Below are positions 1 through 64,000 of a stretch of DNA of 64,000 nt, piece after piece (the stretch's first letter is position 1; each line of letters opens with the position of its first letter). The notes under the pieces are model-generated. The model did no database searches and was not told the DNA's origin. It worked only from the letters and a program-made list of their open reading frames with translations. Made by a program: the position numbers and the translations under genes. The DNA is from Planctomycetota bacterium (GTDB lineage: Bacteria > Planctomycetota > UBA1135 > GCA-002686595), in contig JABABA010000018.1 in the NCBI GenBank assembly GCA_014238415.1, positions 23,679-87,678 of the forward strand, given 5' to 3'.

Positions 1-3000
1 TAGGGAGAACTCGGATTATTATGGAACAAGACCAAGCCGAGGCAAGTGTTGTTCCGCAATACAGGCAGCAGTTCGCGATCACTCTCCGGAAGCAAGGGCG
101 AACCCGCATGGAAACAGGCCGACCAGCCAGCGTCCTCCGTGGGAGTGAGACCAACGAACTCCCAAGGAGCTGGCGTATAGAACGCCGGATCGCTCTCATC
201 GAGAGAGTAGATCTCAAAATCATCGTGGTAAAGCAGGCTTGGATCGGGGTACGGCGTTGCCTCTACGGAGTCAAATGATGTAGTCGCATGGTGGGAAAGT
301 AGCAGAGCCCCACCACTGCGGGGAGCAGCGTCTCCCGGTGGCCGGTCGAATCCGTACTCGGGCACTGCGATCACGGCTGTCACATCATCAGGACGAAGAG
401 TACCTTCGGGCCAGGCATACAAGAGGTACACGCTCTGACCATCTACACGGGTACGGGTGGACCCAACGATATTCATCGGAACCGGATCAGGCTCAATTGT
501 CACAGGAGGTTCGGAGGAAGTGTCGGTCGCCTGGTTCGAGACACCATGTTCAACACCACTTGAGTCGAGGTAGGCTGGATCGTTGTGCCAGAGACGCCAG
601 CCTTCCGTCGGATTGCTGCCATTGATCCCCCAGCGGTACTGGATGAAGGCGCCGGTGTTGTGCCACACATCGCGCGGGCGCTTCGAATTCCAAGGATGCA
701 GTTCATGGCCATTCCAGCGCAGACCGATCCCCACTGCGGCCACATTACTCCCGGGAGAATAGGCCTTAGGTACATTGATGCCGTGTACCGTCACTTTGAA
801 TGCGATGTCGTAATCAACCCAGCTGGCGTCTCCCACCATGAACAGGCGGTCAAAGCCATCAGTCACGTTTTCTAGAGCGAGTTGGCCGGTGACTGGGTTG
901 GTGCCAACGGTCCATTGGCCGTCGACTAGCTGCACGATGGAGTCAGGAGGTCCACCTATCGGCACGCTCGACCAGTCAGGGCTGTACACGCTCGGCCAAG
1001 TGGTACTGGCATTCCACTCAAAGTGGATGTTGACGAAGGATTCCAAGCCTTCATCATCGACCGCATGCACCTCGACCAAATTCGCCCCTGGGATTGCACC
1101 GAAGTCATCCGAATTGAAGTCGTTTGCATCAGGGGCCGAATCAATCTCAATGCAATAGTCGCCCGCATGAATTAGGCGCGAGCTCGGGTTGTATGGTGCC
1201 CAAGCGTCACTTGCCACACCGAGCTTCAGGTCAATCCAATCACCGCCATTGAGGCGGTACTCAGATGTCAGCACATCTCCGGCGAGGTCCTCGATCCGAC
1301 CCTGCAGATTCAGCCACTTTTGGGTCGTCCCAAGATCACCGAAGCGACGTTCATAGCCGCCTGGGACCTGAACCGCGTTCCAGACGCTGATCACTGGCGG
1401 CTGTCCCTGGCCAATCGGCAAGGTGGTCACAGAGTAGATGTCAGAGAAGGACTCATTAGGCACAAGCTCTTGATCACGAGCACCCACCTTCAAGTAGTAA
1501 TTCGTTCCAGGGTCAAGTCCATTCAGTGTGTAGCTCTGCGTCCAGGAACTAGATAGGACAGTCGTGGTCGTCCCCAAAGCCGTGGTGATTCCGTATTCAA
1601 TCCAGCCAGCAGAGGCCTCTTCTGTGCCCCAATCAACACTGATCGTGGTTTCTCCGGACGCCACAGCATCCACCGCATAGATCCAAGGGGCGCTCAAATC
1701 CACCGGGACGCCTCCATCTTCGGGGTCGATGGGATTGAGAACATCGAAGATGTAGTCCACCTGGAGGCTGACCAAAGCCGCCGGATCCAAACCTGTGGCT
1801 GCCACAAAGGGACCAGCCTGGTCGATGATCAAGTCCGCCGGGGCCGATACAGGCAGGCTAAAATTAGTCCCGTCTGTGGAGTGGCTGAACTGCCAGGTGT
1901 CGGAAAGGACATTTCGGCTTACGCGCAGCTTGAGCCCAACGAGGTCTGCCCCACCGGAGCTCCAAATCGACGTGGGCGCCCCGATTTCAGTAGTAAACCC
2001 CGCGATGTGAGTCACGACCCGGACTTCGATGTCTCCGTTCACTAGCGAGTGCTCGGCAAAGAAGCGCACCCAATCACCGACGCTATTCGAGGCCTCGAAG
2101 CCCCGAGCAACGCCTGGCTGATTGAACACATCGGTGATGGAGAGCTCCAGATCCATATCCGCATCACTCATGAATTGCACCAACGGAGCAAGCATCGGAA
2201 CGGCGAGCGGGCTAAGGGACTCACCGCCGCTCTGCTCCCAATTGAAAAGAGCTTCGCCGGTCCCGGCCCCCACCACAGACATCTGTCCTGGCCGGGCCAC
2301 CGCAGCTAGATTCCAAAGCTCTTGGTCTAGGTTGGGATGATTGAAATCCGCCGAGGTCCACTTCACGATTGCACCCGTGTCGAATGACCCGATTACCGGC
2401 ACCATCGCGTGTCCACAGCCATCGGTTCCGGTGAGCCGGTAGTGATAGGTGGTCAGAGGATCTAAATTGGTCAACACATATTCATGTTCCAACTGCGGGC
2501 CTGGGCCCACCTGGGATCCCAAGTCAACATTTGCGTCCAGGCCATAGGCCAGCGTCACGCTTGCGGGTAAGTCCGTGGAGAAAGTAACCCGCGCAGTAGT
2601 GCCAAAGGTCTCGATGCTCACGGGACCAATTACAGCGATCTGGGGATCCAGATCAAAAATCGCAGTCAAGGTGAGATCACTGAGCAGTTCCACTGACACA
2701 GGGTTAGCGTTCAGCAGGCTGGGGTCCGTCCAGCCAACAAAGATGCTGCAAGGATCGGGCACGGCCAAGACTTGAACCGTGGGCTCGCACCAGTACTCAT
2801 AGACGCTCGGGTTGCTGCCCACGAGATTGCCCTCAGGGGTCGCGCTAATCACACCGGTTCCGGTGCCTTGAGTGGCCAGGGTCAAGGTGCGCAGGGTTGA
2901 GCCGGCAATTTCCCCATCCTCGCCAATGATCGGTGCATCGGCGCTATTTGCAATCCAATCCACATGTGCATCGAACGTGGGCGGAGAGGCCCCAGCGTTG

Positions 3001-6000
3001 CCCACATAGAGGCCCAGTGTGTTCACCGCCAGTGGTCCCTCGATACCCGGCGTTGGTAGCCAAGTGATGCCATTGTCGGTGGAATAGTACACGGTCCAAG
3101 TGTCAGCCGTTCGGGATACGCGCAAGCCCAAGCGGCTGGGAGAGCCAACTACTTGTATGTTGAAACCTCCCCCAACGGGGCTGCCCGCAATCTGCTTGCC
3201 GTAGACGAACAAGCCGCTAGCGTTTGAATAGAAGTCGACCCGAACGAAGTTCGCGTCATCTTGCTCATAGAGAACCCCTTGATCTTGACTATTCGCAACG
3301 GGAACAGAGTCCCACCAGAATTCATGTGCAAAGTCTGTGTCCCGCAGCGAGTGCCGCATGCGCGCGGGCATCTGGGCCGAGTTGCTCCAAGCGTTGTGAA
3401 CTGACCCCCCTGGCACACTCAGCACAAGGTGCGCGTCCGAGGTACCGGCTCCCTGCAGCACAAAACTGGAGGCCGCCCCTGCAGCCTGGGGATCATAGAA
3501 AGTCCACTCCGCCCCCAGGTCTCCGCACAAATTGAAATCCTCTGTGATTCGAGTCGCCGTCTCAAATTGACCAGGCTCGGGAAGCGACGACCCGGTCAGG
3601 CCGGTCGCAATGATCTCAAAGAAATAATCCGAGTCATCCGCGAGGCCCACCAGATCAGCCGTGTGGAACTGCCCATTGGGAGTGCTCACAAAGTCACCAA
3701 AGGTCAAATCGAGGCCATAGTTCACTACGCAGCCCGCGGGCAAGCTGGTCTCCCAAGTCAGGGTTGCTCCATCGAGCCCCGCCACAACCTGCACATTGCT
3801 GATACTAGGAGGGGTCGTGTCCGCATCAAAGACCGCCTCAATCGTGTGATCCACAGTCATGTCAATCAACAGGGGGTTTGCATTGCCAAGAGACACCCCA
3901 TCCACGATCCACTCGCTGAGAACCTGCAGGGGCTCGGGAGTCGCTGTCAGAACAATCGCTTCTCCACAGAAGTACTGCCAGGCACTTCCACCCAAGGCCA
4001 CCCCTTGGGGCTGCACATCCACCTGCCCCAAACCGGTAGTGGAAAGGAACAGGGTCTTGGCCACGGCCCCGCTGATGGAGCCATCTTCGGGCACCAAGGG
4101 CACGTCCAGAACATTGGCCACATAGTCCACTGCCGCCGTGTAGGACGGAGCGGATGCACCGCCAGCAGTTCCCGCATAGAGCCCCAACTGGCTCGGCTGC
4201 AGACCCAAACTGAAAGGAGTGGTCGCTGTCCAGAGCAGCCCGTCCAGGGACCAGGAAACGGTCCAGAGATCTCCATCGCGAGCGATCCGCAATCCAACAC
4301 GCTCCAAGAGGGCCGTGTCAGGAGCGATCACCGCATTCAGAGTGTGGCTGCCACCGAACGCATCGCTGCCGGAAACATGCAGGTGCAAACCGCTCAAGCT
4401 CAAGGAGAGATCCGCACGCACCCAGTTCTGGGTCCCATCAGAATAGAGCACGCCCTGGATCTGCTGAACCAGAGCTGGAACCGAATCCCAGACGATTTCA
4501 TGATCGAAACTCACCGGGTTGATCGCACGCACCACCTGGGGCGGCATCGGAATCGAACCCTGATCGGGATAGACGTCAGCTCCACCCACCACATCGATCA
4601 GCAACCAGGCATCATCGCTCCCCTGTCCGCTGATGGACATGGAGCCGAGCAGGTTGGGGTCGAGCAGGGACCAGGCCTGTTGCGGGGCATCGCACTGGTT
4701 GAAGTCGTCGCTTACGGTGGAGCCCGTGGAGAAGCCTCCATCGAAGGGAATGCCATCACCGGCACCGCCGACTGCATCGGTGGCGGTGATCTGGAACAGG
4801 TAGGAGCTCTCCCTGGTGAGACCGGAGAGTTCCACCGAGTGCACAACCGTGCCGAGACTGGCCACGCTTGCTCCCGTGGGCGCACCGATGCCATAGTTCA
4901 CATCGCAGACCGCTGGCTTGCTGGTGGTCCAGGCAACCGTCGCACGATCCAGGTATGACTCAACCACGACGTTCTCGATCACCGGGGGTGAGGTGTCGAG
5001 CACAAAGGTTGCGTCCACCAGATGATCCTGGTCCATTACAAGGTCGAGGGGAAGCGCCACGCTCGGCACGTTGTTCACCAGCCAGCCATCGAAGAGCCAA
5101 CCCGGATCAGGTATCGGAGTCAATGAAACCGGATCCTGGCACCAATACTGATAGACCGCCGGAGTGCCTCCCAAGTCAGTTCCCTGGGGCGAAACAACCA
5201 CCTGGCCTGCGCCGTTGATCAGCCGGGTCAGAGTGGTGGGAGTGACGTCCACCAAGGGCCCATCATCTCCGGTGAACGGCGCTCCGCCTGGGGAGTTGAC
5301 CAGGAAATCTGCCGTCGCGCTAAATTCCTCGGCCCCGCTGTAGTTACCGGCCCAAAGGGAAACAGCGGTCGGGTCGAATGTCGGCAGGCTAAGGCTGGGC
5401 GCAAGTTGCCAGACAAGCCCATCCCACCACTCAAAGCTCCACTGGGATCCGGAACGAGTAACACGGAGTTGAATCGGCAGAGCAGCCGTCGAAATGTCCA
5501 CACTCGATCCTCCGATGAGGAGCAGCAAGGGTCCGGCGGCCGCTCGGTAGACGTCACATCTCAAGAAGGTGAGAGCATCGACCTCAAGCAGCATGCCCTG
5601 AATGTGGATCCCTGCCAGAGGGCTTGGATCTGAGTCCCAGCGCAATTCCCACTGGAAGTCTCCCGGGCCCAATGACCGGCTCATGCGACCAGGCAGATCA
5701 TTCGGGTCCGGAACATGGGCACCCGCCGCAACAGACAGGACCAGACCCGCATCCTGCGAACCGGCTCCAACGAATTCGTAGGAATAGTCGGCAGCCTGAT
5801 TCGTGGCATCCACCCATGCCCAGGGGGCTGGCGGAAGAGGGCCGCAAACGTTGAAGTGCTCATCATCCAAGACCGGGGAACTGTCATCATCAATAATCAG
5901 GATCTCGTGGCTGGACGCCAGGGGATCGAGGCTGGCTCCCAGGGCGGGGTCCAAGTCGAGGATCAGGGTCTCTGACGGCTCCGCGAGTTGGTCCTCATGC

Positions 6001-9000
6001 AATTGCAGGAGAATGGTTCCAGCAATCTGGCCCGCAGGAATGGTGATCAAGCCGCCAGAAAGCGAATCGCTGAAGTCCAGACCAGCATCCGCAGAGGAAG
6101 CCGCCGACACGGAATAACTGACGATGGTCTCACGACCTGACACAACAGAGAGCTTGACATCCGCTCTCAGCACCAGATCTCCTTCGACGACCTCCTGTGA
6201 AGCCAACACAAAGCCCAGCACCGGCGGCGGATCGAGATCGTTGATCGTGAGCACATGAGCCGCAAGAAGGCCCGGCAATGCAGTGTCGGTCGCGACCAAA
6301 GTCACAACAAGATCCTCGGGGAGTTCGTGCAGTCCGTCCGCTAGCAACCCGATACTGACCACCGCACTTGTACTGAATGCAGGGAAAGTCGCAGATAGAG
6401 GCTCCGTAGCATCGCCGCCACTGGCGGGACCAGCATAGGCAAGATCAATAGTCACCGGAACGGAAGCCGGAGCAGAGAGCGACAAATCCAGCAGGGAAGT
6501 CGTTCCCTCATCTCCCGCCGAAGTGGCGAGCGCAAACTCGACGCTCGGAGGAGTTTCATCGTCCAACAGAGACACATCATGGCTCGCGCCCAACCCAAGC
6601 CCACAATTCAAGAGATTTTGGAGGGTGACGACTGCGTGCTCGGTTCCCTCAAAGTCCCCGTCATCGATTCCGCTTAGGTCCACCGAAGATGTCAGACCTC
6701 CCGCGGGGATCACGAGGCCCGTTTGCTGGGAGAGAGCGTAGTCAAGGCCGAGCTCGGCACTCCCCGAGACACCAAGATCGAACTGGGAGTCAAACGAGGA
6801 AAGTCCACTCAGCTGAATATCCAGAGTGTGGCTCAGTACGCCTTCAGGCGCCTCGCTTGCTGACAGAAGGAACGATACCTCTGGAAGGACTTCGTCATTC
6901 TGAATGGTGACAATGTGCTCGACCGTCAACCCCAAGGTCGCGTTGGTTGGTACACCCAGGAGGAGGCGCACATCCTCGTCATTCTCATAGATCAGGTCGG
7001 GGATAGTCGAAAGGACCAGATCAAAGGTGCTCGCGCCAACAGGAATCTCAAGGGGCGAATTCTGGCTCAGGGTGTAGTCTTCTCCCTGAAGGGCTGCCCC
7101 CAGGCTGCCAAAGGTGACCCGCACGGACTTGCCTGAAACCGCTGGCGCTCCGAGAGCATCAAACAGCCCCAGGGTCACCAGCACACTGGCTTCACCATCT
7201 TCCAAAACGCTTGATGAGGCACTCAGGAACTCGACCACTGGTGGATCGTCGTTGTCCCCAATGTCCAGCAGAAAAGCTGTGGCCAGGCCAAGACTCGCAT
7301 TGATTGGTGGGCCCAGATCCAGCTGAAGAGTCTCAACCAACTCATCAATAAGATCGTCGATCAAGTTGATCTGGACGCTTGCCTGAACCAGCCCTGGAGG
7401 AACAACGAATTCTGTCTGGGGCAGAACGAAGTCCAGACCGTCGGTCGCTGTGCCGGAGAGCACAAAGGGCACACGCACCTCCAAACCGGAAGGTGCATTC
7501 AAATCCAAGAGGACGTTGTAGATGCCATCTCCTTCGTTGACAGCAGAGACCCCGATGGCGAATTCCGCGACAGGAGGCATATCATCGTCCGTAATTGTGA
7601 CCGTATGCTCGACCGGAACGCCCAGGCTGGCGAAGTCCGCACTCTGGATGGTCAGGACTATGGTCTCATCGAGTTCATGGAGCAGGTCACCGATCAGATC
7701 CAGGTCCAGGGTCGCGGCGACCTGCCCCTCGGGAATCACCAAGGTCGCGGCCACGCCGCTGTAGTCCACCAGAGGGGTCGCGGTCCCCCCCACTCCGATG
7801 TCCAAGACGATCTCGCGTCCTGAAGGAGCATCCAGAGCAAGACCTATACTGGTCGAACCGGCAGCCTCATCGACCGCTGAAGCAGGAGAGATAAATGCAA
7901 CCACCGGGGGCTCGTCATCATCGCTGATCGTAGTGGCGCTGGTCCCCTGTGCCCCCGGTAGCGCATTGATGAGAGCGCCCATGGACAGTTCGATGGTCTC
8001 ATCCGCTTCATCCAACACATCGTTCACAATGAAGAGATCGAAGCTGGCGCTCAGGTTCCCGGCCAGAATGTCCACGCTCGCAGGAACGCCTGAGTAGTCC
8101 GCAGGCGTGGTGGCTGTTCCGCCAACAATCAGCGGCACGGTCACATCAAGGCCTGAAACAGCAGACAATGTCAAGGTAATCGATGTGCTGCCAATCCCTT
8201 CGGCAACCGCGCTCCCCGGGAGATCGAACCCTACGGATGGCGTCACATCATCATCGATGAGGGTAAGTGTGTGCGCATCCACAAGACCCAAGGAAGTATT
8301 CACAGGAGCAGAAAGCGTCAAGACCAGGGTCTCGTCCAACTCATCAAGGGCGTCATCGAGCAAGACCAACGGGATCTCGAAACTGGCAGTGCCCGCAGGA
8401 ATCAAGACTGTCACCGGAACGCCCGAGTAGTCAGCTCCATCAGTTGCGGTTCCGCTGATCAGAAGTGCTGCGCCAGCATCCAGACCTGATACAGCGTCAA
8501 GCAGCACGCGAATCACATGACTACCAGCAGCCTCAGAAGCTGCGGATGCAGCCAGCTCAAAACTCATGGTGGGCGCCGGGTCATTATCCGCCAGAGTCAC
8601 CATGTGCGTGAGAGACCCTCCAAGAGTTGCATCCACGGCATTGGACAAAGTCAGGACAACCGTCTCGTCCCCCTCGTGCAGGACGTCATCCACCAGATTC
8701 AAGACAACTTGAGCTCCGAGCTGGCCCGCAGGGATGGTGACCTCTGGCGAAGCAAGGGAATAATCATCCCCGTCCAGGGCTGTCCCCCCCAGGACCGGGG
8801 AAACCACCGCATCCACACCCGATACCACATTCAAGCTGACCTGCAAGAAATGCTGCCCATTCCCCTCGCCAGCGAGACTCTGGGCAAGGTCAAACTCAAT
8901 TACCGGCAGGGGATCATTGTCTGCAATCGTCAGCGTGTGTTGGGACAGGACACCGAGGATTCCATTCTGCGGGTTGACCAGATCAATGATCAGGGTCTCC

Positions 9001-12000
9001 GTGTGTTCGTATCGCAAGTCCTCAATCAGGGCCACGTCGAGACTTCCCGCAGCCACCCCTGCAGGGATCGAGAGCGTTCCTGCCACTGGTGCATAGTCCT
9101 GGCCCTCCAGAGCAGATCCGCTCAAGACCAAGTCCGCGCTGACCACCTGCCCCGAGGGAGCCGACAGAACGAACCCGATCTGCTGCACCCCGTCTGCCTC
9201 ACCCGCAGAACTGCCGCCCAGGACAAAGGCCAAGGTGGGGGCCACATCGTCGTCAGTCAAGGTCACGGTGTGCGCCTGGGTAACGCCCAAGCCAGCATTC
9301 ACTGCCGCACCCAACAAGACGGCAATCGTCTCGTCCGGCTCGTCGAGCAGATCATCGACCAGGCTCAGATTCACCAGCACCGACTGGGCGCCAGCCGGGA
9401 TCACCACGGGTGAAGCGTCGATGCCGTAGTCAGCCGGATCGATCGCAGTGCCGCTCACCGTGAACGGAATCGTCACATCAAGCCCCGAAACCGCATCCAG
9501 ACTGATGCTCACGACATGGGAACCGGCGCCCTCAAGCACGGTCGAGCCCGCCAGATCGAACTGCACCACCGGCGGCAAGTCATCATCCAGAATCGTCGAA
9601 ATGTGCGAGACCTGGGCCCCAAGCGTCGCGTTGCCGGGTACACCCAGCGTCACCACCACGGTCTCGTCAAGCTCATCAAACAGGTCCTCGGCCACATGCA
9701 GGCCAACTGATACCGACAAGGAACCGGCCGGGATCACCACCGGCGAGGCATCAATACCATAGTCAAGAGGGTCCACAGCCGTGCCACCCACCGTGAACGG
9801 CACCGTCACATCCAGCCCAGAAGCAGTGTCCAAGCTGATGCTCAGGGGATGGGTCACCGGGTCCTCGATCACCGATGAACTCGCAAGGTCGAACTGCACC
9901 ACCGGCGGCAGGTCATCATCCACCAGGGTGAGCGTATGCACACCGGGTACCCCCAAGCTGGCGTTGGAAATCCCACTCAGAGCGAGCACCACGGTCTCGT
10001 CCAGTTCGTCGAGACTGTCACCCTGAGGAGTCAAGGTCAGGTTCGCCGTGAGAGCCCCCGCAGGGATCGTAAAGCTGGTACTGGCCAGGGTGTAGTCGCT
10101 GCCATCGGTAGCCGTGCCCCCCACCGCAACCGAACCAGTCACCGACAAACCCGAGGGAACATCAAGAGCCACCTCGATCAGCTGATCCCCGGCACTTTCG
10201 GATACGGAACCAGTAGCATTGACAAAGCTGATCACCGGAGGCGCATCATCATCGACGGCCACCAGGAGAAAGTCCTGCAGTTCCCCCAGATCCGCATCGT
10301 CACCTGGCAGCAAGCTGAGAACAAGCTCCTCATCGAGCTCATCTAGCGCATCGTCCAGCAGTTCCAATTGAAGAACCGCACTGACCTGACCTGCGGGGAT
10401 GCGAATTGACCCATGACTGCGATTGAAGAAGTCCAGGCCTTCAGAGAGCGAGCCTTCCAAACCATAGGAGACATGGATGTCGAAGGACGCAGGACCCAGG
10501 AGGACAAGGTCGAGATCAACGATGCCCGCCCCCTCCGGGTAGCTTCCGCCAGCGGCCACGAATGCAACCAATGGCTTGGGGTCATCATCATTCAAGGTCA
10601 GCACGTGCTGAGCCAAGGGGCCAAGGGTGCCTGGGCTGACATCGGTCAGGCTCAGTGCAAGGTCCTCTGGATGCTCAAAAAGGCCGTCCTGCAAGATCTT
10701 CAGGTGTATTGCGGCGCTGGTCTGCAGCGCTGGAATCGTCAGGGAACCTTGCCCGGGATCAAGATAGTCGCCGCCCAGGCCCTGCTGGGCGTTGCCACCA
10801 AGGGCATAGGACAGGTTCAGTTCAAAGGCGCTTGGCCCCGAGAGCAGCACCTGCACATAAACCGAACCAAGGTCCTCACGTGTCCGTGAGGAGGCCGCGA
10901 CAAACTGCACCACAGGAGGGGCATCCTGATCATGGATCAAGACTGCGTGTCCCTCAGATCCCGGAGTCGCCCCCACAGGAATGCTCAGGTCGAGGGACTC
11001 GTCTCCCTCATAAAGGCCATCGGAAAGAACCTGTACCGGAATGCCCAGCACCAGGCTGCCCGCCGGAATCACATGGCTTGTCGCAAGCGGCACGTAGTCG
11101 CTGCCGGACAACGCAGATCCCCGAGCACCAATTGTAAAGGGCACATCAAGGCCAGAAACAGCCGTCAAGGCGACCTCAACCACCGCCGTCTGCCCCTCAT
11201 TCATGTCCGAAGAGGACAACACGAACCCCGGGGTCGGGGTCGCGTCATCATCAAGAATGGTATGAACATGCACCATCGGAGGTGCGAGGATCGCGTTGAC
11301 AGGTGCAACAAGACTAAGCTCGATGGTCTCGTCCAATTCGTCGAGTTCGTCATCCAGGATCGGCACGAATGCCTGGGCCGTCAGGGTGCCAGCGGGAAAG
11401 TGCACAGTGCCAGCAGGTGCAAGGTAGTCGTCCCCTACACCAGCAGTTCCTCCCATCAGCAGATCGACGCTCACAGCCAGCCCCGAGAGTTCTGTGAGTT
11501 CCAATTCAATCACCCGATCACCCGGGGCCCCTTCCAATTCCGAGCTGGAGGCCTGCACGAACTGCACATTCGGAGGGAGATCGTCGTCCACAATCGTAAG
11601 CACGTGAACCGTGGAACCGCTCAAGATCGCGTTCGTGGCCGCGCCGAGGGTCAATATGACAGTCTCATCCAGTTCGTCGAGCAGATCGTCTTCAATGCTG
11701 ACTTGAATCACCGCGCTGGTTGTTCCCGCAGGCAGAAGAACAGGAGACGAACTGACGCCAAAGTCTGGCCCTTGAGCAGCGCTACCCGAAACAATAAAGG
11801 GCACACTGACATCAAATCCCGAGGGCGCGGAAAGTTGAATCTGGACCGAAACCGTGGCGACGTCTTCCTGGTGTGAAGAGGTCCCAAGTACAAAGCCGAT
11901 GGTCGGCTGCGGGTCCGAGTCTTCCAGGGACAGGGTGTGGGTGACCTGTGAACCCAAAACCCCATCAACTGGCGCGCCGAGGGTCAGGACAACGGTTTCT

Positions 12001-13070
12001 GTGGGCTCGTCAAGCCCATCCGCGATCCAGATAAGGGGCAGCAGGCCCAAGGCGCTGCCCGCCGGGATCGTCAACAGACCTCCACCCGGATCGGTGTAGT
12101 CCGTGCCCAGAATCGCCGTACCAGCTGCGCTGTAGGGCAAATTGAGGACAACGCCTGAAGGAGCGCTCATGATCACGCGGACGGAGGCATCCCCTTCGCT
12201 CTCAGTAGAGCTGGAAGCTGCATTTTGAAACTCTACAGTCGGAATAGGGTCGTCATTGATCAGTGTCAGGGTGTGCTGAAGAAGAGACCCCAGCTGAGCG
12301 TTGCTGACTGCCAGCAGATCGATCACCACATGCTCGTCATATTCATATAGAGCGTCCGACAAAATCGTCAGATCAAGATCCACCAGACTCTGCCCGGGAA
12401 GCAGAGTCAGACTGTCTGGACCATCGAAGTCCACACCACGAATCGCGCTTCCGGAGTACTGCACATCGACAGTGACCGGCAGTCCCGAGGCACTGGAAAG
12501 CTGCAGTCCAATCAATGCCGAAGAACTGGACTCCAGCACCGAAGAGCTACCGGCCTGGAATTCCAGACTGGGAGAGGTCTCCTGCTGAAAAGTGATTTGC
12601 AGGCCGTCACTGAAATTATTGAAGGGAGCCGGGCTGGAGTCGGTATAGGTTGCCTGAAAATACAATGTGGTCCCAATACCGACCGCAGCAAAGTGATTGG
12701 CAGTGAAGTCGGCCGCATGGACCAATTGATTGTTGGTGATGGGCTGAATCCCCGTACTCGCCGCGCTGGAAAAATTAACGCAGAGAGTCGTTCCATTGGG
12801 AAAGGTCGTACCCTGACCTCCGTTGGACCAGGCCGTGGCCACATAGAACTGGCCCGAAGTATTGGGAACCGGACCCGCCCGAAGCTCCAACTGATTCCCA
12901 AGAATGCCGCAGGCACCGTTGGAACTCATCAATGCAGGCTGGCCCAAGGAGGACGGAGCAGAACTACAAAAATTCGCCTCAGGACACTGGGCTGAAGCCA
13001 AATGACTGAAGATGACAGAACAGCCCGCTAGAAGCGCGAAGACGAGCTTGTCTTGAATTGAGCGGTACAT
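1..13070 (-). CDS. Giant secreted multi-domain protein, C-terminus beyond the window: signal peptide, ~20 Calx-beta-type repeats, then InlB-B-like/FN3-like/concanavalin-like modules
   Basis: Minus-strand frame starting at ATG 13070 (MYRSIQDKLVFALLAGCSVIFSHLASAQCPEANFC...). Frame spot-checked at 12.6, 9.24, 6.24 and 0-0.36 kb with no stop seen and consistent phase. Repeated HTVTLTDDDVAP-type motifs. Absent from the ORF track, apparently because it runs off the left edge. Confidence 0.88.
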   Translation of the reverse strand, partial: MYRSIQDKLVFALLAGCSVIFSHLASAQCPEANFCSSAPSSLGQPALMSSNGACGILGNQLELRAGPVPNTSGQFYVATAWSNGGQGTTFPNGTTLCVNFSSAASTGIQPITNNQLVHAADFTANHFAAVGIGTTLYFQATYTDSSPAPFNNFSDGLQITFQQETSPSLEFQAGSSSVLESSSSALIGLQLSSASGLPVTVDVQYSGSAIRGVDFDGPDSLTLLPGQSLVDLDLTILSDALYEYDEHVVIDLLAVSNAQLGSLLQHTLTLINDDPIPTVEFQNAASSSTESEGDASVRVIMSAPSGVVLNLPYSAAGTAILGTDYTDPGGGLLTIPAGSALGLLPLIWIADGLDEPTETVVLTLGAPVDGVLGSQVTHTLSLEDSDPQPTIGFVLGTSSHQEDVATVSVQIQLSAPSGFDVSVPFIVSGSAAQGPDFGVSSSPVLLPAGTTSAVIQVSIEDDLLDELDETVILTLGAATNAILSGSTVHVLTIVDDDLPPNVQFVQASSSELEGAPGDRVIELELTELSGLAVSVDLLMGGTAGVGDDYLAPAGTVHFPAGTLTAQAFVPILDDELDELDETIELSLVAPVNAILAPPMVHVHTILDDDATPTPGFVLSSSDMNEGQTAVVEVALTAVSGLDVPFTIGARGSALSGSDYVPLATSHVIPAGSLVLGIPVQVLSDGLYEGDESLDLSIPVGATPGSEGHAVLIHDQDAPPVVQFVAASSRTREDLGSVYVQVLLSGPSAFELNLSYALGGNAQQGLGGDYLDPGQGSLTIPALQTSAAIHLKILQDGLFEHPEDLALSLTDVSPGTLGPLAQHVLTLNDDDPKPLVAFVAAGGSYPEGAGIVDLDLVLLGPASFDIHVSYGLEGSLSEGLDFFNRSHGSIRIPAGQVSAVLQLELLDDALDELDEELVLSLLPGDDADLGELQDFLLVAVDDDAPPVISFVNATGSVSESAGDQLIEVALDVPSGLSVTGSVAVGGTATDGSDYTLASTSFTIPAGALTANLTLTPQGDSLDELDETVVLALSGISNASLGVPGVHTLTLVDDDLPPVVQFDLASSSVIEDPVTHPLSISLDTASGLDVTVPFTVGGTAVDPLDYGIDASPVVIPAGSLSVSVGLHVAEDLFDELDETVVVTLGVPGNATLGAQVSHISTILDDDLPPVVQFDLAGSTVLEGAGSHVVSISLDAVSGLDVTIPFTVSGTAIDPADYGIDASPVVIPAGAQSVLVNLSLVDDLLDEPDETIAVLLGAAVNAGLGVTQAHTVTLTDDDVAPTLAFVLGGSSAGEADGVQQIGFVLSAPSGQVVSADLVLSGSALEGQDYAPVAGTLSIPAGVAAGSLDVALIEDLRYEHTETLIIDLVNPQNGILGVLSQHTLTIADNDPLPVIEFDLAQSLAGEGNGQHFLQVSLNVVSGVDAVVSPVLGGTALDGDDYSLASPEVTIPAGQLGAQVVLNLVDDVLHEGDETVVLTLSNAVDATLGGSLTHMVTLADNDPAPTMSFELAASAASEAAGSHVIRVLLDAVSGLDAGAALLISGTATDGADYSGVPVTVLIPAGTASFEIPLVLLDDALDELDETLVLTLSAPVNTSLGLVDAHTLTLIDDDVTPSVGFDLPGSAVAEGIGSTSITLTLSAVSGLDVTVPLIVGGTATTPADYSGVPASVDILAGNLSASFDLFIVNDVLDEADETIELSMGALINALPGAQGTSATTISDDDEPPVVAFISPASAVDEAAGSTSIGLALDAPSGREIVLDIGVGGTATPLVDYSGVAATLVIPEGQVAATLDLDLIGDLLHELDETIVLTIQSADFASLGVPVEHTVTITDDDMPPVAEFAIGVSAVNEGDGIYNVLLDLNAPSGLEVRVPFVLSGTATDGLDFVLPQTEFVVPPGLVQASVQINLIDDLIDELVETLQLDLGPPINASLGLATAFLLDIGDNDDPPVVEFLSASSSVLEDGEASVLVTLGLFDALGAPAVSGKSVRVTFGSLGAALQGEDYTLSQNSPLEIPVGASTFDLVLSTIPDLIYENDEDVRLLLGVPTNATLGLTVEHIVTIQNDEVLPEVSFLLSASEAPEGVLSHTLDIQLSGLSSFDSQFDLGVSGSAELGLDYALSQQTGLVIPAGGLTSSVDLSGIDDGDFEGTEHAVVTLQNLLNCGLGLGASHDVSLLDDETPPSVEFALATSAGDEGTTSLLDLSLSAPASVPVTIDLAYAGPASGGDATEPLSATFPAFSTSAVVSIGLLADGLHELPEDLVVTLVATDTALPGLLAAHVLTINDLDPPPVLGFVLASQEVVEGDLVLRADVKLSVVSGRETIVSYSVSAASSADAGLDFSDSLSGGLITIPAGQIAGTILLQLHEDQLAEPSETLILDLDPALGASLDPLASSHEILIIDDDSSPVLDDEHFNVCGPLPPAPWAWVDATNQAADYSYEFVGAGSQDAGLVLSVAAGAHVPDPNDLPGRMSRSLGPGDFQWELRWDSDPSPLAGIHIQGMLLEVDALTFLRCDVYRAAAGPLLLLIGGSSVDISTAALPIQLRVTRSGSQWSFEWWDGLVWQLAPSLSLPTFDPTAVSLWAGNYSGAEEFSATADFLVNSPGGAPFTGDDGPLVDVTPTTLTRLINGAGQVVVSPQGTDLGGTPAVYQYWCQDPVSLTPIPDPGWLFDGWLVNNVPSVALPLDLVMDQDHLVDATFVLDTSPPVIENVVVESYLDRATVAWTTSKPAVCDVNYGIGAPTGASVASLGTVVHSVELSGLTRESSYLFQITATDAVGGAGDGIPFDGGFSTGSTVSDDFNQCDAPQQAWSLLDPNLLGSMSISGQGSDDAWLLIDVVGGADVYPDQGSIPMPPQVVRAINPVSFDHEIVWDSVPALVQQIQGVLYSDGTQNWVRADLSLSLSGLHLHVSGSDAFGGSHTLNAVIAPDTALLERVGLRIARDGDLWTVSWSLDGLLWTATTPFSLGLQPSQLGLYAGTAGGASAPSYTAAVDYVANVLDVPLVPEDGSISGAVAKTLFLSTTGLGQVDVQPQGVALGGSAWQYFCGEAIVLTATPEPLQVLSEWIVDGVSLGNANPLLIDMTVDHTIEAVFDADTTPPSISNVQVVAGLDGATLTWETSLPAGCVVNYGLDLTFGDFVSTPNGQFHTADLVGLADDSDYFFEIIATGLTGSSLPEPGQFETATRITEDFNLCGDLGAEWTFYDPQAAGAASSFVLQGAGTSDAHLVLSVPGGSVHNAWSNSAQMPARMRHSLRDTDFAHEFWWDSVPVANSQDQGVLYEQDDANFVRVDFYSNASGLFVYGKQIAGSPVGGGFNIQVVGSPSRLGLRVSRTADTWTVYYSTDNGITWLPTPGIEGPLAVNTLGLYVGNAGASPPTFDAHVDWIANSADAPIIGEDGEIAGSTLRTLTLATQGTGTGVISATPEGNLVGSNPSVYEYWCEPTVQVLAVPDPCSIFVGWTDPSLLNANPVSVELLSDLTLTAIFDLDPQIAVIGPVSIETFGTTARVTFSTDLPASVTLAYGLDANVDLGSQVGPGPQLEHEYVLTNLDPLTTYHYRLTGTDGCGHAMVPVIGSFDTGAIVKWTSADFNHPNLDQELWNLAAVARPGQMSVVGAGTGEALFNWEQSGGESLSPLAVPMLAPLVQFMSDADMDLELSITDVFNQPGVARGFEASNSVGDWVRFFAEHSLVNGDIEVRVVTHIAGFTTEIGAPTSIWSSGGADLVGLKLRVSRNVLSDTWQFSHSTDGTNFSLPVSAPADLIIDQAGPFVAATGLDPAALVSLQVDYIFDVLNPIDPEDGGVPVDLSAPWIYAVDAVASGETTISVDWGTEEASAGWIEYGITTALGTTTTVLSSSWTQSYTLNGLDPGTNYYLKVGARDQELVPNESFSDIYSVTTLPIGQGQPPVISVWNAVQVPGGYERRFGDLGTTQKWLNLQGRIEDLAGDVLTSEYRLNGGDWIDLKLGVASDAWAPYNPSSRLIHAGDYCIEIDSAPDANDFNSDDFGAIPGANLVEVHAVDDEGLESFVNIHFEWNASTTWPSVYSPDWSSVPIGGPPDSIVQLVDGQWTVGTNPVTGQLALENVTDGFDRLFMVGDASWVDYDIAFKVTVHGINVPKAYSPGSNVAAVGIGLRWNGHELHPWNSKRPRDVWHNTGAFIQYRWGINGSNPTEGWRLWHNDPAYLDSSGVEHGVSNQATDTSSEPPVTIEPDPVPMNIVGSTRTRVDGQSVYLLYAWPEGTLRPDDVTAVIAVPEYGFDRPPGDAAPRSGGALLLSHHATTSFDSVEATPYPDPSLLYHDDFEIYSLDESDPAFYTPAPWEFVGLTPTEDAGWSACFHAGSPLLPESDRELLPVLRNNTCLGLVLFHNNPSSP
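2400..5860 (-). repeat. Three ~1.17-kb modules (concanavalin-like + InlB-B-like YWC motif + FN3-like) in the giant CDS
   Basis: EYWCEP (~2790), QYFCGE (~3965) and QYWCQD (~5137) recur at ~1175-nt spacing, each followed by an FN3-like stretch (e.g. ISNVQVVAGLDGATLTWETSLPAGCVVNYGL) and preceded by W-rich LamG-like sequence. Confidence 0.7.
5860..12590 (-). repeat. Tandem array of ~20 Calx-beta-type repeats (~330-345 nt each) inside the giant CDS
   Basis: Recurring 'tcatcatc...gtgtg' (antisense of HT[VL]TL.[DN]DD) near 12250, 11905, 11580, 11240, 10920, 10575, 10240, 9910, 9575, 9240, 8905, 8575, 8245, 7910, 7580, 7240, 6890, 6560, 6230 and 5870. Confidence 0.85.
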
Positions 13071-13338
13071 CGGGTAAGGACACTGGCGAGGTGTGTGGAG
13101 AGTGCCCCAAGGGGCACGAGGCAGCCTGAGGAGCACCCCCTACAATAGGGTGCAGACAGGCCCCCATGGGCAACAGGGGATCCCGCCTGAACAGCCGTAA
13201 TTGTAGATAAATTCAGGAAATTGCATATAGCTCCTGAGGACGAAATCCAACTTTTTGACCCCCATGCAACCAAAAAGGTTCCCACAAGCCCAACAAGGCC
13301 GCTGTCAAAGCCGTCTGTCTGGTTCTCCGAGAAAGGTT

Positions 13339-14877
13339 TTAGTGGGGCAAATTCCTGGAAGGCCCTTTTCGAAGCCCCAGAAAAGCCAGCAGATCCGATA
13401 GGGCTGGCGGCTGCAGCCACCAGATCAGGACGCCATAGGACAGGACCCCAATCGCAATCTCAACCAGCAGGGAGGGAACTGGAGCCAGACTCGTGCCGAG
13501 CAGAGCATGCCCCCCCATCACCGCGACCACCATGCCAAGAGTGGCCAACATGATTGAAAGCAGCGGGCGCAATGCATCCGCAAGACTCATGTCCATCAGA
13601 TTCAAGGCCGTGCGCCACGCCCAGGGGGAGAGCAGCAACATGGTCACGGACGCTCCGCCGGCCATGATCGCTCCGAGTTCCACACCCTCGCGACCTCTGA
13701 AAGCAAGAACCAAAGCCCCTTGCACCAACAGGCAAGCCGCACTGGTTCCGAGGTTCACTCGCAACATCAGATCGGTTCTCTTGAGGGAAATGAAAACCGA
13801 ACCAACGCTTGAGAGAATCGTGAAGAGCAGAGCGTAGGGCAGCAAAGCCGCTATGACCCACCCTGCAGCAGCCCAATTGGGATTGTCCAGGACCAATACG
13901 AGCGCCGGCACAATCAAAGCAACGCCCACGAGCGCCGGGAATACTGCCAGCGCGGTCCCTCCTAGCCCACGGGAATAGAGACGTCTCATGGTTCCGATGT
14001 CATCCTGGACGCGTGCCAGGGCCGGCAGAAGGACCCCGCTGGCAATCGGCGCCAGCATGCGTGCTGGCCTCAGAATCATCCTGTGGGCGAATCCGTAGAT
14101 GCCGAGGGCCGCTTCCCCACCGAAGTGTGAAATCAGGACCCGATCCAAACGCTGAAGCGCATAGGTTCCAACCGAAGATCCGACCAGATTGAGCGAGAAG
14201 CTCGATACCTCACGAATGTACTTCATTCGAAAGGTGAACGACGGAGTCCACGCCCGTTGAGCCACCCACAAGGTCAGACTGCGCGCACCATAGGAGCCGA
14301 CCAATGCCCAGACAAGAAGTTCGGGTCCGGGGTAACGATGCAAGAACACGAGAACCACCAATCCATAGGTCAGTGAGTTGACGATCTCCCCGAGAGCCAC
14401 GCCACCAAAGTGCAAATCGCGCATCAGCAGCCGCGCATGGATACTTCCCAACGCAAACAGGGGAAAACTCCAGGCCAGAATTCGCAACAGCGGAGCTGCA
14501 TCCTCAGCACCAAGCATGACCGACAGTGGGACCGCAAAGAGGTAGGCCGCCCCACCCAGAAGCACGCTGATACCAAACTGCAGCCAAAACACCGTTGAAA
14601 CAAAACCAGCGGAAATCTCCTTGCGCTGAATCACCGCCTGACCGACTCCGGCATCCACCAGCACGTCCAAGAGCCCTCCCAATATCAGAGCCGCCTCGAA
14701 CACCCCCATGGCCGTCGGATCAAGGATCTTGACGATGTAGAGCAGAACCAACTGGCGTATCGCCATGGAAACCACCCTGCTGATGGACGTGAATCGGGCC
14801 GCAGAACGCAGTGAACCTGGACGAGCCGACATGGTCGGGCTCATCCTACGGTGCACCTTTCCAGCTGATGACAACAT
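13339..14877 (-). CDS. Oligosaccharide flippase / lipopolysaccharide biosynthesis protein (Wzx/MviN-like)
   Basis: 512 aa, multi-TM; ILDPTAMGVFEAALILGGLLDVLVDAGVGQAVIQRKE typical of polysaccharide_synt proteins. Confidence 0.85.
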   Translation of the reverse strand: MLSSAGKVHRRMSPTMSARPGSLRSAARFTSISRVVSMAIRQLVLLYIVKILDPTAMGVFEAALILGGLLDVLVDAGVGQAVIQRKEISAGFVSTVFWLQFGISVLLGGAAYLFAVPLSVMLGAEDAAPLLRILAWSFPLFALGSIHARLLMRDLHFGGVALGEIVNSLTYGLVVLVFLHRYPGPELLVWALVGSYGARSLTLWVAQRAWTPSFTFRMKYIREVSSFSLNLVGSSVGTYALQRLDRVLISHFGGEAALGIYGFAHRMILRPARMLAPIASGVLLPALARVQDDIGTMRRLYSRGLGGTALAVFPALVGVALIVPALVLVLDNPNWAAAGWVIAALLPYALLFTILSSVGSVFISLKRTDLMLRVNLGTSAACLLVQGALVLAFRGREGVELGAIMAGGASVTMLLLSPWAWRTALNLMDMSLADALRPLLSIMLATLGMVVAVMGGHALLGTSLAPVPSLLVEIAIGVLSYGVLIWWLQPPALSDLLAFLGLRKGPSRNLPH

Positions 14878-14911
14878 TCTCTAATTGAGGCACGAAGGGC
14901 ACACAAATTCG

Positions 14912-14953
14912 AACGGTCAGGACTTTGCTAGAAACGGTCAGGACTTTGCTAGA
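14912..14953. repeat. Perfect 21-bp direct tandem repeat, two copies (AACGGTCAGGACTTTGCTAGA)
   Basis: 14912-14932 and 14933-14953 are identical; in the divergent intergenic region between the flippase and the methyltransferase. Confidence 0.95.
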
Positions 14954-15018
14954 ATGAACTCTGCGACCCAGGAGGCCATGACTCCTCCCGAAGGGCCGTG
15001 CCGCTACCATCTCGCCCC

Positions 15019-16173
15019 ATGAGTTCCGAACCCAACACATCCCGCACGAGCACCGTCATGAGCCTCGCTGGGCTGCCCTCCCTGGCCTGCCTCCTATGGG
15101 ACAGCCCAGAGAGTGCCCGCGACTGCCCCCGAGGGAGCATTCGCCTGACCGAAGAGCCTGGCACCGGATTGCTCTACAACGCTGACTTTGATCCGCACCT
15201 GGTTGAATACCAGGAGGGGTACGAAAACTCTCTCAGCTTCAGTCACACCTTCAGTGGGTATCTGAAAGGCTACGCCAAGCAAGTGGTGAGCACTGCACCC
15301 TGCGATAGCCCGCGCATTGCTGAAATAGGCTGCGGCGATGCAGAGTTTCTTGTACATACGATCGAAGAAGGCGCGGCTGCAGGCCTGGGAATCGAACCCT
15401 CATGGAAACTGGATCGCGTCCCCGCCCTGGCTGATGGACGCGTCCAAATCCTTCCTGAGGCACTCGACTCCAACACAGCCTCCAAGCTACGCGCCTTCGA
15501 GCCAGACCTGGTGATTTCTCGACAAGTCCTGGAACACGCCACGGATCCGGTCGCCTTCCTGAACCTCATACGCGAGTCCCTCCTACCCAAGCCTGTGCCC
15601 TGCGTGATCGAAGTGCCCAGCGCAACCTTTATGTACAAGGGCGGGACTCCTTGGGAGGTTATCTACGAGCACCGCTCCTACTTCACCGAAGAATCCCTTG
15701 GCTTGATCATGGAGAAGGCGGGCTACGAAGTTACTGGAATGGAGACAACCTTCAACGGTCTTTTCATCTCGGCCACGGGTCTTCCAAATCCAAGCGTCAA
15801 GGTACGCCCCCAGTCAACTGATCCGGATGTCGCCCACTGGCGCGATGCCTGGAAGGAACGCCTGGAGACTTGGAAGAGAGACCTCAACCACCGCCGGCAA
15901 GAAGGGCAACGGGTGGCCCTCTGGGGCGCTGGAGCCCGGGGAATCATGTTCCTCAATCTCGTCGATCCTGATAATTTCATCGGGAAGACAATCGACCTGA
16001 ATCCACGCAAGTACGGCTATCACACAGCTGGGTCCGGACACGAGATCTCGCCCCCGAGCGACCTGGTGGCCTATCAGCCCCAGATGGTCATCATCATGAA
16101 TCCGGTCTACGAGGAAGAAATTCGCGCAGACCTGGCCAAACTCGGCTTGAAGCCGGAGATTTGCATCGCCTGA
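15019..16173 (+). CDS. Class I SAM-dependent methyltransferase with C-methyltransferase C-terminal domain
   Basis: IAEIGCGDAEFLVHTIEEGAAAGLGIEPS SAM motif; C-terminal ALWGAGARGIMFLNL and DLNPRKYGYHTAGSGHEI; start at 15019 preferred over 14998. Confidence 0.8.
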   Translation: MSSEPNTSRTSTVMSLAGLPSLACLLWDSPESARDCPRGSIRLTEEPGTGLLYNADFDPHLVEYQEGYENSLSFSHTFSGYLKGYAKQVVSTAPCDSPRIAEIGCGDAEFLVHTIEEGAAAGLGIEPSWKLDRVPALADGRVQILPEALDSNTASKLRAFEPDLVISRQVLEHATDPVAFLNLIRESLLPKPVPCVIEVPSATFMYKGGTPWEVIYEHRSYFTEESLGLIMEKAGYEVTGMETTFNGLFISATGLPNPSVKVRPQSTDPDVAHWRDAWKERLETWKRDLNHRRQEGQRVALWGAGARGIMFLNLVDPDNFIGKTIDLNPRKYGYHTAGSGHEISPPSDLVAYQPQMVIIMNPVYEEEIRADLAKLGLKPEICIA

Positions 16174-16182
16174 GTCAATCCT

Positions 16183-17418
16183 ATGCTGCACTGCCGCTTT
16201 TGCAACGCTCCCCTTGAGCACACCTTCGTGGACCTGGGATCAAGCCCACCCTGCGAGTCCTTCCTCACCGAAGAGGAACTCCATCAGGGAGAGACCTTCT
16301 ATCCTCTCCATGTGCGCGTTTGCTCCAAATGCCTTTTGGTTCAAATTCCAGAGTGCCTGCCCGCCACAGAGATCTTTGACGACTACGCCTACTTCAGTTC
16401 GTTTTCGGATAGCTGGCTGACCCATGCTTCAAATTATTGCGAGGCCATGATCAAGCGCTTTGACTTGAACCAGAACAACTTCGTTGTGGAACTCGCATCA
16501 AACGATGGCTACCTGTTACGCAACTTCGTGAAGGCAGGCGTCCCCTGCCTTGGGATAGAGCCTTCGGGCAATGTGGCCGAAGCAGCCAAGAAAGTCGGAG
16601 TCGAATCCCTGGTCAGGTTCTTCGGCATCGAAACGGCGAGTCAAGTTCACAAGGACCGAGGCCCTGCGGACCTGATCACCGCCAACAACGTGCTTGCCCA
16701 TGTGCCCGACATCAACGACTTTGTGGCTGGTGCCGCCCACTTGCTGTCCCCCAACGGAGTGATCACCTACGAGTTTCCCCACCTCTCGCGCCTGATCGAA
16801 GAATGTCAGTACGACACGATCTACCACGAACACTTTTCCTATCTCTCCCTGCTTACGGTCCAGACCATCGCGGCGGCTCACAATCTGACTGTCTTTGACG
16901 TGGAGGAATTGCCGTCCCACGGGGGCTCCCTGCGAGTCTTCCTGAAACACAAGCAGGCTAACCACGAACGACTGCCCAGCGTGGATGAAGTGCTTGCGGC
17001 AGAAGAGTCCATGGGACTGCACCACATCGATGGCTACCTCGGCTTTCAGCCCAGAGTCGAAGCGTCCAAGCGCTCAACTCTCAAATTTCTGATCGAAGCC
17101 AGGGAAAAGGGCGAGAGAATCGTGGCCTACGGAGCCCCTGGCAAGGGCAACACCCTGCTCAACTACTGTGGCATCAGAAGCGACCTGATCGAGTTTGCCG
17201 TGGACCGCAACCCCTACAAGCACGGGCGCTACACCCCTGGAACCCACATTCCAATCCACCCTGTGGAGGCCCTGGAAGACTTCAAGCCCGACTGGATAAT
17301 GATTCTTCCCTGGAATCTGCAACGGGAGATCACCGCCCAGCTAGCCCCTATGATGGCTCAGGGCACGCGCTTCGTCGTGCCCATCCCCACTATGACCGAG
17401 GTCAAACCCACAACATGA
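16183..17418 (+). CDS. Sugar C-methyltransferase family protein (N-terminal zinc-binding, SAM domain, C-terminal domain)
   Basis: CRFCNAPLEHTFVDLGSSPPCESFL...CSKCLLVQI zinc module; VVELASNDGYLLRNF; VAYGAPGKGNTLLNYCGI. Confidence 0.87.
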   Translation: MLHCRFCNAPLEHTFVDLGSSPPCESFLTEEELHQGETFYPLHVRVCSKCLLVQIPECLPATEIFDDYAYFSSFSDSWLTHASNYCEAMIKRFDLNQNNFVVELASNDGYLLRNFVKAGVPCLGIEPSGNVAEAAKKVGVESLVRFFGIETASQVHKDRGPADLITANNVLAHVPDINDFVAGAAHLLSPNGVITYEFPHLSRLIEECQYDTIYHEHFSYLSLLTVQTIAAAHNLTVFDVEELPSHGGSLRVFLKHKQANHERLPSVDEVLAAEESMGLHHIDGYLGFQPRVEASKRSTLKFLIEAREKGERIVAYGAPGKGNTLLNYCGIRSDLIEFAVDRNPYKHGRYTPGTHIPIHPVEALEDFKPDWIMILPWNLQREITAQLAPMMAQGTRFVVPIPTMTEVKPTT

Positions 17419-18191
17419 AAGTTGTCCTCTTCTGCGGCGGACTGGGTATGCGCCTGCGCGACTACTCTGACTCCATTCCCAAACCCATGGTCGAGATCGG
17501 CTACCGCCCGATCCTGTGGCACGTCATGAAGTACTACGCCTCCTTCGGGCACACCGACTTCATCCTCTGCCTTGGTTACAAAGCGGATGTGATCAAGCGC
17601 TACTTCGTCAACTACCAAGAGTTCATCTCCAATGACTTCGTACTAAAGGGCGACGACCAGCCCAAGATGCTGGCCTCAGATCTTGAAGACTGGAAGATCA
17701 CTTTTGTGGACACGGGCTATGACTCCTGCATCGGAGAACGCTTGCGCCGGGTGCGCAAGCACCTGGACGGAGAAGAGATGTTCCTGGCGAACTACAGCGA
17801 CAACCTGACAGACTTCCAGTTGCCAAAACTGGTCTCTGCAGTAGAGGACTCAGATGCAGTTGCCGGCTTCATCACCGTGCCGCCACCCATGAGTTTCCAC
17901 ATCACAGAAACAACTGAAGACGGCAAGGTCGCCAGAATTCTCGAAAGCAAGAAATCGGGCCTTTGGATCAACGGAGGTTGCTTCGCCCTTCGCAACGAGA
18001 TCTTCGATTCGATGCGGGAGGGGGAAGAGCTGGTGATCGAACCCTTCGCCCGACTGATCGAGGAGCAACGATTGATTTCCGTACAGCACACTGGCTTCTG
18101 GCAGAACATGGACACCTTCAAGGACCGTGTGATGCTCAACGAGATGCACGAACGTGGCAACGCCCCCTGGCAGGTCTGGGACAGGGCCTAG
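17415..18191 (+). CDS. Sugar nucleotidyltransferase, glucose-1-phosphate cytidylyltransferase-like
   Basis: MKVVLFCGGLGMRLRDYSDSIPKPMVEIGYRPILWHVMKYY; ATGA overlap with the upstream gene. Confidence 0.85.
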   Translation: MKVVLFCGGLGMRLRDYSDSIPKPMVEIGYRPILWHVMKYYASFGHTDFILCLGYKADVIKRYFVNYQEFISNDFVLKGDDQPKMLASDLEDWKITFVDTGYDSCIGERLRRVRKHLDGEEMFLANYSDNLTDFQLPKLVSAVEDSDAVAGFITVPPPMSFHITETTEDGKVARILESKKSGLWINGGCFALRNEIFDSMREGEELVIEPFARLIEEQRLISVQHTGFWQNMDTFKDRVMLNEMHERGNAPWQVWDRA

Positions 18192-19213
18192 CGCTCAGTC
18201 CAGCGCAATCCTTCGTCCAGGCGCTCTTCGGCTCTGTGCCTCAAGATCGTCTTGATTCGCAAGTAGCGCTCCGAGAGAAGATCCTCTTTGGTCAATCCCT
18301 CTGCCAGATAGGTATCCCGCAGTTGCTCAATGCCCTTCGCCACGGTCCACTGGGGCTTGAACCCGGGTAGCTCACGCTTGATCTTCTCAAAATTGACCCG
18401 GTAGTCGCGCTTGTCCGGACCGGCACCCTCCGCAAAACCCAGTTGACTGCCCTCGACAGCCTTGGCCACCATCTCGGCAACCTCACGGATGCGATAGTTC
18501 TCCTCGGTGATACCCACATTGAAGGCCTGATTGTGAATCGAATCGATGGGTGCTGCTAGAGCCGCCACCATGGCACGTCCAATGTCCTCCACATGCACCA
18601 GGGGTCGCCAGGGAGTGCCATCGGACTGCAATCGAACTTCGCCGGTGGTCAAGGCATATCCGGTCAGGTTGTTGACCACCAGGTCAATGCGCAGACTTGG
18701 AGATACCCCATAGGCAGTGGCGTTGCGCATATAGGTGGGCGAAAAGCCATCCCCTGCAAGCTCCATCAAGGCGCGCTCCACCTTGATCTTGGACTCCCCA
18801 TAGGGTGTCTGGGGATTCATGGCAGCATCTTCGGTCAGGATCGAGTCGCCACTCTTGCCGTAGAGGCTGCAGGAAGAACTGAACACAAAACGCTGCACGC
18901 CAGCCTTCTTTGCAGCCTGCGCGCAACGGACAGTTGCATCGCTGTTGATCTGATGGGTCAAGGCAGGATCCAGGTCCCCCAAGGCATCATTGGAGAGAGC
19001 CGCAAGGAACACAATCGCATCTATACCCTCCAGGTTCTCAGGTTTGAGATCGCGGATGTCCAGGGCGTGTTGCTCAATCGAAGGTGCCTCCAGAAACTGG
19101 CAACCATCAAAGAAGCCCGTATCCAAGCCCTTGACCTGGTGGCCGGCATCGAGCAAAAGGGGAATCAATACCTGGCCCACATAGCCAGAGTGTCCGGTGA
19201 CGAGTACGCGCAT
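18188..19213 (-). CDS. NAD-dependent epimerase/dehydratase (extended SDR)
   Basis: MRVLVTGHSGYVGQVLIPLLLDAGHQV Rossmann motif; SSSCSLYGKSGD...YGESKIKVE. Confidence 0.88.
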   Translation of the reverse strand: MRVLVTGHSGYVGQVLIPLLLDAGHQVKGLDTGFFDGCQFLEAPSIEQHALDIRDLKPENLEGIDAIVFLAALSNDALGDLDPALTHQINSDATVRCAQAAKKAGVQRFVFSSSCSLYGKSGDSILTEDAAMNPQTPYGESKIKVERALMELAGDGFSPTYMRNATAYGVSPSLRIDLVVNNLTGYALTTGEVRLQSDGTPWRPLVHVEDIGRAMVAALAAPIDSIHNQAFNVGITEENYRIREVAEMVAKAVEGSQLGFAEGAGPDKRDYRVNFEKIKRELPGFKPQWTVAKGIEQLRDTYLAEGLTKEDLLSERYLRIKTILRHRAEERLDEGLRWTER

Positions 19214-19243
19214 GGAGCTAGCGAGGAGGTAGTGAAAAGGTGT

Positions 19244-19909
19244 CTATGAGAAATCGAGTGTCAATTTGCGGGCCGTAAAGGCCTCCGCGTATCCACTCGC
19301 CGCGTTGCATTCCACCCCGCGCAGACGCGCCAGGGCTCGAAATGCCTCGGGGTCAAACCATGGCCGACCCGCCTGACTGGGAAAGTGTGCCTCCAGGTGC
19401 TGCAGCTTGCGATCCATCTGAGCCACATCGAGAGGCACGAACAGGTTGGGCTGCCCAAGGTCTCCTTCGAACTTGGCGATCTCAAATTCCAGAACCGCTT
19501 GATCGCGAAATGTCTGCCAGATCACCTCAGCGCAGGTGCGATGGTCCTGGTGGCGATCCTCAAGCCTGTGGCTGAATACAAGGTCGGGCGCAAAGGTCTG
19601 CTGCAACTCCCAGAGTCTTGACTTGAGGTCCCCCAGTTGGGACGGAAAGAGGTTCTCGGTCAGATCCCAGACATGAACCTCACAACTGGCAGCTCCGCGA
19701 GCCAGACCGGCAACGCTGGCGCGCGCCTCTTCCGCCCTTGAACCCGCAGCAGAAGCCACCACCCAACAAAGGTCCACCGCACGATCTTCGAAGAGGCGCA
19801 ACAGAGTCCCTCCCGCTCCGATCTCCAGGTCATCCGCATGGGCTCCGAGGCAAAGCACCTTGAGCGGCGCAATTTGGGATGAAGGCAGAAAGGAAAGCAC
19901 TGGAATCAA
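19244..19909 (-). CDS. PIG-L family deacetylase
   Basis: VLCLGAHADDLEIGAGGTLLRL (AHxDD) and SHRLEDRHQDHRTCAEV. Confidence 0.87.
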   Translation of the reverse strand: MIPVLSFLPSSQIAPLKVLCLGAHADDLEIGAGGTLLRLFEDRAVDLCWVVASAAGSRAEEARASVAGLARGAASCEVHVWDLTENLFPSQLGDLKSRLWELQQTFAPDLVFSHRLEDRHQDHRTCAEVIWQTFRDQAVLEFEIAKFEGDLGQPNLFVPLDVAQMDRKLQHLEAHFPSQAGRPWFDPEAFRALARLRGVECNAASGYAEAFTARKLTLDFS

Positions 19910-20122
19910 GGGCTGAAGGGCGAAGCGCTCAACGGGTCAAGCTGAGAGGCTATCATACTCCCAGCGCCTGCGCCGCGAAACTTGATTCACTTGAGAGCAT
20001 CTCCGAACCCCTGCTCGGGGGCGATGAGGGCAGCACCCTTGTGGATTGAAACCTATGCAATTGCCAAAAGCACCCTTGTACGGACTCGCTTAGGTCCCTC
20101 CCCCCGCTACCCTGGAAGCGCC

Positions 20123-21334
20123 ATGGAAACCAGCCCCAGCTTGCCCCCGGGCGTCGCCTTCATGAATGGTCCCCATGGCACCTGCCCCACCTGCTCGGTG
20201 CCTGGGCGCGCGCTCTATTCGGTGGCCCGGGTGCCAAGCACCTCGAACGTGCTGTTCCATACCCAAGCAGAAGCCCGGGCGGTTTCCATGGGAGCCCTCG
20301 AACTCGCCACTTGCGACTCTTGCGGCTTGCTCTGGAACGCAGCGTTCGACGAGAGCCTGGTAGACTATCGCCAGGGCTATGAGGAGACCCAGAGCTTCTC
20401 CCCCACTTTCCGCAGTTGGCTCGATGCAACCGCCGGTGAAATCGCCCAGGAGCACCAACTCGAGGGCAAGCTCGTTGTGGAGATTGGTTGCGGCAAGGGC
20501 GAGTTCCTCGCCAGCCTGTGCGCTGCAAGCGGCGCCCGTGGATTGGGCATCGATCCATCCGCCAGTGCTGGCCGCGTGGACTTGAGTTCTGGCGCAGGGC
20601 TTGAGTTCCTCCTCGAACCCGTTGGGAACATCAACCCCATCAATGATGTTGAGCTGATCGTCTGCAGGCACACCCTGGAGCACGTCATACAAATAGGTCC
20701 CTTTCTGCGGGAGATTGAGCGAGCCTGCTCTCCACACACACCCCTGCTGATCGAAGTCCCCGATCTTACGCGGGTGCTCACCGAAGGCGCCTTCTGGGAT
20801 CTCTACCACGAACACGCCACCTACTTCACACCTGGTTCCCTGGCGCGTTGGATCCGGAGCATGGGCAGACCGGTGCAGACCCTTGGACGGGTCTATTCCG
20901 ATCAGAACCTGATGCTGTTTTCGGATCCCGAACGCCCGGATGACTTGCAATTACAAGGCGAGTCCCCGATCGAACAGCGCCGGGCCATTGAGCAGTTCAA
21001 TCAACAGGCCAAGGAATCCATGGCGCGCACCAACAGCCTGTTGAACGAGATCCATGCAGGAGGGGGAACCAGTGTCCTGTGGGGAGCAGGCTCCAAAGCC
21101 ACGGGTCTCCTTGTGACCCTGGCAGTCGAGGACCAGGTGGCCGCAGTCGTGGACATCAACCCGGACAAGACTGGCAGCCACATCGCGGGCACGGGTCACC
21201 GGGTCATTGCCCCCGGGGAACTGCAGGAGATCAAGCCAGATCTGGTGCTGGTGATGAACGCCCTCTATTGCGACGAAATCAGCGCAAGCTTGAAGGCCAT
21301 GGGCTTGGCCACGCGGATAGAAGCTCTTTCCTGA
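20123..21334 (+). CDS. Class I SAM-dependent methyltransferase with zinc ribbon and C-methyltransferase C-terminal domain; paralog of 15019-16173
   Basis: CPTCSVPGRALY...CDSCGLLWNAAFDESLVDYRQGYEETQSFS; VVEIGCGKGEFLASL; VLWGAGSKATGLLVTL; start inferred at 20123. Confidence 0.82.
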   Translation: METSPSLPPGVAFMNGPHGTCPTCSVPGRALYSVARVPSTSNVLFHTQAEARAVSMGALELATCDSCGLLWNAAFDESLVDYRQGYEETQSFSPTFRSWLDATAGEIAQEHQLEGKLVVEIGCGKGEFLASLCAASGARGLGIDPSASAGRVDLSSGAGLEFLLEPVGNINPINDVELIVCRHTLEHVIQIGPFLREIERACSPHTPLLIEVPDLTRVLTEGAFWDLYHEHATYFTPGSLARWIRSMGRPVQTLGRVYSDQNLMLFSDPERPDDLQLQGESPIEQRRAIEQFNQQAKESMARTNSLLNEIHAGGGTSVLWGAGSKATGLLVTLAVEDQVAAVVDINPDKTGSHIAGTGHRVIAPGELQEIKPDLVLVMNALYCDEISASLKAMGLATRIEALS

Positions 21335-21337
21335 GTT

Positions 21338-22003
21338 CTAGCCGATTGAACGACTGAACTCCGGCCTGAAGCGATTGAGAACCGCCCCCAGAAAGTGAAC
21401 TCCAGCGCCCTCTATGCGTATGCGCGCTTCCGCAGCATCCGCCTTCAAGCTGACTCGCGCACGAGCCACCAGGATGACCGCATCCACACTGTCCAAGAGA
21501 GCGGTTGTGGAAGCCTCAGTCAGGATAGGTGGACTATCAATCAGAATCACCCCTGCAGAGTTCGACAACTCAGCAAGCGCACTCTTGAAAGCATCGCCGG
21601 CGAACTCTCCAGCCAAGGGTGAGCGCTTGCTGCCTGGGGGCAGCACGCTGAGTTCTGGCAATCCAGGAGCAGTGTGGAGGGCTTCGGTGAGCTTCACGCT
21701 GTTACCCAATACATCCGACAACCCTGGTTCCGCAGGAACACCGCAATAGGTAGAGAGAGATGGACGCAGGAAGTCTGTTCCCAAGAGCACCGTTGGATAT
21801 CGCAAGTGACGCGCCAGGTTGACCGCGATAGACGCGGCCAACACACTGGTACCGCAGCCGCGCTCAGTACCCGTAACCAGGATACGACTCGTCGGCCGCT
21901 CGCGCACATAGTCTGCGCAACCCTTCCAGAGACTCTGCTCCAGTCCGGCAAGGCCAGATTGGGCTTGTTCGATGGGTAGCGGTTGGACTTCGTTCTGCGC
22001 CAT
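21338..22003 (-). CDS. CpsD/CapB/Wzc-type P-loop ATPase domain protein with atypical Walker A
   Basis: RILVTGTERGCGTSVLAASIAVNLAR; TVLLGTDFLRPSLSTYCGV; GVILIDSPPILTEA Walker B. Confidence 0.8.
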   Translation of the reverse strand: MAQNEVQPLPIEQAQSGLAGLEQSLWKGCADYVRERPTSRILVTGTERGCGTSVLAASIAVNLARHLRYPTVLLGTDFLRPSLSTYCGVPAEPGLSDVLGNSVKLTEALHTAPGLPELSVLPPGSKRSPLAGEFAGDAFKSALAELSNSAGVILIDSPPILTEASTTALLDSVDAVILVARARVSLKADAAEARIRIEGAGVHFLGAVLNRFRPEFSRSIG

Positions 22004-22006
22004 GGC

Positions 22007-23638
22007 TCAGGTCACCTTATTTGGGCGCAACTTGCGCAAGGACTTGTATTCGTCGATCACCGCCAGCACAGGAATGTCCAGGGCTTTCTCCAGGTTCTCT
22101 CGATACCGCAGACGACGATCGCGCAATTGGCGCAGAACAGCAATAGCCATTCCCAGAGCGAATCCGCCAAAGAGACCACCTACCAGTAATTTCATCCGCT
22201 CGGGCCCAGTCTTGTCGGGCTGCAGATCCGCCGTGGTGAGGGTGCGCAGATTGCTCTCGCCCTCATCGCGGGAATCCTGAATACCCTGGTCCTTGACGAT
22301 CGCCGAGCGCAGGCGTGAAACCTCCCCCTGTTGCGCTTCGATGTCTGAACGCCAGCGAGCATGCTCGCCAACGCAACCATCCATTCGGCGGAGTCTTTCC
22401 ACCTGCTTTTCCCGAGCCTGCTGAGCTGTGGGCAACTGGGCCTCCACCCCCTCAAGATCCGCCTTGTAGACTGCGATGCTGACCTGTAATTCTAGAAGTT
22501 CCGAGTTGGGCACTATCTGGTCCACGGCAATGCCGTCATCCACCACTGGCTCCTCTTGCATCAGACGCTCCATCTCGCGGGTCAGGTCATCGATATCCTG
22601 GTTGAGCTTCCCAAGCATCTCAGCCCGGCGCACTGGATCGTTCTCGCGGTCGAAGTACTCAATGTCCTCACGCCGTTCCTTCATACGATCGATTTTCCCA
22701 AGCAGCCGAGGAATCTCGGGATTGGCCACCTGCCGCGGCAACTCGGTGACCGTGATGGTTTCGCCCATTCCCGCTGTACGTGCCTCGAGCGATCGAATGC
22801 TGACCAGTAAAGCACTCCGCCGGGTGGTCGCATTCAAGACACTATTGTCCAAAGCGCTCACAGCCTGCAACAAGCCGTCACGTTCAGCTTCCAGGTCGTA
22901 AAATCCACAGGTGCCCTTGTGCTCCCGAAAGTCCTCACCAGCCCTGCGTAGCTTCTCTTCCTGCTCATCCAAGAGAGCGGTCAGACGATTCAACTCCGGA
23001 CTGTAGTGTTCGTTGTGTTGATCGATGAATGCCTTGACCAGGGCCGTGGCTGTGAGTTGAGCATCTTCCGGAGTCCAGGCATCAGCCTGCACCACGATCA
23101 CCTGGGAGCGTCGACCGGTGAGCACGCGCGTACGGTCCATCAGGATCTCAGCAGCAGCACGGATGGCCTTGGGCTCGTTGTCCCGAATCGCTCCGCCCGC
23201 GCTTCCCACATTGCCCTGCAGGAACGCCTGCAGCCCATGCATCAGACGCGCGTGCAACAGAGTCGATGGTCCATCTTCGGCGGTGGGATCCGGGATCCGC
23301 AAGACCCAGGATGGTGTCAGGTCCTGAGCCACGCGCTCGAACACTCGAGGATCAGTCAACAGCATGATTTCGTCCTCAATCCCTGGCACCGTCCGGATGC
23401 CATCGTCAATCCCGATGGCATCGTCCGCACTGCGTGTTTCAGCAATGCCAGGGGTGTATTGCAGACGAGCCTCTGAGGTGTAGACATTGGGCTGAGAAGC
23501 CGCCAGGAAGAGACCGGTCGATGCGCCCAGGATCGTGGTCAAGAGCAGCCAGCCGCGGGACCGCAGGGCCCCGTAGAGGATTAGGACCTTAAGGTCCAGG
23601 CCACCTCCTTCACTCTCGTCTTCGAACTCGTCTCTCAT
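22007..23638 (-). CDS. Wzz/GumC-type chain-length determinant protein
   Basis: Two terminal TM segments around a long coiled-coil; upstream of the ATPase and downstream of the export protein. Confidence 0.78.
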   Translation of the reverse strand: MRDEFEDESEGGGLDLKVLILYGALRSRGWLLLTTILGASTGLFLAASQPNVYTSEARLQYTPGIAETRSADDAIGIDDGIRTVPGIEDEIMLLTDPRVFERVAQDLTPSWVLRIPDPTAEDGPSTLLHARLMHGLQAFLQGNVGSAGGAIRDNEPKAIRAAAEILMDRTRVLTGRRSQVIVVQADAWTPEDAQLTATALVKAFIDQHNEHYSPELNRLTALLDEQEEKLRRAGEDFREHKGTCGFYDLEAERDGLLQAVSALDNSVLNATTRRSALLVSIRSLEARTAGMGETITVTELPRQVANPEIPRLLGKIDRMKERREDIEYFDRENDPVRRAEMLGKLNQDIDDLTREMERLMQEEPVVDDGIAVDQIVPNSELLELQVSIAVYKADLEGVEAQLPTAQQAREKQVERLRRMDGCVGEHARWRSDIEAQQGEVSRLRSAIVKDQGIQDSRDEGESNLRTLTTADLQPDKTGPERMKLLVGGLFGGFALGMAIAVLRQLRDRRLRYRENLEKALDIPVLAVIDEYKSLRKLRPNKVT

Positions 23639-23653
23639 GGGGGGCCCTACGCA

Positions 23654-24364
23654 CTAATTACCGCGCGGAATGAACAAATCGGTGAAATACGGGAAAGGAA
23701 TCATGCGCCGGATCCAGGAATCCAGGAACAAGCCGGCATCATCGACGCGCGTGTTTGGTACATAGAGTACATCGTGAGCCTGCAACAGGACTGTATTGCC
23801 CCGGCCCCAGTGCTCCTCGCGGATGTCCAGCACCCAGGAACTTTGAAGCTTTGACACTGGATCAAAGCGCACCAACAGGGTGTTCCCCAGCCAGGAGGTC
23901 CTGTTGTTGGGACCACCGGCCATGGCCAAGGCCTGCAGCAAGGTCAGATCGGCCGCGACTGGAAGGATGACTTCCCCCGGTTCTGCCACCTCGCCCATCA
24001 CAAAGACCCTATTGGGTGCTTGCTGAACGACAATCACCGAGAGGGTCGAGTCCCTGCCTTCCAACATGGGTCCATAGAGTTCCTGCAACTTGTCCTGCAG
24101 TTCCTCTGGCAACAAGCCCCCGACCAGTAGCGGCCCCAAGCCAACAAAGGAGCAACGTCCATCAGACTGCACCTTTATGCTCTGGTTGAATTCACTGGCG
24201 TAACTGAACTTGATTTCAAGGGAGTCTCCAGGGGAAAGCCGGTCGAGACCCTCGTAAAGAGTTGCGTTGATCTCCTGCGCAAGGACATGCATCGCAGGGC
24301 CTTGGGGAGTGGAACAGCCCACCAGGACATGCAGAGCAGAGAAGACAAGTAAGCGAGTGAACAT
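23654..24364 (-). CDS. Polysaccharide biosynthesis/export lipoprotein (Wza-like)
   Basis: MFTRLLVFSALHVLVGCSTPQGP lipobox; LSPGDSLEIKFSYASEFNQSIKVQSDGRCSFVGLGPLLVGGLLPEEL; VFVMGEVAEPGEVILPV. Confidence 0.83.
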   Translation of the reverse strand: MFTRLLVFSALHVLVGCSTPQGPAMHVLAQEINATLYEGLDRLSPGDSLEIKFSYASEFNQSIKVQSDGRCSFVGLGPLLVGGLLPEELQDKLQELYGPMLEGRDSTLSVIVVQQAPNRVFVMGEVAEPGEVILPVAADLTLLQALAMAGGPNNRTSWLGNTLLVRFDPVSKLQSSWVLDIREEHWGRGNTVLLQAHDVLYVPNTRVDDAGLFLDSWIRRMIPFPYFTDLFIPRGN

Positions 24365-24444
24365 GAGAATCCGTATTGATGAGGCGGCTGTATCAGCCAA
24401 GAAGTGATGGTAACCGATAGCCCTTGCCCAAGAGGGTCGTTGTC

Positions 24445-27303
24445 TCAATCCAAGACACGCTCAACCCCCTGTAGAATGCCTGCCGCATCGATATGAAGGG
24501 TGCTGGGTACAGGCAGATCACCAACATCCATCAAGGCACCTAGACTCCCTTCCCGCAGCTCTGGTGAGAAAGGCGCAAAGAGCGCCTCGCCTGCGATGCC
24601 CCACTGGTCAAGCAGACGCACCGCTTCGGAACGGCGCACGCCCGGATCCACGCAAACCAGCTGCAGACGCGCCCTCGCGTCAGGATCCATGGTGGCCAGG
24701 CCGCGTACACAGGGGCTGCAGGCGCAAGACCAGAAGTGCAGGTCAACAGCGACTCCCGATGCCAGATGGCGCGCCTCACCCGCGGCGTTCTCCAAGACTA
24801 TAGGTGGAACCTTGGCTCCAATTGGCATACGCAGACCCCGGGGCCAAGGATCGCTGAGCTGGCCAGCCTCAACCTCTACAGCCCTGGGACTGCTCTCGCC
24901 CTGCACGATCAGATAGACGCCACCAGCCTTGACAATTCCCTGAGAGCTCCAGACTGCATCACCGGGCCAATGAACCTGCACCTCGGCACTAGGTCTTGAT
25001 CCCAGGCCGAAGATCAAGTTGGGCGATCCTGAGGTGGCAAATCCACTGCCACGAGCAATCACCTGAGCAACCGGCCCCGCTGGCCCCTCCAAGACCACCG
25101 TTGCGCCGATCGCCTCGGGGTGCCCCTGAGTTGCCCGCAATTGGATGGTCACCGCCCGAGATTGCGAACCGAAGTCATTGCGCCACAGTTGGTGACGCTC
25201 AGCTTGCAGGTTGTGACAAAAGAGATCCGAATCCCCGTCGCCGTCAAAATCCGCCGCCACTATTGAACGCCCATCCAGGGGAGAGTCGCTGCCCAACAGA
25301 ACCGATAGGTCACTGAAGCCTCCCCCTTCACGAGCCATGAACAAGCGATTGCGCTGACGCCCGTTGAATGAAGTCCCACTTGGGTCCATGTGCAAGGCCC
25401 AGGGGTGAAAGGCCTCCTCATCGACCTCCAGACTCTGACTGGCATCAATTGCGAAACCATGGACACCTGACTCGTGAGAGCTGGAAGACGCCACCACGTG
25501 GCGCCAATAAGCAGTTCATGTGTCCGCGGGCAACTCGCCGGTGACAAACCCGTTGGCGCAGGCGAGATCGAGGCGTCCGTCCAGGTCAAAGTCAGCTGCA
25601 ACTGTGCCCCAGGCCCAACCGGCGGCACCGGCTCCAGCGGCATCCGGCATGATTTCGAAGCCCGACCGAGTTCCCCGTAGCAAGTGATTGCCCTGGGCAA
25701 GACCGCGCAGGGAACGGGAGAGATCCCCCTCCCCAGTGAACTCCAAGGCTGCAAACATCCGGCGCCCGGTCCCGGAACTTGCACCTGCAAGGTAGAGGTC
25801 CAGCCAGCCATCCCGGTCAAAATCCCCCAGGGTGCCGCCAAAGGTCAGGCGTGCCTGAGATCCTCCGAGGCCCTGCTCATCGCGTTCGAAGCGACCGCCG
25901 CCCTTGTTACGCCAATAGCGATTGACGCCAAAGTGGTTGAGGGTCAATAGGTCCATGTCACCGTCCTGATCCAAATCTGCCGCCAAAGCCGAGGCGGTCC
26001 AATCCCGATCCTGCAAACCGGCTTGTATGGTTCCGTCTCGAAAGACAAACCCCTCTTGCCCCAGCAGCAGCCTGTCCGGCGCCCCATTGGTGGCTTGAAT
26101 CCAATTGTCGTTGCGCATGGCTTCCATGCGGCCGTAGCCCGCAACAAACAGATCCAGAAATCCGTCCCCATTGAAGTCCGCTGCGACCATGCCAAGCGCC
26201 GGCATATTTGCACCCAAGCTCGCCTGCTTGGTGACCTCGGTAAAGTGGCCCTTGCCATTGTTCTCAAAAGCCCGCAGTGGATTGCCGCCACTTTCACCCG
26301 GATTGCTCCAGCCGATTCCCCCCAAGACCAGGTCCTGGTCCCCATCAACATCAAAATCGGCGAAGACCATGCCTGTACCCCCACCCGTATCCAGCAGGCC
26401 ACACTCTTTCGCCGCCTCACGGAAGGTGCCATCGACCTGGTTCAAGTAGAGATAGCCTCGCACGGCATTGGGCAGGAACACATCGAGACGCCCATCGCCA
26501 TCCACATCCGCCACGGCCGCACCATTCCAGCCCTCACTGTCATTGCCAGGCTGCCCGAATGCGGGCCCCCTCAGATTCACAGCCGTACTGTTGGTGACGT
26601 CAACGAATCCGGCCCCTGTACGTTCCAAGTCGAAGCCCGCTTCAAGTACCGCGCGGTCCAATGTCCAGACTCCGTCCACTCGTAGAAAGGCCCCACGCAC
26701 ACGCCGTGCCAGTACCTCATGTTTTCCCCCAAGCGTGGTCCCAGCAAGCTGCACCCGGAAGGTCACAACCCCGAAGGGCGAGGGATTCCCACGCTCGAAC
26801 TCAGCCTCAAGTACATGCAATTCCGCCTGGGTCACCCGATTCCAGTTCGAAACAAGGGTGCTCAAATCCGCCAGCCAGGCCTGGCGATCCAAACCCGGAC
26901 CCTGCACTGGCTGCAGTTCTCGCTGCAGAGCCCCAAGGGGCAAAGGCTGCTCCTTGCCGGCGGCCTTCCTGCCCAGAGCGTGCCCTAGAAATTCCGGCGT
27001 CAAGTGTTGCTCAAGACCCTCTATATCGCGCACCTGCAAGCGGTCGGCAAGCTCAGTCAAGAGGTCTCCGACCTCACCCGCCAATGCTTCTGCGGTGTAA
27101 GGACCACGGATCACGCTCGTTGGCTCCGCGATATTCAAAGGTGCCTGCTCTTCCGCTGTAATCCCAGAAACGGGGCCCTGCCCAGCCCCAGAAGGCTCAG
27201 CGAGCGGGCCGGATTGATGCCCGGATAAATTCTCGTCAGTACAAGCTGCAAGAATCAGGATCGCGAGACACCACCCAGGTCGATTGACACCCTGGTAGAG
27301 CAT
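24445..27303 (-). pseudogene. CRTAC1-type FG-GAP/VCBS + ASPIC/UnbV + thioredoxin-like protein interrupted by one in-frame TGA (25516-25518)
   Basis: ORFs 25516-27303 and 24445-25497 are in the same frame; ...DLACANGFVTGELPADT[TGA]TAYWRHVVASSSS... reads through as one protein; FG-GAP repeats DFDVDGDQDLVLGG and a lipobox N-terminus. Confidence 0.75.
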
Positions 27304-27463
27304 TGCACGATCCTACCCAATCACTCAATTGGTGGGGGTGATTCACCCGAATATCAGCCCCGATCCCCACCAGAGCCTCCCTGGAGACGACAGAACCCCC
27401 CTCTGAGACGAATGAAGAGGAATCTAGGGCTCTCGCGTAGGACGGGCTACAATCAAAGCAGTC

Positions 27464-28261
27464 ATGGGCACGCAGGGTCAGCACACAGTACCCGTCAGCT
27501 TCGTTCTAGGAGCAAGCGGGACCACCGGCCAAGCCCTCGTCGAGGAACTTCGAATAGGCGCTGAGGCTCAAGGGGGTAGGGTGATCGCACACCTGCGGGA
27601 AGGCAGCCCACGTACCCCGGATCTGGTACAGCAGTTTGAAGACTGGGGCGCCGAGGTGTTGATCTCGCCCTTTGAAACCGACGCCCTCAAGACAGCCTTG
27701 CAGGATCTGGGCCCCAGCCACCTGTTCATCATGCATGGCACGACCCGTCGGCGAGCCAGGGCCGAGGGGATTCAAGGAGACCCTTACAAACTGGTCGATC
27801 TCGCTCTGACCCGCGTAGCTCTGGCAGCCTGCGATGGGCTGACCAATCTACCGCGAGTACTTTACCTCTCGGCTCAGGGCACGAGACCGCGAGCCAGGAG
27901 CCCCTACTTCCGAGCCCGTTTCGAGGCAGAGGAATCCGTACGTGCAAGCGGCCTGCCCTACACCATTGCCCGGGCACCGTTGATCCACAGCACCAACCGC
28001 AGCGACCCTCGACCTGCAGAGAGCCTGGGCGGCAGTGCCCTTGGACTGCTGGCGGGTACCCTGCGCACAGTGGGCTGCAAGCAACGCGCCGCGCACATTG
28101 CCCCGATTCAACCAGCCGAGTTGGCCCGTGGCCTGATCCACGCGGCCTTCAATTACACCACCCTGTCACGAGTGCTTGAAGCGGGAGAACTCCGCGACGA
28201 ACGCCCGATTCACAGGGCTGACCCGATCCCGGCGACCCGTCGGGACGATGCCCGCCACTAA
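27464..28261 (+). CDS. NAD(P)-binding SDR-like protein
   Basis: VSFVLGASGTTGQALVEEL; RVLYLSAQGTRPRARSPYFRARFEAEESVRASGLPYTIARAPLI. Confidence 0.72.
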   Translation: MGTQGQHTVPVSFVLGASGTTGQALVEELRIGAEAQGGRVIAHLREGSPRTPDLVQQFEDWGAEVLISPFETDALKTALQDLGPSHLFIMHGTTRRRARAEGIQGDPYKLVDLALTRVALAACDGLTNLPRVLYLSAQGTRPRARSPYFRARFEAEESVRASGLPYTIARAPLIHSTNRSDPRPAESLGGSALGLLAGTLRTVGCKQRAAHIAPIQPAELARGLIHAAFNYTTLSRVLEAGELRDERPIHRADPIPATRRDDARH

Positions 28262-28284
28262 CCCATGTACAGAGAGGACTCCCA

Positions 28285-29406
28285 ATGCGCCATGCACAAT
28301 CGCACGAGCAAGAAAAGGATCACGGCCAGCACACTCTTGAGGTGTTGCCCGGAGTGGTGGTTGGAGTCAACGGGCATGATGTGTTTGTGGACCTGGGACC
28401 GAGACGCCAGGGAGTGATCCAAGCGGATGCCTTCGACGGTCCCGCCACAATCGGCAGCCGCTACGACTTCGTTCTGCATGGCAGGGAAGAGAGCCTCTGG
28501 GTTCTGTCCCTGGCTGGCTCGAGGTCCATGAGTTCCTGGGTGGATGCGGAACCGGGTAACCTTGTTTCGGCACGAGTCCTACGCATGCACGAGGACGGGC
28601 TGCAACTCAAGATCGGCCGCCTGCACGCCTGGATGCCCAAGGGGCAAGCAGGGGTTCCAAAGGGTCACAACCCCTCAGAACTCATTGGCCGCACGGTACG
28701 CGTGGAGGTACTGGAAGTAGATCCGCGCCACCAGCGCGTGATCGTCTCGCGCAAGGCAGCCTTGCGCCGAGAGCGCGCAGGATTCAGCCTGCCCTCCCCT
28801 GGCGATCGGGTACAGGGACGCGTTGTGCGCCTGGAAGAATACGGTGCCTTTATCCAACTGGGTACTGGCCGCCAAGGACTGTTACACATATCCAATGTCT
28901 CCCATGAACCGGTCGAGGACATCGAAGACGTCCTACGCCTCGGAGAGTCGATCCAGGCAGTGGTGCTGCATGTGCGTGAAGGTGGCCGACGAATCGCTCT
29001 GGGCCTCAAACAGTTGAGGGAGAATCCCTTTACGCGTCTGGCCAAGACCGCATTTGAGGGCCAGATCATCGAAGGCATGGTCACCCGCATATTGCCCCAC
29101 GGTGCGCTAGTGCGCGTGGAACCAGGTGTAATCGGTCTTCTGCCCAAGAGCCAAACCGCATCGCAGAAACCACTTCGCACTCTACTGCGCCGAGACCAGC
29201 GCCTGTGCGTGCGCATTCTGCGACTAGATACGGAACAGGAACAACTGACCCTCTCCTTGCAACATGTGAACGGTGCCGCGATCGCTCCTGACGAAGCGTC
29301 CCTGCGCCAGGATCTCAGCAAGCTTGCCAAGGAACTCGGCGCCACACATGCGAGCACAAATCTCGGTCGCCTCCTGAAGAACGCTTTGCACCGGGACGCG
29401 AGCTGA
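28285..29406 (+). CDS. Stand-alone S1 RNA-binding repeat protein (RpsA-like, ~4 S1-like domains)
   Basis: GDRVQGRVVRLEEYGAFIQLGTGRQGLLHISNVS; GQIIEGMVTRILPHGALVRVEPGVIGLLPKS. Confidence 0.82.
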   Translation: MRHAQSHEQEKDHGQHTLEVLPGVVVGVNGHDVFVDLGPRRQGVIQADAFDGPATIGSRYDFVLHGREESLWVLSLAGSRSMSSWVDAEPGNLVSARVLRMHEDGLQLKIGRLHAWMPKGQAGVPKGHNPSELIGRTVRVEVLEVDPRHQRVIVSRKAALRRERAGFSLPSPGDRVQGRVVRLEEYGAFIQLGTGRQGLLHISNVSHEPVEDIEDVLRLGESIQAVVLHVREGGRRIALGLKQLRENPFTRLAKTAFEGQIIEGMVTRILPHGALVRVEPGVIGLLPKSQTASQKPLRTLLRRDQRLCVRILRLDTEQEQLTLSLQHVNGAAIAPDEASLRQDLSKLAKELGATHASTNLGRLLKNALHRDAS

Positions 29407-29410
29407 GGGC

Positions 29411-31222
29411 TCAGTCCCCCAGCAGCAACTCCACCTCGCCCAGTCCCCCGCCCATTTTGGGGTCAGCTCCAGGTACGACGCTGGTCAGAGTGATACGAAT
29501 ACTGCTGACCTTGCAGGGCTCAGGCAAGGAGAGCCTGCCCTTGCGTCGTTCGTCCGAGTGCATGCGAACGACCCCGACCGCTTTTCCGTTGACCTTGACT
29601 TCCGCCTCAAAGACCCGGGGCAGGGCACCGGATTGAATCGGCCAACTGAGGGGTTGGGTCAGGAGAATCGTATCCGCGAGGATCGGGCGCTTGAGTTTGA
29701 TCCTCAAGCTTGGCTTGCGATCGGTCTGGGTCGCACGCCAGTGAGTGTGATAATCCCCATCGATAGCAAGACTCGCCGAGTGAGCAGCGTCCTTTGTGCT
29801 TGCACTCGCAGAGGCGCGCTGGCCATCCCAACGAGCCAAATCGATCAGATTCCGGGCATGCTCCTGTGCTACCTGCACCATTGGATCGAAAGCCTTGGGT
29901 TTGAATTCGACCAACATGGCCTGAGAATTGATGACCCGGGGGACCGACTCACCACTCCCCGGTCCAGTCTGATCCCCGCGGAGTGGCGCAAGCAGATGCA
30001 CCTGCGCCTGGACCTGATACTTGCCAGGCCGGGTGAGAGACTGCTCGAACTCAAAGCGCTGGGTTTCGTTGGCCTTGGTGGATTCGCTCATGATCTCTTT
30101 GACCGCACGTCCATTCACAAACCAAACAACCTTGGTGATGCGCAGGCCACGATGGACCTCCCCCGGCCAGGCGTGTAGTTCACGAAGCGGCTTGGACCAG
30201 GCGGAAATCCACATCTGGCAGGGATCTCGCCCAATTCCCTGTAGATGGATACCCCCTTCCCGCAGAGAGTGGACCTCGCGCTTGGCTGATTGACCGCTAC
30301 GGACGCCCTTGCCTGTGCTCGGACCTGTGGCCCGGTTCAGGAACAGAAGCGAGTAGGCCGTCCCAGGGAGATTCCCGGCAAAGGACCCGTCTTCCCGCTG
30401 GAGCCTGAGGATTGCAGCTGCACCCGCGCCATACCAATCCTCGCCGCCGATGCGCTCGCGACCGGTCAATGCACCAACCCTCTCGACGCCATACCAGGTG
30501 TAGAGCTGGTTCTGCGGCTCAAAGTGCCGATCGAGCCAGCGCAGCCCGCCATTGATCAAGCGGTCCCATGGAGTTGGGTCGTTGGGTGCCCCCTGCTGCA
30601 GGTGCAGTCGACAAATCGCCAGACTGCCGATCCCGGCGGCGGTCATCGACTGGCTGCCCTCGTTCCCACCCATGTGGTAGGAAAAGCCTCGGCCCTTGGT
30701 GCGATACCTACCCACGGCTCTAGCCACCGAACTCCACAGATCCGCGGGTATTGTTCCACCGGCTTTGACTCCCGCATGCAACCCAAGCAGAGCAAACTGG
30801 GTGTTTGAAAGGTCTTCCGAACCACCCGGGTAAGCCCAGGTTCCGCTCTTGCCGCGAATTTCAACCAGCGTGTCCAGCACCTGTTGCAAGCGCGGCTGAT
30901 CCTCAGGCCGACCAGCAGCTGCCAAAGCCATGGCAAGACAAGCCTGATCGTAGGTCCCGGAATGACGGGCAACTTCCAAGCGAGCCAATGCGCGAGCAAC
31001 CGTGCTGTCCTCGGGCGTAAGACCACTCTTGATCAGCGCATAAGTCAAGAGAGCTGTCTGCCCCATGCGCTCTTGCCCGCCAAATGACCCATCGAGACGC
31101 TGGATCTCCTGCAAGTACCTGACCCCAGAATCGATAGCTCGATTGACTTCCACCACAGAGGGAGTCTCGGCCTGGCCTGCAGAGGAGAGCAAGCAGCCGG
31201 TCAAAATGAGAGAAGACCACAC
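29411..31222 (-). CDS. Secreted alpha/alpha-toroid (prenyltransferase/squalene-cyclase-like) repeat protein with C-terminal F5/8-type domain
   Basis: RAIDSGVRYLQEIQRLDGSFGGQERMGQTALLTYAL; GGEDWYGAGAAAILRLQREDGSFAG; C-terminal SASASTKDAAHSASLAIDGDYHTHWRATQTD. Confidence 0.75.
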   Translation of the reverse strand: MWSSLILTGCLLSSAGQAETPSVVEVNRAIDSGVRYLQEIQRLDGSFGGQERMGQTALLTYALIKSGLTPEDSTVARALARLEVARHSGTYDQACLAMALAAAGRPEDQPRLQQVLDTLVEIRGKSGTWAYPGGSEDLSNTQFALLGLHAGVKAGGTIPADLWSSVARAVGRYRTKGRGFSYHMGGNEGSQSMTAAGIGSLAICRLHLQQGAPNDPTPWDRLINGGLRWLDRHFEPQNQLYTWYGVERVGALTGRERIGGEDWYGAGAAAILRLQREDGSFAGNLPGTAYSLLFLNRATGPSTGKGVRSGQSAKREVHSLREGGIHLQGIGRDPCQMWISAWSKPLRELHAWPGEVHRGLRITKVVWFVNGRAVKEIMSESTKANETQRFEFEQSLTRPGKYQVQAQVHLLAPLRGDQTGPGSGESVPRVINSQAMLVEFKPKAFDPMVQVAQEHARNLIDLARWDGQRASASASTKDAAHSASLAIDGDYHTHWRATQTDRKPSLRIKLKRPILADTILLTQPLSWPIQSGALPRVFEAEVKVNGKAVGVVRMHSDERRKGRLSLPEPCKVSSIRITLTSVVPGADPKMGGGLGEVELLLGD

Positions 31223-31322
31223 GCAGGGCCAAGATAGGACAGGATTCGCGCGGGGTTACCCCTTGTCCAGGCTTTTTGATTCTGTGCCCGGGAACAAGGT
31301 CGAGAGCTTATCCTGCGGCCCC

Positions 31323-33431
31323 ATGCAGCGCCTCCGCAAGCCCCTGATCCTGCTGCTCGCCCTGGCCTGCGCATTCACCTGGCTGCCCCTGCATGGAATC
31401 GATGACGAACCCCTTGTGCTGACCATGCAAGGCCGGAGCTGGTCCAGCGCGGGGGTCGAAAGCAGCGGAATCACATACTCCGCGGCCGCCCGTGCCTACG
31501 GTGATCAAACCGACGGGGGGGTACTTTATACCCGTTACCAAGCAACTCCCCTGGCAGTGGAGCGAATCTGGATCGTGGGCCTTGATGACAGTCGCCTGCT
31601 GCGCGAAGTAGGGCTAGCCCTGGCCCATGAATTGACCGAGGTTCCGGGGGTGCACGAAGTGGCATGGTTTCCAAGGTCCTCCCAACCCCTGACGGTGCGG
31701 CGCACCCCAGACCTGTGGGTGATTCTGGAATTGGACTCTGTGGAGACCCTGCACCTTCCAGGATATTGCCAGGTCAAGGCAAGTGTGCGCGCGAGCATGG
31801 GCCGCGACCCCCTGACGGAACCACCGCAAGGCCCCTGGCGGGAGGCAATCAAAGGACAAAGCCTGGTCGAAACAAGTGCACGAGCCACCGGATTGGTAAG
31901 CGCCGGTGCACGCTACAAACTCATTGCCAAGAACCTGACTTATTACCTCAACCTGCCGGGCACTCTCAAAGAAGCAGTCCGCGAGCATGGTTTCATCGCC
32001 TCCCCGCCCCTGGACCCGAGCCTTACGACCTTTGATGTGCCCGACAGCTGGGGCGCAGCGGTAGGCGAGAACGCACGCGTAATCCAGGCGGGCCGTCCTG
32101 CGGGCATGGAAGGAGAAGTCCTGTGGGAATTCTCAGGCGACCCTCTGGCCCTGCTGCAACGGCTGGAGGACCTGGGTTTTATTGAAGCGCCCGCCCAATT
32201 CCCAGACACGCAGCAGACCCTTCAGCGAGAGCACGAGACCATCACCCTGACCGCACGCCAAGGGTCCGCAAATCCCAAGTCCCTGCTCCTTTGGCGACGC
32301 GCGCTCACTCAAGAGGACCTGAACCGCTGGCTGACAACTTCTCCAGCACACGAACGGGTGGGCGATGGTCTTCTGCGCAACCACTCCTGGCCCGGTTCCG
32401 AAACCAGGGCCGTGCTCAAAAAAGCGATCGCCGAGGGAGTCTTCCCAGGGACCGTTGCGATCATGGGTGGCCGCAACCAACCAGCCAGGGTCATCCTCCT
32501 GGGACAGTTGGGCCTCGACAAACTGACGGGCCCCAGGGCTACAACGCTCTGGGATCTGGCTTCCCTCACCAAAGTGGTCAGCACCACAACCCTGGCGCTC
32601 TTGCTGGAAGAAGAAGGCCTGCTCTCCCTCTCAGATCCCCTCGGCACCCACCTGCCCGAATTCCTCGCAGGTGCCCGGCAGGATTCCCCCCGCCGTCAAG
32701 TGCGGCTCGACCACCTCTTGACGCACACTTCAGGCCTGCCCCCCTGGAAACCCTTCTACACAGAAGCATCCAGCTACCAGGAACTGCTCGGGCTGGTACA
32801 ACAAGAACCTCTCGAAAACGCTCCGGGCAAGATGCGCGCCTACAGCGATCTGGGTCTGATCCTCCTAGGTGCGGCAATGGAAGCCTGCACCGAAACTCCC
32901 CTGGCAGTACTGGAACACGACCGCATCTTCCAACCACTGGGTCTCAACAGCGCCACTCGAAACCCGCTCAACCAGAATCAGTTCCTGATCGCTCCAACCG
33001 AAGAACGCGAAGAAGGGGGCTATCACCATGGGGTCGTGCACGATGAAAACTCCCGTGCAGCTGGAGGCCAAACTGCCCATGCGGGACTCTTTGCCTCGGG
33101 TCTCGACCTGGCAGCCTTCTGTCGCGAATGGTTGCGGGTGGAAAAGGACGAAGCTCGCATGTTGCCGAAGTCAGCACTGGACCGGGTCTTGAGCGGAGCC
33201 CACGGACAACGCCTCGGCTGGCAACGAGCAGGAGAGCGCTACCCGGGACTCGGGCCCCGCACCCTGTACCACACCGGATTCACTGGCACGGCCATTTGGA
33301 TTGACCCTGACCAAGACCTCTTCCTGATCCTGTTGACCAACCGGGTCCATCCCTCGCGAGAAGGCAAAGGGATCGGAGAAGCAAGGCGTGAGTTCGTGGC
33401 TGCGGCCTTGCTGGACGCCCAGCTCAGATGA
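31323..33431 (+). CDS. Serine hydrolase (beta-lactamase/class C-like) with N-terminal extension
   Basis: Signal-like start MQRLRKPLILLLALACAFTWLPLHG; SxxK in LWDLASLTKVVSTT; LDHLLTHTSGLPPW; ORF track start 31065 judged too far upstream. Confidence 0.82.
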   Translation: MQRLRKPLILLLALACAFTWLPLHGIDDEPLVLTMQGRSWSSAGVESSGITYSAAARAYGDQTDGGVLYTRYQATPLAVERIWIVGLDDSRLLREVGLALAHELTEVPGVHEVAWFPRSSQPLTVRRTPDLWVILELDSVETLHLPGYCQVKASVRASMGRDPLTEPPQGPWREAIKGQSLVETSARATGLVSAGARYKLIAKNLTYYLNLPGTLKEAVREHGFIASPPLDPSLTTFDVPDSWGAAVGENARVIQAGRPAGMEGEVLWEFSGDPLALLQRLEDLGFIEAPAQFPDTQQTLQREHETITLTARQGSANPKSLLLWRRALTQEDLNRWLTTSPAHERVGDGLLRNHSWPGSETRAVLKKAIAEGVFPGTVAIMGGRNQPARVILLGQLGLDKLTGPRATTLWDLASLTKVVSTTTLALLLEEEGLLSLSDPLGTHLPEFLAGARQDSPRRQVRLDHLLTHTSGLPPWKPFYTEASSYQELLGLVQQEPLENAPGKMRAYSDLGLILLGAAMEACTETPLAVLEHDRIFQPLGLNSATRNPLNQNQFLIAPTEEREEGGYHHGVVHDENSRAAGGQTAHAGLFASGLDLAAFCREWLRVEKDEARMLPKSALDRVLSGAHGQRLGWQRAGERYPGLGPRTLYHTGFTGTAIWIDPDQDLFLILLTNRVHPSREGKGIGEARREFVAAALLDAQLR

Positions 33432-33562
33432 TCCTGGAGAGACCGAATACAACTGCTCCCCATGGTTGATGCCTGCCAGGAACCCCGCAGGAAGCCGGAC
33501 AACAGAATCCAAAACCAGAATGTCCCTGGGGAAATTCGGCGGCCCCGTTAGAGTCCGGCACA

Positions 33563-34201
33563 ATGACTGATCCGACCAAGAACCCGGGGGATAATCCCGC
33601 AGAGCCCCAAGACGCACCCCCCAAGGCCAGCTCACTGATCCGCATGGCCATCGAGTTCGGGCCTCTGGTGGTCTTTTTCGCCACCCAACGCCTCACCCGG
33701 GACAGCGACCCCAAGGGCCTGGACGGGCTTTGGTACGCGACCATCGCCTTCATGCTGGCCATCACCCTCAGCGTGATCGCTGGTCGCATGATCGAGCGTC
33801 GCTGGCCCGTGGTTCCCCTGGTGACAGCGGTCTTCGTCCTGCTGCTCGGGGGCCTGACCCTGTGGCTACAGGACGAGACCTTCATCAAGATCAAACCCAC
33901 CCTGGTGAACTCCCTCTTCGCCGCCATTCTGGGCTTCGGCCTCTGGCGCGGCAGGATCTACCTGAAGGCGATCTTTGGGGAAGCCCTGCACCTCTCGGAC
34001 GAGCGCTGGAGCCGCCTGACCAAGCGCTTCATTTTTTGGTTCATCAGTCTGGCAATCTTGAACGAGATCGCCCGTCAGGTCCTGAACACCGACGACTGGA
34101 CCACCTTCAAGACCGTCGGTCTACCAGTCTTGACCGTACTGTTTATGTTGACCCTGGGGCCGCTGATCTCCCAGGAGAACGAACAACCCGAAGACAACTA
34201 G
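33563..34201 (+). CDS. yciB: Inner-membrane septation protein A family (YciB/IspZ)
   Basis: MAIEFGPLVVFFATQRL...LKPTLVNSLFAAILGFGLWRGRIYLKAIFGEAL-type sequence; ERWSRLTKRFIFWFISLAILNEI. Confidence 0.83.
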   Translation: MTDPTKNPGDNPAEPQDAPPKASSLIRMAIEFGPLVVFFATQRLTRDSDPKGLDGLWYATIAFMLAITLSVIAGRMIERRWPVVPLVTAVFVLLLGGLTLWLQDETFIKIKPTLVNSLFAAILGFGLWRGRIYLKAIFGEALHLSDERWSRLTKRFIFWFISLAILNEIARQVLNTDDWTTFKTVGLPVLTVLFMLTLGPLISQENEQPEDN

Positions 34202-34204
34202 GTC

Positions 34205-36550
34205 TCAAGGGAAGCTGACCCAGAAGCTCGCACCGAACATCAAGCTCGGATCCCCCGTGGAATGCATGCGTCGAGCCATGACCTCAGGATCGTCTTCCAG
34301 ATAGACCTCCTCTTCCGCATCCCCCACCACCAAGGTGATCGCCGCGTCGGGATCCACCAAACGCTCGTCCAGATAGACCCAGACCCCCTCGACTCCTTCG
34401 CCGGATACCTCAACCCGGTTGTCCCGACAGGTGGCATGCACTACGGCTCCCTCGCTGGGAGTCTCCACCGAGATCCACGCAAAGTCCTTCAGCACATTGT
34501 CACTCATGCGCCAATGCAGTTCCCGGGGCACGGTCTGGCGCACCCGCGAGACCATCTGGGTCAGATAGTCCCGATCCGGCAGACCCCCGTGCCCGTAACC
34601 TGCCTGCTCCAGATAGTCCACCCCATAGAGACCACTGTGGACGGCCTTGAGTTGTTTCATGGACTCGGCGAAGCTGCGGCACAAGTCGATGCGCCCATAG
34701 GCCGTGTCCTTCTCTCCCACCATGAAGGTGAAGCGCGTATTGGTCAGGTTCTCGCCCATGGTTTCCCCAGCAGTAGGTGCCGCCGCAGAAGAGTGCACCG
34801 CGGCAAAGCGCCAGGGAATCTTGGTGCCTATCACGAAGGCTCCGTACCCCCCGTGGCTGTAACCGATCAAGTGCACGCGATCTGCATCCACTCCTTCAGC
34901 CACCAAGAGTTGTGCAATCAGACGATTGATCAAGAGTGAGATGCGATCGTCGTAGAAACCATTCCAGGTATCGTTGGGAGCTCGCAATGCCAGATACAAG
35001 TAGCCAGAGACCTCGGGATGGTCCTTGTAATAGGTCTGCATCACCTTCCATTGACTGTCGTTGACTTCCTTTGGAACGCCACCTCCCCCGTGCATTGCAA
35101 TGACCACAGGCCAGCCCCCGACTGGCCGCTGGCCCACCGCCCTCAATGTATAAGGCGCCTCTTGCCCATTGACCTTGACCACACGCGCGAGGGCATCTGC
35201 CCGCATCCTCTGGGTACCGGCACTCCTCAGCCAGGCCTGCTCGATGCAGCCTCGAAAACCCTCCGAACCGCGACTGCGGAAGGTGGTCTCCGGAAACGCT
35301 GCGTTGGGATCGTTCTCCAGGTCCGCGAACCACTGGGCCACGACAGCCGTGGGATCCCCGCTGGCGACAAAACCCTCAGCGGACCAGAGGTTGTTGCGAT
35401 AGTGAACGACCCCCTGGTCCCGAGGAGTCTCAATGAACCATGGAAAGCTCCAGGAACCGGGCGAATCCTCCACTTGAATGAAGTACTTCTTACCTCGCAG
35501 GACCACGCACTCGAACACATCGTTGGTGTCTGCGCCTTCGCCACGGGTAATCCCCTCCACCCGGGCACGGTTATCGTGCACCAGCGTCACCGCCACGGGC
35601 ACCTCAACTCGCTTGCCACCGGGAACGTCCCTCAAGGTGATCAAGAGGCGCGCGTGGCGATCGTCGATTTCGGGCTTCTCGTCGTCTTGCACATACCGTT
35701 GGGTCACATCAACGCCGCCGACTCGACCATTCGGTTCCCAGGCCATGGGGAAAGCCGTGACCGCGCCCCAACTCACCGCAAAAATCGCCTTGAGGGGGTC
35801 CCCTTTGATGGCCCGCGCAGCGTCTCCTTCAAACCAGCCGTGATTCAATCCGCGGGCGTCGGGTTCACAGGCCCCGGTGAAATGCCAGCCCTGATCCCAA
35901 ACCTCGACCCAGGTGTGATTGCCTGGTTTCTCAGCCCAGCTTGCTGTACCAGCCAAACGAGCGGGAACACAGACTGCCCGGCAGGCATCAGCCAGGAGAA
36001 TCGAGAGCCCGGTACAAGAAGCCAGGCCTTGTTCCATGGACTCCGCAGGGCTCTGATCCGGCCGCTTCCGTTTGGTGGAGTAGCGCACACCAAGCTTGTC
36101 GAACAAGCGTTCGTTCAATCGTTGGGCCGCCTCGGCGGGTGTCTTGCAATCCGCAACCATGGGCAAGCAGAGATCTGTGAGTTCCTGACGCCAGGGATCC
36201 CGCGCCTCGGACACATGGGCGTAGGGCAGCACATGCTCGCGAAAGAGCGCGTTGGGCAGAGCCGCACCCCAGGGGACCTCTGCACGCACCTTGACCGCCA
36301 ACTCTACCTCGGCCAGTATTCGCGCTGGGGAGAGGCTGATCAGATCTGCCGTGGGCATGACGGCGATCAGGTGCCCGAGGTCCGCACGCAAGTCCTCAGG
36401 GACCTGGCTCAAACTGTCGCGCCAGAGCGCCTGGGCTGAACCCGCACGCTCAAGGGCAGCATCCAATTCCGGAGGCCAACCCTGTTCCTGTGGACTGGGA
36501 GTCAGAGCGAGCAGAATCGAAAATGAGAATTGAGCAATCATGGATTTCAA
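34205..36550 (-). CDS. Secreted transglutaminase-like domain fused to an alpha/beta-hydrolase (esterase/PHB-depolymerase-like)
   Basis: GLASCTGLSILLADACRAVCVPARLAGTASW...NHTWVEVWDQGWHFTGACEPD; HLIGYSHGGYGAFVIGTKIPWRF. Confidence 0.8.
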   Translation of the reverse strand: MKSMIAQFSFSILLALTPSPQEQGWPPELDAALERAGSAQALWRDSLSQVPEDLRADLGHLIAVMPTADLISLSPARILAEVELAVKVRAEVPWGAALPNALFREHVLPYAHVSEARDPWRQELTDLCLPMVADCKTPAEAAQRLNERLFDKLGVRYSTKRKRPDQSPAESMEQGLASCTGLSILLADACRAVCVPARLAGTASWAEKPGNHTWVEVWDQGWHFTGACEPDARGLNHGWFEGDAARAIKGDPLKAIFAVSWGAVTAFPMAWEPNGRVGGVDVTQRYVQDDEKPEIDDRHARLLITLRDVPGGKRVEVPVAVTLVHDNRARVEGITRGEGADTNDVFECVVLRGKKYFIQVEDSPGSWSFPWFIETPRDQGVVHYRNNLWSAEGFVASGDPTAVVAQWFADLENDPNAAFPETTFRSRGSEGFRGCIEQAWLRSAGTQRMRADALARVVKVNGQEAPYTLRAVGQRPVGGWPVVIAMHGGGGVPKEVNDSQWKVMQTYYKDHPEVSGYLYLALRAPNDTWNGFYDDRISLLINRLIAQLLVAEGVDADRVHLIGYSHGGYGAFVIGTKIPWRFAAVHSSAAAPTAGETMGENLTNTRFTFMVGEKDTAYGRIDLCRSFAESMKQLKAVHSGLYGVDYLEQAGYGHGGLPDRDYLTQMVSRVRQTVPRELHWRMSDNVLKDFAWISVETPSEGAVVHATCRDNRVEVSGEGVEGVWVYLDERLVDPDAAITLVVGDAEEEVYLEDDPEVMARRMHSTGDPSLMFGASFWVSFP

Positions 36551-36657
36551 AGGTCTTTGCCTGGGGGTGAACCATACTGTAGCGAGGTGAAACCCTGTTG
36601 GGATACTGGGGCCTTGACCCTCTCCCCCAGCGCCAGAGGAAGGTAGGCTTGAACCCC

Positions 36658-36999
36658 ATGGATCAGTCAGTCGTCATTGCCGAGGGCCTTCTGCCCAGTC
36701 TCAAGCGATCCAGAGCCCTGCTGGAGAGCGATGGACTCAGATCCAAGCTTGTGCAGCCACCGGGCTGTGACCCAAGAAGCTGAAGCCCCAGATTCTGGCT
36801 CGCGGTCGCGGGCCCCGACGCAGAGCGCGCCCGAGCGCTCCTGGATGACCACGAGCGCCAGCACATGGACCCGGCCCAACTGGCAGCCCAGGACGCGGTG
36901 GTGGACTTGGATGCAGACCTGGCCACCTGCCCCGCTTGCCTCGGAGAAATAGAAAAAGGCAACGGACGCTGCCCTGGATGCGGACTGCGATTGTTCTAG
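36658..36999 (+). pseudogene. DUF2007-like signal-transducing protein with C-terminal zinc ribbon, split by an in-frame TGA (36781-36783)
   Basis: MDQSVVIAEGLLPSLKRSRALLESDGLRSKLVQPPGCDPRS[TGA]SPRFWLAVAGPDAERARALLDDHERQHMDPAQLAAQDAVVDLDADLATCPACLGEIEKGNGRCPGCGLRLF; same frame throughout. Confidence 0.62.
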
Positions 37000-37018
37000 G
37001 CTGGGCAAACCGCCGACC

Positions 37019-37924
37019 ATGACCTCTTACTCGCCCGAATCCCTGGCCGTTGTCTGGGCCAGCCCCAACAAAAAAGCCGCCCAAGAAGCCGCTCTGGTCC
37101 TACGCGCTATCGGCCTTGATCACCAACTTGTGGGAGGGCCTGACGGCTGGAGTCTCTTGGTATCGAGAGAACACGCCAACCAGGCGGCTTCTGAGCTGCG
37201 GGGCTATCAAGACGAAAAGGCGGTCTGGCCACCAAAGCAGGTGCCCTTTGAGAAGGTCAGCAACGGTCGCCTTGGAGCCCTGACCTATGGACTCATGATG
37301 ATTGTTCTGTTCCCCGTAGGCCAGCAGGGCCTGGCGGGGAAGAACTGGTTTGAGGCGGGGCTCGTGGATGGAGTTCGTTTGCGCGCGGGAGAATGGGAAC
37401 GACTGGTGACCGCCCTGACATTGCACGCGGACCTGCCCCATCTCGCGGGCAACCTGCTCTTCGGCATCGGCTTTGGTGTTCTCGCCAGCCACACTCTGGG
37501 CACCGGGCTGGCCTGGTTCCTTGCCCTTAGCGCAGGCTGCCTGGGCAACTGGATCAACGTGCTGATCACCGATCCGGGCCATCGTTCCCTGGGTGCTTCC
37601 ACCGCGGTCTTCGGACTCTTGGGGGTGATGAGCAGCTACGAGTGGATTCGTCGCAAGCACCTGCCCCTGGTCGCCCTGCGTCGCATCGCGCCCCTGATGG
37701 GAGCAGGCGTGCTCTTGGGTTTCCTTGGAATGGGCAACAGCGATGGCGCCGATCAGGTGGACATCGGCGCCCATGTGTTCGGCTTCCTTGCTGGCATCGC
37801 CCTGGGAGCAACAGTCGGCTACGCACACATACCGCAGCGATTGAGCAGAAGGGGTCAAGCCTGGGCGGGTTTCGCTGCCTGTCTGCTTGTGGTGTTCGCC
37901 TGGATGGTCGCCCTCTCTCGCTAA
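37019..37924 (+). CDS. Rhomboid family intramembrane serine protease with N-terminal DUF2007-like domain
   Basis: GASTAVFGLLGVMSS catalytic Ser; DIGAHVFGFLAGIALG catalytic His; HLAGNLLFGIGFG. Confidence 0.87.
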   Translation: MTSYSPESLAVVWASPNKKAAQEAALVLRAIGLDHQLVGGPDGWSLLVSREHANQAASELRGYQDEKAVWPPKQVPFEKVSNGRLGALTYGLMMIVLFPVGQQGLAGKNWFEAGLVDGVRLRAGEWERLVTALTLHADLPHLAGNLLFGIGFGVLASHTLGTGLAWFLALSAGCLGNWINVLITDPGHRSLGASTAVFGLLGVMSSYEWIRRKHLPLVALRRIAPLMGAGVLLGFLGMGNSDGADQVDIGAHVFGFLAGIALGATVGYAHIPQRLSRRGQAWAGFAACLLVVFAWMVALSR

Positions 37925-37937
37925 TGGCAAGAAGGCC

Positions 37938-39542
37938 TCACAGGGCCTTGGGAGAGACAATGCGCCCGCCGGAAATTTCAGCCAGTAGCTGTAGAGTTCC
38001 GTCCCCCTGCCCTCCCAGAAGGACGCAGTAGAAACGCACTTGCAACACAGGCAGCAGACGGTCGAGGTATTCCCGCACCCAACCCGGCCCGCTGCCGGTA
38101 ACGCCGTCACAGAGCACAACCACAGTATCCGGCAGGCAGGCCTTGGGATCAATCTTGCCAGCTGGTCCGTGGGCCAGAGCCTTTTCAATGGCAGGTCGCA
38201 GGTTCGTGCCTCCGCCGGGATGGCGAGCGCCAAGAGACTGACGCAGGCGTGCGATGTTCTTGGGGGTGGGTTTGAGCATGTCACCGGAGTAGACAGGAGG
38301 CCCGGAACTGAAAAGGATTACATTGAAAACAGCATCCTCACCCAAGCCCTCCAGAGCGCTGAACAATTGTTCGAGGGCCAGTTCGTGGCGCGTCATACCG
38401 GAGGACATCACCCCATCCATTGAGCCCGAGTTGTCCAACACAAAGGTCACCCGGTCCCCATCGATATCCAAGCCAAAGAAGGAGGCCCGTGTGCGCGGGG
38501 CCTCTTTTTCGCGCTCGGTCTTGTACATTGGGATCTTCCCCTGACGCACGGACACCCACCACTGAATCCAGTTGCGCGGATTGGTTCCAATTGATCGGCC
38601 AGAGATGACCGAGAGGGCCCGGGCAAAGTCGTTGGTTACCCGTCTCGAGCCCGTCCTGGCGCGCTTGCGCTGATCCCAGACCAGCATGCCATCGATCAGG
38701 ATAGAAATACGGTCCTCCGGGGCAAAACCTCGGGCCATCTGAATGGCGCGCACAGCGTCCCTCCAATCCGGACCCGCCATCAAGGCGGAAAGCAATGGTT
38801 GCAGATCCTTACGGGCTCCCTTCCCCAAGGGGCGACGATCCGCCTGAGTCCGTTGCAACAGGGGTACGCTGGGATGCACCAGACCCTCCACTTCAGACTC
38901 ACCCAGTAGCCCCACCAGCATTCTGTCAAGGGCCGGATCATTCCAGTTCGCGGAGTACATCAGGGCCACGGGGCGCAGGGGATCCTCCAGGGAGCGGCCT
39001 ACTGTCAGCAGGCACTGGCGGGCCGCTGACAGGTGCCGACTCTGGAGGATGTTCAGGGCAGTTTTTCGACGGGCGAGTTCCTCCTTCTTGTTCAAGGCCA
39101 CTCCGAAAGAAAGCCCAGTGATCAACGGTGTAGCTGCGTCGCCGGTACTCAGCATGCGCTCAACCAGCGCTTCCAAAGCCTGCGCGCTGGTACCTTTGGC
39201 TCCAACCTTGAACGGACCACCAGGGGCCTTCCTGCCGGAGGTGCCCAGGACATCCAACAGAGGCGGTAGCAGCTTGGGTACAAAAAGCGGGTCCTTCAGC
39301 AGTTGAGCCAGGGCCGCCAAAGTCGACTGATCCAAAGGAGCGGGTGCCTTGCCCTGCCGGAGAAGCCGGGCGTAACGGTCAAGGACTCGCACCACCTGCT
39401 GACTATTGGGGTCTTGGACCCTGCTGTCAGCCCCTTTGCTCCCAGATCCGACAAATCCAGCCCCGTGGGAAACACCTCCCTGCAAGAGCAACAGGCCCAA
39501 ACAACACGTCGGCCCAATCCATCGGATCCCAAAAGTAGCCAT
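37938..39542 (-). CDS. VWA domain-containing secreted protein
   Basis: DRVTFVLDNSGSMDGVMSSGMTRHELALEQLF (MIDAS DxSGS); signal-like N-terminus. Confidence 0.82.
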   Translation of the reverse strand: MATFGIRWIGPTCCLGLLLLQGGVSHGAGFVGSGSKGADSRVQDPNSQQVVRVLDRYARLLRQGKAPAPLDQSTLAALAQLLKDPLFVPKLLPPLLDVLGTSGRKAPGGPFKVGAKGTSAQALEALVERMLSTGDAATPLITGLSFGVALNKKEELARRKTALNILQSRHLSAARQCLLTVGRSLEDPLRPVALMYSANWNDPALDRMLVGLLGESEVEGLVHPSVPLLQRTQADRRPLGKGARKDLQPLLSALMAGPDWRDAVRAIQMARGFAPEDRISILIDGMLVWDQRKRARTGSRRVTNDFARALSVISGRSIGTNPRNWIQWWVSVRQGKIPMYKTEREKEAPRTRASFFGLDIDGDRVTFVLDNSGSMDGVMSSGMTRHELALEQLFSALEGLGEDAVFNVILFSSGPPVYSGDMLKPTPKNIARLRQSLGARHPGGGTNLRPAIEKALAHGPAGKIDPKACLPDTVVVLCDGVTGSGPGWVREYLDRLLPVLQVRFYCVLLGGQGDGTLQLLAEISGGRIVSPKAL

Positions 39543-39629
39543 CAGACGAAGAGAGTACCCATCCCAACCCCATCGGTTGCGGTTGGAAGGGAGCTAACTC
39601 TATGGACCTGGGTTCGTAGACTGGCCCCC

Positions 39630-40982
39630 ATGCGGAATCTCAGCTCGATTCTGGCTGGCTGCCTGCTGGGCTGCGCGCCGACCCTCGAACCTCCGCAACA
39701 GGTTGTGCTGGTGGTCTGCGATACCCTGCGAGCAGACCACCTGTCGCTCTACGGCTACTCAAGACCCACCAGCCCCAACCTGGAGGAACTGGCACAACGC
39801 TCGACGATCTACCACCGGGCTCAAGCCGCAGCACCCTGGACCCTGCCCTCACACGCCTCCATGTTCACGGGGCTCTATCCAACCGAGCACGGCGCGCACA
39901 CCTGGTCAGAAGATGAGTTGGCAAGCCTGCGCAAGCAGGGCTGGTCCGAAGACAACAATGTGGGACCCCTGGCGGACCACTACATCACTCTGGCTGAGTA
40001 CTTTGCCGAGAGGGGCTGGGCCACGGGCGCAGTGGTAGCCAATGTCGCCTACATGGACGAACGCTTCGGCATCGCCCAGGGATTCGACACCTATTACCGC
40101 CAGAGGGGCCCGGTGGAAGAGATCACCCGGCGTGCACTGCAGTTCATCAAAGCTCACCAAGAGGAATCCTTCTTCCTGTTCGTCAACCTGATGGACACTC
40201 ACCGACCCTACAACCTGCGCCCCCACCCCCCCATTCCTGATCACTCCTCGGATGGCAACCTGCTCAAGCGCCTGGTACCTCTGATCCTAGATCCCGGAGC
40301 CGCCGCTCCCCCGGAACTGCTTGATGCCCTTGTAGACCAGTACGACACAGCGATTGCCAATTTGGACCAGGGCCTGGGAGATTTCTTGCAGACTCTGGAA
40401 TCCGATGGACTACTCGACCGCATGTGCCTCGTTGTGACCAGCGACCATGGCGAATTTCTCGGGGAACACGAATTGATCGAGCACAGCAAGGATGTGTACC
40501 AAGGCACCCTGCATGTGCCCCTGATCCTCAAGGCACCCCAACAGGCCGAACGCCGCGATGACCTTGGCTGGATCGGTCATGTACATCTGCCGGGGCTGAT
40601 CTTTGATGCCCTTGGAGATCCTACTGCCGCTCCTCTCATGCGCCTGCATTGGCCACGGTCCGAGGGTGTCCTCTCGGAGAACTACGACAGCCGCCTGCAC
40701 GACCTGCGCGCCCCCTGGGGGGACCGCTTCCGGCGCAGCCGCCGAGTCCTTGTCCACGGCGATCTCAAGACGATCCTCTCCAGTGACGGAGGTCACGAAA
40801 CCTATGACCTGGCCCGGGATCCCGAAGAAACCCAAGCGCTGGACCCGGGCGAAACCCGGGCCGCCCACCGAAAAAGGGCCCGTGAGAGGTTTGAGGGCCT
40901 GAAAGCAGCCCCTCCAGGAGAAGCAGTTCCCCTGGATGATGCGGCCCTGGAGGCCCTGAAACAGCTTGGGTATGGAGGTTGA
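39630..40982 (+). CDS. Sulfatase family protein (lipoprotein)
   Basis: MRNLSSILAGCLLGCAPT lipobox; VVLVVCDTLRADHLSLYGYSRPTSPNLEELA; APWTLPSHASMFTGLYPTEHG; VVTSDHGEFLGEH. Confidence 0.87.
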   Translation: MRNLSSILAGCLLGCAPTLEPPQQVVLVVCDTLRADHLSLYGYSRPTSPNLEELAQRSTIYHRAQAAAPWTLPSHASMFTGLYPTEHGAHTWSEDELASLRKQGWSEDNNVGPLADHYITLAEYFAERGWATGAVVANVAYMDERFGIAQGFDTYYRQRGPVEEITRRALQFIKAHQEESFFLFVNLMDTHRPYNLRPHPPIPDHSSDGNLLKRLVPLILDPGAAAPPELLDALVDQYDTAIANLDQGLGDFLQTLESDGLLDRMCLVVTSDHGEFLGEHELIEHSKDVYQGTLHVPLILKAPQQAERRDDLGWIGHVHLPGLIFDALGDPTAAPLMRLHWPRSEGVLSENYDSRLHDLRAPWGDRFRRSRRVLVHGDLKTILSSDGGHETYDLARDPEETQALDPGETRAAHRKRARERFEGLKAAPPGEAVPLDDAALEALKQLGYGG

Positions 40983-41018
40983 CCTAAAATAACTAGGTAG
41001 AAATATCTGTATTTTAGG
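40983..41018 (+). terminator. Possible AT-rich inverted repeat terminator after the sulfatase
   Basis: CCTAAAATA (40983-40991) / TATTTTAGG (41010-41018), 9-bp perfect inverted repeat directly at the stop codon. Confidence 0.45.
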
Positions 41019-41028
41019 TATTTTCCCC

Positions 41029-41057
41029 TGGACAGCCCCTGGCAACCCCTCTATAGT
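41029..41057 (+). promoter_or_regulatory. Sigma70-like promoter upstream of structured RNA element A
   Basis: TGGACA (41029-41034) - 17 nt - TATAGT (41052-41057). Confidence 0.5.
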
Positions 41058-41073
41058 GCCCCACATAAGCCAA

Positions 41074-41163
41074 GCGGTTCAGCCCTCGACCTTCGGGAAT
41101 GAGGGGCAGCCCCGGGAGGGAAGGAGAGACTCTCCCGGCGGTTGCAACCGGATCCTGAAACGC
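41074..41163 (+). ncRNA. Candidate structured RNA element A (leader or ncRNA)
   Basis: Closing stem GCGGTTCAG (41074-41082)/CTGAAACGC (41155-41163), one mismatch; hairpin CCCTC/GAGGG with C(UUCG)G cap; hairpin CCGGGAG/CTCCCGG presenting AAGGAGAG; palindrome CGGTTGCAACCG (41139-41150); related to element B. Confidence 0.55.
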
Positions 41164-41175
41164 GGCACCGTCAAA

Positions 41176-41628
41176 ATGTCCTACACCTGCCAAGCCATGA
41201 TTACCCCCACCTTCCCCAACCCGACGCGCACTATCGCCCTGGACGCAGCTCGGGTCGATGCCGTACGAAACATGCAAGCCCCTGCCCTGGCCGCCGCAGA
41301 TGCCGCACGAGCAGCCGCTACCCTGGCATACGATCACGCCGCCCGTGCTACTCGACAGGGCCTTTCTGCGGAGTGCTACCGCGCAGGCGCCCACCAGGCC
41401 ACCGCCGCCGCCAACAACGCCTACACCGCCGCTCGCGCAGCCGCTGTCTTTGGAGAGGTGGATGTAGCCTATCAGGCGGCTGTGGCCGCTTACGACGCGA
41501 CAGCAGCAGCCAACGCCGCTGCCCGCACCGCGCGCCGCAGACGGAGTTCGGTGCACAGGAAGGTCGCGCGCTACAGTAGTTCATCGAGGCTTGACACGAT
41601 GAACGCTTGCTCCAACTCGTCAATCTGA
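41176..41628 (+). CDS. Ala-rich small protein with Arg-rich stretch, hypothetical
   Basis: MSYTCQAMITPTFPNPTRTIALDAARVDAVRNMQAPALAAADAARAAATLAYDHAARATRQ...AANAAARTARRRRSSVHRK; 13 nt after element A; no clear SD. Confidence 0.45.
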   Translation: MSYTCQAMITPTFPNPTRTIALDAARVDAVRNMQAPALAAADAARAAATLAYDHAARATRQGLSAECYRAGAHQATAAANNAYTAARAAAVFGEVDVAYQAAVAAYDATAAANAAARTARRRRSSVHRKVARYSSSSRLDTMNACSNSSI

Positions 41629-41994
41629 TTGGCACCCAGCAGGCTCGCAACCTGCGCCCCCCATCCCTGGGCGCTCCTCGGATGACCCGATGCACAAGTG
41701 AGTGGGCCGCGACACTCCTCGCTCTCTCAGCCTGAGTTGCTCAGAATCTGCTCTGGGCCCTTGAACGGCGAATCGACAAGCAGCTCGTATGCTTGAATGG
41801 GAAACCCACCAGAGCGGGTCCGCGAAAACCCTGACAGGTCGCAGATGAAACCTGCGAGAGCCGCGGAAGCCCCTGGAGCCCGCAGGCCTGGAGCCCAAAG
41901 CTGCTGAGCCCCGCCAGGAACCAACAAATATAAGGGCGATTTCTTTCTAATTTAGGGATTTCCCCATGTTGTATAAGATATTACCCGATGTATG

Positions 41995-42099
41995 ATGTGA
42001 GCACTGAGCCGTGAGGCGCAGCCCGCGACCTTCGGGACCGCGAGCACCGCCGGGAGAGAAGGAGAGGCTTTCCCACGGTTGTCATCACAGAGCTCACAT
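41995..42099 (+). ncRNA. Candidate structured RNA element B (stand-alone small RNA)
   Basis: Perfect 8-bp closing stem ATGTGAGC (41995-42002)/GCTCACAT (42092-42099); UUCG-capped hairpin 42024-42042; hairpin 42046-42079 presenting AAGGAGAG; similar to element A; followed by two terminator hairpins and no ORF. Confidence 0.6.
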
Positions 42100-42112
42100 G
42101 AAGAGGAGACCC

Positions 42113-42138
42113 GGGAAGGCGCCTGTAGGCGCCTTCCC
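42113..42138 (+). terminator. Terminator-like hairpin T1
   Basis: GGGAAGGCGCC-TGTA-GGCGCCTTCCC, 11-bp perfect stem; weak T tract (CCTTCT). Confidence 0.65.
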
Positions 42139-42178
42139 CCTTCTACCTCTTAATTCAAACAACTAAGGAGAAAGAGGA

Positions 42179-42212
42179 GCGGGAAGGCGCCTGTAGGCGC
42201 CTTCCCGCTTTT
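42179..42212 (+). terminator. Intrinsic terminator T2
   Basis: GCGGGAAGGCGCC-TGTA-GGCGCCTTCCCGC followed by TTTT; 13-bp perfect stem; same 26-nt core as T1; could also serve the convergent minus gene. Confidence 0.85.
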
Positions 42213-42273
42213 ATTGGCAGATCCCGTGGCTGCAACGCCCTCACAACCTGAGGGCAGGATCCTTGAAGGAGAC

Positions 42274-43056
42274 TCAAATCCCTTCATTCCAAACCAGGGC
42301 CAGGCAGGTGACCCCCGCCTCCGCTGCCAGAAATTCTGAAATCGCGGTGGTCTCAACCTGCAGGCCCGCTGCGCGCACGCGTTCCACGCTACGAGGATGT
42401 TCCTCAGGCATCACCAGCACCTCACCGACCATGAGAGCATTGGCGCCAAAAGGCTCGCGGCCGTCGACCACAATGCGTCGAACACCTTCGGCGCGATCCA
42501 AGTCCACCCACTCAGGTTGCAACAACACCGTGTCAGGGGCCACCATGCAGGCGCCAGTCTTGAGGTGCAACGCCCCGCGTACTGGAGCGGCCTTGACCCG
42601 CAGACCGTGGGGCAGAACCCCGTGGGCCAGTTCCTTCAAACCTGCATGATTGGTGCGCGAGCCCTGGCCGCAGAACAAGACGTCCCCCAGCCGCAGGAGA
42701 TCGCCCCCATCCAGAGTGGCCTGCTCTCCCACCACTTGCACCCTGGGACGATCCTGAGGCAGAAATGGCAAGAGGGACTCCAATTCAAAGCGCCGGTCCG
42801 CTACGCCGGGACGGGCACAAACCACCACGTCCTCGAATACACGCGCCGGGTCCTCAACAAAACAAGCGTCTGGCGCGTCCTCCAAGGCCGGCAAGACCTT
42901 GACCGCTACACCGAGCCCGCGCAACAACTCCGCCAGCCCCGCATGTTGTTCCCGCGCCCGTTGCAGGTCAATTCCCCGGCGCTCAAGGTAGGTCAACTGG
43001 CAAGCCCCCAGGTCTTCCCCGGGCGAACGCATCAATGCGGTCAATGGCCTAGTCAT
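42274..43056 (-). CDS. Dimethylarginine dimethylaminohydrolase/arginine deiminase superfamily protein
   Basis: PDACFVEDPARVFEDVVVCARPG; TLDGGDLLRLGDVLFCGQGSRTN; HLKTGACMVAPDTVLL. Confidence 0.85.
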   Translation of the reverse strand: MTRPLTALMRSPGEDLGACQLTYLERRGIDLQRAREQHAGLAELLRGLGVAVKVLPALEDAPDACFVEDPARVFEDVVVCARPGVADRRFELESLLPFLPQDRPRVQVVGEQATLDGGDLLRLGDVLFCGQGSRTNHAGLKELAHGVLPHGLRVKAAPVRGALHLKTGACMVAPDTVLLQPEWVDLDRAEGVRRIVVDGREPFGANALMVGEVLVMPEEHPRSVERVRAAGLQVETTAISEFLAAEAGVTCLALVWNEGI

Positions 43057-44932
43057 AGATCAGAGTGTCAAGCGTTGCTGTACTGACAGCATGGTAGAGC
43101 GGACGCGCCTGTGCATATATGTGTCTGGCCCGGGTCCGGCCCTCGGGACTTGCGCACAAGGCCGAGTACAGGGGCACAAGATATTTACGCCGGCCAACGG
43201 TCAGCAGGAACTCCTCCAGGCGCTGCTGAACACCTTCGTACCCCCCCTTGATGCCAAGCTCAAGCCAGGCGCAAAGCACCTCTGCGTTCCCCGTGGAGGT
43301 CAGATCAAATCTCAGATCCAAGGACTCAAGCAATTCAGGACCAGCATCCTGGCGAAGGCCATGGATCATGCGCAGCCATTGAAAAGTATTCCAATCAGCG
43401 GTCTCGATCTCGCCTGGATCTGTCCCGGCGATCAATCGCGAGACCGCCGCGTCCACCATCAGCAGCGGCTCGCTTACCGCCTGAGGGGCATCATCGGGCA
43501 GACCCGGTCCGCGTAACCAGAGGTCAAGATCCAGATTTGCCATGGCCCCCGGCCGCAACTCTGACAACCCATGCAATAGGTACTCCTCAAAGTCTGCTGT
43601 GCTCGCACTCCGAAAGGCACGTCCTTCGAACCAGCCGCGCAAGAATTCATCCACATCCTCACGCCCCACCAACTCTTCAATGCGGCGCAGGAGAAGCGCT
43701 CCTTTCTCGTAGGGCACCCAGGAAAATCCCATGTCAGGGTGATGACCCTCGAGATCAATGGCCAATACAGTCTGCCAAGGCTCCAGTGTCTCCATCTCGG
43801 CCAGCAACTCCGTGCGCGCCAAGGCCTTCTCCATGTTGGAACGTGGGACCCCATAGAGCGCCTCGATGATTCGCTGCTCGCAATAGACCGTAAAACCCTC
43901 GTTGAGCCAGAAATCCTCCCAGGTCTCGTTGGTCACCAGATTGCCAGACCAGGAGTGAGCCAACTCGTGGGCAATCAAGGAAATCAACGAGCGGTCCCCC
44001 GCAAGAATCGTCGGGTTCACAAAGGTCAGTAGAGGATTCTCCATTCCCCCGTAGGGAAAAGCCGGGGGCAGGACCAACACATCGTACCGGCCCCAGCGAT
44101 AGGGCCCGAAAAGTTGCTCAGCGGTGACAAGCATGGCATCCAGATCTGCCAGTTCATCCGCCGCCAGATCGATGGTGGCAGGCTCTGCAAAGATGGCAAC
44201 CCGAGGAGAAATCGCACGGCGCTCCAAGCGACCACAAGCCAGGGCAATCAGATAGGGGGGAACTGGCAGACTGAGCTCGTGTTGCCACAACAAGCGCCCT
44301 GGATTTCCTGGTATTTCCTGAGCACCCGTGCCTTCGCCACTCATGACCACGCGAAGTTCCCGGGGCGCGCTCACCTCTGCACTCCAACTGACCCGATTCC
44401 CCGGCGTGTCCTGAATCGGCAACCAGGAACGGGTCAAGATCGCCTGGCCCTGGCTGTACATGAAAGGCTGCAGGGTGCTGGCGGTCTGCTCAGGACCCAG
44501 CCACTGCAGAGCCTCCCCCCCGGGTCGGGTACTCCAGCGGACCGTGACCGCTTGATCAGCTGCATGCAACTCGATCACAAGGGCCTGCCCAATTCGCTCC
44601 TGGGGAGCGCTCAAGCTGAACTCACGCGGCTGGCCTTCAGGGCCCCACACCGAAATGCCATCCAAATCCGCCACATCCAAGATCAAGGGGGCTCCAGGAT
44701 CTGTTCGTTGAAGGGAATAGACCGCCGTCCCGTGCAAGCGGCGGGCCTCGAAATCCAGCTCAAGGTCCATGTCCACATGGCTCACAGCCACCAGCCAAGG
44801 TCGGCTGGCCGAATGCTGATCCCAGTTGGCCGGCGCCTCCGGACAATTCGGGGGTTGCGCAACTTTCCCGCCTTGGCAACCAGCAATCACCAGCAACCCG
44901 GCTCCAAGAATCACCCTCAGTGGTTTTTCCAT
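43049..44932 (-). CDS. M1 family metallopeptidase (lipoprotein)
   Basis: MEKPLRVILGAGLLVIAGCQGG lipobox; LIAHELAHSWSGNLVTNETWEDFWLNEGFTVY. Confidence 0.9.
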   Translation of the reverse strand: MEKPLRVILGAGLLVIAGCQGGKVAQPPNCPEAPANWDQHSASRPWLVAVSHVDMDLELDFEARRLHGTAVYSLQRTDPGAPLILDVADLDGISVWGPEGQPREFSLSAPQERIGQALVIELHAADQAVTVRWSTRPGGEALQWLGPEQTASTLQPFMYSQGQAILTRSWLPIQDTPGNRVSWSAEVSAPRELRVVMSGEGTGAQEIPGNPGRLLWQHELSLPVPPYLIALACGRLERRAISPRVAIFAEPATIDLAADELADLDAMLVTAEQLFGPYRWGRYDVLVLPPAFPYGGMENPLLTFVNPTILAGDRSLISLIAHELAHSWSGNLVTNETWEDFWLNEGFTVYCEQRIIEALYGVPRSNMEKALARTELLAEMETLEPWQTVLAIDLEGHHPDMGFSWVPYEKGALLLRRIEELVGREDVDEFLRGWFEGRAFRSASTADFEEYLLHGLSELRPGAMANLDLDLWLRGPGLPDDAPQAVSEPLLMVDAAVSRLIAGTDPGEIETADWNTFQWLRMIHGLRQDAGPELLESLDLRFDLTSTGNAEVLCAWLELGIKGGYEGVQQRLEEFLLTVGRRKYLVPLYSALCASPEGRTRARHIYAQARPLYHAVSTATLDTLIYD

Positions 44933-45077
44933 GGGGACATGCTGCGACCCGGGACGCGAAGCGCAAGCCCCAAGGCATAGCAACTTTTTGAGATCGGGCA
45001 ACTGGATGCCCGAGACGGCTTCACCGTGAGCTAGGCTCGGGGACCAATCTGCCCCAAGCCCAATTCCAAGCCCACCC

Positions 45078-46397
45078 ATGTTCTCACTCTTTCTTGCTGC
45101 AACCTGCGCGCTTTCCCCCCTGCCACAAGCGGAATTGCAGGGGGTTCACTGCGGCCAGTTCTGGAGCGATCCAACGGAAGATGCGCAGGCCAACGTGCTG
45201 CTGCTGATTCGAGAGGGGAAAATCGAGCAGGTCCTGACCGAAGGCGAAGACTGGCCCGAGAACATCTTGATCCATGACCTCACAGACACCTTCGTCATGC
45301 CTGGGTGGATTGACTGTCATGTGCACTTGACAGGGGAACTCAGCCGGGAATCGCGTATGGAATATGTGACCCAGTCCGAAGCGACTGTCACCCTGCGCAC
45401 GGTGCTGCACGCACGCCGTACAGTGGAAGCAGGCTTCACAACGGTGCGCGACCTGGGTGCAGACACGGGCGCGATCTTCGCAGTGCGCGATTCGATCACC
45501 CGCGAGGAGATTCCCGGCCCCCTGATCCTGGCTGCAGGCAGCGCGGTGACTCCTAGCGGCGGCCATGGAGATCCAACTCACGGATTCCGCGAGACTCTGT
45601 TTGACCTTCCGGGGATTTCTGAGGGCGTTGCAGACGGAGTCGCGCAATGCCGCGCAGCCGTACGCCATCAGGTGCGGCGGGGCGCAGATGTAATCAAGCT
45701 GACCGCCACAGGAGGCGTACTCTCTGACACGGCGGCAGGCACAGACCAGCAGTTCTTCGAAGACGAGTTGAGTGCGATCATCGACACGGCTCACATGCTC
45801 GGGCGCCGAGTGGCAGCCCACGCACACGGCCCCACGGGAATGGCAGCCGCCTTGAGAGCAGGAGTGGATTCAATCGAGCATGGGTCCTTTCTCAACGAAG
45901 AGTGCCTGACCCTCTTCCTTGAGCACGAAACCTGGCTCGTGCCCACACTTCACGCAGGCCAGACCGTGGTGACCTATGCCGGGGACCCAAACTGGTTTCC
46001 GCCAGCGATCGCACGCAAGGCGCGCGAGGTGGGGCCAGTGATGATGAGTTCACTGGGAAAAGCCCACAAAGCAGGCGTGCGCATTGCATTTGGCACGGAC
46101 TGTGGAGTTGGTGCCCATGGCAAGAATGCTGAAGAATTCAGCCTGATGATCCGGGCGGGAATGAGCCCCACCGCTGTCCTGACCGCTGCCACCCGCGGTG
46201 CGGCGCAACTCTGTGGGCTGGAAGCGACCCACGGCCGCCTGGCACCGGGCTTTGCGGCCGATCTGGTGGCTCTAGGAGGAGATCCACGGGTGTCTATCGA
46301 ACTCACGGAACGTCCCGTAGCGGTCATGCGGGGCGGTCGCAAGGTTCTCTGGCAGGGCCAACGAGTGGCCTGGAAGGAAGTGACCCAGCAGAAATAA
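45078..46397 (+). CDS. Secreted metal-dependent amidohydrolase
   Basis: FVMPGWIDCHVHLTGELS; AHAHGPTGMAAALRAGVDSIEHGSFL; AFGTDCGVGAHGKNAEEF. Confidence 0.88.
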   Translation: MFSLFLAATCALSPLPQAELQGVHCGQFWSDPTEDAQANVLLLIREGKIEQVLTEGEDWPENILIHDLTDTFVMPGWIDCHVHLTGELSRESRMEYVTQSEATVTLRTVLHARRTVEAGFTTVRDLGADTGAIFAVRDSITREEIPGPLILAAGSAVTPSGGHGDPTHGFRETLFDLPGISEGVADGVAQCRAAVRHQVRRGADVIKLTATGGVLSDTAAGTDQQFFEDELSAIIDTAHMLGRRVAAHAHGPTGMAAALRAGVDSIEHGSFLNEECLTLFLEHETWLVPTLHAGQTVVTYAGDPNWFPPAIARKAREVGPVMMSSLGKAHKAGVRIAFGTDCGVGAHGKNAEEFSLMIRAGMSPTAVLTAATRGAAQLCGLEATHGRLAPGFAADLVALGGDPRVSIELTERPVAVMRGGRKVLWQGQRVAWKEVTQQK

Positions 46398-46510
46398 ACT
46401 CACTGCCTGCCATTCGGCAAGTGAGGGATTCAAGTCGCGGCCCAAAGTGGCTACCTTCTCTATCTCAGAACCTATCTCCGAGGTCTTGATCCCGGAACCC
46501 CCAGCGGCCC

Positions 46511-47149
46511 ATGCCCACCACAGAAATCGAAGTCAAGAGCTGCCCCGGCTGCGGAGCCAAGCTACCCGAAGTCGCCCTTTCTATTTGTCCTTACTGCGTG
46601 ACCCCCCTGGGTTTGGCGCAGGAAGACGATACGGAAGAGAGTCCCTACGCAGCCCGCATCGCCCGGGTTTTGGCCCATGATACGCTCCCCGAGGTAATGG
46701 CCTGGACTCCCGCAGAAGGTCCTGATTTCGTGCGCGGGGGACAACTCGTGTTCCGCGGCAAGCTCACGGCAACCATTGGCGCCTTGCTGGGGTTCTCGTC
46801 CCTCTTGCTGGGATCAGCGCCGCTCAGCGCCCTGCCCCTGATCGGACTGGCGGCCATCCTGGGGGGAATTGCCCTAATAGTCCAAGGCAAACGCGTGCGC
46901 GCTGAAGCGTTGTCGAAGGGTATGTTGCGACGGCCCGCTGTGATAGTGGACCGCCGTTCCGAAATCACCCTGAAGAGTCTGGGCGGCAATACCACCTACT
47001 TCTTCGAAATCGAATTCGAGGGAGGTCTACGCGGGGAATTCTGTTGGCCTGGCCGCGGAATCAACACCGAGCCGTTCACATCAAACTTGCCTGGAGTTGC
47101 ATTCACCCGCGGAGTAGAGCTGGTGCACTTCAAACACATCCGGGTCTAG
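46511..47149 (+). CDS. Membrane protein with N-terminal zinc ribbon (DUF3592-like), hypothetical
   Basis: CPGCGAKLPEVALSICPYC then two hydrophobic segments. Confidence 0.6.
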   Translation: MPTTEIEVKSCPGCGAKLPEVALSICPYCVTPLGLAQEDDTEESPYAARIARVLAHDTLPEVMAWTPAEGPDFVRGGQLVFRGKLTATIGALLGFSSLLLGSAPLSALPLIGLAAILGGIALIVQGKRVRAEALSKGMLRRPAVIVDRRSEITLKSLGGNTTYFFEIEFEGGLRGEFCWPGRGINTEPFTSNLPGVAFTRGVELVHFKHIRV

Positions 47150-47167
47150 TCAGGACTTTGGAGACCC

Positions 47168-47518
47168 ATGACGCACTCCCTGGAGCTCCCGGAAGATCCC
47201 GCGAAGGCCCTAGCCCTCCTTCGCGCTGCCAGCGCTGACGCCTCGGTTGTGGTCTTCAAGCGCAGCCCTACTTGTCCCGTTTCCCACAAGGCAGAGTGGG
47301 AATTCAAGAAGTTCCTCCAAAGCCTGCCTGAAACCGACAACTTGATTGCAGTCACGATCGACGTGCTCGCGCGCCGCTCCCTGGCGCGAGGCCTGACGGC
47401 AGCCCTCGAAATTGAGCACCAGTCACCTCAGGCCCTGTGGTTTGAAGCAGGCGAACTCAGCTGGCACGATAGTCACGGAGCCTTGACAGCTGCCTGCTTC
47501 GGTACTAAGAGACCCTGA
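47168..47518 (+). CDS. YtxJ-like monothiol bacilliredoxin family protein
   Basis: VVFKRSPTCPVSHKAEWEFKKFL...IEHQSPQALWFEAGELSWHDSHGALTAACF. Confidence 0.78.
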   Translation: MTHSLELPEDPAKALALLRAASADASVVVFKRSPTCPVSHKAEWEFKKFLQSLPETDNLIAVTIDVLARRSLARGLTAALEIEHQSPQALWFEAGELSWHDSHGALTAACFGTKRP

Positions 47519-47537
47519 AAATACGCCCCTCAACGAA

Positions 47538-48464
47538 ATGGAATCCAAGCCCGACCTCCGAATCATTTGGCTTTGCGTGACAGCCCTGGCCGCCTGCAAT
47601 TCGGGTGGCTCCAAGCAAGGGAATCGCTCTGTAACCCCAGAAGAGCAGACCCAGGTGCAAGGCGTGGGGCAGCAGGCGGTCTTGAACACGCCCACCACGG
47701 GAAGTAGCTCCGGACTGCCCACGATCATTTCCAACGCACCCACACCCTTGGACCAGGGCAGCCAGGACAAGCTCACACCCAAACCCACAACTCAGCAGGA
47801 ACGGTCTCAAGGGCGCCTGACCAAGCCCCTCACCAGCCGGGTTCAGCCCCATCTGAAGGATCCCGCGAGCAGGTTATATAGAGTGCACCTGCTAGCCAGC
47901 GCCCCTCCGGGAACGACACCCCTCGATGCTATCCTGATTCAGACCATGACCACAGTGGGCAAACTCGACTCCTGTGTGCTACTGCTCGATGAAAACGATG
48001 TACTGGTCGCAAGGCTTCCGCGAGCGGTCTCCGACGGCCGCCACAAATTGAGGATTGGAACCTTGAGCATTCCCCTCAATGCACCCCTCACCTGGCAGGG
48101 AATTGCATCGGGAGAAGTTGATCCCACAGTGGCAGGAGCGGTCTTGCGCCTGGGATCCATAGTGGCCCGCGACCGTCTGCTTGAGGCCGCTGAGAGTGGC
48201 TGGGACGCAAACCAACAGAGCAACGGCCTCTCTTTTCAGGTGCTGGGTGTACAGCCTGAGAGCATCTCCCTCCCTGGCGAAGTCCCCAGCGATGGTCCGA
48301 AGGGCGTTCCCCAGAAGTTCCGTGTGAAACAGTCCATGCCTTTAACCCTGGAAGGCTGGTCCAGTGAAGCGGGCACCTGGAGGGGCATCGCCCGGTTCAG
48401 GGTGATCGCTGACCAAGGAACGATCGTGGTCCTTCGCGTCGGCTTGCAGGGGCGCCTGCCTTAA
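47538..48464 (+). CDS. Hypothetical lipoprotein
   Basis: Lipobox-like LCVTALAACNSGGSKQ; Pro/Thr/Gln-rich linker. Confidence 0.55.
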   Translation: MESKPDLRIIWLCVTALAACNSGGSKQGNRSVTPEEQTQVQGVGQQAVLNTPTTGSSSGLPTIISNAPTPLDQGSQDKLTPKPTTQQERSQGRLTKPLTSRVQPHLKDPASRLYRVHLLASAPPGTTPLDAILIQTMTTVGKLDSCVLLLDENDVLVARLPRAVSDGRHKLRIGTLSIPLNAPLTWQGIASGEVDPTVAGAVLRLGSIVARDRLLEAAESGWDANQQSNGLSFQVLGVQPESISLPGEVPSDGPKGVPQKFRVKQSMPLTLEGWSSEAGTWRGIARFRVIADQGTIVVLRVGLQGRLP

Positions 48465-49554
48465 GGCTGCCAGGCAGAGCAGTCTGCCTCGCCACCCGCA
48501 GGATGGCACTCAGAGGACCCACTTCCTCATCATTGCGGGGCTGTAAAGAAAGGGCGTACTCACCCCACCAGTCTCCCCCTGCCCATGCGATTGCGGTCAT
48601 CTGTTCCTGCTGGGTCCGCACGAGGAAGCGATCAAGCACCGGAAGCCAGGCCTCGTCATACCAGGGTACGCCGAATTCACCGATGACTCCAGGCACTGCT
48701 CCGCGCCTGCACCAGTCCACAAAGACCTCCAATCGCTCAACGCCACGGAGCAGAAGATTCGGATCCGCTCGTAGTTCCTGCTCGAAGGTCTTCTGGTAGC
48801 GTCCGCTGCCATCCATATCAAAGTAGAGGTGCGCCTCGTAGGCTGTGCGCTTGAGGGAATCGTAAATCCAGGGGGCACTTGGATTGTGATCGGACCACTC
48901 GTGCGCTTTTGACCACCCGTCCCCAGCTACCCAGATCCAGGTTTGGTCCCCGACTCCCCTCAGGGCGCGCACGACCTGATTGGAAATGCTGTGCCAATCG
49001 GCACGGCCCATATCATGGGGCTCATTCATCAGGCCGTAGGCCAAGAGGGCTGGATGCTCACGCACCTGGTCACCCAATCGCAACCAGAGATCAGCCAGGT
49101 GCTCAGCACGTAGGCCCTGTCCATCCAGGGCGGGCTCACCTAGAACGAACTCCAATACCTGTCCACTTCTCGCCATGCGATAGCGGGCATAGTTGTGTAG
49201 ATCGAGAACAACGCGACAACCATGGAAATTGGCAGCGTCCAACTGTTCAAGAACACGCCCGGTGTAAGCCGCATCCAGACCAGCACCCAGATTCGGTTGC
49301 AGACGCTCCCAGGAAAGGGGCAGGCGCACAATGCGCAGGCCGCGCCCTGCGAAGTAGCCAAGGGTCTCCACCCTCGGAAACACATAGTCCTGCCCATGTT
49401 CTCCGGGGGACAGATTCGAGAATTCCGCAGCGCGGGCGCCAAACTCAGCCCCGGCGAGATTGACACCGAACCCCGCCAAAGGTGGCACTTCAGGCCGCCC
49501 GCAGGCAGCGAAAACCACCAACAAAAACCCAGATGCTAGAGCGGGAATTCTCAC
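48397..49554 (-). CDS. Glycoside hydrolase family 5 (cellulase-like) lipoprotein
   Basis: MRIPALASGFLLVVFAACGRP lipobox; AYGLMNEPHDMG; VIGEFGVPWYDEAW. Confidence 0.83.
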   Translation of the reverse strand: MRIPALASGFLLVVFAACGRPEVPPLAGFGVNLAGAEFGARAAEFSNLSPGEHGQDYVFPRVETLGYFAGRGLRIVRLPLSWERLQPNLGAGLDAAYTGRVLEQLDAANFHGCRVVLDLHNYARYRMARSGQVLEFVLGEPALDGQGLRAEHLADLWLRLGDQVREHPALLAYGLMNEPHDMGRADWHSISNQVVRALRGVGDQTWIWVAGDGWSKAHEWSDHNPSAPWIYDSLKRTAYEAHLYFDMDGSGRYQKTFEQELRADPNLLLRGVERLEVFVDWCRRGAVPGVIGEFGVPWYDEAWLPVLDRFLVRTQQEQMTAIAWAGGDWWGEYALSLQPRNDEEVGPLSAILRVARQTALPGSLKAGAPASRREGPRSFLGQRSP

Positions 49555-49592
49555 GGAAAGGATCCTCTCGGCATTCCTGGGGCAGCTTGACT

Positions 49593-52500
49593 CTAAGGCC
49601 AGCGGATGACCACCAATGCATTGGAAGTGGTCACATCAATTGCACCGGAACGCAGGAGCCGTACACCAGCCCGCACGCCAAACCAGTCGGTGAAGTCATA
49701 GGCAGCTCCCATATCGAACTCGTAATAACCCACAGAGTTCGAATCGAGCGCGGCACGGCCAGAGGCCTGATAGTACATCTGTTTCGAACCGGTGAACCAA
49801 TCCTCGCCGAACTGATGCTTCCAGTCCATTTGAAGGGAATAGACCGAGTAGCCTTTGGGGGCGAAGTATGGAGTATCTCCCGGGCCCAGGCTCCCTAGAT
49901 CACCCGGAGTACTCAAGGCCGTGTTCTCCTCGGAGAAGTTCTCAAAGTCTGCCTTGAAGAGCATGCGGAACTCCATGGGAGCAGGCTTGAACTCGTAGGC
50001 CGCATAGAGGTTGGCTTCCACCTGAGAGTTATTGTCCGAGTAGTTCGCGAACATCATGCTGCCCCCGTAGTCAACCCGGCGGGAGGAGTTCTTGGACAGT
50101 CCAAGTCGCGCGCCTGAACGGTGAATGTCAAACTCCATGGTCTTGAAGTTCTCGATCAACGGTTCATTGAAGAGTCGCATATCAATCGACATTTCAGAGT
50201 CAGAGGTATATCGAACGCCAGTATCGTAGTAGACCCGTTCAACCAGAAAACCCTCCATATCGTAGCTGGGGACTTCAACGCGACCATCGATTACGGTGCG
50301 ATCACCGATCTTACTAGAACCAAAGACTCGCAAAACATTGGCGTTCAAGGTGACATCATTGCCTGCGGCGTAGGTGCGCCGGCCAAGCCCAATGCCCGCG
50401 TAGTCAGCACGGTCCCCTAGGGGGAACGACATGTCCGACAGAGTCCAGGACTCTTTGACCACCGCAAGACCATCACGGCCGCTGCGATCTTCACTACCAG
50501 TAATCACATCTACGCGAGAGGCGACCTCCCGCTCGGCACCCGCCATGGCCTGCACCGCTTCACGGTGCCCGCCAGAGAGCTTGATCAGCTCTTCGTACTG
50601 ATGAATTGCCCGTGTAGTGTGTCCGCGACGGTGATCCAATTGCGCCAGATCAAAGAGCGCCTCCTGGTTGGCGGGCTCCAGCACCACCAGCTGTTCAAGC
50701 GCCTTGGTAGCCAGCGCAGGGCGCCAGTCCCGATTGACCTTGGCTTTCAGTTCCAGACGAACAGCCTCTGAAAGCTCCAACTCAGCCTCGAAGTCGTATT
50801 CGGCACGCAAGCCGAAGCCTGGTGAACCGCTGCCAAACACATCGACTGCAACGGCTTCTGTTGGCAAGCCCGCGATCAGCTCGTCATAGGCTTGAAAGGC
50901 TTCCTCATAGCGATGGTCCCAGTAGAGCGCCCGAGCGTATTCCCTTTGAGCAAATGCATAGCCGGCATCCTGTGCCACTAGAGCGTCGTACTCGGCAATG
51001 GCAAGATCAAACTCACGCCGAATCACATAGGCCCGGGCCAACCCCAAACGTGCTCGAGTGTTTCCCGGATTACGCGCCAAAGCTGCAGAAAAGGTGCGCA
51101 CTGGGTCTTCCTCGACGCCAGCTTTCAGGGCCATGCTCTGGGCTTCACCCAACAGCACCATGGCGGTGATATTGTTCGGCTGCCAGCGCAGTACATTGGA
51201 CAGGTAACCCATGGCGCGGTGGTAATCTTGGTCTCCTAAGGCCAACTTGCCAAGCTCTATGCGCAAGCGCACATCTTCGCCGCTTGAGACCACAGTTGAA
51301 GACATCAACGCCATCTCACCAGCAGCAGAGTTGACGCCTCGGGTCCGCGCCAGAGAGAGACCATAGAAGACCTCCGGTGCATGAACCGTGGGCTCAGAAA
51401 GAGCCATTTGATAAATACGCGCAGCCTGCACAGCGTTGCCTTCCATCAAATGAGCCTTGGCCAGCATCACGCGCACCTGGCCGATGGCCATGTTGTCCGA
51501 TGGATGCCCATCCACAAATCGCTGACAGGCTGCCTTGGCCTGGGTGAAGGCCCCCATCTCAAGCTGTGCACGCACCAACCCAATGATCACGTCCACATCG
51601 TTGGGCCGTTGCGCTGCCAGGGCTGAACAGATCCCCACCGCATCAGTTGCACGTCCCTGTGAAATCAGAGTCAGTGCCAATTCGAGACGGGCCCTTGGAC
51701 CCTGCGGCGTAGCAAGCGGGACCTTTCGCAGTTCGGCCTTGGCCTGTTGGAAGTCACCCTTCTCCCGGCGCAGCATCGCAAGACGAATGCGTACCTCGTA
51801 ATCTGTTTCGTTGGCCAAGAGCATCATCTCGAAGACGCTCTGGGAAGCAACCCACTCACCGGTCAGGTGGTAGAGTTGAGCGAGGGCCAGTTGATAGGTG
51901 CGCACGGTGCCCAATTCGGGCTGCAAAGCCTCAAGAGCTTCCCTGGCACGACTTGTGTCATAGGCCTCCAACAGAATCCGAGCCGCCATCAAGCGCGCCA
52001 TGGGATCGGTGGGGGAAGCTTGTGTGACCTGTTGATTGATCTGCATGGCCAGCTTGTAGTTCTGCAAGGACAGCAGCTGATCCACCAGACGGATTCTCTG
52101 ATCGATCACCTGGGGCTCAAGAGCAGCCATGGAGTCAACGGTCTTGGCAGCACGCTCTCCCTGGCCGGTGAGCTGGTAGCAAAGCACCATGTGAGCGGCC
52201 CAACGCAATTCCCGGGGGTAGCGCCGGTGAAGCCGCTCCAGATAGGGGAGTGCTTCCCGGGGACGCTGCATGTCAAGTAGAACGGGAGCCAGCAACAACT
52301 GGTCGGCCTCACTTGATGGATCGAGCTTGCGCAGATGGCGCTCAAAGACCGCCTGGGCCCTCTCAAAGTCCTTCAACCACGTATAGGATCGGCAAAGCAT
52401 GGCCGCTGCATCCAGATCATCCGGCTGCAGCACGACGATTTCCTCCAACTGCTTGACCGCCTCTCCATACTCGCCTGCCATGATGAAGACATCCGCCAGA

Positions 52501-53000
52501 CTGCGGCGCAGACTCGTATCAGTGGGGCGTACGGAAATTGCTTCCTGATACATCTCCCGTGCCCGTGGCAGACGCCCTTCGCGCACCAGCAGGCCGGCAT
52601 ACTCAATGCGAACCGTTTGGTCGCCTGGCAGTTGCAGCAAGTAGGAATCAAAGAGGTCCAGTGCTTCCCCCCGGTGTTCCAAAGCGAGAGCGTTGCGAGC
52701 CGAGCGCAGCAATAGCTCCTGTTCGGGCGTACGCACCAGAGCCTCCTGGGGTAGCTCCCCAGGACCCTGAAGCGTAGGGAATCGTGTGTCGCCAACGTTC
52801 AGCAGCGTGCGCGGGTGCTCTGAGCGAGCACTCGGGACCTCTCCAAAGACGCTAGTAGGTGCCTGAGAGGAACCCAATGAGGGATTCACCCGGCCTTGAG
52901 AGGCATCGGGATCCGTTTCTACAGGCCTACAAGCACTTAGGACACCCAGGAGGATGGTCAGGCTGACGCTGGTGGCTATTTGAGGGAAGGGAAGATTCAT
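49593..53000 (-). CDS. Large TPR protein with C-terminal beta-barrel-like region (BcsC-like)
   Basis: 1135 aa; multiple TPRs; C-terminal aromatic alternating strands ending SNALVVIRWP; divergent to the BcsA-like gene. Confidence 0.75.
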   Translation of the reverse strand: MNLPFPQIATSVSLTILLGVLSACRPVETDPDASQGRVNPSLGSSQAPTSVFGEVPSARSEHPRTLLNVGDTRFPTLQGPGELPQEALVRTPEQELLLRSARNALALEHRGEALDLFDSYLLQLPGDQTVRIEYAGLLVREGRLPRAREMYQEAISVRPTDTSLRRSLADVFIMAGEYGEAVKQLEEIVVLQPDDLDAAAMLCRSYTWLKDFERAQAVFERHLRKLDPSSEADQLLLAPVLLDMQRPREALPYLERLHRRYPRELRWAAHMVLCYQLTGQGERAAKTVDSMAALEPQVIDQRIRLVDQLLSLQNYKLAMQINQQVTQASPTDPMARLMAARILLEAYDTSRAREALEALQPELGTVRTYQLALAQLYHLTGEWVASQSVFEMMLLANETDYEVRIRLAMLRREKGDFQQAKAELRKVPLATPQGPRARLELALTLISQGRATDAVGICSALAAQRPNDVDVIIGLVRAQLEMGAFTQAKAACQRFVDGHPSDNMAIGQVRVMLAKAHLMEGNAVQAARIYQMALSEPTVHAPEVFYGLSLARTRGVNSAAGEMALMSSTVVSSGEDVRLRIELGKLALGDQDYHRAMGYLSNVLRWQPNNITAMVLLGEAQSMALKAGVEEDPVRTFSAALARNPGNTRARLGLARAYVIRREFDLAIAEYDALVAQDAGYAFAQREYARALYWDHRYEEAFQAYDELIAGLPTEAVAVDVFGSGSPGFGLRAEYDFEAELELSEAVRLELKAKVNRDWRPALATKALEQLVVLEPANQEALFDLAQLDHRRGHTTRAIHQYEELIKLSGGHREAVQAMAGAEREVASRVDVITGSEDRSGRDGLAVVKESWTLSDMSFPLGDRADYAGIGLGRRTYAAGNDVTLNANVLRVFGSSKIGDRTVIDGRVEVPSYDMEGFLVERVYYDTGVRYTSDSEMSIDMRLFNEPLIENFKTMEFDIHRSGARLGLSKNSSRRVDYGGSMMFANYSDNNSQVEANLYAAYEFKPAPMEFRMLFKADFENFSEENTALSTPGDLGSLGPGDTPYFAPKGYSVYSLQMDWKHQFGEDWFTGSKQMYYQASGRAALDSNSVGYYEFDMGAAYDFTDWFGVRAGVRLLRSGAIDVTTSNALVVIRWP

Positions 53001-53089
53001 AGGGGCATAGGGCCAGAGCCCAGGAATTAGAGAGTCGGGTCCCGGCGTCGCCGACCTGAAGCCCTTTCAGTGAATCGCTTCGGGACAAC

Positions 53090-56000
53090 TTGCGAAAGAA
53101 CATGCAAATATTGCGATTTCCTAGCGTCAGAGTGCGCACGACTGTTTCCAGCAGGGGAGACTCGGGTGTGCACTCCCCAAGTGCAGACCTTCTACACCCC
53201 TCCTCAGACTCACCCATCTCAATCGTGTCCCAAAAACCGAGACAAGCCCTGATGACGATCTGTGCCCTTGTGACACTGATCTACCTGTCATACAGGGGCC
53301 TCTACACGCTCAACCACGAGAGCCTGTATGCCAGCATCGCCTCCTGGATGCTCTACTCAGCCGAACTGTGGGGGGGCATGTCCCTCTTCCTGTTCTTCCT
53401 CCAGGTATGGGACACCCAGGACCCCCAGGAACAGCCGCCCCTCGAAGACGTCACCGTGGATGTCTTTGTACCCACCTACAACGAAGACGTAGCCATTCTG
53501 CGTGGCACCCTGCAAGCCTGCTTGGCCATGGACTACCCCCATCGCACCTTCCTGCTGGACGATGGCCGGCGAGAGGAGATGCGCCAGCTATGCGAAGAAC
53601 TGGGCGTACACTACATCGCTCGCGACAACAACCTGCACGCCAAGGCAGGCAACCTGAACAACGCCCTCGACCAGACCGATGGCGAGTTTCTTGCGATTCT
53701 CGACGCAGACCACGTGCCGGAACCCCATTTCCTGTCGCGCATGATCGGCTACTTCCGGGATCCAGAATTGGGAATCGTGCAGTCCCCTCACGCCTTCTCC
53801 AATTTCGACACATTCCAAGGTCGCGTAAACTATGAAAAGGGACGCTTCTGGGACGAAGGGGAACTCTTCTACAAGGTCATTCAGCCCGGTCGCACAGCCA
53901 CCAACTCGGTGATCTTCGCCGGCTCGGCGGCACTCTTCCGGCGTGAAGCTCTCAAGGATGTGGGCTACATCGCGACCGAGACGATCACCGAGGACATGCA
54001 TACCGGAATCCGAATGGCTTCCCGAGGCTGGAAGTCCATCTTCGTCCCTGAGCGTCTGATTGCGGGTCAAGGGGCCACGGATGTAACTACGTTCCACGGT
54101 CAGCGCCTGCGCTGGGCCGAGGGCAATCTGAGCATCATGGCCTACGACAACCCCTTGACCATGAAGGGGCTGACCCTCGTCCAACGCCTGACCTATTTCG
54201 GGTCCATCATCCACTGGGCTGGTGGGCTGCCCCGCCTGGCCCTGTACTTGACGCCGATTCTGATGCTGCTTACAGGCATCTCTCCGGTCAAGGAGTTCAC
54301 TCCGACCTTGGCTGTAGTCTTCGTCACCTATATCGGGGTCATGATGTTGGCCCTCAAGTCGATCTACCGCGGCTACATGAACTATGACCTGGTCGAGTTC
54401 TTCAACATGGCCAACTTCTGGACCCAGATCCGGGCCACCATGCGTGCCCTGGTCTATCGCAAGAAGTCCAAGTTTGTCGTGACCAACAAGCGCGGTGGTC
54501 GGCAGGGATCGATCCTGCCCCACGTACTTCCTCAGATCGTGCTGCTGGCACTCTGCCAGTTCTCCCTGCTCTATGGCTGGGCAAGGCACCTCTTGTTCGA
54601 CCCGCAGCTTGAGCTCCTGGGACTTGGCATTGCGACATTCTTGATCCTCCACCACGCCCGGTACGCCATCGCCTACCTGCGGACGGCCATGACCCCCTCT
54701 TCAAAGCGCGAGACCTACCGTCACCGCTTGAACATGCCGGTCAAGTACAGCTTTACCGATCGAGAGGGACAAACCATCGACGGCATGGGTGTCTCCACTG
54801 ACATGAACGAGGAAGGCTTGGGCTTCGTAGCCTACAACAGCCTCCCTATCAACGAGTACGGCACGGTCAAGATGATCGTCAGCGGTGACTCCCTGGAGAC
54901 CAAAGGAATCATCCGATTCGCCGCCCACCGACAAGGCGAGGGCTTGGACGGAACATCACTCTACCGCTACGGAGTCGAATTCATTGATACTCCTCCGGAG
55001 GCCATCGATGCGGCTAGCCGCCTTGTACAACGCTTCGTGGTAGCACCCTGGTACACGGTCTTCGACCGCCATCGCACACACCCAAGGGTCAACAGCTTGT
55101 TCTCCAAGCGTGAAATCGGACGCGCTCCATTCAAGCTGCCGGTTCGCCTGGAAACCGAGGGCGAAGACATCTACTGCAGCACCCGCGACATCTCGACCCG
55201 TGCAATGCGCTGTCTGCTGGCCTCTGAAGTGACCGAGGGCGACACCTTGCGCGCAGAGATTTTCACTCCTCTGGGTTCGGTTTTTTCTCTGATCTCGGTG
55301 ACCGAAGCACGCGAAGTGACAGGTCCCCCCCATCGCATCAGAGAGTATGTATTGACCTTTGAGAACTTCGAACGCCAAGGGCGCAGTACCCTGCAGTCTC
55401 TGTTGGAGCTGAGCGAAGAACCCCAGATACACCGAGACCTGGCGGTCGAGCACGGCGAACAACGCAAGCCCATGATACGCCCTGTGGCTGCGGCGACCAT
55501 CGCCGTCCTGGCACTGGCACCGGTGGCTGTGGGCGTCTTCCAACGTGTTCACAACGACGATCTGCTTCTTGTGCGGTCCATGGACAACGGCGAAATGGAC
55601 CTCTCCCTCTTGGAGGGCAAGAACCTTGATCGAATCCTGGTCGAGACCCTGTCCAATGAGCGTCCGGACCCACAACGACTGATCTTGCTCAAGGAGGCTC
55701 TGGAACTGCGCGGCCGCAACGATGAATTGGTGCGCGTCTGCCGGATCCTGTCCACCTACGAGCCCGATGACCCTGATATGGGCAAGGCCCTGGTGGCTTC
55801 ACTCACAGGAGCAAGCCGCTATGAAGAGGCTGCAGACCTTGCCCTGCGCTGGATTGCAGTGCTGGATGCCAAAGGGCAAACTGAGCACTACAGAGATTTC
55901 GAGAGTCTTGCTGCTCGGAACATCCTGCGCTCCGGCGACGAGTACGGAGCCATGGACGCCTTCAGGCGCATCGTAGCTGCACGACCCGAGGACCAAAATG

Positions 56001-56716
56001 TCCGTCGCGAATACGCTGGCATCCTGTTGCAGGCTGGTCTGGCCGAAGAGGCCCTCAGACAGTTCTCGGTACTGCCTCAAAACGAAGAGACACTGCGCCA
56101 GCTGGTGGCCATCTACAGCGCGCTGGGTGAATTCTCGCGCTCAGAGGCAACTCTGCGCAGCCTTCTGCGGGACAACCCTGCGGACATTGGCCTGCAAATT
56201 GACCTGGCTAACGTGATGACCTGGCAAGGCAATTTCGATGGCGCCGTACGAATCTTCCGGGAACTGCACACGACCGACCCGAGCAACTCCAAAGTGGCTC
56301 TCGCCATGGGCGAAGCCCTGACCTGGTCTGGCAATGGTGATGAAGCTCTGGTGCTCTTCGCCCGACTGCTCGACCGCGGCCTGGACGGAGAACGGCTGAC
56401 TGCTGGTTTCTTGGATGCCTACCTGGGATCGACCTCGCCCTCGGGCAGCGACTCTCATCGCCTGCACTGGATGCTGCAGCGGCACCATGGAGGAACTCCT
56501 CTCAACAGTGACCTTGCCGGTCGTCTGGCCATGTGCCTGGTACGGGCGGAAGCCCCTCAAAAGGCCATCGAGCTGCTGGAGGACATCGTGCGCGCCAGCC
56601 CAGAAGACCGGGACACGCGCCTGCGTCTGGCGGATGCTCTGGTGGCGGCGGGTGAAAACGAACGGGCCCACCACCACTACCGAGCCCTGCTGGCGGGTGC
56701 CCAAGGACGGCGCTAA
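53090..56716 (+). CDS. Cellulose synthase catalytic subunit-like GT2 (BcsA-like) fused to two PilZ-like domains, a TM segment and TPRs
   Basis: TYNEDVAILRGTL; LLDDGRR; LAILDADHVPEPHF; ETITEDMHTGIRM; QRLRWAEG; RHRLNMPVKYSF (PilZ-like); second PilZ-like FKLPVRLETEGEDIYCSTRDIS; ATIAVLALAPVAVGVFQ TM; C-terminal TPRs. Start codon uncertain. Confidence 0.85.
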   Translation: MRKNMQILRFPSVRVRTTVSSRGDSGVHSPSADLLHPSSDSPISIVSQKPRQALMTICALVTLIYLSYRGLYTLNHESLYASIASWMLYSAELWGGMSLFLFFLQVWDTQDPQEQPPLEDVTVDVFVPTYNEDVAILRGTLQACLAMDYPHRTFLLDDGRREEMRQLCEELGVHYIARDNNLHAKAGNLNNALDQTDGEFLAILDADHVPEPHFLSRMIGYFRDPELGIVQSPHAFSNFDTFQGRVNYEKGRFWDEGELFYKVIQPGRTATNSVIFAGSAALFRREALKDVGYIATETITEDMHTGIRMASRGWKSIFVPERLIAGQGATDVTTFHGQRLRWAEGNLSIMAYDNPLTMKGLTLVQRLTYFGSIIHWAGGLPRLALYLTPILMLLTGISPVKEFTPTLAVVFVTYIGVMMLALKSIYRGYMNYDLVEFFNMANFWTQIRATMRALVYRKKSKFVVTNKRGGRQGSILPHVLPQIVLLALCQFSLLYGWARHLLFDPQLELLGLGIATFLILHHARYAIAYLRTAMTPSSKRETYRHRLNMPVKYSFTDREGQTIDGMGVSTDMNEEGLGFVAYNSLPINEYGTVKMIVSGDSLETKGIIRFAAHRQGEGLDGTSLYRYGVEFIDTPPEAIDAASRLVQRFVVAPWYTVFDRHRTHPRVNSLFSKREIGRAPFKLPVRLETEGEDIYCSTRDISTRAMRCLLASEVTEGDTLRAEIFTPLGSVFSLISVTEAREVTGPPHRIREYVLTFENFERQGRSTLQSLLELSEEPQIHRDLAVEHGEQRKPMIRPVAAATIAVLALAPVAVGVFQRVHNDDLLLVRSMDNGEMDLSLLEGKNLDRILVETLSNERPDPQRLILLKEALELRGRNDELVRVCRILSTYEPDDPDMGKALVASLTGASRYEEAADLALRWIAVLDAKGQTEHYRDFESLAARNILRSGDEYGAMDAFRRIVAARPEDQNVRREYAGILLQAGLAEEALRQFSVLPQNEETLRQLVAIYSALGEFSRSEATLRSLLRDNPADIGLQIDLANVMTWQGNFDGAVRIFRELHTTDPSNSKVALAMGEALTWSGNGDEALVLFARLLDRGLDGERLTAGFLDAYLGSTSPSGSDSHRLHWMLQRHHGGTPLNSDLAGRLAMCLVRAEAPQKAIELLEDIVRASPEDRDTRLRLADALVAAGENERAHHHYRALLAGAQGRR

Positions 56717-56758
56717 TAGGATCAACCACCCCAAAAAGGCCATTCTCTGGCCATGAAC

Positions 56759-56791
56759 GGCACCCCCGGGCCCTATGGCTTCGGGGGTGCC
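56759..56791 (+). terminator. Strong hairpin after the BcsA-like gene (terminator-like, no T tract)
   Basis: GGCACCCCCG ... CGGGGGTGCC, 10-bp perfect stem. Confidence 0.5.
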
Positions 56792-56861
56792 GACGATTAG
56801 GGGTTTCCCCTGGGAGGGAATCCTCAAGCCAAGGAGTCCGTTCAGTCGATCATCCCAGTCT

Positions 56862-57974
56862 ATGGACCCGGTCCAACACAGGCACGTAAAGGGGCTGCAC
56901 GCCCGCCCAACCCCCAACCACTCGCTGGCTCGCCCGCGAGCTCTAAGCCCCGTACCCGACAGCGACCCCCTGCCCCGCTGGATCAGCGTGGCTGGCCTGG
57001 AATTCGGCGTCCAATCCCCTGGCTTCTGCAACGACTTTCCCGGCAAGTTAGGACGCAACTTCTTCCTGAATTCCCGCAACACCTTCGAACGCTTGAGCGA
57101 AGCGGGCTTCACCACCTTCCGCATCCCCTTCCGCTGGGAACGCTTACAACCCACCCTCGGCGGTCCCCTGGATCCCGACGGAGTGCAACACCTGCGCCTG
57201 CAGATGAACCTCGCCCAACGGGTGGGTGGCAGCGTGCTCTTTGACCTGCATAACTATGGCCGCTACACGCGCCACGTAGATGGAGAGCCCATCGCCTGCG
57301 GCCTGGACGAGGAGTTCGATGGTCAGGTCCTGGTTGGTCCCGATCACCTGGCAGACTTTTGGTCGCGCATGGCCCACGCCTTCAGTGGCCAGCCGGGAGT
57401 CATCGGCTATGGCCTGATGAACGAGCCCCATGATCTTCCCGACAAAGCCTGGGTGCGGGCTTCACGCGCAGCGGCCGCCGCCATTCGCAGCGAAGGCGAC
57501 AAGACGCGCCTATACGTGGCCGGAGAACGCTGGTCCAGTTCCCCACACTGGGATCTGGTCAACCCTTCGAGTCCCTGGATTGAAGACCCGGAAAATCTGG
57601 TCACCTACGAAGCCCACTGCTATCTCGATCAGAACGGATCAGGCGAATACCACAAAGCCTTCGAAGAGGAGTTGGAGTACGACCCCAGCCTCTGCACTCG
57701 CGCGGTGGAGCGCCTTGAGCCCTTCCTGAAATGGCTCGAGGACAACAACGCGGATGGCCTGTTGGGTGAATTCGCCGTGCCCGTGGACGACCACCGCTGG
57801 ACCGCCCTGCTTCCCCCCATGTTGCAGGCCCTCGATCGAGCAGGTGTGCAGACCGCCTGGTGGGCAGCCGGCGAGCACTGGGGTAAATACACCCTGTCCC
57901 TGCAGCCGGGAAAGGACCCGAACCGAGTTCCACCGGCAGAAGTCGAACTCTTTGGGGCCTTTGGCAGAGACTAG
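56862..57974 (+). CDS. Glycoside hydrolase family 5 (cellulase-like), paralog of 48397-49554
   Basis: GYGLMNEPHDLPDKAW; GLLGEFAVPVDDHRW; start chosen downstream of the 56759-56791 hairpin. Confidence 0.82.
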   Translation: MDPVQHRHVKGLHARPTPNHSLARPRALSPVPDSDPLPRWISVAGLEFGVQSPGFCNDFPGKLGRNFFLNSRNTFERLSEAGFTTFRIPFRWERLQPTLGGPLDPDGVQHLRLQMNLAQRVGGSVLFDLHNYGRYTRHVDGEPIACGLDEEFDGQVLVGPDHLADFWSRMAHAFSGQPGVIGYGLMNEPHDLPDKAWVRASRAAAAAIRSEGDKTRLYVAGERWSSSPHWDLVNPSSPWIEDPENLVTYEAHCYLDQNGSGEYHKAFEEELEYDPSLCTRAVERLEPFLKWLEDNNADGLLGEFAVPVDDHRWTALLPPMLQALDRAGVQTAWWAAGEHWGKYTLSLQPGKDPNRVPPAEVELFGAFGRD

Positions 57975-57977
57975 GGA

Positions 57978-59096
57978 CTAGCCCAACACGCTGCGCAAGC
58001 CCGAGAGGCACAGCTCTGCATGGGTCTTGGTTGCCCCCGCCCCCATCAAGCCGATGCGCCAGGTGTTGTCTTTCATCGGTCCCAGCCCACCGCCGATTTC
58101 CAGGTCGTGGTCCTTGAGCAGAGCCGCTCGTACACGCGCATCAGCTACCCCATCGGGCACAGCAACCGCGGTCAATGGAGCCAGTCGCTCCTCCGTGGGT
58201 ACGCGCAAAGCAAGACCCTGAGCTCCGAGCCCCTCGTAGAGATGCTGGCTAGACGCTGCATGCCGGGCCCAGCGTTGCTCCAATCCCTCTTCCAATACAA
58301 CCCGTAGGGCTTCGTGCAACCCATAGATCGCATTGATTGGCGCCGTATGGTGATAAGCTCGCTCCTCTCCCCAGTAGGACCCGATCAGGGTCAGGTCCAA
58401 ATACCAGGAAGCCACCTTGGCATTGCGCTTGGAAAGCACATGTTGGGCCCTCGAACTCAAAGTGATCGGTGCCAGACCAGGTGGACAGGACAGGCACTTT
58501 TGCGTACCGGAGTAAGCCGCATCTACGCCCCAGGAGTCGATCTCGACGCGCACCCCTGCCAGTGAAGTCACACAATCCATGATCAGCAGAGCCCCAAGCT
58601 CATCGGCGATCCCGCGCATCTCTTCCATGGGCTGCAGGACGCCTGTGCTGGTCTCGCCGTGCACCAGGCAGAGGGCCTTGAACGAGCCCCCGCCCCCGGC
58701 CTTGCGCAAAGCATCCGGATCAAGGGCCCTGCCCCACTCACCTTCGACCTTGACCACGTCTGCTCCCGCCCGGGAAGCGACCTCGGCCATCCGTTGACCA
58801 AAGACACCACAGATTCCGACCAATACCCGATCCCCCGGCTCGATCAGATTGACCAACACAGTCTCCATCCCCGCTGATCCGGTGCCACTCATGGGCATGG
58901 TCAAATCGTTTTCCGTGCGAAACACTGCGCGCAACATGACGCGCACCTCATCCATGATCTCAAGGAAAGCGGGATCAAGGTGCCCCAGAGTCGGGCGCCC
59001 CATTGCGTCCAGGACGCTAGGCTCCATGACTGATGGGCCGGGGCCCATCAGGACACGGGTGGGCGGGTGAACCGTGGGGTAGGTGGTGCTAGGCAT
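57978..59096 (-). CDS. Class V aminotransferase (alanine-glyoxylate/serine-pyruvate aminotransferase-like)
   Basis: [68 protein letters not shown]. Confidence 0.9.
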
Positions 59097-59147
59097 GGCA
59101 ACAGCCTAGCCAGATAGCTCCTTGAAACAAGCCCCCTGACTCTTGAG

Positions 59148-60521
59148 TCAGTCCTTGTCAGCGGGCTTGGGCAGATGCTGCTCCATGGCCCACTCTGCCT
59201 GATTTGCCTTCCACCACTTCTGCCATCCCACGGGTGTGCGCTTGACGCCATCGGTCAGCTGTGCGAGAGAACTGCGTACTGCGGCCACTTCGGTCACAGT
59301 GATTGTGCTGGACGAGAGCACGCGCACATCAAGCACGACCCCCTCGGTAAGGGGCACGATCTGGGGATCGGCAATTGACGCACCGGCGGCCACTTCCACA
59401 TCAAAGTCAAACAGGACTGCCCTCTGAGTCAGAACAGAGATGTTCGAGCGCGAACCCGCTCCCCCGCTCAAAGCAGCAAGCCGCGTGATCAAAGGCTCCA
59501 CCGCCGCAGGGTAGCCCATGGCCCCCATGGCAGCCGCCGCGTTACGCCGCACTGCGGGATACTTGGAATTCATGGCAGAGATTGCCGGGCCCAGGACCCG
59601 AGCGTCTCCAAGAATCTTCATACCCAAAGCAGCTTCATGGCGCACCCTTTCTGATGGATCGAGCAGTGCAACCCGGGAGAACACGCGCCAGGCCTCACCA
59701 CCGGAATGCCGCCGCTCCAGGAACAAGCCGAACCTGCGCACAGCAGAACTTGAATCACGCTGCAGAGACTTGAGAAGCGCATCAAAGCCAGGGCGATCGC
59801 GCAAGGCAATCAACGCGCGCGCAGCGAGCTCTCGCTCCAACGCGTCCCCTCGCGCGCCGTGGCTGACCGCTGCCCTTTGCCACTCTGGGCTGCCGGTGGC
59901 CAAAGAATCCTTCAGCACCAACGAAAGGTTCATCTGCGAGACCAGCTTGAGCAGGCGCAGTTCATCCGGATATTCTTCAAGTGCGCGAGCCAGAGCTCGG
60001 CAGGCCTCGGACACAAGGCCCTGTCGAAAGAGCCATGCCAGATACTCAACCCGCCGTGGGTCTGCCGCCGATGCATTCTTGAGTGAACGCGCCAGAGCGC
60101 GAGCTTCAAGCAAGGCGTCAGACTCCAGACGCTGGCGCAAGACCGGAGAGGTGACTGGCGACCATCCCTGCTTTGTGTGAACTTCCCAGACCCCCGCCTG
60201 GCAGCGGGCACGACCACGCAGGGCAGTGCCATCCTCAAGGATCAGAATTCTCTCCCGGGAGGGATGTTCCTGCCCCGGGCTGACCTGTTGACTGGCTTCC
60301 TGCTGGGCAAGGGGCACGTCAACCGAGACAGGCAGCAGGAGGCCGAGCAACAGCAGGCTGGGAGAGGGGTTGCACATAGCCCCTGAATCCCGCAAAAACC
60401 GGACCATGCGAGCACCCCCTCTCCAGCCTCCCAAGGGCCCTCTCACCCAGCCCTTGAGTTCCTGTTGTCCTCTCAGAAGGGCTCCCATAAGAAGGACAGG
60501 GCGCTCTCGGATCGATCCCAA
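59148..60521 (-). CDS. HEAT-repeat-containing secreted protein (start uncertain)
   Basis: SSAVRRFGLFLERRHSG; ERVRHEAALGMKILGDARVLGPAISAMNSKYPAVRRNAAAAMGAMGYPAAVEPLI; signal-like MCNPSPSLLLLGLLLPVSVDVPLAQ. Confidence 0.68.
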   Translation of the reverse strand: MGSIRERPVLLMGALLRGQQELKGWVRGPLGGWRGGARMVRFLRDSGAMCNPSPSLLLLGLLLPVSVDVPLAQQEASQQVSPGQEHPSRERILILEDGTALRGRARCQAGVWEVHTKQGWSPVTSPVLRQRLESDALLEARALARSLKNASAADPRRVEYLAWLFRQGLVSEACRALARALEEYPDELRLLKLVSQMNLSLVLKDSLATGSPEWQRAAVSHGARGDALERELAARALIALRDRPGFDALLKSLQRDSSSAVRRFGLFLERRHSGGEAWRVFSRVALLDPSERVRHEAALGMKILGDARVLGPAISAMNSKYPAVRRNAAAAMGAMGYPAAVEPLITRLAALSGGAGSRSNISVLTQRAVLFDFDVEVAAGASIADPQIVPLTEGVVLDVRVLSSSTITVTEVAAVRSSLAQLTDGVKRTPVGWQKWWKANQAEWAMEQHLPKPADKD

Positions 60522-60524
60522 TCC

Positions 60525-62831
60525 CTAGCCTCCCCCGGGCAGTCCTTTTTCAAGTTGAGCATCGAAGGCCTGCTCTGCCTGCTTTGCCGCGTCCCCGCCA
60601 ATCGGAGGCGCAAGGTGCAGTTGGATCAAATCCCAAGTGGTCTGCTTGGCATGTCGAGCCCTCGCCGACCCTCTGATGCCGTGGCGTGAATTCGCATAGA
60701 CCATCATGCTCCAGTTGGTGCGCCCCGCCTGCTGCAGAGCATCGGTCAGGTGAAACAAGTGCTGCACATGCACATTGTCATCCATCAAACCATGGGTCAG
60801 ATGCAGGAATCCTTTGAGGTTCTTGGCCACGGGCAAGCACGAGGTCTCTTGATACCCGTCCGGATTCAATTGGGGTGTGCTCATGTAGCGTTCAGTGTAA
60901 ATCGTGTCGTACATGCGCCAGTCGTAAACGCCACTACCTGCAACTCCTAACCGAAAACGATCACTGGTCAACAAGCAACGGGCAACCATGAAGCCCCCAT
61001 AGCTGTGCCCAGTGATCCCCACACGCCCCTTGTCAGCCCATGGATTCGCGCAGAGCCAATCCACCGCGTCCTCCATGTCGCGAACCTCAAGCACACCAAG
61101 TCGCTTGTAGGCCTGCCCCACGATGGCGCGCCCTGTGTGACTGGCACTGCGCACGTTGACTCGCATCACAATCACACCATGCTGAGCCAGAAACTGGTTC
61201 CAGGCGGAACTGTCCCAACGAGAGCGCACACTCGGAGCCCGGGGACCGGAATAGGTCGGAATCCAAACCGGATAGCGTTGATCGGGATCAAAAGGCACGG
61301 GCTTCAAGAGGGCACCATCGAGCTCAAGCCCATCCCGGGTGGGAATCGTAATGCGCTCCCAGCGGCTCATGGCATAGTCTTTGGCGGCAGGAACATGGCC
61401 GCGGCCCAAGACCCGCAGAATCGCCCCATCAGCCGAACGGCAAAGGCGCACCTCAGTTGGCTCTGACAGACTCCCCATGTGATCGAGGAACAAACTGCGG
61501 TCCCCGTTGAAGGACAAGCGATGGCTGCCTGGGTCCTGGGTGATGCGTCGAGTGCCGCCTCCGTTCAGATCAGCAAGGAGGTACTGATTCCCCGCCGCAT
61601 ACCCCATATTGGTCACCAGCAAGACCTCGCCCTTCTGCTCGTCGACATGCTCAATCGAGCGCACCTCCCATTCACCCTTGGACAACTGCACTGGTTCCCC
61701 TTCTGGATGCCAGCGGTAGAGGTGCCACCACCCGTCCCGCTCACTGAGAAACAAGAACCCTCCGTCAGAAAGCCAGCTGGGTTCCCGAGGCCGCGCGACC
61801 CAACTGCTGCTCTCCTCGTGCAGCCAAATCTCACCATCTACTCTAGGACGGAACGATCTCTGCTTCAAACTCTCAGGATCAAGAGCCACCAAGTGCAACT
61901 CATTTTGGATACGGTTCTGCACCGTTACCAGACACTTGGAACCATCCGGGGTCCAGTCAACACGAACAATCAAAGGCTCGTCGGACTGATACTTCTCCAG
62001 ATCCATCCAAGCGAAAACACCGGTACCTACATCACACAGACCCAAGGATACTTTCGGGTTGGGATCTCCCGCCTTGGGATAATTGGTTTCCTCAGTCGCG
62101 ACCCGATAATGTCCCTCAACCAGATGATCCACAACGGTGAAACTGTGCACCGGGGACTCGTCCAGGGACAAGAACGCAAGATGGAGTGAATCCGGACTCC
62201 ACCAGAACCCCCGAAAACGTCCGCGGCCATAGAGTTCTTCCTGATAAACCCAATCGAGCTTGCCGTTTAGACGTTCCGGCCCCCCGTTGGTTGTAATGCG
62301 TCTGGTTTCGCCGTTGGTCAGGTTCAGCACATGGAGGTCATTTCCCAGCACATAGGCCAAATGCCGCCCATCCGGAGCAAGTTGCCCCAACTCGGCACCT
62401 TCGACAATTCCCGTACCGCCAGCGCCATCAGTCCGCAGCCAAGCCAGGCCTTCGCTGCGCTGAAACAAGTGCCCCTTTTCTTCTACCTGGTGCCGACCAC
62501 TGGCCCAACTCTTGGCCGCAGCAGCATCCATGCCAGCCGCTTCCAGAGCAGCTGCGCCATCGAAAATCAAGGCGGGCAACTCCAGGCGCTCCACCGGCTG
62601 GACCTCTGACAAGTCCATAGGATCGATCCAGACTCTCTCCCCGTCCCGCCTCTTGGTGGCCAGATGTTTCGAGTCATGCGCCCAGGTCCAACTTGGCACC
62701 TCCTCCCGAAACGAAACCCGCTCTCGCCGAGCAAAGAGATCCTCAAATGCCAAGGTCTTTGTCCCCTGAGCTGGAACAGAAGAAACCAACAGCAAGGAAC
62801 CGACAAGCAACAGAGAAATCAGACGCACCAT
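60525..62831 (-). CDS. S9 family prolyl oligopeptidase (DPP-IV-like)
   Basis: GITGHSYGGFMVARCLL; LTHGLMDDNVHVQHLFHLTDALQQAGRTNWSMMVYANSRHGI. Confidence 0.9.
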   Translation of the reverse strand: MVRLISLLLVGSLLLVSSVPAQGTKTLAFEDLFARRERVSFREEVPSWTWAHDSKHLATKRRDGERVWIDPMDLSEVQPVERLELPALIFDGAAALEAAGMDAAAAKSWASGRHQVEEKGHLFQRSEGLAWLRTDGAGGTGIVEGAELGQLAPDGRHLAYVLGNDLHVLNLTNGETRRITTNGGPERLNGKLDWVYQEELYGRGRFRGFWWSPDSLHLAFLSLDESPVHSFTVVDHLVEGHYRVATEETNYPKAGDPNPKVSLGLCDVGTGVFAWMDLEKYQSDEPLIVRVDWTPDGSKCLVTVQNRIQNELHLVALDPESLKQRSFRPRVDGEIWLHEESSSWVARPREPSWLSDGGFLFLSERDGWWHLYRWHPEGEPVQLSKGEWEVRSIEHVDEQKGEVLLVTNMGYAAGNQYLLADLNGGGTRRITQDPGSHRLSFNGDRSLFLDHMGSLSEPTEVRLCRSADGAILRVLGRGHVPAAKDYAMSRWERITIPTRDGLELDGALLKPVPFDPDQRYPVWIPTYSGPRAPSVRSRWDSSAWNQFLAQHGVIVMRVNVRSASHTGRAIVGQAYKRLGVLEVRDMEDAVDWLCANPWADKGRVGITGHSYGGFMVARCLLTSDRFRLGVAGSGVYDWRMYDTIYTERYMSTPQLNPDGYQETSCLPVAKNLKGFLHLTHGLMDDNVHVQHLFHLTDALQQAGRTNWSMMVYANSRHGIRGSARARHAKQTTWDLIQLHLAPPIGGDAAKQAEQAFDAQLEKGLPGGG

Positions 62832-62911
62832 GATTCAACCAGGATAAGAACACCCCAGTCTAATGATGCGCCCCCTCCTGTGGTGCAGCTGGCTGGAGAG
62901 ATCTGCGGTGG

Positions 62912-62930
62912 AACGGTGCCAGGCACCGTT
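62912..62930. repeat. REP-like palindrome AACGGTGCCAGGCACCGTT
   Basis: 9-bp arms with one central base; left boundary of the small-ORF island. Confidence 0.65.
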
Positions 62931-62940
62931 TGTCCGTTTG

Positions 62941-63168
62941 TTAAACGATTATCTGCTCATTGCCGAACCAGATATGATACGACTCATATGCTGCTGAAAC
63001 GTCGTAGCATGTGAGGATCCGGCCATCACCAAACCGCAGGATCAAAGTTCCGTAGGTGGATGCGCTGGCCGAATCGACTAAGCCGCCTACCAGCAGCATC
63101 AGACAGGAATCTGAAACGGGTGGGGTCACCCTGCTAGAGCCTCCATCATAGGTTTCGACCCTGATCAT
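62941..63168 (-). CDS. Small immunity-like protein (DUF6188-like)
   Basis: SASTYGTLILRFGDGRILTCYDVSAAYESYHIWFGNEQIIV. Confidence 0.5.
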   Translation of the reverse strand: MIRVETYDGGSSRVTPPVSDSCLMLLVGGLVDSASASTYGTLILRFGDGRILTCYDVSAAYESYHIWFGNEQIIV

Positions 63169-63222
63169 GTACCCGGTGCCGAGGTGGCGATCGGAGATCC
63201 GCGACGTACAGACCAGGATCGC

Positions 63223-63408
63223 CTACTCCAAGCCGAGGTAGATCTCAGAGACGCGTCTTCGCAGATCCGACACGAGGGTCTCCGCACTTCGGGCGACGTC
63301 CGGGTAGCCGGTTCCTGCGTCCACGAAGCCATCCTCCACTTCGTGGAGGATGGCTTCGACCTCGATGCGAAAGTTGTCCGCAGACACCGCCAGATCTTTC
63401 GGAACCAC
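63223..63408 (-). CDS. Small hypothetical protein (start/frame uncertain)
   Basis: MVPKDLAVSADNFRIEVEAILHEVEDGFVDAGTGYPDVARSAETLVSDLRRRVSEIYLGLE; more protein-like than the overlapping 63165-63470 frame. Confidence 0.35.
   Translation of the reverse strand: MVPKDLAVSADNFRIEVEAILHEVEDGFVDAGTGYPDVARSAETLVSDLRRRVSEIYLGLE
63324..63358. repeat. Perfect inverted repeat, 16-bp arms, 3-nt loop
   Basis: CGAAGCCATCCTCCAC-TTC-GTGGAGGATGGCTTCG. Confidence 0.95.
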
Positions 63409-63466
63409 GGCGCCGACAACGCCCCAAGGTCGGGTACTAAGCTAAGCTCCTTGAACTCGAGGGCTC

Positions 63467-63778
63467 TCACCAGCTGACTTCGCTGGCCGTAAGCAAGCCC
63501 ATGAGCCGTCTAGTCGCCCCTCGAACCATATCCGCGTAGTCTTCACACATGGGGTCTTGGCCGCGGTCCAAGGCAACTGCATTGATCTGTTCAAGCGTCC
63601 ACCACTCGCGCTGGAATTCCCTAGCCCACTTCTGAGGCGCAGCCTGCAACAGAGCTGAAAGGGCGTCTAAGGTCGATACGAGGTCCGAGAGGCTGGTCGC
63701 TTCTCTTTCAAAGGAAGCCAATATGTTCTTCATGAGCTCGAGTTGTCTCCGGTCGTATTCCTGAGGTGATTCACTCAT
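63467..63778 (-). CDS. Small helical hypothetical protein, immunity-like
   Basis: MSESPQEYDRRQLELMKNILASFEREATSLSDLVSTLDALSALLQAAPQKWAREFQREWWTLEQINAVALDRG; directly downstream of the ORF at 63775. Confidence 0.45.
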   Translation of the reverse strand: MSESPQEYDRRQLELMKNILASFEREATSLSDLVSTLDALSALLQAAPQKWAREFQREWWTLEQINAVALDRGQDPMCEDYADMVRGATRRLMGLLTASEVSW

Positions 63779-64000
63779 CCCCCAAACCTCCCACTTCCCA
63801 CAGTTATCACCCGGCCCGAGGCAGTGTCCGTAATGACGTGGTCATGTTCTGACCCCTCCCGGTAAGCACGATACGACTGCGCAAGCAAACGCACTCTGCT
63901 CAAGTATCGCTCTTGCCCCTGTTTACGCCAATCATCGCACTGCTGTCTGTCCGAGTCTCTCATCATTTTGGCACCTGACTCCCCCCGGGAAAGATCCTAG
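63775..64000 (-). CDS. C-terminal part of an ORF that may continue past the right edge
   Basis: Frame open to the edge (...RIFPGGSQVPKMMRDSDRQQCDDWRKQGQERYLSRVRLLAQSYRAYREGSEHDHVITDTASGRVITVGSGRFGG); ATGA-type overlap with 63778. Confidence 0.4.

Follow-up and report, generated by a model that had tools for sequence, protein, structure and literature searches.

A putative small RNA gene duplicated together with a sulfatase gene in a single genus of Planctomycetota

Introduction

Two hairpin-rich segments, A and B, lie close together in a 64,000-nt stretch of DNA (the window) from a Planctomycetota metagenome-assembled genome (MAG; 3.7 Mb, 89% complete), and a preliminary description presented them as two related structured RNA elements of an undescribed family. 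What kind of RNA might they specify, and why are there two? To our knowledge, few small RNAs (sRNAs) have been described in Planctomycetota, and our literature search on planctomycete sRNAs returned nothing specific. Here, we analyse the locus by comparison among related genomes and propose that A and B are probably two copies of one previously undescribed sRNA gene that underwent duplication.

Results

Two homologous copies wider than first delimited

The two hairpins originally reported for each element, one capped by CC-UUCG-GG and the other with the sequence GGGAGrGAAGGAGAGrCTyTCCC, were both found in A and B at the positions claimed. The relatedness of the elements also held, as a blastn search of the whole genome with A as query matched B beyond chance, with an E value of 5.6e-8, and uncovered no further significant match. 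The limits first assigned (A, 41074-41163; B, 41995-42099) enclose the hairpins but fall short of the full extent, since the A/B alignment extends further upstream to take in TTTAGGNATTTNCCCC together with a -10-like hexamer, and the unit is wider, from boxes starting at 41012 and 41951 to terminators reaching 42215 (Table 1). The RNA structure fits the + strand because G-U pairs, which make up 20 of the 187 paired cells in the eight-sequence alignment by our own count, would be mismatches on the - strand, and because the folding z-score of A is lower on the + strand (-2.6) than on the - strand (+0.2); that of B is about -2 on either strand.

Table 1. Positions in the window of the features of the A and B copies and of the spacer between them
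Feature	Position	Strand	Sequence or detail	Basis
Upstream box, copy A	41012..41028	+	TTTTAGGTATTTTCCCC	common to A, B and C forms, -49 to -52
Promoter-like hexamers, copy A	41029..41057	+	TGGACA-17-TATAGT	10/12 matches
Candidate sRNA, copy A	41063..41163	+		covariance model hit; orthologs in G001 and G005; pair counts; consensus fold
Hairpins, copy A	P1 41067-41080; P2 41082-41107; P3 41107-41144	+	P2 with UUCG	
P3 loop, copy A	41121-41129	+	AAGGAGAGA	
Alanine-rich ORF	41176..41628	+	150 codons	in frame in three species
Decayed sulfatase gene copy	41565..41890	+	residues about 275-355 and 540-550	colinear
Upstream box, copy B	41951..41965	+	TTTAGGGATTTCCCC	alignment with A and C upstream regions
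Promoter-like hexamers, copy B	41969..41996	+	TTGTAT-16-TATGAT	read from sequence
Candidate sRNA, copy B, with first terminator hairpin	42003..42150	+		covariance model hit
Hairpins, copy B	P1 42006-42019; P2 42021-42045; P3 42046-42079	+		
P3 loop, copy B	42059-42067	+	AAGGAGAGG	
First terminator hairpin, copy B	42113-42138	+		
Second terminator hairpin	42180..42215	+	same stem sequence; U-rich tail CTTTTATT	sequence

Three hairpins and an invariant loop

Three hairpins are retained across A, B and a diverged single-copy form, C, although their stem sequences differ, and all 8 copies share one and the same apical loop, AAGGAGAG. In the eight-copy alignment, the bases proposed to pair in these hairpins do so in 91.7% of cells, as against ≤59% in slid controls; 6 pairs and 12 cells changed on both sides, compared with shuffle means of 3.7 and 4.7, and the covariation score of 0.243 versus 0.169 was reached by 0/500 shuffles. 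Because the alignment had in part been adjusted to a previous model of similar structure, and its eight copies amount effectively to three divergent forms, the covariation in favour of a conserved secondary structure is suggestive, good but not decisive. RNAalifold, run on all copies with no structure supplied, returned the same three side-by-side hairpins. The strongest case for conservation at the RNA level is P3, whose stem is rewritten from GGGAGAG/CUUUCCC in A/B to UCGAAAGAG/CUCUUUCGA in C around an unchanged AAGGAGAG loop. Six copies have UUCG as their P2 tetraloop, whereas the A copies of two related genomes (G001 and G005) have UCCG. The z-scores for folding, between -1.1 and -3.0, are modest. 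RNA identity between the window and G001 is 97-99%, compared with 92.5% for the surrounding 8 kb. Single-nucleotide indels separate the forms, so that the element is unlikely to encode a protein.

The stem that had been thought to close both A and B was, in contrast, abandoned: its score is at chance level (5'/3'-end duplex energies rank 53-309 of 500 shuffles), it is broken in orthologs and it is missing from the RNAalifold consensus. In B (ATGTGAGC/GCTCACAT), the 5' arm of this stem shares positions with the putative -10 hexamer TATGAT (41991-41996), and the pairing is disrupted in G001 (ATGTGTGC); in A (GCGGTTCAG/CTGAAACGC), one pair is lost in G005. An alternative pairing of a 5' GAGCC with the 3' end is available in each form, with single-sequence folds switching between the two, and received no backing from shuffles.

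Rfam 15 yielded no match at the gathering score in the window, and permissive scans of the A, B and C loci returned only matches to the terminator hairpins and chance matches. Among them, sub-threshold matches to the mir-4716 and P31 models, far below their gathering scores, overlap the paired terminator hairpins and are attributable to a perfect inverted repeat rather than to the RNA element.

Promoter-like regions, an upstream box and terminators

All forms carry TTTTAGGNRTTTNNCC, or a close version of it, ~49-52 nt before the RNA start. This pattern is confined to the locus in the five genomes scanned and constitutes in C a dyad, TAGG-N7-CCTA; it is possibly the binding site of a putative dedicated activator. 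The promoter-like hexamers of copy A are the only sigma-70-like match that a promoter scan retrieved between 40.9 and 42.3 kb (shuffle mean, 0.4), and they are mostly retained, with a variable spacer, in G001 and G005. Those of copy B fall under the cut-off of the scan and are near-invariant in the same two genomes, and form C displays the hexamer TAGACT with no obvious -35.

At the other end, the B and C forms share a terminator hairpin along with GACCCGGGAAGG on its 5' side; copy A is devoid of a terminator. The hairpin is followed by T7 in C and is duplicated in B, where the second one was also matched on the - strand in our scan and is thus terminator-like for the convergent gene as well. 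Between the convergent genes, the perfect hairpin GGGAAGGCGCCTGTAGGCGCCTTCCC occurs in two tandem copies (42113-42207). The promoter-like region, the box and the homologous terminator of B and C together suggest that the ancestral unit was a stand-alone sRNA gene of ~140 nt.

These features also bear on whether the hairpins could instead be 3'-UTR elements of the sulfatase mRNA, serving its stability or processing. A starts ~80 nt past the sulfatase stop codon, and a sulfatase gene or a remnant of it accompanies the RNA in all five species that have it. However, what separates the stop codon from the RNA is promoter-like, namely a conserved box and a -10-like hexamer with a free spacer, and B has been retained next to a dead sulfatase copy, so we regard a 3'-UTR origin as unlikely.

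One locus in one genus

Homology and synteny are evident from sequence comparison with four further species of the same genus of marine Planctomycetota, which raise the count to eight copies in five species. G001 and G005 hold both copies in the same place and G002 and G004 the single diverged copy of form C; in all five species, the locus is flanked by a sulfatase gene and a DDAH/ADI-like gene. In G003, assigned to the same genus, the gap between the sulfatase and DDAH-like matches is only ~37 bp and contains no RNA; neither a DDAH match nor the RNA was found in G006. The DDAH/ADI-like gene of the window overlaps an M1-family peptidase gene (42274-45079), and the two genes adjoin in at least two other genera too (L117 and L121).

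Covariance models were run over 151 relatives (R1) and over 81 family, 154 class and 394 phylum genomes (R2). Beyond the genus, R2 disclosed no convincing relative in these three sets, the large searches having used stricter filters with which weak matches may be lost. Other matches had E ≥ 0.001, and the top ones inspected lay mostly in apparent coding sequence. An exact scan of GTDB representatives for the core motif recovered 10 loci, of which 4 are this locus in other species and 6 are chance occurrences. As far as searched, the family is therefore restricted to one genus. The preliminary view of related structured RNAs of an undescribed family thus stands on the lack of an Rfam match and on the compensatory changes among A, B and C; it has to be narrowed to a genus-confined family whose closing stem is unsupported.

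Two copies that flank ~900 bp, along with an RNA missing from the corresponding gap in G003, might also be expected of a mobile or repeated element (REP-like or a transposon end) that folds by chance. Against this, no further copies were found in the own genome or its relatives, nor any in phages and plasmids, and the intervening DNA is mostly sulfatase remnant rather than transposon cargo, which renders such an origin extremely improbable.

Tandem duplication with the neighbouring gene

Between A and B, the DNA retains a stretch of sulfatase gene, decayed and colinear. Indeed, the G001 spacer matches the sulfatase gene of the window at 67% over 217 bp (blastn, E 8e-16), and sulfatase pieces in the ortholog spacers (tblastn, E 2e-6 to 8e-6) contain stops and are ordered to residue 550. 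This arrangement indicates that a [sulfatase + sRNA] block, including part of the adjacent sulfatase gene, was duplicated, and we thus interpret A and B as products of its tandem duplication. What had been introduced as two elements is better read as one sRNA gene tandemly duplicated with the sulfatase gene, since a single copy occupies this locus in the C-form species.

An alanine-rich ORF is located between copy A and the sulfatase remnant. Its substitutions in three species are biased towards third codon positions (between the window and G001, for instance, they number 9, 15 and 29 at the first, second and third positions), which suggests that it is probably translated; a longer frame (41056-41625) has no Pfam match. 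As the ORF begins 12 nt past A, A could be regarded as its riboswitch-like, cis-regulatory leader. Yet B and C are followed by a terminator and a convergent gene rather than by an ORF, and the ORF was observed only in the duplicated lineage; we deem a leader function very improbable.

Discussion

We favour a history in which a single ancestral gene, persisting in two sister species, would have consisted of a promoter-like region with the upstream box, ~95 nt that fold as three successive hairpins, and an intrinsic terminator, specifying an RNA of ~140 nt. In the lineage of the window, the [sulfatase + sRNA] block was duplicated in tandem; the second sulfatase decayed, B retained the terminator and A lost it. 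The sRNA would be of an ordinary kind, new and clade-restricted. Its duplication history is informative, since single-copy, duplicated and terminator-less forms are all represented and offer a view of a young RNA gene evolving.

From this organisation we infer that the unit is transcribed and plays an sRNA role, with the loop as its contact site. The RNA would most probably act in trans and independently of Hfq, its third hairpin exposing AAGGAGAG either to pair with CUCUCCUU-type sites in mRNAs or to mimic a Shine-Dalgarno (SD) sequence that contacts the tail of 16S rRNA or else a protein that binds GGA. We put this loop-contact mechanism forward tentatively, as a possibility rather than an expectation. 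The 11-nt loop complement CTCTCCTTCTC has 22 sites including the locus, none of which besides the locus is common to all five species; in G000 and G001 alike, one site directly precedes an ATG. A more elaborate proposal, that this is a young Hfq-independent sRNA family whose hairpin-loop SD mimic (AAGGAG) titrates either the anti-SD of the ribosome or a protein that binds GGA, and that it gained copies through sulfatase-linked duplication, strikes us as distinctly unlikely. The invariant SD-like loop provides a testable prediction on the mode of action of the RNA. The genomes apparently lack Hfq: no PF17209 match was detected in G000, G001, G002, G004 or G005, with positive controls.

CsrB and RsmZ are sponges for CsrA that present many loops with a GGA-type motif. 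The RNA described here likewise has a hairpin loop with an A(N)GGA motif, but a single one instead of many, and no CsrA gene (PF02599) was found in its own genome, an 89% complete MAG in which absence is no proof; a CsrA sponge was accordingly discarded. Some trans-acting bacterial sRNAs combine a hairpin-loop seed, as in RNAIII-type loop seeds, with an intrinsic terminator. Unlike RNAIII-type seeds, which are C-rich and anti-SD, the loop of this RNA is purine and SD-like, and it further differs from the comparison set of trans-acting sRNAs in that neither Hfq nor a matching Rfam family was found. It resembles them in its promoter-like region, its stable hairpins, its invariant loop and, in the B and C forms, its terminator.
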